From a virus, in IMG/VR virus record IMGVR_UViG_3300046010_001998, positions 1-28,332 of that record: DNA of 28,332 nt; one strand, written 5' to 3'. The position numbers and the translations under genes are program-made. Positions 1 to 28,332 of the stretch are shown here, one piece after another (within the stretch, counting starts at the first letter, position 1; the number at the start of each line of letters is the position of its first letter). A model generated the notes under the pieces. The model worked only from the letters and a program-made list of their open reading frames with translations, was not told the origin of the DNA and searched no databases.

Positions 1-221
1 CCCAAAGCAGCCATTTTTTTCGTAAGAGCCGGGAATTGCGCGATGCCTTGATCGCCGTACTCTTCAGTACCGTCGCTTTCCTCTAGCCCCTCGTCCTCAG
101 ATTCAGCTTCGTCTTCAGCTTCCGACCCGTAAACCTGCTCAATCTCATCATCATCCATGATGAACTGAGCAATGCCGCCTTCCGGGACCGACAACTCTTC
201 TTTTCTAGCTGCTTGTGCCAT
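1..221 (-). CDS. Acidic phage protein, N-terminal part only
   Basis: The reading frame starts at an ATG and stays open to the left edge, giving 73 residues of an incomplete protein. It opens MAQAARKEELSVPEGG and then becomes very acidic, with runs of Asp and Glu around residues 23-55, before reaching a more ordinary stretch (GIAQFPALTKKMAALG). The ATG shares one base with the stop of the upstream zinc-ribbon gene (TAATG), which indicates translational coupling and fixes the start. I do not recognise a family. Its position at the distal end of the tail operon makes a virion or assembly role likely, but that is inference. Confidence 0.75.
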   Translation of the reverse strand, partial: MAQAARKEELSVPEGGIAQFIMDDDEIEQVYGSEAEDEAESEDEGLEESDGTEEYGDQGIAQFPALTKKMAAL

Positions 222-436
222 TATCCCGCTCCACCCGTGATACCTTGCGGCGTGGTTACCATCACGATTGTACTTCTTGTTTCATTACCCGTCCACGGAG
301 AACCACAGCGCGGACAAAGGCTTTCCGGAGAAGCCGAACTGATAATCTCCAGATGATCAACTGCGGCATTACAAGAAGAACAGCGCACATACGTGCGCCC
401 GTTATCTCGAAAAACGCCTGTTTTTATTTGACTCAT
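221..436 (-). CDS. Small zinc-ribbon protein
   Basis: This 71-residue protein carries two CxxC knuckles, CSSC at residues 19-22 and CPRC at 41-44. Their spacing of about 18 residues is typical of a single zinc ribbon. The C-terminal third (TRSTIVMVTTPQGITGG) has no recognisable motif. A longer reading frame upstream exists, but the ATG at 436 overlaps the previous stop as ATGA, so I use that start. Zinc ribbons in phage operons may bind nucleic acid or simply stabilise a small structural protein, and the sequence does not say which. It is coupled on both sides to its neighbours. Confidence 0.8.
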   Translation of the reverse strand: MSQIKTGVFRDNGRTYVRCSSCNAAVDHLEIISSASPESLCPRCGSPWTGNETRSTIVMVTTPQGITGGAG

Positions 437-726
437 GTCGTCACCGTCACTGTGCCAACCGCACCACTGGCAGAAACGCCACGAGGATAAGGACGATTGG
501 GAATTGAGATTCGTAGCGCCCCGCTTACTTGGAATACCCCGTTCGGGGCTAACCCGTAATCGTCGCTTTGCAGATTGGTCAACGTAAGACTGGTCGCGAG
601 CCACGGGCCGGGGTTGTTGACCTGCTGCAAGAAAATCGAGAATGCCCGAACAAGCTCTGCTTGATACTGTGCGTTGTATTCCGGGGGGGCGTTCGGGAAT
701 AGAGGTACCGCAAGACCTCTACTCAT
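433..726 (-). CDS. Conserved phage protein of unknown function
   Basis: The product is 97 residues. It has a helical N-terminal half (EYNAQYQAELVRAFSIFLQQ) and a polar, beta-prone C-terminal half that ends in a Val/Thr-rich strand. Small proteins with this kind of N-terminus are common beside tail genes in environmental podovirus genomes, where they are left unnamed. The start overlaps the stop of the gp10-like gene (ATGA) and its own stop overlaps the zinc-ribbon gene in the same way, so it is made in step with them. A tail-associated role is inferred from position only. Confidence 0.78.
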   Translation of the reverse strand: MSRGLAVPLFPNAPPEYNAQYQAELVRAFSIFLQQVNNPGPWLATSLTLTNLQSDDYGLAPNGVFQVSGALRISIPNRPYPRGVSASGAVGTVTVTT

Positions 727-2648
727 CTTCGACCATCCTGCCGGACCTCTACCCGCGGCGAACCCAAGCGCCAGCCTACGCCAAGATCATCCGATGCAAT
801 CTTGAACGAGAAAGAGCGCCCTCGGAGCCGGATGTGTACTTGGTCGGTAAACTGTTCAACGGGAACGGTCGCGGACCGCGTGACGGCGCTCACTTTCGAT
901 TCGCTGTAATTTGCGCCGGGGAAATTCCTAACCTCCAGCGTCATGTCCACAGAAGGCGTGTCCGTGGTGGAGTTTTCAAACGTGATGTCAGGAATCAAAC
1001 GGCTCAGGAGCACAAACTGATCCCCGTTCCCGAGCGACAAATCGCTGCTTTCCACATACGAATTAATGGAAACCGGCGGGTTAGCGCTACCATCGTCAAA
1101 CCCAAACTCTTGGTAATACAGGTGCCCGTCAAGTGCCGCCGCGATAGGATAGGAGTTGATGCCCCGATCAATCCACGCCGCTCTTGGAAGCGTGCCGTAA
1201 TACCACGCTTGTTCCTGATAGTTGTAAACAACGTAGCGGTCGTTATCCGAAGACGTTGACGATGGATAAAACCACCACACTTCCGCATTGGCGGCATTCA
1301 GCCCTGCTGTAACCTTCTCGCGCTGGGTAAGGTTAAAATCGTCAAAGACGTAGCTTCGGACAGAACACGGGAGCTTTTGTACCTGACCGGTATAGATGTA
1401 GAAGTCCGTTGCGCCCATCCAGAACACCATGTCGTCTACGGCGATAGCCGCAAGCGGACCAATGATCGTGATGTTCTGCGAGAGGATCTGGATGCCAAAC
1501 GTGAACGGCGGCCCTAGATACTGCATGCCGTATACAGACACATCGGTAAACACAAGGATCTGCTGCCTTGTCTCTACCGCGGTGACAATCTCAGAACCCG
1601 TACCAAGCCTCAACTCACCCGCCGAATTGGTCGGCAACGATTGCCAAACCAGCGGGTTCTCTTGATCGGAAAAACGAATCAACAGCGGATCCTGAACCCC
1701 GATGTTCGTCTGCGAATCACAACCAAAAACGAGAACGTGCCGGTCGCGGTCTGAAGTCAGGATCTGTTTGGCAATCGTCGGCGTCGTAGAATCCGCCCCG
1801 GGCAATGCAGAAAACGCTACCGCACGGCTCAAAGGAGTCGCACTCGCCGACTTGTCCCAATAGAAAATCCCACCATCGCGGATGTTGATCAACAAGTCTT
1901 CCCCGAAGTTGTCGTGCGTCCAAATTCGTAGTTTGGCACCCACCGCAATCAAAGAAGAACTCGATCCCCACGTGCCACGGGACCAATAACCGGATCCCCA
2001 GCCCGTTCCCGCAACGGTCGTGTCGAGACCCACGCCCACTTGATAAGCGCCCACTACGGAGGCCCCACCATTACCGGTATCCGAGCTGTTAGCGACAACG
2101 GGGGTCGGCGTATACACGCCGTTTATCGTTATTTCGTTCAAGGTGGCAACCGCGCGCGCTATCACCTGATACGTGTTGGCGGTCAAAACCGCGCTGACCT
2201 GATATTCCTGATTCAGTACGGCGGCGGTAATCGTGCCCCCCAAGCTGACTGCGCCAGAAAACGTAACGAAGTCGTTGGTCTCGCACCCGTGCGCGTTGTC
2301 CGTCACCGTGAGCACAGAAGAGCCGTTGGTCGCGGAAAATGTGACAGCCCCCGCAGGCGTCGTCGCACGAATCGGGGTGATGTCGTTATATCCGCCGCCT
2401 TCGTTGATGTAATACTTCAGGTGGGTGCCCAGCCCCACATAGCTTGTGCCGTCTAACGCCACAAACGCATGAAGGGCTCGGCACGTCCCTAAAAAGCTCT
2501 GCCCAGAGAACTTCTCCCATCCGCCAATCTTTTCCGGTGTCCCAAAACGGAACCGGATCTTGTCGCAATCAAACCACCCACCTTCGTTAGTGTACGACGT
2601 GGTTTCGCGGTTTACCCCGGGCCTGAATTGCAACTTTTGTAGCGGCAT
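723..2648 (-). CDS. P22 gp10-like beta-propeller tail hub / DNA stabilisation protein
   Basis: The 641-residue protein opens with a pattern typical of podovirus tail-hub propellers: a Gly/Trp-rich segment (NEGGWFDCDKIRFRFG, then PEKIGGWEKFSG) followed by repeated beta-strands. Residues about 100-175 look like an inserted Ig-like or beta domain of a type widespread in environmental phages (HGCETNDFVTFSG, then NQEYQVSAV). The remainder is beta-rich with repeated Trp/Tyr strands (FGEDLLINIRDGGIFYWD; AEVWWFYPSS). In P22 the equivalent gp10 closes the portal channel after packaging and carries the tail needle; T7 gp12 is an analogous nozzle. The assignment rests on the strand pattern, size and context, not on a database search. 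It lies far from the other connector genes, beyond the fibres and holin candidate. Confidence 0.68.
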   Translation of the reverse strand: MPLQKLQFRPGVNRETTSYTNEGGWFDCDKIRFRFGTPEKIGGWEKFSGQSFLGTCRALHAFVALDGTSYVGLGTHLKYYINEGGGYNDITPIRATTPAGAVTFSATNGSSVLTVTDNAHGCETNDFVTFSGAVSLGGTITAAVLNQEYQVSAVLTANTYQVIARAVATLNEITINGVYTPTPVVANSSDTGNGGASVVGAYQVGVGLDTTVAGTGWGSGYWSRGTWGSSSSLIAVGAKLRIWTHDNFGEDLLINIRDGGIFYWDKSASATPLSRAVAFSALPGADSTTPTIAKQILTSDRDRHVLVFGCDSQTNIGVQDPLLIRFSDQENPLVWQSLPTNSAGELRLGTGSEIVTAVETRQQILVFTDVSVYGMQYLGPPFTFGIQILSQNITIIGPLAAIAVDDMVFWMGATDFYIYTGQVQKLPCSVRSYVFDDFNLTQREKVTAGLNAANAEVWWFYPSSTSSDNDRYVVYNYQEQAWYYGTLPRAAWIDRGINSYPIAAALDGHLYYQEFGFDDGSANPPVSINSYVESSDLSLGNGDQFVLLSRLIPDITFENSTTDTPSVDMTLEVRNFPGANYSESKVSAVTRSATVPVEQFTDQVHIRLRGRSFSFKIASDDLGVGWRLGSPRVEVRQDGRR

Positions 2649-2652
2649 AGCG

Positions 2653-2895
2653 TCAGTTCACTACCTGTGCAGAATCCCCAGCATCATCCTTCGGAGCAGC
2701 CAGCGCCGCAACAAGCATGTTTACGAACGCTTCACGGCCCACGGACAACTGGTCCACGTTGAACCGGGCGCTCTCCAGCTTACGATCAAGATCGCTGATA
2801 TGGTTGACCATGAGCTGCTGCTCTTTCGTCATGTCTTCAAAAAAGAACTCTTTTTCGTTGACCATGATCGGGGTCTTTTCATTTTTTCCCATCAT
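2653..2895 (-). CDS. Small phage protein, helical, unknown function
   Basis: This 80-residue protein has the layout VNEKEFFFEDMTKEQQLMVNHISDLDRKLESARFNVDQL followed by a short hydrophobic helix (FVNMLVAALAA). Similar short 'VNEKEY..EDM..EQ..MVNH..DL' proteins are common in environmental phages, cyanophages included, and have no assigned role. The middle is a probable amphipathic or coiled-coil helix. Two ATGs are adjacent at the start; AAGGA lies about seven bases upstream of the first, so I begin there. It sits between the holin candidate and the gp10-like gene, with gaps of 18 and 4 bases. Confidence 0.8.
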   Translation of the reverse strand: MMGKNEKTPIMVNEKEFFFEDMTKEQQLMVNHISDLDRKLESARFNVDQLSVGREAFVNMLVAALAAPKDDAGDSAQVVN

Positions 2896-2913
2896 TAGTC
2901 TTCCTTTGTGTCG

Positions 2914-3102
2914 TCACTTTTCAGAAAGCGGCTGCGTCGTGACAATCCGCAACACGGCTACCCCTACCGAGATGAACAGCATGAGAGCCCCCGTTTTTTC
3001 AGGGCCAACAAGCTGCGTCACCACGTGTTGGGATTCTTCAAGAACGCCTGCAACGGCGATGAACGTAGCAAACCACATGGTCTTTGATTTTAAGTATTTC
3101 AT
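2914..3102 (-). CDS. Holin-like small membrane protein
   Basis: The 62-residue product has a short basic N-terminus (MKYLKSKTMW), a hydrophobic helix at about residues 9-21, a polar turn (EESQHVVTQLVGPEK) and a second helix at about 40-56 ending in RIVTTQPLSEK. Size, two membrane helices and a charged tail fit a class II holin, which would permeabilise the inner membrane to release the endolysin. The short tail 'R.VTT.PL..K' recurs in phage proteins of this type. The ATG at 3102 is chosen over an upstream GTG because GAGGTGG lies at the right distance. The lysozyme gene is about 15 kb away, which is unusual for a holin-endolysin pair. Confidence 0.6.
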   Translation of the reverse strand: MKYLKSKTMWFATFIAVAGVLEESQHVVTQLVGPEKTGALMLFISVGVAVLRIVTTQPLSEK

Positions 3103-3142
3103 AACCACCTCGGAAAGAAAGGAGATTTAATGACAAATATTT

Positions 3143-3361
3143 CTATTTGTTTTTATTGTCATCAGCACCGGCTGTCTTGCCGAGAACAGCGTCTACAGAA
3201 GCCTTGTGCGCGGCTAACGCCGCTTCAACTGTAGCCGGATCTGGAAAGGGAATGGGGTCTTTATTCGGCTTGGGGTTAGGCTTACGTCGATTAGTATTGA
3301 GCACGTACACGGCAAAAACGACTGTAATAACGCCGATAGTCACATAAATAAACGCGTCCAT
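3143..3361 (-). CDS. Single-pass membrane protein
   Basis: The 72-residue protein has an N-terminal transmembrane helix (residues about 3-23, FIYVTIGVITVVFAVYVL). A Pro/Lys-rich linker (NRRKPNPKPNKDPIPFPDP) and a soluble Ala-rich tail follow. The basic stretch directly after the helix predicts an N-out, C-in topology. GAGGAG lies five bases upstream of the ATG, so I prefer this start to one eight codons upstream. It adjoins the holin candidate and may be a lysis accessory protein. It is short for an inner-membrane spanin and lacks a clear coiled coil, so that role is only possible. Confidence 0.7.
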   Translation of the reverse strand: MDAFIYVTIGVITVVFAVYVLNTNRRKPNPKPNKDPIPFPDPATVEAALAAHKASVDAVLGKTAGADDNKNK

Positions 3362-3371
3362 AATAGCTCCT

Positions 3372-3980
3372 CTAAGTAAATACAAACCTTACACGTCCCG
3401 AGCTTCCAGCAGTTGCCCCGGTAGCGGGCCAAGTGCCTCCAGCGCCGCCCGCTCCAGCAGTTGCGCCGCCGTCTCCAGAACGCGCTGCGCCACCAGCCCC
3501 TCCCGCGCCAGCCGCTTGAGCACTTCCATTAGCGCCTGTAGTGTTAGTGACGTTACCTCCAGTAGGCGTCACCCCTACGCCGCCAGCCCCAATACTAACG
3601 CCGGTACCGCCGCCTCCCGCAGTCCCGCTGAGCATGTCGGTCATAGCGTACGTGCCGGTAGCGCCCGCAGTAGACTGCCCGCCCGCCGAACCATTGTTAC
3701 CACTAACACCCCCGTTCCCGCCAGCTCCTACTACATAACCGACCGTCTGCCCTGCGTTAGATGTTACGGTAAAACTACTTTTAGCATATCCGCCTGAAGC
3801 TCCTCCCCCGCCGCCTAAAAAAGTACCGGAACCATAATCTCCACCACCGCCGCCGCCTCCCCAGACCTCAACGACCATTGTGGTAGCGCCTCCGGGAATG
3901 GTTACTGTTCCGGAGCCTGAAGTAAAATCATTGGTTACTGGAAAAAGAATGTAACCAAGTGTCCTAGCGGCAAACGTCAT
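3372..3980 (-). CDS. Glycine-rich domain protein, putative receptor-binding adhesin
   Basis: The 202-residue protein begins with a beta-strand segment (VTIPGGATTMVVEVWGGGGGG) characteristic of phage glycine-rich domain proteins. It continues with at least six Gly-rich stretches separated by Ser/Thr/Ala-rich loops and ends in a closing strand (SGRVRFVFT). Polyglycine sandwiches of this type form adhesin tips in T-even gp38 and related proteins. The gene overlaps the end of the long fibre gene by ATGA, the same order as gp37-gp38, so a tip adhesin or fibre partner is a reasonable reading. The fold is inferred from composition and the first strand. Confidence 0.68.
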   Translation of the reverse strand: MTFAARTLGYILFPVTNDFTSGSGTVTIPGGATTMVVEVWGGGGGGGDYGSGTFLGGGGGASGGYAKSSFTVTSNAGQTVGYVVGAGGNGGVSGNNGSAGGQSTAGATGTYAMTDMLSGTAGGGGTGVSIGAGGVGVTPTGGNVTNTTGANGSAQAAGAGGAGGAARSGDGGATAGAGGAGGTWPATGATAGSSGRVRFVFT

Positions 3981-6900
3981 GCCTTAAAGTCCTTCGCAAG
4001 CGTTGCATACCACGAGGTGGTCGCAGAACGATACGTGGCTACAAGCAGGTCTTCCGCATTTGGGGCGGTACTAAGAACCCCGTCCACGCCCCCGGGCCAT
4101 TTGAAGGAGGTAGGCCACACCATTGTTCGAGATCCAACGGAATCCTGCGTTATAAACCAATTTATGGTTTGGCCGTTCCCCGGGTTGGTTATGCTGGGAG
4201 CCGTAGTCACGCTACCAGTAAGGGTCGTAACAAAAACGTTAGATAACGTGCAGTCCACCGTCATAGCGGTTGCGCTGAAAGTCACTGCCGCAAGAGACGT
4301 AAGTGCCCCTCCACCCACAACTAATTTATTACCTGGATTACTTGCGCCAATACCCACATTTCCAGAGCTAAGGATAGTAACGGCTGTGTCCCCGGAGGCT
4401 ATTCCACCTGCGCGGAATTGAAGATTCCCGCTATCTCCCGCAATGCCTGAAAGTGTTGTTCCAGACCCGTCAAAACTGATAAACGGGTAAGTTCCAGAAG
4501 TTGCCGTAATAGCAATTGCTGCAGTAGCGGTGCTGGCTTGTGTTACCGCTAGTGACGAAGAGGTTAGCGTCGTCGCGGTAACCGCTGCCGCCGTCGTACC
4601 GCCTATCTCGGTTCCATTAATACTTCCACCCGTGATCGCGACCCCGCTCGAAGATTGCGTGGAAATCGATCCAAGGCCCAACGAAACTCTAGCATTTGCA
4701 GCATCGGTAGAGCCTGTCCCACCGTTTGCAACGGCCACCGTTCCCGTGACGTTACCCGCAGTGCCACTGACGGATCCGGAAATGGTGCTGCTAAACGTTT
4801 TCACGCCTGCAATAGTCTGGGCTCCAGTCGTATAAACACCGTTGGTTACCGTTGCCGCATTCCCATCAATCGATCCGGAAATGGTGCTACTGAACGTTTT
4901 CACGCCCGCTATAGACTGCGCCCCCGTCGTGTAAACGCCGTTGGTTACCGTTCCAGCATTCCCCGAAATAGAAATACCCCACGTCCCTGTCGCGTCCCCT
5001 CCCGTTCGAGTAGGGACGTTCAACGCAGTTCGGGCGGCGGCAACATCGGTAGAACCTGTGCCCCCATTGGCTACCGCTACCGTACCCGTGACGTTAGCTG
5101 CAGTACCCGTGACGGATCCGGAAATGGTGTTGCTGAACGTCTTCGTCCCGCCAATCGTCTGGTTACCCGTGGTGTAAACACCGTTAGTTACTGTTCCCGC
5201 GTTACCGTTAATCGATCCGGAAATGGTGCTACTGAACGTCTTTGTACCGCCAATCGTCTGGTCGCCGGTCGTGTAAACACCGTTGGTTACCGTTGCAGCA
5301 TTTCCAGTAATAGAAATGCCCCACGTCCCCGAAGCATCTCCTCCTGCGCGAGTGGGAACATCAAACGCCGTTCGAGCGTCTGCCGCAGTAACCGCCCCCG
5401 TTCCACCCGCCGCTATCGCAACCGTCCCGCCAAGCGTAAACGTTCCGGTAGTGGTTATTGGATTTGTTCCAGAAACTGTGAGCCCCGTGCTACCTGTCGA
5501 AAATCCGACACTGGTGACCGTCCCACTTCCACCGCCGCCACCGGTAGCGGCAATGGTGATCGCACCGTTGGCGTTCGTAATCGTGACGTTCGTCCCAGCC
5601 GTCAGGGTAGCCTTCGTCAAACCACCCGTTAGCGTGTTTCCAATAAGCAACTGGCCATCGGTATACGAGGTTTGCCCAGTCCCACCATTGGCCACCGCCA
5701 CCGTTCCGGTGACGTTGGATGCCGTACCACTGACGGATCCGGAAATGGTGTTGCTGAACGTCTTCGTTCCGCCAATCGTTTGGTTACCCGTCGTGTAAAC
5801 GCCGTTGGTCACCGTTCCGGCGTTGCCGTCTATAGACCCGGAGATCGTGCTGCTGAACGTTTTGACGCCGGCAATCGTTTGATTACCTGTCGTGTAAACG
5901 CCGTTGGTTACCGTTGCCGCATTCCCATCAATCGATCCAGAGATCGTGCTGCTGAACGTTTTCGTGCCACCAATCGTTTGGTTTCCCGTTAGATAAACAC
6001 CATTGGTTACCGTCGCGGCATTGCCGCTAATTGATCCAGAAATGGTGTTGCTAAAGGTCTTGGTTCCGGCAATGATCTGATCACCGGTTAGATAAACCCC
6101 GTTCGTTACCGTTGCCGCATTCCCATCAATCGACCCGGAAATAGTGCTGCTAAACGTTTTTACGCCCGCAATAGTCTGGGCTCCAGTCGTATAAACGCCG
6201 TTGGTCACCGTCGCGGCATTTCCAGTAATGGAAATGCCCCATGTTCCGGACGCATCTCCACCCGTTCGTGTGGGAACATTAAGGGCGGTTCGTGCGGCAG
6301 CGTCCGTCGTGGCTCCCGTTCCGCCGTTAGCTATTGCCACCGTACCCGTAACGTTAGCGGCGGTCCCCGACACGTTACCTGTTACGTTGCCGGTGAGGTT
6401 TCCTGTCACGTTTCCGGTGACCGCGCCGGTAAGCGGACCCGATACACCGGCAGTAGCCGTAATCAGACCCGTAACAGTAAGTGTTCCCGGAATGGAAACC
6501 ACGCCCGTGGAATTAATCGTCAATCGCGAAGAACCCGCGGTAGACAACGCCACGTTGTCCGCAGCCGGAAAGAAAATACCGGTATTAGTATCCCCGGTGG
6601 GGATAATGGAAGGGCTGGCCGCCGTACCTGCGCTGACCGCAAACGCACTCGATGTGGTTAAAGAAGTAAACGAACCCGTAGAAGGAGACGACGCACCAAT
6701 CGCGGTTCCATCAATCGTTCCGCCGTTGATGTCCGCGGTCGTCACCGTCAGCGTAGGCGTCATCAATTCCGTAACACGGAGCTTTTTGAACACGTCCGTT
6801 ACGGTAGATCCGGTACCCACCCCGTCAAACCGCAAGACAACATCGAATCCCGCAGGGATCTCAAAGTCGTTGCTGGCGTTATAGGTGCCTTGGAAAACAA

Positions 6901-7231
6901 ATACAGAACGGCTTCCGGGCAAGCTGTTTCGGAAAAAAACAATCTTTTCCGCATCGTTGGGGTCTAGCCGAACAAATACGTTTGCTCCCAAATCGCTTGC
7001 CGAGGTGAACTCAATCCACTTGTTTCGCCCGTCGGAAATCGCTCCGTTGTCGATAGCCAGAATATTTGGCGACCCCGAGGTTCCAGCAGACGTAAGCGTT
7101 AACGTCACCGACCCGTTAACGGCTTGATCGATAATGTCAAAGTTGGTGTTTGTCGTGGTACCCCAAGTACCCGATTGCTCGCCAGTCGCCGGTTTTTCAA
7201 TCCCAAGGTTTACGGTATAAGTGCTTGGCAT
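3977..7231 (-). CDS. Long repetitive tail fibre protein
   Basis: This 1084-residue protein starts with a virion-attachment type N-terminus (NLGIEKPATGEQSGTWGTTTN, then NFDIIDQAVNG) that is very common on environmental phage fibres. The shaft contains nine copies of a 33-residue repeat with core NAATVTNGVYTTG plus TIGGTKTFSSTISGS, in blocks of five, two and two. Each block is set off by a spacer containing ANGGTG and ALNVPTRTGGDASGTWGIS. The C-terminal part has the fibre motif SSGNVGIGASNPGNKLVV and ends in a beta-rich knob with no visible peptidase-type chaperone domain. It should form a trimeric fibre for host recognition. The glycine-rich gene overlaps its 3' end. The repeats make it prone to recombination. 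Confidence 0.85.
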   Translation of the reverse strand: MPSTYTVNLGIEKPATGEQSGTWGTTTNTNFDIIDQAVNGSVTLTLTSAGTSGSPNILAIDNGAISDGRNKWIEFTSASDLGANVFVRLDPNDAEKIVFFRNSLPGSRSVFVFQGTYNASNDFEIPAGFDVVLRFDGVGTGSTVTDVFKKLRVTELMTPTLTVTTADINGGTIDGTAIGASSPSTGSFTSLTTSSAFAVSAGTAASPSIIPTGDTNTGIFFPAADNVALSTAGSSRLTINSTGVVSIPGTLTVTGLITATAGVSGPLTGAVTGNVTGNLTGNVTGNVSGTAANVTGTVAIANGGTGATTDAAARTALNVPTRTGGDASGTWGISITGNAATVTNGVYTTGAQTIAGVKTFSSTISGSIDGNAATVTNGVYLTGDQIIAGTKTFSNTISGSISGNAATVTNGVYLTGNQTIGGTKTFSSTISGSIDGNAATVTNGVYTTGNQTIAGVKTFSSTISGSIDGNAGTVTNGVYTTGNQTIGGTKTFSNTISGSVSGTASNVTGTVAVANGGTGQTSYTDGQLLIGNTLTGGLTKATLTAGTNVTITNANGAITIAATGGGGGSGTVTSVGFSTGSTGLTVSGTNPITTTGTFTLGGTVAIAAGGTGAVTAADARTAFDVPTRAGGDASGTWGISITGNAATVTNGVYTTGDQTIGGTKTFSSTISGSINGNAGTVTNGVYTTGNQTIGGTKTFSNTISGSVTGTAANVTGTVAVANGGTGSTDVAAARTALNVPTRTGGDATGTWGISISGNAGTVTNGVYTTGAQSIAGVKTFSSTISGSIDGNAATVTNGVYTTGAQTIAGVKTFSSTISGSVSGTAGNVTGTVAVANGGTGSTDAANARVSLGLGSISTQSSSGVAITGGSINGTEIGGTTAAAVTATTLTSSSLAVTQASTATAAIAITATSGTYPFISFDGSGTTLSGIAGDSGNLQFRAGGIASGDTAVTILSSGNVGIGASNPGNKLVVGGGALTSLAAVTFSATAMTVDCTLSNVFVTTLTGSVTTAPSITNPGNGQTINWFITQDSVGSRTMVWPTSFKWPGGVDGVLSTAPNAEDLLVATYRSATTSWYATLAKDFKA
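4770..6245 (-). repeat. Nine 99-bp coding repeats in the fibre gene
   Basis: The unit encodes 33 residues around the invariant TVTNGVY. Copies 1-5 are contiguous, and copies 6-7 and 8-9 form later pairs. Neighbouring copies alternate between TIAGVKTF and TIGGTKTF, and between GSIDGNAATV and GSISGNAATV. Long stretches are nearly identical at the DNA level, so this looks like array expansion by duplication. Confidence 0.85.
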
Positions 7232-7242
7232 GTTCTACATTC

Positions 7243-8274
7243 CTACGCTGCAATTTCGTCCCATGTAGGACTTTGTGCGGGCGAAACTTCCGCCCACGTC
7301 GGCGCTTGACTGGGGTCAATTCCACTATAAACGGGATTCTGGACGGGAACAATGTTCCCATAAATTAGCACCCGACCCGCAAAACCCGTTGCACTAACGC
7401 CCGTTACGCTTACGTTGGCGACGGTACTTAACGATACGGCCCCGACGATTCCCGTTCCGGAAACGCCCGTAATAGACACAACTTTTGGCAACGAGACAAC
7501 GACAGAACCAACGGCCCCCGTAGCAGAAACACCGGTAACCGGAACCAGTTCTTTTTCTGCAACAATCGCGGTTCCTACCTGCCCCGCTGCCGCAAGCCCT
7601 GTCGGGAAAACAACCGCTTTTCCAATTACGTCAACCGAGCCAACCGCGCTCGTTCCGACGACCCCCGTAACCGGGACGTTGGCACGTCCGACTACCGTTA
7701 GAGATCCGACCGACCCTGTAGCGGATACTCCCGTAACGAGAACATTCGTTTGAACGCTAGTCTGTACTGTTACGGATCCGATATTCCCAGAGGCCGCAAC
7801 ACCCGTGACCGGTACATTAGCAACAGTCTGAAGAGAAACGTCTCCGACTTGCCCCGTGCCAAAAACACCCGTGACCGGGACATTGGTCCCCGTCGAAATA
7901 TTCACGGTCACCGAGCCCACGGCACCCGTGGCCGCGACCCCCGTCACCGAAACATTCGCAACCGTCTGTACCGTTCCCGATCCAACCTGTCCCGTAGCAA
8001 AGACGCCCGTAACTGGGACATTGGTTTGAGACGCCGTATCTACGGTGACCGAGCCAACTTGTCCTGTAGCTTCGACTCCCGTGACGGCGACATTGCATGC
8101 CGGTTGGACTGTAACCGATCCAACTTGACCTGTAGCAGAAACGCCCGTGACCGGGACATTACATACCGGTTGGACTGTAACCGATCCAACTTGACCTGTA
8201 GCAGAAACGCCCGTAACCGAAACAGACGTACCGGTCCCAGAAGAAACCAGCAGCGGTTGACGTATGCGTAGCAT
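7243..8274 (-). CDS. Repeat-built structural protein (13 short beta repeats)
   Basis: After a short leader (MLRIRQPLLVSSGTGTS) the 343-residue protein is made of about 13 repeats of 20-24 residues with consensus VPVTGVSATGQVGSVTVQ. It ends with two TW-containing motifs (SQAPTWAEV and AQSPTWDEI). The repeat alternates small hydrophobic and Gly/Thr residues, as expected for a regular beta-structure such as a solenoid or trimeric fibre. Its ATG follows directly on the stop of the 257-residue gene, and the long fibre gene begins 11 bases beyond its end. I infer a tail appendage or decoration. No catalytic motif is visible, and the family has no name I can give with confidence. Confidence 0.78.
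   Translation of the reverse strand: MLRIRQPLLVSSGTGTSVSVTGVSATGQVGSVTVQPVCNVPVTGVSATGQVGSVTVQPACNVAVTGVEATGQVGSVTVDTASQTNVPVTGVFATGQVGSGTVQTVANVSVTGVAATGAVGSVTVNISTGTNVPVTGVFGTGQVGDVSLQTVANVPVTGVAASGNIGSVTVQTSVQTNVLVTGVSATGSVGSLTVVGRANVPVTGVVGTSAVGSVDVIGKAVVFPTGLAAAGQVGTAIVAEKELVPVTGVSATGAVGSVVVSLPKVVSITGVSGTGIVGAVSLSTVANVSVTGVSATGFAGRVLIYGNIVPVQNPVYSGIDPSQAPTWAEVSPAQSPTWDEIAA
8092..8222 (-). repeat. Near-identical 66-bp tandem duplication
   Basis: A segment starting CCGGTTGGACTGTAACC at 8100 recurs at 8166 with almost no change over about 48 bases. This gives two adjacent 22-residue repeats that share SATGQVGSVTVQP. The other repeats in the gene are much more diverged at the DNA level, so this pair is a recent duplication. 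Confidence 0.85.
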
Positions 8275-9048
8275 TTAATTAATAGCTTTAGCTATATCAG
8301 AAAGCAAAGTAGAAACAAGATCATCGTAAAGCGCAAGCGCGGTAATAGCTTTGCCACCAGCAAAATAGTTGATTACGTTCGTACTATAGGTTGATCCGCT
8401 GCGTAAGATACGGAAACCGTCGGCGTTTCTTGCAACTGAGGTTTGCGAGTAATTTGTAGTGCTCTTGTTGTTTCTCCAGTCAAAGTTGCTTGAGTTGTTT
8501 CTTGAGACGCACGCGAAACCTGTTGTCCAAGTGCTAACAGTTATGTTTGCGGTGTTTCTTGATCTGACAAACCTATTGTGTGTTTGCGCTTGATCATAGA
8601 CAGTTCCACCAAAGCCCCAGACGTTACTAGGAGTAACAGTATCCAAAGTCGTCAGATTAACGGCAATGTGATAGTCGTCTAATGCTTCAGAAGCAGCTTG
8701 ATAAGCCCCAGTGCCGAGAAACTTGCTCGTACCGTCTCCTGTAAAACCATTGCGCCTGTCGTAGTCGGCTGCAACAAAGTTGGTATTGGTAAGAGAGTTA
8801 ATTGGTCCTTTCAAAACAACAAGAGCCCCCGTAAGCGTCCTTGCGCCCGACATAATAGCAACCAATGATAGTTGGTCCCAAAGACCAGAGGCTTTGCAGT
8901 TAATCACAAAGTTATTAATAGCTACTTTGACACCTGACTCAAGCGAGGCATTATCAGAACGCTCAACTTTGCTGATGTAGCTCAAAGCATCAGGGTCAAC
9001 CCGACCCTGTATTAGACTTTCATCAAAAAGAGTGACGCCACGGGGCAT
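8275..9048 (-). CDS. Putative tail appendage protein
   Basis: The 257-residue protein opens MPRGVTLFDESLIQG and then has the pattern ISKVERSDNASLESGVKVAINNFV, with KASGLWDQLSLVAIMSGARTL-type text a little further on. That pattern is common in fibre-associated proteins of environmental phages. The second half (NGFTGDGTSKFLGTG; YHIAVNLTTLDTV; FRILRSGSTYST) resembles the strand pattern of concanavalin/LamG-like carbohydrate-binding domains, which would suit surface recognition. The start shares one base with the previous stop (TAATG). Function is inferred from pattern and from its place beside two fibre-type genes. Confidence 0.7.
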   Translation of the reverse strand: MPRGVTLFDESLIQGRVDPDALSYISKVERSDNASLESGVKVAINNFVINCKASGLWDQLSLVAIMSGARTLTGALVVLKGPINSLTNTNFVAADYDRRNGFTGDGTSKFLGTGAYQAASEALDDYHIAVNLTTLDTVTPSNVWGFGGTVYDQAQTHNRFVRSRNTANITVSTWTTGFACVSRNNSSNFDWRNNKSTTNYSQTSVARNADGFRILRSGSTYSTNVINYFAGGKAITALALYDDLVSTLLSDIAKAIN

Positions 9049-9464
9049 TAGCTTACGTCTTCATCGTAAGGTGTAATATAAATATCGTTATCCGCTGCGT
9101 TAAATGAAGTGCTGGCGTTATTAATAACACTTATGCGCAAAGAAAACGGGTAAAGCCTAACCATTGGGAAAATTACCACTTTAGCGCCACTAGCGTCATT
9201 TACAGAAGCCGTATAGACATCACCTGCAAATTTAGCCGTAGCTGTGTCTGTGCCATCACTCATATTAACCCTTAGACTGATATAAGCACCCGCAGCAGGG
9301 TCAAAAGTACCTAGCTTAACGGTTACAGCCCCATAAAGATTCTTGTTGGAACTATTGTCATAAGGAACTGGATCAGATTCACCATTTACGGCTAATCCGT
9401 CTAATTCGTTAGTTACAATACTACTGGATCTGCTTGATGGAGTAGCCCACTTTGCGACTGCCAT
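9048..9464 (-). CDS. Beta-rich virion protein, unknown
   Basis: This 138-residue protein has a Ser-rich N-terminus (MAVAKWATPSSRSSSIVTNELDG) followed by alternating strands (NLYGAVTVKLGTFDP, AYISLRVNMSDGTDT, RLYPFSLRISVINN) and an acidic end. The arrangement looks like a single beta-sandwich. No cysteine, signal peptide or membrane helix is present. It is coupled on both sides by TAATG junctions to the 146- and 257-residue genes, which suggests that the three products work together in the tail or fibre base. I do not recognise the family. Confidence 0.75.
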   Translation of the reverse strand: MAVAKWATPSSRSSSIVTNELDGLAVNGESDPVPYDNSSNKNLYGAVTVKLGTFDPAAGAYISLRVNMSDGTDTATAKFAGDVYTASVNDASGAKVVIFPMVRLYPFSLRISVINNASTSFNAADNDIYITPYDEDVS

Positions 9465-9904
9465 TACGGCTTACCTCCTCGTGCGATACCCACAGATCGA
9501 GCATCAACAAAAGTGTTATTAAATTCAGCCCACGAGGGATACCGCTCAGTTCTAGACAGCGAAAAAAGCGTGTCGCGTTGCGCCGAAGTCAAAACGCCCG
9601 CCGTCACTAACGCGTCAAGTTGAGAGCGGGTAGAGGCAAGTCCGATGTCGAGCTTGCCGGTCTCTACCACCTGAAGCCCCCAGCGCATAACAGGGTCTGT
9701 AGAGGCTTTGATGGTATCAAGCAACGCAGCGCCCTCGGATGGCCCTAACGCGTCCATGATCGACCCCGGACCCGTGTTGGTGGTTTTCCACTCAACAATC
9801 ACCGGCAAGGTTGGATCAGGGGTGTTGAGCTTGTCCGCCGCCTGCCAATCAGGGATACCCTGCATATCAGGTTCGGCAAGCCGCTCGGCCAGTGTCTGAG
9901 TCAT
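9464..9904 (-). CDS. Conserved phage protein of unknown function
   Basis: The 146-residue product begins TQTLAERLAEPDMQGIPDWQAADKLNTPDPTLP. This is a conserved style of opening, seen in proteins that sit just upstream of fibre genes in environmental phages. The C-terminal half is helical (IMDALGPSEGAALLDTIKAS; LVTAGVLTSAQRDTLFSLS). GAGG lies about six bases before the ATG. It resembles short adaptor or chaperone-like proteins, but no catalytic or binding motif is visible. It is coupled to the downstream beta-rich gene by TAATG. Confidence 0.72.
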   Translation of the reverse strand: MTQTLAERLAEPDMQGIPDWQAADKLNTPDPTLPVIVEWKTTNTGPGSIMDALGPSEGAALLDTIKASTDPVMRWGLQVVETGKLDIGLASTRSQLDALVTAGVLTSAQRDTLFSLSRTERYPSWAEFNNTFVDARSVGIARGGKP

Positions 9905-9942
9905 GGGCTACCTCATCAAAATAATCCAGTCATCCTGTCTTT

Positions 9943-10395
9943 TTACGCAATGCGAATAATTGCGTTGCTTGCATCTGCCGTCGGGAACACAATCGTGAAA
10001 TCTCCCGCGGTAGACGATTTATCGCTGCCAAAATCCAGCACAACTACGGTCGGATTGGTGACCGAGATAGAAGTTGTGTTCGGCGTCGTGTTATAGATCA
10101 ACGCGCCACGCGCCGTGATCGTTGCGGTGGTGAAAGTCTCATCCGCAAAATCAGTAAAGGCGGTCGTACCCGTTGACGTGGGATCCACGTTCGACAGCGT
10201 TCCGCCTCCTGCGGTGTAGCCGGTGCCAGACACCTCGTTGGTCGCCGTGTAAGCCGTCGTAGACGCGTCAAAAGTTGCCGAGTTGGTGTACAGGGCAATT
10301 TTGAAAGTGTCTCCCGTTGACGCATCAAAATCGTGTACCCCGAACAACAGTTCCTTCTTGAACGACGTACACATGAAATTTCCAGTAAAAGCCAT
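9943..10395 (-). CDS. Beta-rich virion structural protein
   Basis: The 150-residue protein opens MAFTGNFMCTSFKKELLFG, then FDASTGDTFKIALYTNSATFD, and ends with TAGDFTIVFPTADASNAIIRIA. The body is dominated by Thr/Ser/Gly strands. Proteins with this opening and length recur in head-tail regions of environmental podoviruses and siphoviruses, and are usually called structural. AGGAG is placed upstream of the ATG. It lies directly after the small 99-residue gene and just before the fibre-base genes, so a tail-tube, plug or fibre-socket role is possible. The exact role is unknown. Confidence 0.75.
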   Translation of the reverse strand: MAFTGNFMCTSFKKELLFGVHDFDASTGDTFKIALYTNSATFDASTTAYTATNEVSGTGYTAGGGTLSNVDPTSTGTTAFTDFADETFTTATITARGALIYNTTPNTTSISVTNPTVVVLDFGSDKSSTAGDFTIVFPTADASNAIIRIA

Positions 10396-10396
10396 T

Positions 10397-10696
10397 TCAC
10401 AATCTCCTAATCAGTTCAGCAAGATCCTTGTGCCCTGCGTCCGTCAGCGCATTGTAAACCGTTGTTCGATCACTTTTTATAGCCTCCCGCATGTAAAATT
10501 CCAAAACTTTAACTAATCGGCCACGAAAAGCGCGCGCTTGTGCTTGAATTGCGGGGGGCGCAGTATCGCTGATAGAAATAACCTTCTGAGCACACCGTTC
10601 CGCCACTTCTTCAGGAGTAAAACCACGATTGGTTGTGGTTTTTACATCAACCTTGAACACCGGGTTTATGCTCAACTCGGATGCTGGAAAACTCAT
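10397..10696 (-). CDS. Small conserved phage protein, helical
   Basis: The 99-residue protein has an extended N-terminus (ELSINPVFKVDVKTTTNRGFTPEEVAERCAQKVISISD). Three helices follow, with the recognisable stretch EAIKSDRTTVYNALTDAGHKDLAELIRRL. Homologues of this type are widespread beside connector genes in environmental phages and lack a defined role. The ATG overlaps the adaptor gene stop (ATGA), so the two are translated together. Charged helices and the small size would suit a head-completion or assembly factor, which is inference. Confidence 0.78.
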   Translation of the reverse strand: MSFPASELSINPVFKVDVKTTTNRGFTPEEVAERCAQKVISISDTAPPAIQAQARAFRGRLVKVLEFYMREAIKSDRTTVYNALTDAGHKDLAELIRRL

Positions 10697-11343
10697 TGTT
10701 TCGGCCTCAAAACCATGCCTGTGCGATACTCATCTGTGACTTCTTTCGCTTCCCCGAACAGTTTGAGCCCGGTGATAGCTTCGACAAACCTTTTCTCATA
10801 CTGCTGCATGAGATCAGGCTCTCCCTTCATGTAAATATAAGCTTCGAGCAAGCTGCCATACAACATGGAGATTTCTGCGTTTTCACTTAGCCACGTGGTG
10901 GCCCCCTCAGCCCCCGCCGTCAAGCTGGCGGGGCGGTAAAAGTAATGCAATTCGACCGCAAAAGAACTGCTGGGAGTTGGCCCTAAAATGAAGTTGTTTA
11001 CGTCAAAAACCGCGTAAAACCGAGGATTTCCAGTCACCGAAGCGTTGGGATTGAACGCTTGTACGAAGTCGGCGTCCTTGAAATCAAGGAAATTCTGGAC
11101 ATTGGACCCGTCGGTGAACGAAAGAGAGAAGGGAGCCAAAAAATCAGTCGGACAAGAAAGGTACTTGTTTGAAGCAGACATGCTTCCGCTTACGTTCTTG
11201 CGAAACAAGCTGAGCTGCACGTTTTTTAGGATGCGTTCTTCCGCCTGCCGGATGAAAATCGGCAAATTGTTGACGAAAGACGTTTCGTTGTTCTCGGTAT
11301 AGTCCTGTATCGCCTGTTTTAGCTGACTATAGGTAAAACTCAT
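10693..11343 (-). CDS. Head-tail adaptor protein (SU10-type)
   Basis: The 216-residue protein begins MSFTYSQLKQAIQDYTENNE, then PIFIRQAEERILKNVQLS, and later has a beta segment with NKYLSCPTDFLAPFSLSF. This helix-then-strand layout is that of phage adaptor proteins that dock under the portal, such as those described for podovirus phiSU10. The C-terminal helices (ISMLYGSLLEAYIYMKGEPDLM, then YEKRFVEAITGLKLFG) fit the same plan. A start ten codons upstream is possible, but CAGGG lies at good distance from the ATG at 11343. The assignment is from pattern recognition and from its place among connector genes. Confidence 0.65.
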   Translation of the reverse strand: MSFTYSQLKQAIQDYTENNETSFVNNLPIFIRQAEERILKNVQLSLFRKNVSGSMSASNKYLSCPTDFLAPFSLSFTDGSNVQNFLDFKDADFVQAFNPNASVTGNPRFYAVFDVNNFILGPTPSSSFAVELHYFYRPASLTAGAEGATTWLSENAEISMLYGSLLEAYIYMKGEPDLMQQYEKRFVEAITGLKLFGEAKEVTDEYRTGMVLRPKQ

Positions 11344-11347
11344 GGCA

Positions 11348-11641
11348 TCACCCTGCTCTACCCACTTGTCCAAACCCTTGTGGGGGCAACAAATTAGGAC
11401 TTTCTACCAAAGGCACCCCGACAAAAACCAGTAACGGTTCCACCCGGTCAGGGCGAGCGTCTTTTAAGGCTTCCGGATCATCTACCTTTCTAAACGGGCC
11501 TAGCTGGGGATGCTTGGGCTCAAATTCGTCCGGTCCCACCAGCATTCCCGTCCACTCGCGCTTCATGACGCGGTAGGGATATCGTTGCCCAGAGCGATCT
11601 GATATTGCCCAAGACTTCTTCCCAGACGCGAACTTACCCAT
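11348..11641 (-). CDS. Small conserved phage protein
   Basis: The 97-residue product begins MGKFASGKKSWAISDRSGQ, then YPYRVMKREWTG, a basic aromatic segment. An extended Pro-rich stretch (EFEPKHPQLGPFRKVDDPEAL, then PLLVFVGVPLVESP) follows. Proteins of this form recur between the two adaptor genes in environmental podoviruses and have no named function. The ATG shares a base with the previous stop (TGATG); a GTG one codon earlier is less likely. There is little predicted helix, so it may wrap onto a larger virion protein. Confidence 0.76.
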   Translation of the reverse strand: MGKFASGKKSWAISDRSGQRYPYRVMKREWTGMLVGPDEFEPKHPQLGPFRKVDDPEALKDARPDRVEPLLVFVGVPLVESPNLLPPQGFGQVGRAG

Positions 11642-12309
11642 CACCCTATCCGGTAAGAATCAAAGCTGGGGGACACTTGGAAAGACGCACGATCTCGATC
11701 TTCCGTGGCCGCCCGGTCAAATTCCTCTTCGTAAACGGCTTTCAGCAGCTCCACCCGGTTAGGTGCGCGCTTCAATGCCAAATAATACGCCAGTCCCGCC
11801 GCCAAACAGGGGTAAAATCGGAATGGAAGGTCCATTGTGTTGGTGTAAATGTCTGCGTCATCCATGCGCGTGAGCGCATCGTACACGATGACATCCGTAG
11901 AGTTCTGCGGCACCGGCCAAAGCTTCAGATTTGGCGTCAATTGCCTATCCAAAAAGAACTGGTTCGGTCTACTTTGCTGTGTCTTGTTCGGGATGGTGAG
12001 ATAGTCGTCTCGACTCAGCCTCTCCATCGAGTAATCTACGCCATTTCTTCGGCAAATCACCGACAAAACGTCGATAACGTCCGCGCCCAGCAGGTATTCC
12101 CCGTCCGCTTGCGTTACCGTGAAAGACCGTTGCTTGATCGTCCACTGATTAAGGCCCCGATTTGCCCAGTCGGCAAGCAAAAGATTGAGCGAGCGCTTGG
12201 CTGTTTTCAGATCGTATCCGGTTCTGACTTCCAAACCACAGCGCTCGAATGCCTCCTCTACATATTCGGCGACATCTAGCTCAAAATCCTTGTTGCCGGA
12301 GGTAGTCAT
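11641..12309 (-). CDS. P22 gp4-like / tail-tubular-A-like adaptor
   Basis: This 222-residue protein has N-terminal helices (ELDVAEYVEEAFERCGLEVRT; KTAKRSLNLLLADWANRG). A beta region follows (WTIKQRSFTVTQADGEYLLG; RPNQFFLDRQLTPNLKLWPVP), then a C-terminal helical pair. This order matches the head-to-tail adaptor family that includes P22 gp4 and T7 gp11, which form a ring under the portal. 'LLLADWANRGLNQWTI' is a hallmark-like stretch of environmental members. No peptidoglycan hydrolase motif is evident, unlike P22 gp4. It is coupled by ATGA to the 52-residue gene upstream and by TGATG to the gene downstream. Confidence 0.65.
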   Translation of the reverse strand: MTTSGNKDFELDVAEYVEEAFERCGLEVRTGYDLKTAKRSLNLLLADWANRGLNQWTIKQRSFTVTQADGEYLLGADVIDVLSVICRRNGVDYSMERLSRDDYLTIPNKTQQSRPNQFFLDRQLTPNLKLWPVPQNSTDVIVYDALTRMDDADIYTNTMDLPFRFYPCLAAGLAYYLALKRAPNRVELLKAVYEEEFDRAATEDRDRASFQVSPSFDSYRIG

Positions 12310-12464
12310 GCCTTCTTACCACGAGGTTTTGCGGTTTTTGCAGACTTTTTGAAATCGGCTGCCGTAGGAGCACCTTTTGCTCCGGGTTTACGCATTTTTT
12401 CTCCGGAGCCTTCCGCAATACGTTTCCGTTTTGCGTTAATGTTTGCGTACAGACCCCGTGCCAT
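12306..12464 (-). CDS. Tiny basic phage protein (MARGLYANIN family)
   Basis: The 52-residue protein opens MARGLYANINAKRKRIAEGSG and continues as a Lys/Arg/Ala-rich tail ending AKPRGKKA. Small proteins with the opening MARGLYANI are very common in environmental phages between capsid and adaptor genes. Their role is unknown; the strong positive charge suggests contact with DNA or with an acidic virion surface. It is firmly bracketed: TAATG at the upstream junction and ATGA at the downstream junction. Its shortness makes it easy to miss. Confidence 0.82.
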   Translation of the reverse strand: MARGLYANINAKRKRIAEGSGEKMRKPGAKGAPTAADFKKSAKTAKPRGKKA

Positions 12465-12586
12465 TATGCGTTCCGCACCTTACAGCCGCTTCCGGCCTTG
12501 CCGCCACGGCTCATCTTGTGGACTTCGCCGCCACAACGCATGCAACGAGCCACTTCTTTCTTACCGGACGCTTTACCTTTCTTCAT
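12464..12586 (-). CDS. Tiny basic cysteine-containing protein
   Basis: The product is 40 residues: a Lys-rich start (MKKGKASGKKEVAR), a CxxC knuckle (CMRCGGEVHKM) and a Gly/Lys tail with one further Cys (GSGCKVRNA). The three cysteines plus His could bind a metal ion. The start follows the preceding stop by two bases, and its own stop overlaps the next ATG (TAATG), which supports it as a real gene despite its size. I do not recognise a named family. Confidence 0.72.
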   Translation of the reverse strand: MKKGKASGKKEVARCMRCGGEVHKMSRGGKAGSGCKVRNA

Positions 12587-12588
12587 GG

Positions 12589-12771
12589 TTATCCCCAAAT
12601 CTTGTGAATGAGTGGAGTGACAAGGATCAAAACTACTATTCCCCAAATCCTAATGTCCATGCCCGCTAGGGTCTTGTGCTGTTCGGCCAGCTTTTCTTCT
12701 AGGCGCGAATAACGGAGGTTACATTCAGCTTCATGTTTTTCCAGTCGGGACAAAACATCTTCCACACGCAT
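12589..12771 (-). CDS. Coiled-coil plus C-terminal membrane anchor, XhlA-like
   Basis: The 60-residue protein is a charged amphipathic helix (VEDVLSRLEKHEAECNLRYS, then RLEEKLAEQHKTLAGMD). A single hydrophobic helix (WGIVVLILVTPLIHKIWG) ends the protein. A soluble coiled coil followed by a C-terminal transmembrane segment is the layout of haemolysin XhlA-type phage proteins, which associate with holins in Bacillus prophages. GAGG is positioned upstream of the ATG at 12771; a much longer in-frame extension lies over the neighbouring gene and is rejected. Here it sits among capsid and connector genes, so a lysis role is uncertain and a virion membrane-contact role is also possible. Confidence 0.65.
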   Translation of the reverse strand: MRVEDVLSRLEKHEAECNLRYSRLEEKLAEQHKTLAGMDIRIWGIVVLILVTPLIHKIWG

Positions 12772-12778
12772 GCTAACC

Positions 12779-13063
12779 TCACCACGCCTTGCAGGACCAG
12801 TATCTTGCGCTGAACTTGTCAGACGCCGTATCACACGAATGTCTCGCTCTGAAGTTTTTGCGCCTGTCCGGTTGGTCTTTTTTGATGGACATATTGGGGT
12901 CTCCGAAACGGACGAGCTTGATTTCGGAGCCTTTTTTGGCCAAGACCGCGCTTTTTTTGGCGCTGTTTGGAGTCCTTTTTGGCTTGTTGTACCCGGCAAA
13001 GGTTTCTCCCCGGTAAACTAATCGACCTGAAGGCGTTCTTTTTACGTCTTTCGTCGTAGCCAT
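12779..13063 (-). CDS. Small basic conserved phage protein
   Basis: The 94-residue protein is highly basic in its first half (VKRTPSGRLVYRGETF; NKPKRTPNSAKKSAVLAKKG). It ends in a compact motif, RFGDPNMSIKKDQPDRRKNF, then RARHSCDTASDKFSARYWSCKAW. The C-terminal motif, with two Cys and conserved Arg/Trp residues, recurs in many environmental phages, often next to structural genes. Its function is not established. Charge and position suit DNA or capsid-interior binding. No membrane segment is present. Confidence 0.75.
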   Translation of the reverse strand: MATTKDVKRTPSGRLVYRGETFAGYNKPKRTPNSAKKSAVLAKKGSEIKLVRFGDPNMSIKKDQPDRRKNFRARHSCDTASDKFSARYWSCKAW

Positions 13064-13069
13064 TATCGC

Positions 13070-13345
13070 TTACTTATAGAAGCTCGTGAGACTCGTGAGA
13101 TTGTTGAACACGGCATAAATGCTCGTACCAAACCTGACGCCCTCGTCCGGTATGTTGAGCTGCCCCGTGCTGTTTGAATGAATATCGACCGTAAAAAGCG
13201 TGGGGCCTGCCGCGCCACCATCCTTAAACGCTACGGAACCGGTGCTTCCCGCCCCATGATAATGAATGGTGCATAGACGTGCTGGTCCAGAAGTAACGGC
13301 ACCACTGGCCGTCAGATACGTCGCTTTGACATCTGATCCAGACAT
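13070..13345 (-). CDS. Small beta-rich virion protein, paralogue 2
   Basis: The 91-residue protein shares a clear framework with the gene immediately upstream: SDVKA..LT..GA near the start, a central Gly-rich hairpin, DI before the middle, the block NIPDEGV.FG.SI and a terminal SFYK. The sequence is strand-rich without cysteine clusters or charge bias. AGGAACC precedes the ATG. The pair probably arose by duplication and may form a hetero-oligomeric decoration, spike or stopper. No family name is recognised. Confidence 0.78.
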   Translation of the reverse strand: MSGSDVKATYLTASGAVTSGPARLCTIHYHGAGSTGSVAFKDGGAAGPTLFTVDIHSNSTGQLNIPDEGVRFGTSIYAVFNNLTSLTSFYK

Positions 13346-13353
13346 GACGGTTC

Positions 13354-13629
13354 CTATGTATAAAAGATAGTCATGGCCGTAATGTTTGTTGAAGTTGAGA
13401 CAAAGATGTCTCTACCAAACAACACGCCTTCGTCTGGGATGTTCACCGAGTGGGAATCGGATTGCAAAAAATCTATGTCCACCGTAACCGCGCCCCCGTC
13501 CCCATCGGTTAAGGTGAGACGACCCGCACCGGCTCCCGTAAGAACCTGCAACTGGCGCAGTCGGGTGCGACCAACGTTGGCCGCTCCCGTCGTGGTAAGA
13601 CGTTTTGCTTTTACGTCCGAGTTAGCCAT
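13354..13629 (-). CDS. Small beta-rich virion protein, paralogue 1
   Basis: This 91-residue protein is the tandem relative of the next gene downstream: the same length, the same SDVKA start, a GAGAGRLTLTDGDGG hairpin, VNIPDEGVLFGRDIF and a final IFYT. The two are separated by eight bases. The Asp/Gly-rich hairpin at residues 34-46 (GRLTLTDGDGG) could bind a cation, but that is speculative. AAGGAGAGG is placed upstream of the ATG, a strong site consistent with an abundant virion component. Its function is unknown. Confidence 0.78.
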   Translation of the reverse strand: MANSDVKAKRLTTTGAANVGRTRLRQLQVLTGAGAGRLTLTDGDGGAVTVDIDFLQSDSHSVNIPDEGVLFGRDIFVSTSTNITAMTIFYT

Positions 13630-13641
13630 TCAAACCTCTCC

Positions 13642-13866
13642 TTATGCGGCGGAGATGTTCGCGTTGGTGTCCACTCGCTTCCAGTTGGTGCCGTCAGAAA
13701 ACGCCAAAATAGCGCTTCCCGCAGCGCCGTTTGAAACGTAAATGACCGCGCCTGCGCCCTCGGTCGCCGCCGAAGGAACACCTGCTACTGTATACGTGGG
13801 AACTTTGATCTCACCGACGAAACCGTTAGTAGAAATAACGGGGCCGGAAAAAGTGGTATTAGCCAT
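13642..13866 (-). CDS. Small virion protein, fibre-tip-like sequence
   Basis: The 74-residue protein reads as short strands (GPVISTNGFVGEIKV; AGAVIYVSNGAAGSAILAFSDGTNWKRVDT). The segment 'GAVIYVSNGAAGSAILAFSDGTNW' resembles small terminal modules found on phage head fibres and tail fibres. It is the first gene after the capsid terminator. GAGGTG is placed just before the ATG, next to a possible hairpin in the leader. It may be a capsid decoration or head-fibre protein, but nothing decides this. Confidence 0.72.
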   Translation of the reverse strand: MANTTFSGPVISTNGFVGEIKVPTYTVAGVPSAATEGAGAVIYVSNGAAGSAILAFSDGTNWKRVDTNANISAA

Positions 13867-13876
13867 TGGTCACCTC

Positions 13877-13909
13877 TTGCACAAGGTATTTGCTCTGCAG
13901 TCTGTGCAA
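13877..13909 (-). other. Leader hairpin before the 74-residue gene
   Basis: TTGCACA at 13877-13883 and TGTGCAA at 13903-13909 form seven perfect pairs around a 19-base loop that contains a CTGCAG palindrome. In the minus-strand transcript the second arm abuts the ribosome binding site (GAGGTG), so folding could influence translation. Only the pairing is seen; a regulatory role is a guess. Confidence 0.4.
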
Positions 13910-13980
13910 AGTCAGGCGGGCTGGCGACCTGTCTGCAAAGCTAAATATGTAGCCCAGACCAAATAATAGCACGCACCCTG

Positions 13981-14010
13981 AAAAAAGAAAGAGGCCTCAT
14001 AAGAGGCCCC
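13981..14010 (-). terminator. Rho-independent terminator after the capsid gene
   Basis: On the minus strand GGGGCCTC, a TTAT loop and GAGGCCTC form an eight-pair stem with one G-U pair. TTTCTTTTTT follows. This fits an intrinsic terminator that would partly or wholly separate capsid-gene transcription from the tail genes. Confidence 0.8.
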
Positions 14011-14020
14011 TTTTGGAGAT

Positions 14021-14039
14021 CCTAAAGAAGCTCTTTAGG
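14021..14039 (-). other. Second hairpin just after the capsid stop codon
   Basis: CCTAAAGA, a three-base loop and TCTTTAGG form eight perfect pairs starting about ten bases beyond the capsid stop. It has no T-tract of its own and precedes the terminator. It may protect the 3' end of the capsid mRNA from exonucleases. Confidence 0.55.
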
Positions 14040-14048
14040 AACTACCGA

Positions 14049-14957
14049 TCAAGCACCCGGCGTGCCGAATACACAGCGCCAGTCCGAGACCCCGAAGCTA
14101 TAACGCTCACGGGCCTTGAAGCGCATGTTACCGGTGTCAAAATCTCCTTCCATGCCGGTCTTGATCGGCGAACGGTTGAAGTATTTGAAACCATTCGGTG
14201 CGTCAGTCTTGATGAAGTACGCGTCCGTATCAGTGAGGAAGTGGTTTACCACAGCCCCTTGCGGAAGCATACCCATCGAACGCATGGCGTTCGTGTCGTT
14301 GTCTGCCGTGCCCGGACGCAGGTTCGAGTTAAGCACTCGCTCTGCGATGAACTGAAGCTCTTTCGGAATAATGAGCTTCATGCCGCGAACAGCAATCTTC
14401 AGACCACGCTCATCCGTCAGACCTGCGATGTCAATCAGCATCTGCTCCAGCGAGGTCTCGTTGAGATCCGCGGCGGTAGCCAGAAGGTTGGTCTGATTGC
14501 CAGTAAGGCTGGGATGCGCGTTCGAGCAAAGCGCGGCACCGTCGCCAATCGCATAGGCTCCCGTGCTGAACGCGTTGTTCAGAATGGAAGCTGCTTTGAT
14601 TTGCTTGGTCTGCGCCATCGAACGAGCCAGCGCCTTCGTGTACCGAGAAGCCAGACGATCATAAAGATTGTCTTCGATAGCTTCTTCCGTGATAGAAAAC
14701 GCCAGAGCGATGGTTTCGTGGGTGTAACGAGCGGTGTACGTCTCTTGAGCGTCGTCAAACGTGATGGCACCGCCTTCACTCTTGACCGGAGCTGTCGAGA
14801 AGCCCGCAAGCATTACTTCTTCTTCAAAGGCACGGTCCGAAGACTCCTCATCGAAGATTTCAGAATGCTCGTTCTCGTAACGGTTGTATTCAAGCCCGAA
14901 CAAGGCATTTAGGCCGGGTTCAAGCTCCTTCGCTAGTTGCGCGCGAGAGATAGCCAT
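14049..14957 (-). CDS. Major capsid protein, HK97 fold (Mu gpT-like)
   Basis: The 302-residue protein has an acidic helical N-terminal arm (LEPGLNALFGLEYNRYENEHSEIF; residues about 10-45). The central pattern TARYTHETIALAFSITEEAIED, then LYDRLASRYTKALARSMAQTKQ, is typical of Mu gpT-type HK97-fold capsid proteins. After the A-domain-like region (LIIPKELQFIAERVLNSNLRPG) it closes with a P-domain strand set (RFKARERYSFGVSDWRCVFG). The ribosome binding site is near perfect, AAGGAGG, and two hairpins follow the gene, both consistent with very high expression. The N-terminal arm is not obviously a cleaved scaffold domain, since a separate scaffold gene lies upstream. The scaffold, co-chaperonin and terminase neighbours support the call. 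Confidence 0.88.
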   Translation of the reverse strand: MAISRAQLAKELEPGLNALFGLEYNRYENEHSEIFDEESSDRAFEEEVMLAGFSTAPVKSEGGAITFDDAQETYTARYTHETIALAFSITEEAIEDNLYDRLASRYTKALARSMAQTKQIKAASILNNAFSTGAYAIGDGAALCSNAHPSLTGNQTNLLATAADLNETSLEQMLIDIAGLTDERGLKIAVRGMKLIIPKELQFIAERVLNSNLRPGTADNDTNAMRSMGMLPQGAVVNHFLTDTDAYFIKTDAPNGFKYFNRSPIKTGMEGDFDTGNMRFKARERYSFGVSDWRCVFGTPGA

Positions 14958-14965
14958 GAGTTAAC

Positions 14966-14972
14966 CCTCCTT
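14966..14972 (-). promoter_or_regulatory. Strong Shine-Dalgarno site of the capsid gene
   Basis: AAGGAGG on the minus strand lies about eight bases before the capsid ATG and overlaps the stop of the upstream gene. It is the best match to the 16S rRNA tail that I noticed in the window and would favour abundant translation. Confidence 0.75.
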
Positions 14973-15615
14973 AAATACCAGTGCTGGGCGCAGTGGTGTC
15001 AAACCGCCGCGATCCTGCGTTAAAGTGCGCGTTCAGGCGAACGATAAGCGGAATGCCCGCCGCCGTGAAGTCGTTGTTAGCAGCATCATCCATGATGCCA
15101 ACAATGCGAAGCGGCAGAGTCGCCGTGGTAGCAACGGACGAAACACTCAACGCGGAGCTAGAAGCCCCCGTGTTGGTGCTGCCAGAACGTGCCGACGTGC
15201 CCAGCGATGCGTTTGCAAAAACGGTCGCCAGAGCCGTAGTACGGTTCGTCAGAGACGCATCAGAAGCAACTCGGAAGAGCTGGTTCGGATCATCTGCGAC
15301 AAAGGCTTTTACGGGAAAGTTGGTGTTTACGCTGACAGAGCCGGAACCCGGCCAGTAGTTCAGCCACACCGTCTGCTTCCGTACGGAATCAACGTATTCT
15401 ACGCCCATCAGGACACCCAGTGCTTGGGTGGTACCGCCCGCCGTATCACCAGCCTGATCAATGGTGCCCGCCGAAGTGGGAACCACAATGCTGTACTGGT
15501 AAATAGCGTTGGTATTGTTAGAAGCGATTTCGTACTGAGTTACCCCAGTCGTGTTTGCACCGCTACCAACGAGCCCGATAGGACGAAGACCATATGCAGT
15601 AGATGCGTTCGGCAT
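14971..15615 (-). CDS. Probable capsid decoration or head structural protein
   Basis: This 214-residue protein begins PNASTAYGLRPIGLVGSGAN, then VTQYEIASNN, and is strand- and Ser/Thr/Ala-rich with few charges. It ends with a conserved-looking stretch (IPLIVRLNAHFNAGSRRF). This opening recurs in environmental phages in the gene immediately before the major capsid protein, which suggests a decoration or cement protein made in similar amounts. AGGAGA precedes the ATG, and the gene runs into the capsid ribosome binding site. The role is inferred from position and composition. Confidence 0.65.
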   Translation of the reverse strand: MPNASTAYGLRPIGLVGSGANTTGVTQYEIASNNTNAIYQYSIVVPTSAGTIDQAGDTAGGTTQALGVLMGVEYVDSVRKQTVWLNYWPGSGSVSVNTNFPVKAFVADDPNQLFRVASDASLTNRTTALATVFANASLGTSARSGSTNTGASSSALSVSSVATTATLPLRIVGIMDDAANNDFTAAGIPLIVRLNAHFNAGSRRFDTTAPSTGI

Positions 15616-15641
15616 AATAGTTCTCTCCTATTTAAGCAGCC

Positions 15642-16130
15642 CTAGTTGCGAGGACCGCCGAAGGTTACACGAGATTGACGATCAGCATTGCCAATCCTCA
15701 TAGTTGAGTGTGCGTTCTCGCGCATCATGTCCGAATCAATTGCGTTCATCTGGTCTCTACTTCTTTGATTGAAGTATTGCGTGCGTTCAGCAACTGTTTC
15801 GTCAGGGATACGAGCGAGAAGCAAGCCGCCCACTCCAAACACACCTTCATATTTACCTGAATCAATAGTAGGCGCTTCAAAGTCGGGGTATTCGTCCTTA
15901 CGGACCAGTTCCCAACCTTCACGCATCTTGGCGCTGACGTTCTTCCGATCATCAAATCCACGGGTTTCCGCACGGATCCAACGATGCTTAAAGCCGTCAG
16001 GGGCAGGCGGTGCATCCAGCATAGACGGGGGAGCCCAAGGCTTACGAATAGCCTGCTTCTCCCTAGTTTGGGTAGCGCGAGCAGTCCGATTGATGCTCGA
16101 ACCACCGATTTGGTTTTCTTGTTCGCTCAT
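15642..16130 (-). CDS. Conserved head-region protein, unknown
   Basis: The 162-residue protein has a disordered basic N-terminus (residues 1-40). A core with FKHRWIRAETRGFDDRKNVS, then MREGWELVRKDEYPDF, follows, then a Gly-rich segment (YEGVFGVGGLLLARIPDETV), and it ends in a helical polar tail. Proteins of this shape are commonly found between scaffold and capsid genes in environmental podoviruses and lack a defined role. No protease catalytic residues are visible. It starts three bases after the scaffold stop. An assembly or internal head role is plausible. Confidence 0.72.
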   Translation of the reverse strand: MSEQENQIGGSSINRTARATQTREKQAIRKPWAPPSMLDAPPAPDGFKHRWIRAETRGFDDRKNVSAKMREGWELVRKDEYPDFEAPTIDSGKYEGVFGVGGLLLARIPDETVAERTQYFNQRSRDQMNAIDSDMMRENAHSTMRIGNADRQSRVTFGGPRN

Positions 16131-16133
16131 CGA

Positions 16134-16988
16134 TCAATCCCTCACGTATTTCGCATATTCTTCAAGCGGCACTCCCAATTTCTTCGCAATTGCGACTTGG
16201 CTCGGGGAGAGTCGAACCTTTTTCCCACTGCGCCCAGATACGTTCCTTGATGCCCCAACAACCGTCTGAGCGGGTCGTCTGTTGGAAGCGCTACCAGAAT
16301 TGCCAAATTTATCGGCAATTCGACGGTCAAGTTCAGTATAGTATTCATCACTTTGCGGGTCAAATCCTTCCGATTCGACCATCTTTTTATGAATACCAAA
16401 CGCGGCATATGTCATGGCTTCGTCCGAGCCAAACCACGTATTTCGCAACGCCCACTGCTCCGCTTTCGGATCAGGGCGACGCGGCTGCTGCGCAGGCATG
16501 GGCTGCTGCGCTTGATATTGCGCGGCGGCGGCCTGCTGCTGACGATACCTATCTTGTTGGAGCTTTGCCTGATTCGCTCGATCCTGCTGAATTGCAAGGT
16601 TGGTCAAAGCGCGCTGCGCTTCTACCGTGGCTTTGCTATCCCCAATCTCAATCGCACGAGCTAATGCAGACTCGACTTGCTGCATCTGAGTATTCACCCG
16701 TGTGGTGTACTCAGCCACATAGTTTGTGTCCAAATTGGACATGCGCTGCTTGAGGTCGTTTGCCTCAGTTTGAATAGCCTGCGCGTATCGCAGCGCTTCT
16801 TGCTCGCGCCGCTCCGCTTCGCGCATCTTCTTCGTCAGACGATCAATACGCTTCTGCGTCGCATCCCCGGCACGCTTAAAGTTGTCGTCGTCGTCAAACT
16901 CGACTACCGCTTTTTCTTCAGTAATCTCGACTTCGGCCCCTACTTCATCGTCAAAAGCCATTGATTCGTTATCTTCAGAACTGATCAT
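16134..16988 (-). CDS. Capsid scaffolding protein
   Basis: The 284-residue protein has a very acidic N-terminus (residues about 1-35) and a long coiled coil (KRIDRLTKKMREAERREQEA to about residue 145). A Gln/Ala/Pro-rich linker (residues about 145-175), a small conserved region (WALRNTWFGSDEAMTYAAFG) and a basic C-terminus with SPSQVAIAKKLGVPLEEYAKY complete it. Acidic head, coiled coil and basic capsid-binding tail are the standard design of P22-type scaffolds. GTGAGGA lies six bases before the ATG at 16988, so I prefer that start to the GTG at 17000. The co-chaperonin lies directly upstream and head proteins directly downstream. Confidence 0.8.
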   Translation of the reverse strand: MISSEDNESMAFDDEVGAEVEITEEKAVVEFDDDDNFKRAGDATQKRIDRLTKKMREAERREQEALRYAQAIQTEANDLKQRMSNLDTNYVAEYTTRVNTQMQQVESALARAIEIGDSKATVEAQRALTNLAIQQDRANQAKLQQDRYRQQQAAAAQYQAQQPMPAQQPRRPDPKAEQWALRNTWFGSDEAMTYAAFGIHKKMVESEGFDPQSDEYYTELDRRIADKFGNSGSASNRRPAQTVVGASRNVSGRSGKKVRLSPSQVAIAKKLGVPLEEYAKYVRD

Positions 16989-16996
16989 GTCTGTCC

Positions 16997-17464
16997 TCAC
17001 AAATGGTGAATGTCTTCAGGGTCCATGATGGTCGCCAGAATCTCGTCGTCATTGAGAATCCGAACTTCCCCGCCGTCTATCTGGAATCGAGATCCGGCGT
17101 AGCGGGCAAACATGACCCACTGCTTTTCCTTGCACCACGGGCCGGACGGAAACTTTTCAGTGTCCTTGTACGCTAGCGGGCCTACCTTGAGAACATAGCC
17201 AACCTGCGTGGAAATCTGGCTTTTTTCCTGAACCTCGTTCGGCAGAAAAATGCCGCCAGCGGTCTTTGCCCGGCCTTGATACGGAAGAATAAGAATCCGC
17301 CAACCCGTAGGCGCTGGCATCCTTTCAAGAAGACTTACCCCGATTTTGTCAGGATCAAGCCGCGGCTTTTCGACATACGCGTCCGCCAGATTCGGCTTGG
17401 TCTTTGTCAGTTCTTCAAGACCGCGTTGCGCGGCCTCAAGATCAATCTTTGCAGCTTCAGTCAA
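16997..17464 (-). CDS. GroES-like co-chaperonin (Cpn10)
   Basis: The 155-residue protein contains a Cpn10 domain from about residue 52: GWRILILPYQGRAKTAGGIF begins the first strand and mobile loop. GGIFLPNE (residues 70-77) corresponds to the GroEL-binding GGIVL loop of GroES. Further strands follow (STQVGYVLKVGPLAYKD; KEKQWVMFARYAGSRFQIDG; VRILNDDEILATI). About 50 residues precede this domain, so it is longer than the roughly 97-residue GroES. Phage versions such as T4 gp31 replace GroES on host GroEL to fold the capsid protein. Its place just ahead of scaffold and capsid genes fits that role. No GroEL gene is present in the window. Its start overlaps the upstream small gene by eight bases. 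Confidence 0.88.
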   Translation of the reverse strand: MTEAAKIDLEAAQRGLEELTKTKPNLADAYVEKPRLDPDKIGVSLLERMPAPTGWRILILPYQGRAKTAGGIFLPNEVQEKSQISTQVGYVLKVGPLAYKDTEKFPSGPWCKEKQWVMFARYAGSRFQIDGGEVRILNDDEILATIMDPEDIHHL

Positions 17465-17654
17465 TTGATCGCTCCTGTTTTTCTAGCAGGCTCTTGAGTT
17501 CCTGTTCCACGTGATTAAGGCACTCTAAGTTGCCCATAAGCTCACGATAATGCTCCATCGACTTCACGTTCCCATTCCGCATGTAGTCGACACAGCCTTG
17601 GCGACGGTCTCGCAAAATGCGAAACACGGCCTCAGCAATCCTTATTTCATCCAC
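17457..17654 (-). CDS. Small helical protein, unknown
   Basis: The 65-residue product is one or two charged helices (IRIAEAVFRILRDRRQGCVD; MEHYRELMGNLECLNHVEQE), without membrane or metal-binding features. It overlaps the co-chaperonin gene by eight bases and follows the lysozyme gene after a 79-base gap. Short proteins of this type between lysozyme and chaperonin genes are known in environmental phages only as hypothetical proteins. AAGG in its leader supports the ATG. Function unknown. Confidence 0.72.
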   Translation of the reverse strand: MDEIRIAEAVFRILRDRRQGCVDYMRNGNVKSMEHYRELMGNLECLNHVEQELKSLLEKQERSID

Positions 17655-17733
17655 TAAATCCTCGCATATTATCGAACATCGTCCGATAGTATCCTAGCAG
17701 ATCGTATACATCCGACGCTAGGGAAGAGGCTGC

Positions 17734-18246
17734 TTACTCGGCCAAGAGCAAGGCCTGTTGAAGTGTTTCGAGGTTTCGGCGAGTCCACCCACGACCGAAC
17801 GTTGAAAACGTTTTCAAACTCTCGTAAAACGCTTGTCGCTGTTCGTACAGGTCTTCAACCAGAATCTTTGCTGGCTTTTTACTAACAAGCTGTGTTGTTT
17901 TTGGCCCGATCACGCCGTCTTGTGCCGCGCCGACCTCCTTTTGCAACGCCCGGGCTACCCGCGAAACGCCGGAGTTCACCGCCCAGTCAAAGCATGCCCA
18001 GTCCACGCCAGAAGGCAATTCATCCCCTCGGAGCTTGTCCCAATATTCCGTCTTATACAGCGGAGAAACGTCGGACACGCTTAACGAGCGCATCTCCTGT
18101 TCGCTAACGGGGCGCTGGATCCATGCTTCATAGACGGCCTTGGTAACCCCAAGGTTCGTCATCCCGCCGGGATCTCTGGGGTGTTTTACAAAACCCCCTT
18201 CGTGTTTAAGCAAAAACGCTAAACATTGGTCCCAGTTTTTTTTCAT
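17734..18246 (-). CDS. GH108-type lysozyme (endolysin or virion lysozyme)
   Basis: The 170-residue enzyme has the glycoside hydrolase 108 signature: KHEGGFVKHPRDPGGMTNLG near the N-terminus. Catalytic Glu is at residue 16 (HEGGF) and the conserved Asp/Gly/Thr follow at residues 25-30 (DPGGMT). The second half is the associated peptidoglycan-binding region (QKEVGAAQDGVIGPKTTQLV, residues about 102-121). It should cleave the glycan strands of peptidoglycan. There is no signal peptide or membrane anchor, so as an endolysin it would need a holin. It lies between head genes rather than next to the holin candidate, so a role in the virion during DNA entry is also possible. Confidence 0.88.
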   Translation of the reverse strand: MKKNWDQCLAFLLKHEGGFVKHPRDPGGMTNLGVTKAVYEAWIQRPVSEQEMRSLSVSDVSPLYKTEYWDKLRGDELPSGVDWACFDWAVNSGVSRVARALQKEVGAAQDGVIGPKTTQLVSKKPAKILVEDLYEQRQAFYESLKTFSTFGRGWTRRNLETLQQALLLAE

Positions 18247-18254
18247 CGTTGATG

Positions 18255-20117
18255 TTATCCGCCATTGAATGGGGCTAATGACGCTAGCCCTTCCGGACGA
18301 AGAAACGGATTATCTTGGGGGGCTGCCGGTGGCGGTAAATTTCTGCGCAAGCCGAACACGGTTGCTACTTCTCCACCCCGCCCGGTGTTACCGGTAGTAG
18401 CAGTGGGGGTTAAATCTCCGACAACGTAATTACCGGGCACTGTGTTTGGCGCTCCCGCTACGGATCCCGTTCCGGTGCCTGTGCCCGTTCCGGTGCCTGT
18501 GCCCGTTCCGGTGCCTGTGCCCGTTCCGGTGCCTGTGCCCGTTCCGGTGCCTGTGCCCGTTCCGGTGCCTGTGCCCGTTCCGGTGCCTGTGCCCGTTCCG
18601 GTGCCCGTTCCGGTGCCTGTGCCCGTTCCCCTTTCGGCCCTTTCCTCCGCTCGTTCAGCAGCACCGTAGCCCGCTGTGCCTGTGGTGGACATAAACGTAC
18701 TAAGGGCCGCTTGCTCCCTCGGCGTTAAGGAGCTGAGAGTTCCACCAAACGCATCGCTAATGAAACCTCCGGGGGCCATTCCGTATCCAAGAACACCCGC
18801 GGTCAAAGCGTCTGTCATGTCTCCGCCAGCAGCTAAAGTAAGGCCCGCTCTACCTACGCCTTGACCAAGCGCTGTTCCTAAAAAAGGCGTGGAGGATGAG
18901 GGTGTTCCCGCAAAAGCGCTAGCGTCCGCAAGATAAGCACTACCCCCAGCAATCGCTGCGGCTTTAAGGGCATCCCCCCAATCCGCCCCAGAAGCTCGTG
19001 TAGTAGCCCCAGAAGCGAGAGCGGCTCCCCAAGGACCACCAAAATACGAGCCCGCCGCCGTGAGGGCCGCGTTAACCACCGGATTAGACATTACCTGTTG
19101 GAACTCACTGGGATCATTTTCAGGGTTCCAGTACCCTCCAATTGAGGGACCGTATTTTTGAAGGTCGGCATACGGATTATCGGAATACTTCTTCCTTTTG
19201 GTGCCGTAGGAGAAGTGGGCTTCAAAGTCCCCGAAAGCTACCCTTTGCGGTAGGTTAAACTGTGATCGAATATTGTTTATCTCGTCAGTAAATTCCCGCT
19301 GGTCATATCTTTTATTTCTATAATCCAACCAAGCAAGTTCTGTTTGCTCGTCCGCGGACAGGTACTTTCTTAGATCTTCGTTGTCCGAGTAATACTCGTA
19401 CCATGTTTTTATATCATTGGCTACCTGCGCCCCCTCTCCTGACGGTCGGAAAGGGAGATAAAGATTTCCGATCTGTTCTGGTCGGTTAGTCGCAACATAG
19501 CCCTGGGTTTGGTTTAGTTGAAGCATCTCGCTGTAACCAACGCGCGTTTTACCCGGAGTGGATAGCGGAGCTGCATAGGTAGTGCCATTAAAAATATCAG
19601 TGGCCCCCACCAAGTTGTTCTGTGGGTTTACTACGTAGGAAGCGGCGGCAGGCGAGGCAGAACCACTTCCAGTTGGGGTGGTGTAATCCGCCGTCATTGC
19701 GTAGTTAGGCGAAAGACTCTCGATACCTTGTAAAACAGCCCCCATGTCTACGGAAGTGCCATCAGGCAATACTGTGACTCCGCCATATGCCGCAGGATTT
19801 GGCACATTGTTCCCAACCAGACCGCGACCACTCGCCGTATTTTCCGATTGTCCACGTGCTGGTTGAGGTTGCTGCGCGGCAGCGGGTTGCGCAGCAGCGG
19901 GTTGCGCAGCAGCGGGTTGCGCAGCAGCGGGTTGCGCAGCAGCGGGTTGCGCAGCAGCGGGTTGCTGCGCGGCTGCGATCCGTTGTTTCTCCGTTTCTTC
20001 CGCTAACCGTTTGCGTTCCTGCTCCTGCTGAATTGCCAACAACTCCGCCGGAGTAGGCGGCGCTATGCTTTTCAGCGTAGAAAGATTAGGCAAATTTAGC
20101 GAAAAGTTTGGAATCAT
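18255..20117 (-). CDS. Large low-complexity virion protein, possible ejection protein
   Basis: This 620-residue protein has a short N-terminal segment ([20 protein letters not shown]), a charged helix ([16 protein letters not shown]) and about six Pro-Ala-Ala-Ala-Gln repeats. A globular part follows (residues about 90-330, with [20 protein letters not shown]), then Ala/Gly-rich helices ([20 protein letters not shown], then [16 protein letters not shown]). A run of about 27 Gly-Thr dipeptides precedes the C-terminus. The Ala/Gly helices resemble the amphipathic segments of phage ejection or internal virion proteins, and P22-type ejection genes also lie in the head region. The ATG at 20117 is preferred to a TTG three codons upstream. 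The function is inferred. It ends eight bases before the lysozyme gene. Confidence 0.6.
18466..18630 (-). repeat. 18-bp tandem repeat encoding poly(Gly-Thr)
   Basis: The plus-strand unit CCCGTTCCGGTGCCTGTG is repeated in tandem seven times without change. A 12-base partial copy, one more full copy and a degenerate end follow. It encodes (GT)n. Perfect identity indicates recent slippage or recombination, so copy number may vary between isolates. Confidence 0.92.
19876..19965 (-). repeat. 15-bp tandem repeat encoding Pro-Ala-Ala-Ala-Gln
   Basis: The plus-strand unit GCAGCAGCGGGTTGC occurs five times perfectly after one variant copy. It gives a flexible Ala/Gln/Pro linker near the N-terminus of the 620-residue protein. 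Every unit is in frame. Confidence 0.9.
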
Positions 20118-20119
20118 GG

Positions 20120-20287
20120 TTAGCAACCCATGTATTTCGTCCCCTTAAGCGCCGCTCCACCACCCCGACACGTCCTACGCGTCATCTTGTCGCCCGCCAT
20201 AGGAGCTGACTTGAGACCGCCAATCTTGACGGCTTGCGGGGTGCTACGAGGAGCCGACCCATTTACCTTAACTTTTCCGCCTTTCAT
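20120..20287 (-). CDS. Tiny basic protein after the portal
   Basis: The 55-residue protein opens [18 protein letters not shown] and closes with [18 protein letters not shown]. It is strongly basic and Gly-rich, with two cysteines. Its ATG overlaps the portal stop (ATGA), and the next gene's ATG follows three bases after its TAA, so the reading frame is well bracketed despite its size. Small basic proteins ending in a 'RGGGAA..GTK' motif occur next to portal genes in environmental podoviruses. The role is unknown; DNA or portal contact is plausible. Confidence 0.78.
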
Positions 20288-22779
20288 TGAGGGAACCCTC
20301 CGTTACGTTGCTTGATTAGCTCACGCTGCATCGCAGAATCAATCCGGGCCGCCGTCTGGCGCTCTTGCGAAGCCAACCGTTCTTCAAACTGCTTCGCCCG
20401 CATCTGCAAGTTCTGCTGATCCAATTGTACCTTGGACTGATCAATCTGATTATCCGCCTGATCCGATTGCGCTTTAAGCTGCAGTTCCTGCTCCTTGAGC
20501 TGAACCAACGGATCGGGACCACCCGCTCCACTAAGCTGACCAGAAAGATCCTTGACCTGCTGCATCCCTTCAGCCACAAGCTGCGCCGTAAGCTGTTCAA
20601 TCTGCAGCATCTGCTCATCGTCCGCCGGACGACCACCGCTCTGTTGAACCTGCTGCAAATACTGCACCGCCGCTTGTTCGCGTGCCGCAATCTGAATGTG
20701 CTCCATGACGTGCTTCTGCAAAGCAATCGCCAACGGAGGCATCTGACCCACCATCTGACTCGCCCCAAAAACCAAATGCGCCATGATGTGCGCTTGATGG
20801 TTCTGCCCTTGAAAAGCCTTCAAAGGCAACATGTCCAACGCGTTGATGTTCTCCTGCGCCGGATCCAACGGCTCCGGAGTCTGCGCCGGAACCGCTTTCA
20901 TCAACCGATCTACGTCCGTAACCCCCAACGCCTCGTACATGTCACGAAACACTTCGTGCAGGTTGTGAAGCTCCGGGGCCTGCGACGCAAGCTGCAACTT
21001 AGTCTGTGCCAGCATAATCCGCTGAGACTGACTAAAAATGTTCGGATTGCTGACCGGAATCACGTCCACCCGATCATCGAAATCCGCCGCCATGATCGTC
21101 TGATCACCGCCCGGAACCGAGTACGGATACTCCTGCGGCAAACTCTCCGCCATCACGCGCGCCAGAATCTTGAACTCTTGCCGCATCGCATAGTGCAGGC
21201 GCTTATGCACCGCACTCATGACCCGCGAGCCCTGTTCCATCATCGCAATCGTCGTGCCTACCGCCGCTTGCTGATTCCCGTCCCCTACCTTGAGGTCCGT
21301 AATCGTCGCAAACCGCTGACCCGCCTGTACCACAAAACCCAACAAATTAAACAACGTCTGATCCGGTCCCTTGAACGGCAACGGCATCAAACTGTCGCGA
21401 ATCGCACCCCCGGGCGCATCCACGTCCCGGAACTCCCCGGGCTGCAAAGGATCATCGTCGTCCCTGATCCGTAGGCCGCGGGCCTTGAATCCCGCCGGAA
21501 GGTTCGACAACGTGCCCGCATCAATCAACTGCCGCAGCGCAGAAGTCGCGGTCCGCGACAACCCGCCAATCGTGTGAATCAGACCCAAACCGTAGAAGCC
21601 AAATCCCGGCAGGAATTTGTAATGCGTAAAGTATTGGATCTTCTTGCGAAGCTTGTCGTCTTCGCGATAGTTGCGACGAATCGACAATACCTGACCGTTG
21701 TCCTCGGACAACGTGACAATGTACGGAATCCGAATCCCCGTCGGCTCCCCGTCCTCGTCTAAATCCTCGTAACCTTCCAGATCCAAATCGACATGGCACT
21801 CCAGAATGGTGCAATCATAGTCAATCTGACTCGGCTCCAACCCGTCGATCTGGTTGATCTTCTCCTCGATCTCGGTCAAATCCTTCTGCGAAGGAAGTAC
21901 CGGAACATCCAGATACACCCCAGCAAGCTGCCGCTTACGCAAATCGTTAACCGACATCCGAACAACCTGCGTGATGTTCGGACACGTCTCCAAATCCGAA
22001 GTCTCATAAGGAACCACAAGGTTCTCAGCAGGAACAAACCGCGATACCGCACGGCCCAACGTCTCGTCGTAATACGTCTTCTTGAACGTGGATCCCGCCA
22101 GCGGCAGATAAAACAACATCTGATCCATGTCCGGCGTGTACTCTTCCATCACGTTCGTGATGTAGTAGTTCATGAAACTCTGTACACGCTGCGATTGCGC
22201 GAGCTTCTCCCGCGTCTCACGGCCCATGACCACCGTACGAACCGGACCACTCGGCGGAAGCAGTTCGTTAAACGCCTGCGCCTGAAATTGCGTCGCCGCT
22301 TCAGCCAAAAGCGGATGCGTTACGCCTGACGCCCCACGGAATGGCTGCGTACGCTCTTCGTACGTGAACCCCAGCAGCTCCAAACCACTCGCGTACGCGT
22401 CTTCCCATTCCTGACGGCTCGACTTGTTCGCGTCAAACTCGGACATCAACTCGCTGGCAATCCGACCCAACTCGCGGTCCGGAATCTCTTCCGCCAAATT
22501 GGCGTAAAAATCCTCGTTCTCCCCGCGCTTGTCAGACGGCTCAAAATCAATCTCTACCCCACCGTCTTCCGTGGGCGTAATCTCAATTTCCCCAACCCCA
22601 CGCGCGTCCACCATCGCCCGCACGTTGTTGCCGCCTTCCGGGAAATCAATCCCAAAGCCCGCGTCCCGCGAGCCGGGAAGCTCGACCTCCATTTCCGCCG
22701 CCAAATCGTCTTCGGAAAGTTGCGACGGAACGTTGCGCTCCATCAAACTGCCCTTGAACCCGTTACGAATCTCGGCCAT
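20284..22779 (-). CDS. Portal protein, P22-type
   Basis: The 831-residue protein has an acidic N-terminal arm and then the portal core. Typical stretches include NKSSRQEWEDAYASGLELLG, TQFQAQAFNELLPPSGPVRT, HYKFLPGFGFYGLGLIHTIG and NQQAAVGTTIAMMEQGSRVM. A long Gln-rich coiled coil (residues about 690-831) follows and would form the extended barrel seen in P22 portals. The dodecameric portal is the channel at one capsid vertex through which terminase packages DNA. Its length is close to, and somewhat above, the 725 residues of P22 gp1. AGGAGAG precedes the ATG at 22779; a TTG one codon earlier is less likely. It follows the ART-like gene by 27 bases. Confidence 0.88.
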   Translation of the reverse strand: MAEIRNGFKGSLMERNVPSQLSEDDLAAEMEVELPGSRDAGFGIDFPEGGNNVRAMVDARGVGEIEITPTEDGGVEIDFEPSDKRGENEDFYANLAEEIPDRELGRIASELMSEFDANKSSRQEWEDAYASGLELLGFTYEERTQPFRGASGVTHPLLAEAATQFQAQAFNELLPPSGPVRTVVMGRETREKLAQSQRVQSFMNYYITNVMEEYTPDMDQMLFYLPLAGSTFKKTYYDETLGRAVSRFVPAENLVVPYETSDLETCPNITQVVRMSVNDLRKRQLAGVYLDVPVLPSQKDLTEIEEKINQIDGLEPSQIDYDCTILECHVDLDLEGYEDLDEDGEPTGIRIPYIVTLSEDNGQVLSIRRNYREDDKLRKKIQYFTHYKFLPGFGFYGLGLIHTIGGLSRTATSALRQLIDAGTLSNLPAGFKARGLRIRDDDDPLQPGEFRDVDAPGGAIRDSLMPLPFKGPDQTLFNLLGFVVQAGQRFATITDLKVGDGNQQAAVGTTIAMMEQGSRVMSAVHKRLHYAMRQEFKILARVMAESLPQEYPYSVPGGDQTIMAADFDDRVDVIPVSNPNIFSQSQRIMLAQTKLQLASQAPELHNLHEVFRDMYEALGVTDVDRLMKAVPAQTPEPLDPAQENINALDMLPLKAFQGQNHQAHIMAHLVFGASQMVGQMPPLAIALQKHVMEHIQIAAREQAAVQYLQQVQQSGGRPADDEQMLQIEQLTAQLVAEGMQQVKDLSGQLSGAGGPDPLVQLKEQELQLKAQSDQADNQIDQSKVQLDQQNLQMRAKQFEERLASQERQTAARIDSAMQRELIKQRNGGFPQ

Positions 22780-22806
22780 CAAACTCTCCTAAATACGAAA
22801 AAGTCC

Positions 22807-24429
22807 TCAATACGTCGTATCAAAGAAGCCTTCTTCGTCTCGCGGGAAATATAAATCGGGCCCCGTGGGAGGTGACACAAAGTTCCGTGGGGCGCGGGGC
22901 TGGTCCTTGGCAGGCGTCATACGCTCTTCCTCCGTCCGCCCCAAAATCTGATCCAACTGCTCGAAAATCGCGGCGTCAACCATCTGGGTCAGCTCCTGAA
23001 CGCTCGCGTCCATGCCAGCCTTCACAAAAATCTGCCGCCCCACCGCATTATTGCGCTTATCCATCGCCACGTCACGAGGCGTCTGCCTGCCGTAATAACT
23101 CGGCGCAAACCTATCCATGAACTCTTGGAAATTGCCCGCTTTCTCCGCAGTCTCCGGACCGTACTCCTTAGCCATGATCGCCGAACCCAATATGTGAGCC
23201 CGCGCATCCTCCAGCTCAGGAAACGTCGGCAAGTCTTTACGGTCCTCGGGCCGCGCAAAACGCTTCGATTCCGGGAAGCCCCAATCGGTAGGAATAACGT
23301 GATGAGCAACCCCGTCACGCTTCTCCATCACGGTAGGGTAATCGTACCGCTCGATCAACTGCTCCATAAAGGTCGGATCCGACCCGTATAGCTCCTTGAT
23401 CTTTTCGTTAACGTACGGATCGTACATCCGCCCACTTTCGCGGATGTCCCTGACAGGACTTTCCCCGGCTAACTTGTCTAAAAACACGGACCCCAAGCCC
23501 TTCTCAATGTCCTCGCCCTCAGACGGCATCTCCTCCGGGAAATGCTCCTCGCCATCCGCCGGGACACTAACCACCGCCCCGCCGTCTTCGTAGTATTCAA
23601 CCCCACCAGAACCGCCTGCGCCTAAATTGACCGCGGAGCGACGGTAAGGTATGATGTCTTTCCCGCTAAAAACGACGTAATGCTCTGCCATGTCTTTTCC
23701 AGTATGGTTGGCTGTGTACGACATGCCTCTAACCCCAATGCGTTGCAAAAGTTCATTTGCTTTCTGCATGGATGGGACGTTCGAGCCGCGTTGTAAAAGA
23801 TCAACAACAGGCGTTGCGTTTTGCTTAACCAGCTTTTCGTAAAACTCTGCCCCGGTTAACCCTTCATTCCCTTCATACAGCCCGGCTTTTTTAAGGCTGT
23901 CAACAACTTTACTAGGCTGCTCTGATAAAGGAAAATCGCGGTTCAACAAGGTGTTACGGGGAGCGACCACCCTGAGCTTGTTCACCTTCCCCTTAGACTT
24001 CTCGGCATAATACTTCGCAGTGGGAGTATTACGTGTTGCATAAATACCAAGCCCGTTATCCACGGCATGAGGGCGGTCGTAGTTACCCTTAAAATTTTCG
24101 TAATTTCTTAGGCGAGCCCCGCCCCTAAGTACGTCAAAACCTTCTGGCGCACGGGCCGCGGGCGACTTAGGACGAAGTGCGGCAATCCCTGCACGGCTCC
24201 CGGGCCCCGCTCCCATAAGCGCCGCACCAAGCCCCATGACCTCTTCGGGAGGAACTTCGTTTCCTCGTGCCGCGTATCCCGGAACGAGAGACGCCCTCGC
24301 AAGATCATAAATGATCTGCGGAGCAACCCAGCCCTCTTCTTTGCTATACGGAAGAAGCGTAGGTCTATTCTGAATGGTCGGATCTAGCCCGTATATCTTT
24401 TGTACTGCTGCGTCTAAACCGTTAGCCAT
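22807..24429 (-). CDS. Protein with ADP-ribosyltransferase-like (ART-PolyVal-type) region
   Basis: The 540-residue protein sits between terminase and portal. Residues about 98-260 follow the pattern of ART-like domains found in phage polyvalent proteins. An early strand with Leu-Arg-Gly-Gly comes first. A segment NGLGIYATRNTPTAKYYAEK then gives the usual 'aged product / AxxYA' helix. A strand KVNKLRVVAPRNTLL and a closing GVRGMSYTAN...AEHYVVFSGKDI (248-259) complete the pattern. Residues about 400-500 form a second unit (EDARAHILGSAIMAKEYGPE; AMDKRNNAVGRQIF). Family members modify protein or other targets using NAD, but I cannot confirm the catalytic triad here. It may be packaged and injected, or act in head assembly. 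An ATG is available at 24429; a TTG lies five codons upstream. Confidence 0.6.
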   Translation of the reverse strand: MANGLDAAVQKIYGLDPTIQNRPTLLPYSKEEGWVAPQIIYDLARASLVPGYAARGNEVPPEEVMGLGAALMGAGPGSRAGIAALRPKSPAARAPEGFDVLRGGARLRNYENFKGNYDRPHAVDNGLGIYATRNTPTAKYYAEKSKGKVNKLRVVAPRNTLLNRDFPLSEQPSKVVDSLKKAGLYEGNEGLTGAEFYEKLVKQNATPVVDLLQRGSNVPSMQKANELLQRIGVRGMSYTANHTGKDMAEHYVVFSGKDIIPYRRSAVNLGAGGSGGVEYYEDGGAVVSVPADGEEHFPEEMPSEGEDIEKGLGSVFLDKLAGESPVRDIRESGRMYDPYVNEKIKELYGSDPTFMEQLIERYDYPTVMEKRDGVAHHVIPTDWGFPESKRFARPEDRKDLPTFPELEDARAHILGSAIMAKEYGPETAEKAGNFQEFMDRFAPSYYGRQTPRDVAMDKRNNAVGRQIFVKAGMDASVQELTQMVDAAIFEQLDQILGRTEEERMTPAKDQPRAPRNFVSPPTGPDLYFPRDEEGFFDTTY

Positions 24430-24458
24430 CAGGTTGAACCCCAAGCGACCGTCGTATT

Positions 24459-25922
24459 TTAATAATACACCCGCAGCTTAACCGAATTCTCTTTCTCTTC
24501 CCAGTCGTCTGTCGGCAATTGAACAAAGTTACCTTGACGATAACGCATCAGCGCCTGCGTCATACTGTCCACCAAATCGTCATACTCCCCGTTCGGAAAC
24601 GCCGCTACCTCCTCAATCATCTCGTCCGCCCACGTCTCGTCGGGGGCCCAAACCATCCCCGCCTCAAATAACGGCGACACACTATGCACCCGCGATACCT
24701 TGTCGTTCCCACGACTCGGCGTAAAATTCACCACCGGAATCCCCATGTTCCTCAACTCATGTGTCAACGGCATCCCAGATGCCTTCGCCTCCACAATCAC
24801 CGTGTCCGGGGCCCAAAATTTGTAATTGTCCAACGCAATCGACTTCAACTCCGGAAAATCCCATCGCCCCTTCTTACAATCCAACAAAATTAAATTAGGA
24901 CCCGACCCACCCTCGTCCGGATAAAAAACACCCCACGTCGTAATCGCCGAATAGTCACTCGTCTCCCTCTTGGAAAACGCCGTGTCGTAACTCTGGATCA
25001 CATACTCCAACTGCGGAACCTTCTCCCGCATCCAACGACGCCACCACTCCCGCTTGATAATCGCACTCTCTTCACCCGTCGGATTCTGCTGGTACTGCGC
25101 ATTCCACTTCGATACCGGAATAGACGCGCGGACCGCGGTCAAATCCTCCAAGGACCAAAACTCCGGCCAACACGGCGTCCCATCCTCAAAAATAGCCGGT
25201 AACTCCACTACCTCCCACTGATCCGCCAAAGGATCCTTCGCCATCGCACGCAATAACTGACCCGTCATGTCCTTCTCAGACCAACGCGTCTGTACCAAAA
25301 CAATCGATCCCCCCGGCTGCAAACGCTGACGAGGGCCCCCCGTGTACCACTCCCACGCATCCTCAAAGCCCGAATTCGACATCGCCGTCTGCTCAGAATG
25401 CGGATCGTCAATAACAACCAAATCACCACCACGGCCCGCAAGGTTCGATCCCACCCCCACCGCGTAATACATCCCTCCCTTGTTCGTGTCCCAACGACCC
25501 GACGCCTTACTGTCCGCCGCCAGCTTCACCTCCGGAAAAATCTCTCCAAACTCCTCACTCTCAATCAAATTCTTTGTCTTCCTGCCAAAATTGACAGCCA
25601 ACTCCGTCGTGTGCGTCGCCTGAATGATCTTCATCCGCGGATTACGGCCCATCATCCACGCCGGAAACAAATACGACGCAAACTCACTCTTTGTGTGCCG
25701 CGGTGCCATGTTGATGATCAACCGCTTCAACTCACCATTTGCCACCCTTTCCAACTTATCAGCAATAATCTTGTGATGACGGCCCGCGATAAACTCCGGC
25801 CAAACCGTTTTTACGAACGTCAAAAAATTATTTCTGCACCGCTCATTTTTCTCCAACTGCGCTAATCGCAGCTCAAGCTTCAACTTTTTCTCTTCAAGCG
25901 CCAGAGCATCTACTGACTTCAT
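24459..25922 (-). CDS. terL: Terminase large subunit (packaging ATPase-nuclease)
   Basis: The 487-residue protein has an N-terminal helix (residues 1-30) and then a conserved NNFLTFVKTVWPEFIAGRHH segment. A Walker A-like loop APRHTKSE lies at 73-80 and Walker B DLVVIDDP at 167-174, together with a coupling-type VQTRWSEKD at 210-218. The RNase H-like nuclease follows: QSYDTAFSK (Asp313), VIVEAKASG (Glu378) and DDLVDSMTQA (Asp448/449 and Asp452). It cuts and pumps phage DNA into the prohead through the portal. The Walker A has Thr in the position where GKS/T-type loops usually have Gly. I use the ATG at 25922 because upstream sequence in frame is GC-rich and non-conserved. No small terminase gene is recognised in the window. 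Confidence 0.93.
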   Translation of the reverse strand: MKSVDALALEEKKLKLELRLAQLEKNERCRNNFLTFVKTVWPEFIAGRHHKIIADKLERVANGELKRLIINMAPRHTKSEFASYLFPAWMMGRNPRMKIIQATHTTELAVNFGRKTKNLIESEEFGEIFPEVKLAADSKASGRWDTNKGGMYYAVGVGSNLAGRGGDLVVIDDPHSEQTAMSNSGFEDAWEWYTGGPRQRLQPGGSIVLVQTRWSEKDMTGQLLRAMAKDPLADQWEVVELPAIFEDGTPCWPEFWSLEDLTAVRASIPVSKWNAQYQQNPTGEESAIIKREWWRRWMREKVPQLEYVIQSYDTAFSKRETSDYSAITTWGVFYPDEGGSGPNLILLDCKKGRWDFPELKSIALDNYKFWAPDTVIVEAKASGMPLTHELRNMGIPVVNFTPSRGNDKVSRVHSVSPLFEAGMVWAPDETWADEMIEEVAAFPNGEYDDLVDSMTQALMRYRQGNFVQLPTDDWEEKENSVKLRVYY

Positions 25923-25964
25923 CGGGGGCCCCTGCAAAGGTTCCAGAAGGATTGTTACACGGCA

Positions 25965-25980
25965 TGTTCCACGTGGAACA
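25965..25980. promoter_or_regulatory. parS-like 16-bp palindrome upstream of terL
   Basis: TGTTCCACGTGGAACA is a perfect palindrome lying 42 bases before the terL ATG and downstream of the candidate promoter. The sequence has the core GTTCCACGTGGAAC of chromosomal parS sites in pseudomonads and differs from the common TGTTTCACGTGAAACA form by one symmetric pair. ParB binds and loads at such sites. I see no ParA or ParB gene here, so host ParB would be the expected ligand. Function is inferred. Confidence 0.7.
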
Positions 25981-25998
25981 CGGCTCACGGTATATGCG

Positions 25999-26026
25999 AT
26001 TTTAGCAGCATTTATAAGACAGTGAA
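25999..26026 (-). promoter_or_regulatory. Candidate terL / late promoter
   Basis: On the minus strand TTCACT, a 16-base spacer and TAAAAT form a sigma70-like -35 and -10 pair. The predicted start lies near 25992, so the parS-like palindrome would fall at about +12 to +27 in the 5' leader. It is the only good promoter in the AT-richer part of this gap. Confidence 0.5.
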
Positions 26027-26066
26027 CGGCGGTCCGTTTTTCTATGTAAATGTTTGCGAAAAACAT

Positions 26067-26345
26067 GGCCCTAGCCCCCGTGCACCCGCGCCGGGGGCGC
26101 GGCGCGCGGCGCGCGCGGCGCGATCCGAGGGCCCGCGATCTGACCCGATCGCCGGGGGACCCGGGCCGCCCGGCCCGGACCGGCGGCCTCGGACCGCGAG
26201 CCGTCGCGTCCGAACATCGTCCAGGCATCGCACCGGATCCCACGAATCCGCACCGGATCACACGGCCCTCGGACCACGGACCACGGCCACGGACCACGGT
26301 GGCGGCAGGCGGTAGGTTTAGCCGGTAGATCGAGCGCGGGGCGCG
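26067..26345. other. Very GC-rich non-coding block
   Basis: This stretch is strikingly GC-rich. It contains runs of GGCGCGC, a palindrome CCGGGCCG-CC-CGGCCCGG (26161-26178), two CACCGGATC words, and repeated GGACCAC units near 26269-26299. Open frames cross it on both strands but read Arg/Pro/Gly-rich and are not credible genes. It lies between the terminator of the coiled-coil gene and terL, where packaging or origin sites are often found. No function is shown. Confidence 0.55.
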
Positions 26346-26361
26346 GGCAGGTTTAACTGCG

Positions 26362-26391
26362 CAAAAAAAAAGCGCGCCCGAGGGCGCGCTT
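26362..26391 (-). terminator. Terminator of the coiled-coil gene
   Basis: On the minus strand AAGCGCGCC, a CTCG loop and GGCGCGCTT form nine pairs and are followed by at least eight T residues. It is one of three nearly identical terminators in the right block. Confidence 0.88.
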
Positions 26392-26407
26392 GCGGAGGGA
26401 TGACGGG

Positions 26408-26821
26408 CTAGACGTAGTCGAGGGTAACCACGATTTCCCCATCGCGGATCATGTCCCGGACGGACGCGCGGATCTGATCGTCGTCCGGCTCGGATCCAGA
26501 CGCGTCCAGCCGGTCAACCTGCCGACGTAGAAGGCATATGGTCGTCTCCAGCGCGCGCATGGCCGCCGCTTGTTCCTCGGGCGCTGTTTCCAGCGCTTGG
26601 ACCTGAGAATCGAGCATGCGAACCACGTCCTCGAGTTCCGCGCATGCGTCGACCTGCCCGCGTAGGGCTCGGATTTGCTCGTCCTGAGTAAGCACGACCG
26701 ACTCCAAATCGGCGCATCGCGCCTCGACGTGTCGGAGCCGGGAATCGATCAAGCGGGAAAGCGCGTCGGTGACGTCGGATGCGAGAGAGTCGGGAGTGGT
26801 GAGGGAGAGAGGCTGGTCCAT
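26408..26821 (-). CDS. Coiled-coil protein, unknown
   Basis: The 137-residue protein is mostly a long heptad-rich helix (residues about 10-105, with RHVEARCADLESVVL and RQVDRLD). It ends with a short beta-like tail (MIRDGEIVVTLDYV). It contains three cysteines. A longer reading frame reaches 26956, but that extension is translated promoter and terminator sequence, so I use the ATG at 26821. The gene is a self-contained unit with its own cassette upstream and terminator downstream. The last residues resemble the ends of small phage proteins of unknown role. Oligomerisation through the coiled coil is the only confident inference. Confidence 0.75.
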   Translation of the reverse strand: MDQPLSLTTPDSLASDVTDALSRLIDSRLRHVEARCADLESVVLTQDEQIRALRGQVDACAELEDVVRMLDSQVQALETAPEEQAAAMRALETTICLLRRQVDRLDASGSEPDDDQIRASVRDMIRDGEIVVTLDYV

Positions 26822-26840
26822 CTTATCGGTCCGTTGTTGC

Positions 26841-26893
26841 GCCGGGACGTCCCCGGCAGCGCTTACGCTATGCGATGGATCCCATACACGCAA
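26841..26893 (-). promoter_or_regulatory. Promoter/operator/leader cassette, copy A
   Basis: On the minus strand TTGCGT, a 17-base spacer and TAGCGT form a possible promoter. The spacer holds the imperfect inverted repeat TATGGGATCCATCGCATA (26869-26886). Further on, GCCGGGGACGTCCCGGC (26841-26857) contains a perfect GGGACGTCCC palindrome, 22 bases before the ATG. Copy B upstream of the next gene has the same parts at almost the same spacing. Confidence 0.65.
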
Positions 26894-26896
26894 GCG

Positions 26897-26923
26897 AAAA
26901 AAAAGCGCGCCGGAGGCGCGCTT
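26897..26923 (-). terminator. Terminator of the cysteine-rich gene
   Basis: On the minus strand AAGCGCGCC, a three-base loop (TCC) and GGCGCGCTT form a nine-pair stem, followed by a run of T. It begins about 20 bases after the stop codon and precedes cassette A. Confidence 0.88.
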
Positions 26924-26942
26924 GCGGGGCGGGCGGGCGGGA

Positions 26943-27650
26943 TCAGTGCATAGCAATCTGAATCGAGCGCGAGGCAGTGCTGGCGGTCCCCATGCAAGAT
27001 CGGCATTGAGCGCACGTCGTGACCGCGCCCCGTTCCTTGGACGCGGGGCAAACAGCCTCGACCCCCCGGACGTGTTCGAACGCCTTCGCGGTCGTGCGGA
27101 ATGTGCGCCAGCCGCGAGAGTGAGCCAGCGTCATGTCGTCGACACTGTCAGCGCTCGCCATGACCAGCGCCGCCCATGACGCGCCGAGCTTGCGCCATTG
27201 ATGGCTGTAGCCGGTCCAGCCAAGCGCTTTGCGGATCAGGCCGCGCCAGAGCGAGAGCGCAGTAGCGGCCGGGTCACCGTAGGATCCGATTCGCACCATG
27301 CGGCCCGCGCAGATATCTGCAGCCTCGTCGAGTGTGACTCGAGGATACCGGCCGCGCTTGTACGCCTCCCAGATCATCCGCGGCGCTTGCCAGACCAGCA
27401 CATAACAGGACCGCTTCCCGGTGGCCGGGTTGCTGCGGTGTATGCAATCGCCACAAATACTCGCATCGGCCCCCGTGCGCACGGCCTCAACCGGCGGAAT
27501 GTCGGAGCGCAGAATCCACGTCTGCAGCATGTCGCCGGTTTTTTCATTGGCCGTCGCCTCCGCAAGGCCGGTCACAATCACGACAATGGGCTGCCCGTCG
27601 AGGGCGCTCGGCCCCTCATAGATCACGATGCCGTTCGGTTTTCTTGCCAT
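26943..27650 (-). CDS. Cysteine-rich phage/plasmid protein of unknown function
   Basis: The 235-residue protein carries several cysteine groups. DASICGDCIHRSNPATGKRS leads into a further Cys (SCYV), and near the C-terminus CPASKERGAVTTCAQCRSC forms a cluster of four. Between them are conserved-looking stretches AYKRGRYPRVTLDEAADICA, RIGSYGDPAATAL, GWTGYSHQWRKLGASW, MASADSVDD and SRGWRTFRT. I recognise the pattern as one shared by many phage and plasmid proteins of undetermined function. The cysteines suggest a bound metal or Fe-S cluster. GGAG lies ten bases before the ATG at 27650; the upstream extension is translated regulatory DNA. It has its own promoter-like cassette and terminator. Confidence 0.75.
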   Translation of the reverse strand: MARKPNGIVIYEGPSALDGQPIVVIVTGLAEATANEKTGDMLQTWILRSDIPPVEAVRTGADASICGDCIHRSNPATGKRSCYVLVWQAPRMIWEAYKRGRYPRVTLDEAADICAGRMVRIGSYGDPAATALSLWRGLIRKALGWTGYSHQWRKLGASWAALVMASADSVDDMTLAHSRGWRTFRTTAKAFEHVRGVEAVCPASKERGAVTTCAQCRSCMGTASTASRSIQIAMH

Positions 27651-27670
27651 GTATGTAATGCTCCGTCGAT

Positions 27671-27721
27671 CCGGGACGTCCCCGGCACGTGTAGAGTATG
27701 GGATGAATCGCATACCCGCAA
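27671..27721 (-). promoter_or_regulatory. Promoter/operator/leader cassette, copy B
   Basis: On the minus strand TTGCGG, a 17-base spacer and TACTCT mark a possible promoter. The spacer contains TATGCGATTCATCCCATA (27697-27714), nearly the reverse complement of the repeat in copy A. The GGGACGTCCC palindrome (27673-27682) again lies 22 bases before the start codon. Confidence 0.65.
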
Positions 27722-27725
27722 GGGT

Positions 27726-27752
27726 AAAAAAAAGCGCGCCCGAGGCGCGCTT
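27726..27752 (-). terminator. Terminator of the DnaN-like gene
   Basis: On the minus strand AAGCGCGCC, a TCG loop and GGCGCGCTT form nine pairs followed by a T-tract. It lies about 23 bases after the stop codon and just before cassette B. Confidence 0.88.
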
Positions 27753-27758
27753 GAAGTG

Positions 27759-27782
27759 TGACAGGTCGGGCCTGTCAGGCCC
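27759..27782. repeat. Overlapping inverted repeats at the end of the DnaN-like gene
   Basis: TGACAGG-TCGGG-CCTGTCA (27759-27777) and GGGCCTG-T-CAGGCCC (27768-27782) share the CCTGTCA arm and cover the stop codon. The two hairpins are mutually exclusive and precede the terminator on the transcript. Confidence 0.6.
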
Positions 27783-28329
27783 ACGCGGGGCCTGTCGGCA
27801 TCTCGTCGATATCCCGGCGGATCGGCATTACCCACGCGCCGACCTTCCCATCGGCGTCGATCTGCGCATAGCCTACGCCGTTGCCGCCCGGGCGGATGAG
27901 AGTCGGAAAGGCGGTCTTTCCTTGGATCATCCGCGCGGCTGCGTCAACGCGGGCGTGGAATTTCGGATCAAAAAACGCAATCGCGTCGCTTGCCTTGTAC
28001 TTGATGACGCGCCGCCAGTCGGGATAGCGCCCGTCGATCTCGGTCGCAGTGACGTTATCGAACCGCATCGCGTCGAGTTCGAGCATCACAGGCTTGCGCT
28101 TGTTTTTCGCGATAAGTTCGCACACTTCCCCCCCGATGATGTACTGACGCGCGGGGTGCGGCGTCGCGTCGATGCGCGCGACTGCGATAGCGTGACCATC
28201 AGTACCCACCAGAAAAACGCCTTCCGGGCCCGCGTCGACCATGACGCCGTTCAGGACGTAGCGGACGTCGCCTTTCGCTGCGAACGAATTGATCGCCGGG
28301 AAAACGCCGGGGTTGATCTGAATCTGCAT
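27775..28329 (-). CDS. DnaN (beta sliding clamp)-like protein, short form
   Basis: The 184-residue protein has clamp-like motifs in order: RYVLNGVMVD, then GVFLVGTDGHAIAVARID (the 'ATDGHRLA' signature of DnaN), EIDGRYPDWRRVI (the 'GRFPDY' signature), a further domain-like half, and a terminal AWVMPIR resembling the DnaN 'MPMR' end. DnaN is about 366 residues with three domains, so this is about half-length and may form a ring from more subunits or act as a decoy. A clamp tethers DNA polymerase to the template and recruits partners. The ATG lies three bases from the window edge, so its promoter is not visible. It is followed by the overlapping hairpins and its own terminator. Confidence 0.8.
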   Translation of the reverse strand: MQIQINPGVFPAINSFAAKGDVRYVLNGVMVDAGPEGVFLVGTDGHAIAVARIDATPHPARQYIIGGEVCELIAKNKRKPVMLELDAMRFDNVTATEIDGRYPDWRRVIKYKASDAIAFFDPKFHARVDAAARMIQGKTAFPTLIRPGGNGVGYAQIDADGKVGAWVMPIRRDIDEMPTGPAWA

Positions 28330-28332
28330 GAT

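Follow-up and report, generated by a model that had tools for sequence, protein, structure and literature searches.

A predicted host-type parS site at the head of the apparent late operon of HTVC023P-like phages

Introduction

Why should a phage carry, in the leader of its terminase large subunit gene (terL), what reads as a bacterial chromosomal parS site, and whose ParB would act on it? The question is raised by a 28,332-base virus record (hereafter the window, meaning that whole stretch of DNA), in which an initial annotation, made from the letters, had picked out a palindrome ahead of terL and proposed that host ParB is recruited there. Few DNA sites are conserved as widely among bacteria as parS, and the CTP switch of ParB has been well studied. 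The chromosomal consensus is TGTTTCACGTGAAACA (Livny et al. 2007, cited in PMC10197239), and it is established, as described in PMC12704722, that ParB-CTP loads at parS and slides. A literature search of sources other than bioRxiv and most subscription journals returned no paper on host-type parS in phages that lack ParB.

Results

Read directly from the window, TGTTCCACGTGGAACA proved to be, as first described, a perfect palindrome of 16 bp in the non-coding leader of terL, lying upstream of the terL start at a distance of 42 bp. The features of the locus are these:

25965..25980, no strand: parS palindrome TGTTCCACGTGGAACA, by sequence match; among the 76 evaluable relatives (best 80 by TerL), 44 have a parS ahead of terL, with 12 of 16 columns invariant
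24459..25922, minus strand: terL, terminase large subunit, 487 aa, first gene 3' of the parS-bearing leader (phrog_38, E 5.3e-110)
20284..22782, minus strand: portal protein gene of the presumed late operon, downstream of terL (phrog_1216, E 2.7e-55)
14049..14957, minus strand: major head protein gene, downstream (phrog_371, E 3.7e-22)
25999..26026, minus strand: predicted sigma-70-like promoter of terL and the late operon, TTCACT-16-TAAAAT, with TG before the second hexamer (promoter prediction)
26047..26071, minus strand: conserved box GGGCCATGTTTTTCGCAAACATTTA, one copy in the window (1 match against a mean of 0.00 in shuffles)
25925..25932, no strand: palindrome GGGGCCCC at the ribosome-binding position directly before the terL ATG, by sequence

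A GroES-like gene (phrog_3188) also lies on the terL strand, and the shared orientation of the terL, portal, GroES-like and major head genes indicates that the leader heads an apparent late operon. The box, 25 bp long, is upstream of the terL promoter on the minus strand, and a predicted transcription start near 25992 places the palindrome at about +13 to +28, in agreement with the spacing originally suggested. Elements resembling this promoter could be read in many relatives, the promoter being called in only part of them. To judge from the sequence, box, sigma-70-like promoter, parS and leader make up a compact cis module heading the terL-portal-capsid operon. In many relatives GGGGCCCC or GGGTCCCC was also seen, by eye, over the ribosome-binding position before the terL start.

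The palindrome matches TGTTNCACGTGNAACA exactly over its 16 bp, as a chromosomal-type parS should. It occurs once in the window; a search allowing 3 mismatches adds a single site, at 2750 and with all 3 of them, and these two matches compare with a mean of 0.11 over 100 shuffles. The CACGTG at 17508, near the GroES-like gene, was rejected as a parS, its best match having 3 mismatches and a similar in-frame stretch recurring in relatives.

Relatives were taken as the best 80 IMG/VR loci by TerL search alone (82-100% identity), and their kinship inflates all of the conservation counts that follow. Upstream of terL, 41 loci carry an exact parS and 3 carry one with a single mismatch, while 32 have none and 4 have no upstream DNA, so that the parS-bearing share of evaluable relatives is 44/76. 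All 51 exact leader sites are symmetric, positions 5 and 12 having been swapped together in every one; among the one-mismatch sites two of the three (L021 and L029) are asymmetric. When 50 sites with at most one mismatch from 40 loci were aligned (four loci with a site near -1040 were left out), 12 of 16 columns were invariant, two stood at 96-98%, and positions 5 and 12 divided 70:30. The flanks drift, with most flanking columns below 1 bit and two slightly above, and elsewhere in 675,157 bases there is just one further site at up to one mismatch. Freedom at positions 5 and 12 with the remaining positions near-invariant is the constraint expected of parS, and by sequence and conservation together the window palindrome is a host-type parS. 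The initial annotation had called it parS and had asked for this comparison of related contigs against the flanks; it had also cautioned that an arbitrary 16-bp palindrome may arise by chance, and that caution is answered by the conservation of parS ahead of terL.

The site is far from universal in the group. Loci of low G+C seldom carry a leader parS (1/7 below 43% G+C against 43/69 above, best 80 by TerL). When the window and the loci found by TerL were placed together on a quick TerL tree, scored within a limit of 1.2 kb and with a near-match in Pelagibacter phage HTVC027P not counted, 47 have parS and 47 do not, which takes at least nine changes, three of them forced by well-supported branches. 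An earlier tree (62 with, 48 without, 15 changes) was set aside, since its counts were biased by loci chosen for carrying parS, and it had counted the HTVC027P near-match. The repeated changes make parS look like an optional module, transferred or lost more than once. The same follows from the box, which was found with at most 4 mismatches in 74/76 evaluable relatives, including all 32 without parS. Loss of the palindrome with its surroundings kept had been named at the outset as evidence against a ParB site, and it has occurred in part: 32/76 lack the palindrome and keep the box, which means that the site is dispensable in many relatives, and 44/76 have parS. Automatic calling gave a promoter in 10 of the 32 parS-less leaders.

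Several smaller features accompany the leader sites. Tandem parS pairs, 23-24 bp apart, occur in 10 loci (L004-L010, L012, L019, L025), and always join a CC/GG site to a TC/GA site, whichever of the two comes first (10/10 loci, from few lineages). Three loci (L056, L063, L067) have a second inverted repeat, TTGCCTAAT..ATTAGGCA, adjoining parS, which is there 43 bp from the box. The box itself (GGGCCATGTTTNTCNCAAATA), kept ahead of the terL promoter in leaders without parS as well, is a candidate activator site, pac site or origin element.

To what, then, is parS anchored? Of the 54 sites, 52 could be positioned relative to the box (L048 and L058 show none within the threshold), and 52/52 lie on its 3' side, 51 of them at 42-116 bp; L050 is the outlier in distance and its box call is doubtful. 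By the promoter calls, 9 sites lie upstream of the -35 element, 33 lie downstream and 10 could not be assigned. In four loci (L068, L069, L071, L079) about 950 bp of extra DNA separates the module from terL, and parS is still 43 bp from the box; this constancy makes parS part of the promoter module, tracking the box and not the terL start codon. The 5' side of the box was surveyed in 25 loci, of which 13 have 91-614 bp free of any ORF of at least 100 aa, 7 have an ORF reaching the box, and 5 have no ORF found upstream. Steps of 12 bp in the distance from -35 to parS (34, 46, 58, 70) were noticed and are not claimed, coming from few related lineages, and an idea that the site marks a GC-skew origin was dropped, there being no clear skew switch at parS in five longer relatives.

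With TerL identities of 63.5% to HTVC027P and 58.7% to DSL-LC04, the window phage is, by its terminase, HTVC023P-like. The core genes of this type include terminase, GroES, helicases and DNA polymerase, as described in PMC9599517; terminase and GroES (phrog_3188) were matched in the window, itself a fragment, and no helicase or DNA polymerase was seen among the 20 window ORFs scanned. G+C in the window (48-65% in 2-kb windows) greatly exceeds the 36% of the HTVC027P locus, which makes SAR11 an improbable host. The closest named phages have no convincing parS site. HTVC023P, 023Pt_psg01 and DSL-LC04 show no site at up to 2 mismatches, and an exact parS is absent from all nine further named records searched (CRP-901, CRP-902, CRP-810, MinM2, Pkon1, POR1, MW202675, MW202426 and HTVC027P). 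One-mismatch sites are present in HTVC027P, CRP-810 and MW202426, those of the latter two far from terL. The HTVC027P site, CGTTTCACGTGAAACA, was discounted as evidence of an isolate with parS because it forms part of a reading frame, translated there as ...AFHVKHP..., in a stretch that carries no gene annotation. That frame, at about 15640-15910 between gp31 and gp32 (L082), is nuclease-like by eye.

Which ParB might read the site was approached with profile searches of 21 related records, several of them, the window included, being fragments; 11 of the 21 have a leader parS, and control genomes gave matches with every profile. The ParB N domain (PF02195), the ParB HTH domain (PF17762), ParA (PF13614) and tyrosine integrase (PF00589) were each found in 0/21 of these records. 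Neither the ParB nor the ParA gene of a phage-encoded ParABS system was thus seen in this set, fragments among it, as the suggested look for parA and parB elsewhere had been meant to reveal, and with no ParB in these records the ParB of the host is the natural reader of a host-type site, as had been proposed. The phages are apparently virulent. Partition of a circular prophage, another of the early suggestions, is weakly supported: tyrosine integrase and ParA were found in none of the 21 records, and the HTVC023P-type phage HTVC027P is called lytic in PMC12753301, but an episomal state may occur.

Some hint of the host came from genome bins, in which 17 loci encoding relatives were located. 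The exact motif occurs in 7/9 bins, the phage itself being the match in G121 and one of the two sites in G117, and outside the phage it occurs in 6/9. ParB was found in 8/8 relative-holding bins examined and GTTNCACGTGNAAC in 8/8, with one match in one bin for the control; this count leaves out G122, the ninth bin, which has no exact motif. Chromosomal parS is usually found in the neighbourhood of mnmG. In two of the three Verrucomicrobiota bins with relatives (G119 and G121), the window's 14-bp core, GTTCCACGTGGAAC, lies inside mnmG, and in the third (G117) TGTTCCACGTGAAACA falls within a large frame that matched no family. Parsing the phage contigs in Verrucomicrobiota bins, two (L227, L236) bear parS and one (L229) is without the site. 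Because the binning of phage contigs from metagenomes is unreliable and mis-binning is possible, we take Verrucomicrobiota as a lead to the host only. A GKSR motif is present in all five main ParB frames that were read, out of eight (L288, L289, L290, L292, L295), the frame filter itself having required such a motif, and the arginine of GKSR is conserved in ParB, as described in PMC7383237.

Beyond these relatives, TGTTYCACGTGRAACA was found in at least 120 stretches of IMG/VR, against 21 and 21 for two control palindromes, the first of the same composition and the second with the same CACGTG core. The site lies outside ORFs of at least 100 aa in 62 of the 120 motif stretches listed against 1/21 for the first control, and mean ORF coverage is 0.82 in the listed stretches against 0.91 in that control. 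A TerL relative is on 26 of the 120 listed motif contigs, at least 3 of which were already in the TerL-found set. ParB was matched in 4 of 100 motif contigs examined (of at least 120; many contigs are short), 3 of these above the family cut-off. With many motif sites inside reading frames, a part of them may have no function, and bacterial contigs may be among those listed. For 46 parS loci that are not TerL relatives the flanking genes are of many families, the sole repeats shown being portal and GroES (4/80 proteins each). These come from four loci of more distant HTVC023P-like phages (L128, L138, L188, L192), in which a small frame (V-P/S-R-E-T) separating portal from GroES contains an exact parS. 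An additional parS lies ahead of terL on the L128 contig (G059), and the L138 contig (G069) has a second parS at about 38826. A distinct TerL group, at about 28-30% identity, includes three loci (L115, L168, L181) with 3-5 exact parS upstream of terL and one (L177) with a single site.

Discussion

That host ParB binds the leader parS we consider very probable, given the sequence of the site and its pattern of conservation. What the binding would achieve is less easily settled. Our preferred reading, which we hold with about as much belief as doubt, is that an orphan host-type parS loads host ParB at the head of the late operon and that control near the promoter is relieved by titration; promoter-proximal control is the preferred function, with DNA positioning as a close rival. 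ParB-CTP dimers of the host would load on the site and from there slide into promoter or leader DNA, where, while phage genomes are few, they would hinder late transcription. RNA polymerase setting out from the window promoter would run straight into ParB at about +13 to +28. Replication would then multiply parS and titrate the limited host ParB, and the late operon would be released as the phage copy number rises. The position of the site, together with the rise in copy number during infection, suggests such a titration timer; that ParB binds during infection, represses the operon and is titrated are steps that we infer. As an account of late-operon timing, the timer is a tentative idea that we would sooner doubt than accept. 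More tentative again is the extension that virulent marine phages use host ParB as a copy-number sensor and that orphan parS sites form a general, overlooked regulatory class.

Precedent for ParB acting on nearby genes is known in few species. In Pseudomonas aeruginosa, as described in PMC5521831, genes beside the intergenic parS3 and parS4 rise upon loss of parB or of parS, extra ParB represses both promoters if parS is intact, and substitutions in parS3 on a plasmid reporter are without effect when extra ParB is absent. For Bacillus subtilis and Streptococcus pneumoniae, genes near parS are described in PMC7022226 as unaffected. The late-transcription role put forward by the initial annotation is supported in part, because parS follows the conserved promoter-side box and not the terL start. 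Against the preferred reading stand the absence of parS from 32/76 evaluable relatives and from the closest named phages, and the four distant HTVC023P-like loci with an exact parS between portal and GroES. A site upstream of the -35 element in one group (9) and downstream in another (33) is also loosely placed for an operator.

The strongest rival holds that host ParB places or condenses phage DNA: ParB-parS on replicating genomes would engage ParA and SMC, positioning the genomes or disentangling concatemers before packaging, and the promoter side would simply offer non-coding space. The tolerance of ParB loading for position and the varying offsets of parS would suit it, as would the 3-5 exact sites upstream of terL in L115, L168 and L181, which recall chromosomal parS clusters, and the many other viral contigs with parS, mostly with no ParB found (4/100 examined, many being short fragments). 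Pure positioning would, however, not demand one side of the box, and the 52/52 placeable sites on the 3' side, with ORF-free DNA of 91-614 bp available on the 5' side in 13/25 loci, therefore count against it. We regard it as possible and rather unlikely.

The remaining alternatives are much weaker. Many phage copies might act as a decoy that soaks up host ParB and upsets segregation or division in the host as it is taken over; the conserved, host-type parS would suit this, and a high phage copy number late in infection is expected from phage biology. A decoy would, however, have no need to be placed with the late promoter, a leader offers few sites (one or two), and 32/76 evaluable relatives do without, so we think it improbable. 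Slightly less probable still is a role in packaging, in which the site would flag the starting point near terL and ParB would assist the handover, as the adjacency of palindrome, terL and a conserved single-copy box might suggest; in four loci, however, the module is about 1 kb from terL. A phage-encoded regulator other than ParB could be expected at a promoter-adjacent palindrome, a position typical of operators. Yet the palindrome agrees with parS in all 16 positions and in the single pair that varies freely, and, with ParB N-terminal and HTH domains each in 0/21 related records, such a regulator would need parS specificity from another fold; we give this very little credence. The least credible idea has the palindrome act in RNA, as a hairpin of the terL leader. 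In the leader RNA it folds as an 8-pair stem, which a paired C-G/T-A swap would preserve. The other stem and loop positions are, however, near-invariant, leader folding is no better than in shuffles (z -0.51), and of the 13 loci whose site is 42-43 bp away from the box, the 9 with a called promoter have that site upstream of it and hence outside the terL transcript.

How does a leader parS read by host ParB compare with known systems? Phage P1 carries a parABS cassette, and the cassettes of P1 and of extrachromosomal mycobacteriophages provide for prophage maintenance via phage-encoded Par proteins. These cassettes likewise put a centromere-like site on phage DNA (for the mycobacteriophages as described in PMC7157519), whereas ParA and ParB were each found in 0/21 of the related records here and the phages look virulent. 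The parS of chromosomal ParABS belongs to the same class of 16-bp palindrome, and the 14-bp core of the window recurs in mnmG of two Verrucomicrobiota bins; unlike it, the present site is phage-borne, single or double, set in a late-operon leader and accompanied by no parA or parB found in 21 records. The parS3 and parS4 sites of P. aeruginosa also stand beside promoters whose genes are held down by ParB (PMC5521831), but those are host genes on the host chromosome and the window site is on a phage. The ParB-family clamp KorB, which plasmid RK2 encodes and which works as a repressor (PMC11790492), offers a model for how a sliding clamp could silence a promoter from a nearby site; it is plasmid-encoded and has its own operator, unlike a phage parS with host ParB.

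If virulent phages indeed exploit parS without a ParB of their own, host ParB would count among the host factors of infection across many lineages, and chromosome segregation would be linked to phage late-gene timing or DNA organisation; if the copy-number sensor is real, ParB would be shared by the orphan parS elements of phages as their host factor. A DNA motif search would then reveal candidate ParB-dependent phages, and the optional distribution of parS among close relatives supplies natural pairs with and without the site.

Finally, three near-identical GCGCGCC/GGCGCGC stem-loops with A/T runs follow short genes in the window, at about 26363-26391, 26897-26924 and 27726-27752; the first was called a terminator by program and the other two were recognised by eye only.

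Follow-up and report, generated by a model that had tools for sequence, protein, structure and literature searches.

Since two small genes at the right end of a viral DNA are each preceded by the same arrangement of promoter-like elements, this locus raises the question of what the repeated unit consists of, how far it recurs and what reads it. We analysed the whole 28,332-base virus record (the window), which has its genes on the minus strand, with the structural genes and TerL in the left part and three small genes, A, B and C, in the right part. The window TerL is about 90% identical to that of a large set of environmental phages, and the closest annotated phages by TerL identity are HTVC027P (63.5%), 023Pt_psg01 (63.0%) and DSL-LC04 (58.7%). 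The window comes from a tailed phage whose relatives include HTVC027P and DSL-LC04. The DNA of the right block showed weak or no similarity to phages and plasmids; gene A had relatives only in the contig L005 and in two weak matches, and the relatives of gene C were too distant for use in comparison.

Two cassettes in the window

The features of the right block are listed below; the -35 boxes were read from the sequence and promoter calls were consensus-based.

26370-26391, minus strand: intrinsic terminator of gene A
26408-26821, minus strand: gene A, 137 aa, coiled-coil-like
26841-26857, minus strand: cassette A 5'-leader stem-loop, GCCGGG-GACGT-CCCGGC, beginning at predicted +2
26865-26870, minus strand: cassette A -10, TAGCGT, overlapping the operator by 2 bases
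26869-26886, minus strand: cassette A operator, TATGGGATCCATCGCATA, PWM 19.5
26888-26893, minus strand: cassette A -35, TTGCGT
26903-26923, minus strand: intrinsic terminator of gene B, first element of cassette A
26943-27650, minus strand: gene B, 235 aa, phrog_2554 (unknown function), E=4e-72
27671-27685, minus strand: cassette B 5'-leader stem-loop, CCGGG-GACGT-CCCGG, beginning at predicted +2
27693-27698, minus strand: cassette B -10, TACTCT, overlapping the operator by 2 bases
27697-27714, minus strand: cassette B operator, TATGCGATTCATCCCATA, inverted half-sites TATGSGA at an 11-bp step, PWM 22.4
27716-27721, minus strand: cassette B -35, TTGCGG, 17-nt spacer checked
27732-27752, minus strand: intrinsic terminator of gene C, first element of cassette B, 9-bp stem then TTTTTT
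27775-28329, minus strand: gene C, sliding-clamp-like

We found that both cassettes hold a terminator, a TTGCG -35, the 18-bp inverted repeat TATGSGATNNATCSCATA, a -10, the GGGACGTCCC element and the gene. Minus-strand reading gives TTGCGG-G-TATGCGATTCATCCCATA-CTCT for copy B and TTGCGT-G-TATGGGATCCATCGCATA-GCGT for copy A. A sequence-only reading of this DNA had described the same -35, 17-base spacer and weak -10 before both genes, and these were found as stated. It had also placed a palindrome exactly 22 bases before both start codons, and GGGACGTCCC, which occurs exactly at only these two places in the window (27673-27682 and 26844-26853), lies 22 bases before the ATG at 27650 and the ATG at 26821. 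The two inverted repeats, said to be almost reverse complements of each other, agree in this way at 89% over 19 nt. The repeat was, however, described as held by the spacer; it is present in both copies but reaches past the spacer into the first two bases of the -10. When up to 3 mismatches were allowed, 0.26 matches to the operator pattern were expected in the window compared to the 2 found, each with zero mismatches.

A and B have weak -10 boxes, and both promoters score below the threshold of the consensus scan. The spacing is 17 nt in every unit, within the 16-18 nt of sigma-70-type promoters, and a TTGCR -35 is also kept in the DUF932 promoters of relatives. Genes A, B and C each end in an intrinsic terminator. 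Because each unit begins with the terminator of the preceding gene, the repeated unit is terminator-promoter-operator-leader; the elements of the promoter-operator-leader unit proposed earlier are all present, but the unit opens one element before them. The promoter of gene C would lie beyond the contig end.

The arrangement had been described as a duplicated cassette. The window does hold two copies, but the cassette is not limited to two, and we found at least six units in the phage group of the window: A, B and four more before other genes in the contigs L004, L005 (near-identical to L003) and L185. Searches of viral contigs with the whole cassette and with the TTGCG-operator pattern matched only L003/L005 and L004, and wider relatives were therefore reached via proteins. 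The third unit, in L005 (L005:735) and L004, has a leader that reads GGGGCGTCCC, in which the DNA palindrome is broken and the RNA stem CCGGG/CCCGG retained. L004 and L185 carry a DUF932 unit with the half-site as a direct repeat. The unit at L185:4308 has the perfect promoter TTGACA-17-TATAAT with the operator in the same register, and the sixth unit (L004:870, L185:2519) has tandem half-sites at 10-bp steps.

The gene upstream of gene B is the clamp-like gene in the window (27775-28329) and three small unrelated genes in L005/L004 (L005:100-1460). This difference in neighbours suggests that close phages exchange whole cassettes.

Operator sites in related phages

Absence of the motifs upstream of other genes in relatives had been named as a result that would speak against the shared arrangement. 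We found that the motifs are present there: across the HTVC027P-like phages, further copies of the operator lie in the TerS-TerL segment. In 680 kb around related TerL genes the window-derived operator (no more than 2 mismatches) gave 17 sites, whereas 40 permuted half-sites gave 0.475 on average and never more than 4. Thirteen of the 17 are intergenic, where 9.5% of the sequence is intergenic (p=8e-11). With a PWM trained on the window group and the TerL relatives, 78 loci selected by DUF932 (574 kb) gave 73 sites at PWM >=15 and shuffles gave 0; a few contigs are common to both sets, so the independence of the two tests is partial.

The downstream targets are TerS, a coiled-coil gene, DUF932, DUF7227/phrog_2554 and TerL. 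Gene A occupies the position of the operator-bearing coiled-coil genes of relatives, and gene B also belongs to phrog_2554. Relatives of gene B in phages outside this family have no operator, which suggests that the cassette belongs to the phage lineage and not to the gene.

The operator unit is the 7-bp half-site TATGSGA, which occurs either in inverted pairs with an 11-bp step or in direct pairs with a 10-bp step. Direct pairs were found in 41 of 54 DUF932 promoters, and their only spacings were 10 (50 cases), 20 (9 cases) and 14 (2 cases). The operator occupies the spacer in the window group and, in many relatives, immediately follows the -10, 22-23 nt downstream of a TTGAC -35. Despite this shift it overlaps the core promoter in all arrangements. 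As the moving site always covers the core promoter, we infer that a repressor fits better than an activator. The ribbon-helix-helix (RHH) protein omega binds direct repeats much as it binds inverted ones (PMC5016525), and the pairing rules found here point to RHH-like behaviour of that kind.

Other features were seen near these sites. The TerL start codon is directly preceded by a palindrome of the GGGGCCCC type (window 25920-25935). Many relatives have one there too (AGGGGCCCCTATATGG type), and a half-operator ATCGCATA often lies upstream. In relatives (L185-L262, L075-L153; for example L119:5368-5447 and L196:4091-4168) the loop of the upstream intrinsic terminator contains the -35 box TTGACx. 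This was the case for 27 of 42 operator-linked terminators compared to 7 of 214 other terminators, and thus terminator and promoter share sequence in these relatives.

The leader stem-loop

In all six units of the window group the leader stem begins at predicted +1 or +2, whereas a 6-bp stem starts within 1 base of a random position in 1.8% of cases. The stems are GCCGGG or CCGGG, CGCTGG, CGTCGG and GTCGGG, which are four unrelated sequences. The predicted +1 positions of cassettes B and A are 27686 and 26858 on the minus strand. The DUF932 leaders of relatives likewise have a stem right after the promoter, with a widely variable sequence. Among 16 alignable DUF932 leaders 96.9% of pair cells were kept and 17 double changes were seen compared to 5.0 after shuffling, so that compensatory changes are found in this 5'-terminal RNA stem-loop; one stem geometry was used for this count, since an alignment of all DUF932 hairpins mixed geometries. 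On average 54 leaders fold better than dinucleotide shuffles (mean z -2.9). Because the pairing covaries and the leaders fold better than shuffles, the hairpin is an RNA feature in the family. Taken singly, the window-group hairpins have no exceptional stability compared to shuffles (z -0.5 to -1.7), and for this group the case therefore rests on position and recurrence. An Rfam scan of the window gave no match.

GGGACGTCCC had been read as a DNA palindrome. The element is present, but it is better read as the RNA stem-loop CCGGG-GACGT-CCCGG, since GGGGCGTCCC keeps the stem only, other units hold unrelated hairpins and the leaders covary.

It is known that a 5'-terminal stem-loop can slow 5'-end-dependent decay via the access of RppH and RNase E, and the leader of E. 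coli ompA is such an mRNA stabiliser. Like the ompA leader, the leaders described here have a stem-loop no more than 2 bases from the predicted 5' end followed by an unstructured RBS; unlike it, the stem-loop is reused across several phage genes, and its protective role is putative. Stem-loops and 5' UTRs are known protectors of mRNA (PMC7509114). The leader stem-loop is most likely a 5'-terminal mRNA protector.

The leader could instead be an attenuator or an RNA-protein operator, which we consider a serious but clearly less probable reading. In marine relatives a U run comes after the stem of the DUF932 leader, as in a terminator, but the window-group units have none. The GCTGCCGGGGGCGTCCCGGC stem-loop recurs without a promoter before another ATG (L005:1027), which favours this reading; the loop and stem sequence, however, varies between units, unlike that of a protein-binding RNA operator. 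The promoterless GCTGCCGGGGGCGTCCCGGC copy is a 20-nt identical copy of the leader stem-loop, found at L005:1027-1042 and L004:3570-3585, where it lies at the end of one gene and directly before the ATG of the next.

A candidate regulator and its rivals

An RHH protein of 52-65 aa, MDTTRWKSILVPREVYEEIKELSKAEGRTIGGQLRLVFEWYKE, is encoded after polA in the records G001-G005, G007, G008 and G010, as well as in numerous further loci. Profile matches were to Arc (pArc, E=8.6e-6), AvtR, Mnt and CopG, and the Pfam RHH_5 match (2.6e-5) falls just under the Pfam cut-off. The AF2 model, at a modest pLDDT of 75.5, has helices at 13-26 and 30-57, and its top match in a fold search was the Arc-operator complex 1par, at a weak E of 0.06. 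Profile and fold agree in placing the protein in the RHH class. Within the 28-kb fragment no RHH gene was seen, and that of the window's own phage would lie outside it.

In 39 non-redundant RHH promoters we found TTGCATA-N3-TCCTATA over the -10, a degenerate direct pair of the half-site whose conservation partly reflects the -10 itself. Such a pair over the gene's own -10 would be expected under putative autoregulation. Nine records of the RHH lineage contain 25 half-site pairs compared to about 1 by shuffling, and there are 0 pairs in HTVC027P, 023Pt_psg01, DSL-LC04 and HTVC023P, in which the RHH protein is divergent or none was found. A site at PWM >=15 was present in 24 of 80 RHH loci, which are short, with the RHH gene kilobases from the TerS-TerL segment. 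The correspondence varies among single records: G005 and G007 have the RHH gene and few or no 18-bp sites, G008 has no strict half-site pair, and in G003, despite several 18-bp sites, the RHH protein is divergent and there is only one strict pair. We know of no TATGSGA half-site for Arc, Mnt, CopG or omega proteins, and a literature search found no RHH repressor of a phage that uses direct repeats in early promoters. From its class, its conservation, its own promoter and its co-occurrence with the sites, the most likely binder is nonetheless this phage-encoded Arc-like RHH protein. The sequence-only reading had held that the shared copies imply one regulator. This gains indirect support from a motif that lies over the core promoter before many unrelated genes family-wide, forms no regulon in the sampled bacterial genomes and is accompanied by a conserved RHH protein of the phages.

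The same operator regulon could have another binder, namely an HTH_23/KorA-like protein, TerS or an unrecognised phage protein, and this we regard as unlikely. G001, G002, G007 and G008 share a conserved 65-aa HTH protein that has a match to phrog_836, late activator-like, but nothing links it to the half-site. It ranks below the RHH protein because in G003, which bears operator sites, the primase and helicase genes adjoin each other and no HTH gene was found in between. TerS is universally conserved, and an operator can stand at its gene; against any binder of another class, the direct and inverted 10/11-bp pairing suits RHH dimers better. The HTH_23/KorA-like protein lies between the primase and the UvrD helicase in several relatives (L162:14015-14212), and the DSL-LC04 gene at this position is annotated 'RNA polymerase sigma-G factor'.

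Other readings do without a phage regulator altogether. Palindromes of 18 bp in promoter spacers are common targets of host regulators, which would favour an operator bound by a regulator of the phage's bacterial host. However, the motif is constant over phage contigs from 38 to 61% GC, and a scan of 84,980 bacterial species genomes for TTGNNNGTATGSGATNNATCSCATA gave 5 scattered matches, approximately the chance number, and no regulon, which makes a host regulator quite improbable. That the sites are packaging (pac) sites for the small terminase and not operators is suggested by their concentration between TerS and TerL, but it is very improbable given that they lie in promoters at set distances from the -35, the -10 and the start codons and that a degenerate pair occurs in the RHH promoter near polA. 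We give hardly any credence to A and B as a recent segmental duplication without shared regulation: both copies do have a 17-nt identical hairpin segment and similar terminators, but the operator halves differ by reversal while the spacing is kept, and unrelated units of relatives have the same architecture with different hairpins.

We propose that each unit would be a self-contained expression cassette of terminator, sigma-70-type promoter, operator, 5' stem-loop, RBS and gene. A dimeric phage repressor, most likely the Arc-like RHH protein encoded after polA, would bind TATGSGA pairs and block RNA polymerase at all cassette promoters and its own. As the repressor accumulates the TerS-TerL accessory genes would be turned off together, and the 5'-terminal stem-loop would most likely guard these short mRNAs of single genes against 5'-end-dependent decay, letting the product of the open interval persist. 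Taken as a whole, cassettes, RHH repressor and protective stem-loop are probably the correct explanation. More tentative, and to us plausible rather than probable, is the full combination of a portable terminator-promoter-operator-stem-loop cassette before single accessory genes, one Arc-like repressor that reads the half-site both ways and a temporal shut-off, in a lineage whose annotated relatives show no integrase and whose sister phages have the -35 in the terminator loop.

The candidate regulator resembles P22 Arc, Mnt, CopG and omega of pSM19035 in that it matches Arc by profile and, weakly, by fold, and as with omega the half-sites are paired about one helical turn apart, direct or inverted (PMC5016525). 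Unlike those of Arc, Mnt, CopG and omega, the predicted sites are dispersed over many single-gene promoters and not gathered in one switch region. In this they are like the stoperators of mycobacteriophage L5 (cluster A), many of which are scattered in promoters and short intergenic gaps. The L5 stoperators are 13-bp, asymmetric, monomer-bound and orientation-dependent (PMC9283540), whereas the sites here are paired half-sites over core promoters; since they are inverted or direct TATGSGA pairs and not asymmetric 13-mers, this is not a stoperator system of the L5 type. The system resembles dispersed-operator repressor regulation with a regulator that, by sequence, would be Arc-like. The HTVC023P-type pelagiphages HTVC027P and 023Pt_psg01, as well as DSL-LC04, are about 58-62 kb with a similar gene order and, unlike the window lineage, have no operator pairs.

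A study of 80 genomes of this phage group does not mention promoters (PMC9599517), and gene control in these widespread, abundant and barely studied environmental phages is essentially undescribed. With the motif, spacing rules, target genes and a candidate repressor of 52-65 aa named, the regulon is testable with two or three constructs. The cassettes are also compact, insulated expression units that come with natural variants of operator arrangement and leader hairpin.

Two further observations concern the window itself. Its GC content steps from about 54% to about 64% between TerL and gene A (window 26101-26200), in a gap that holds a 100-base stretch at 86% GC, and this composition junction is also present in L005. 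A 623-aa protein contains a long run of Gly-Thr dipeptides (window 18446-18694) encoded by a short tandem DNA repeat, a tract that is possibly variable in length.
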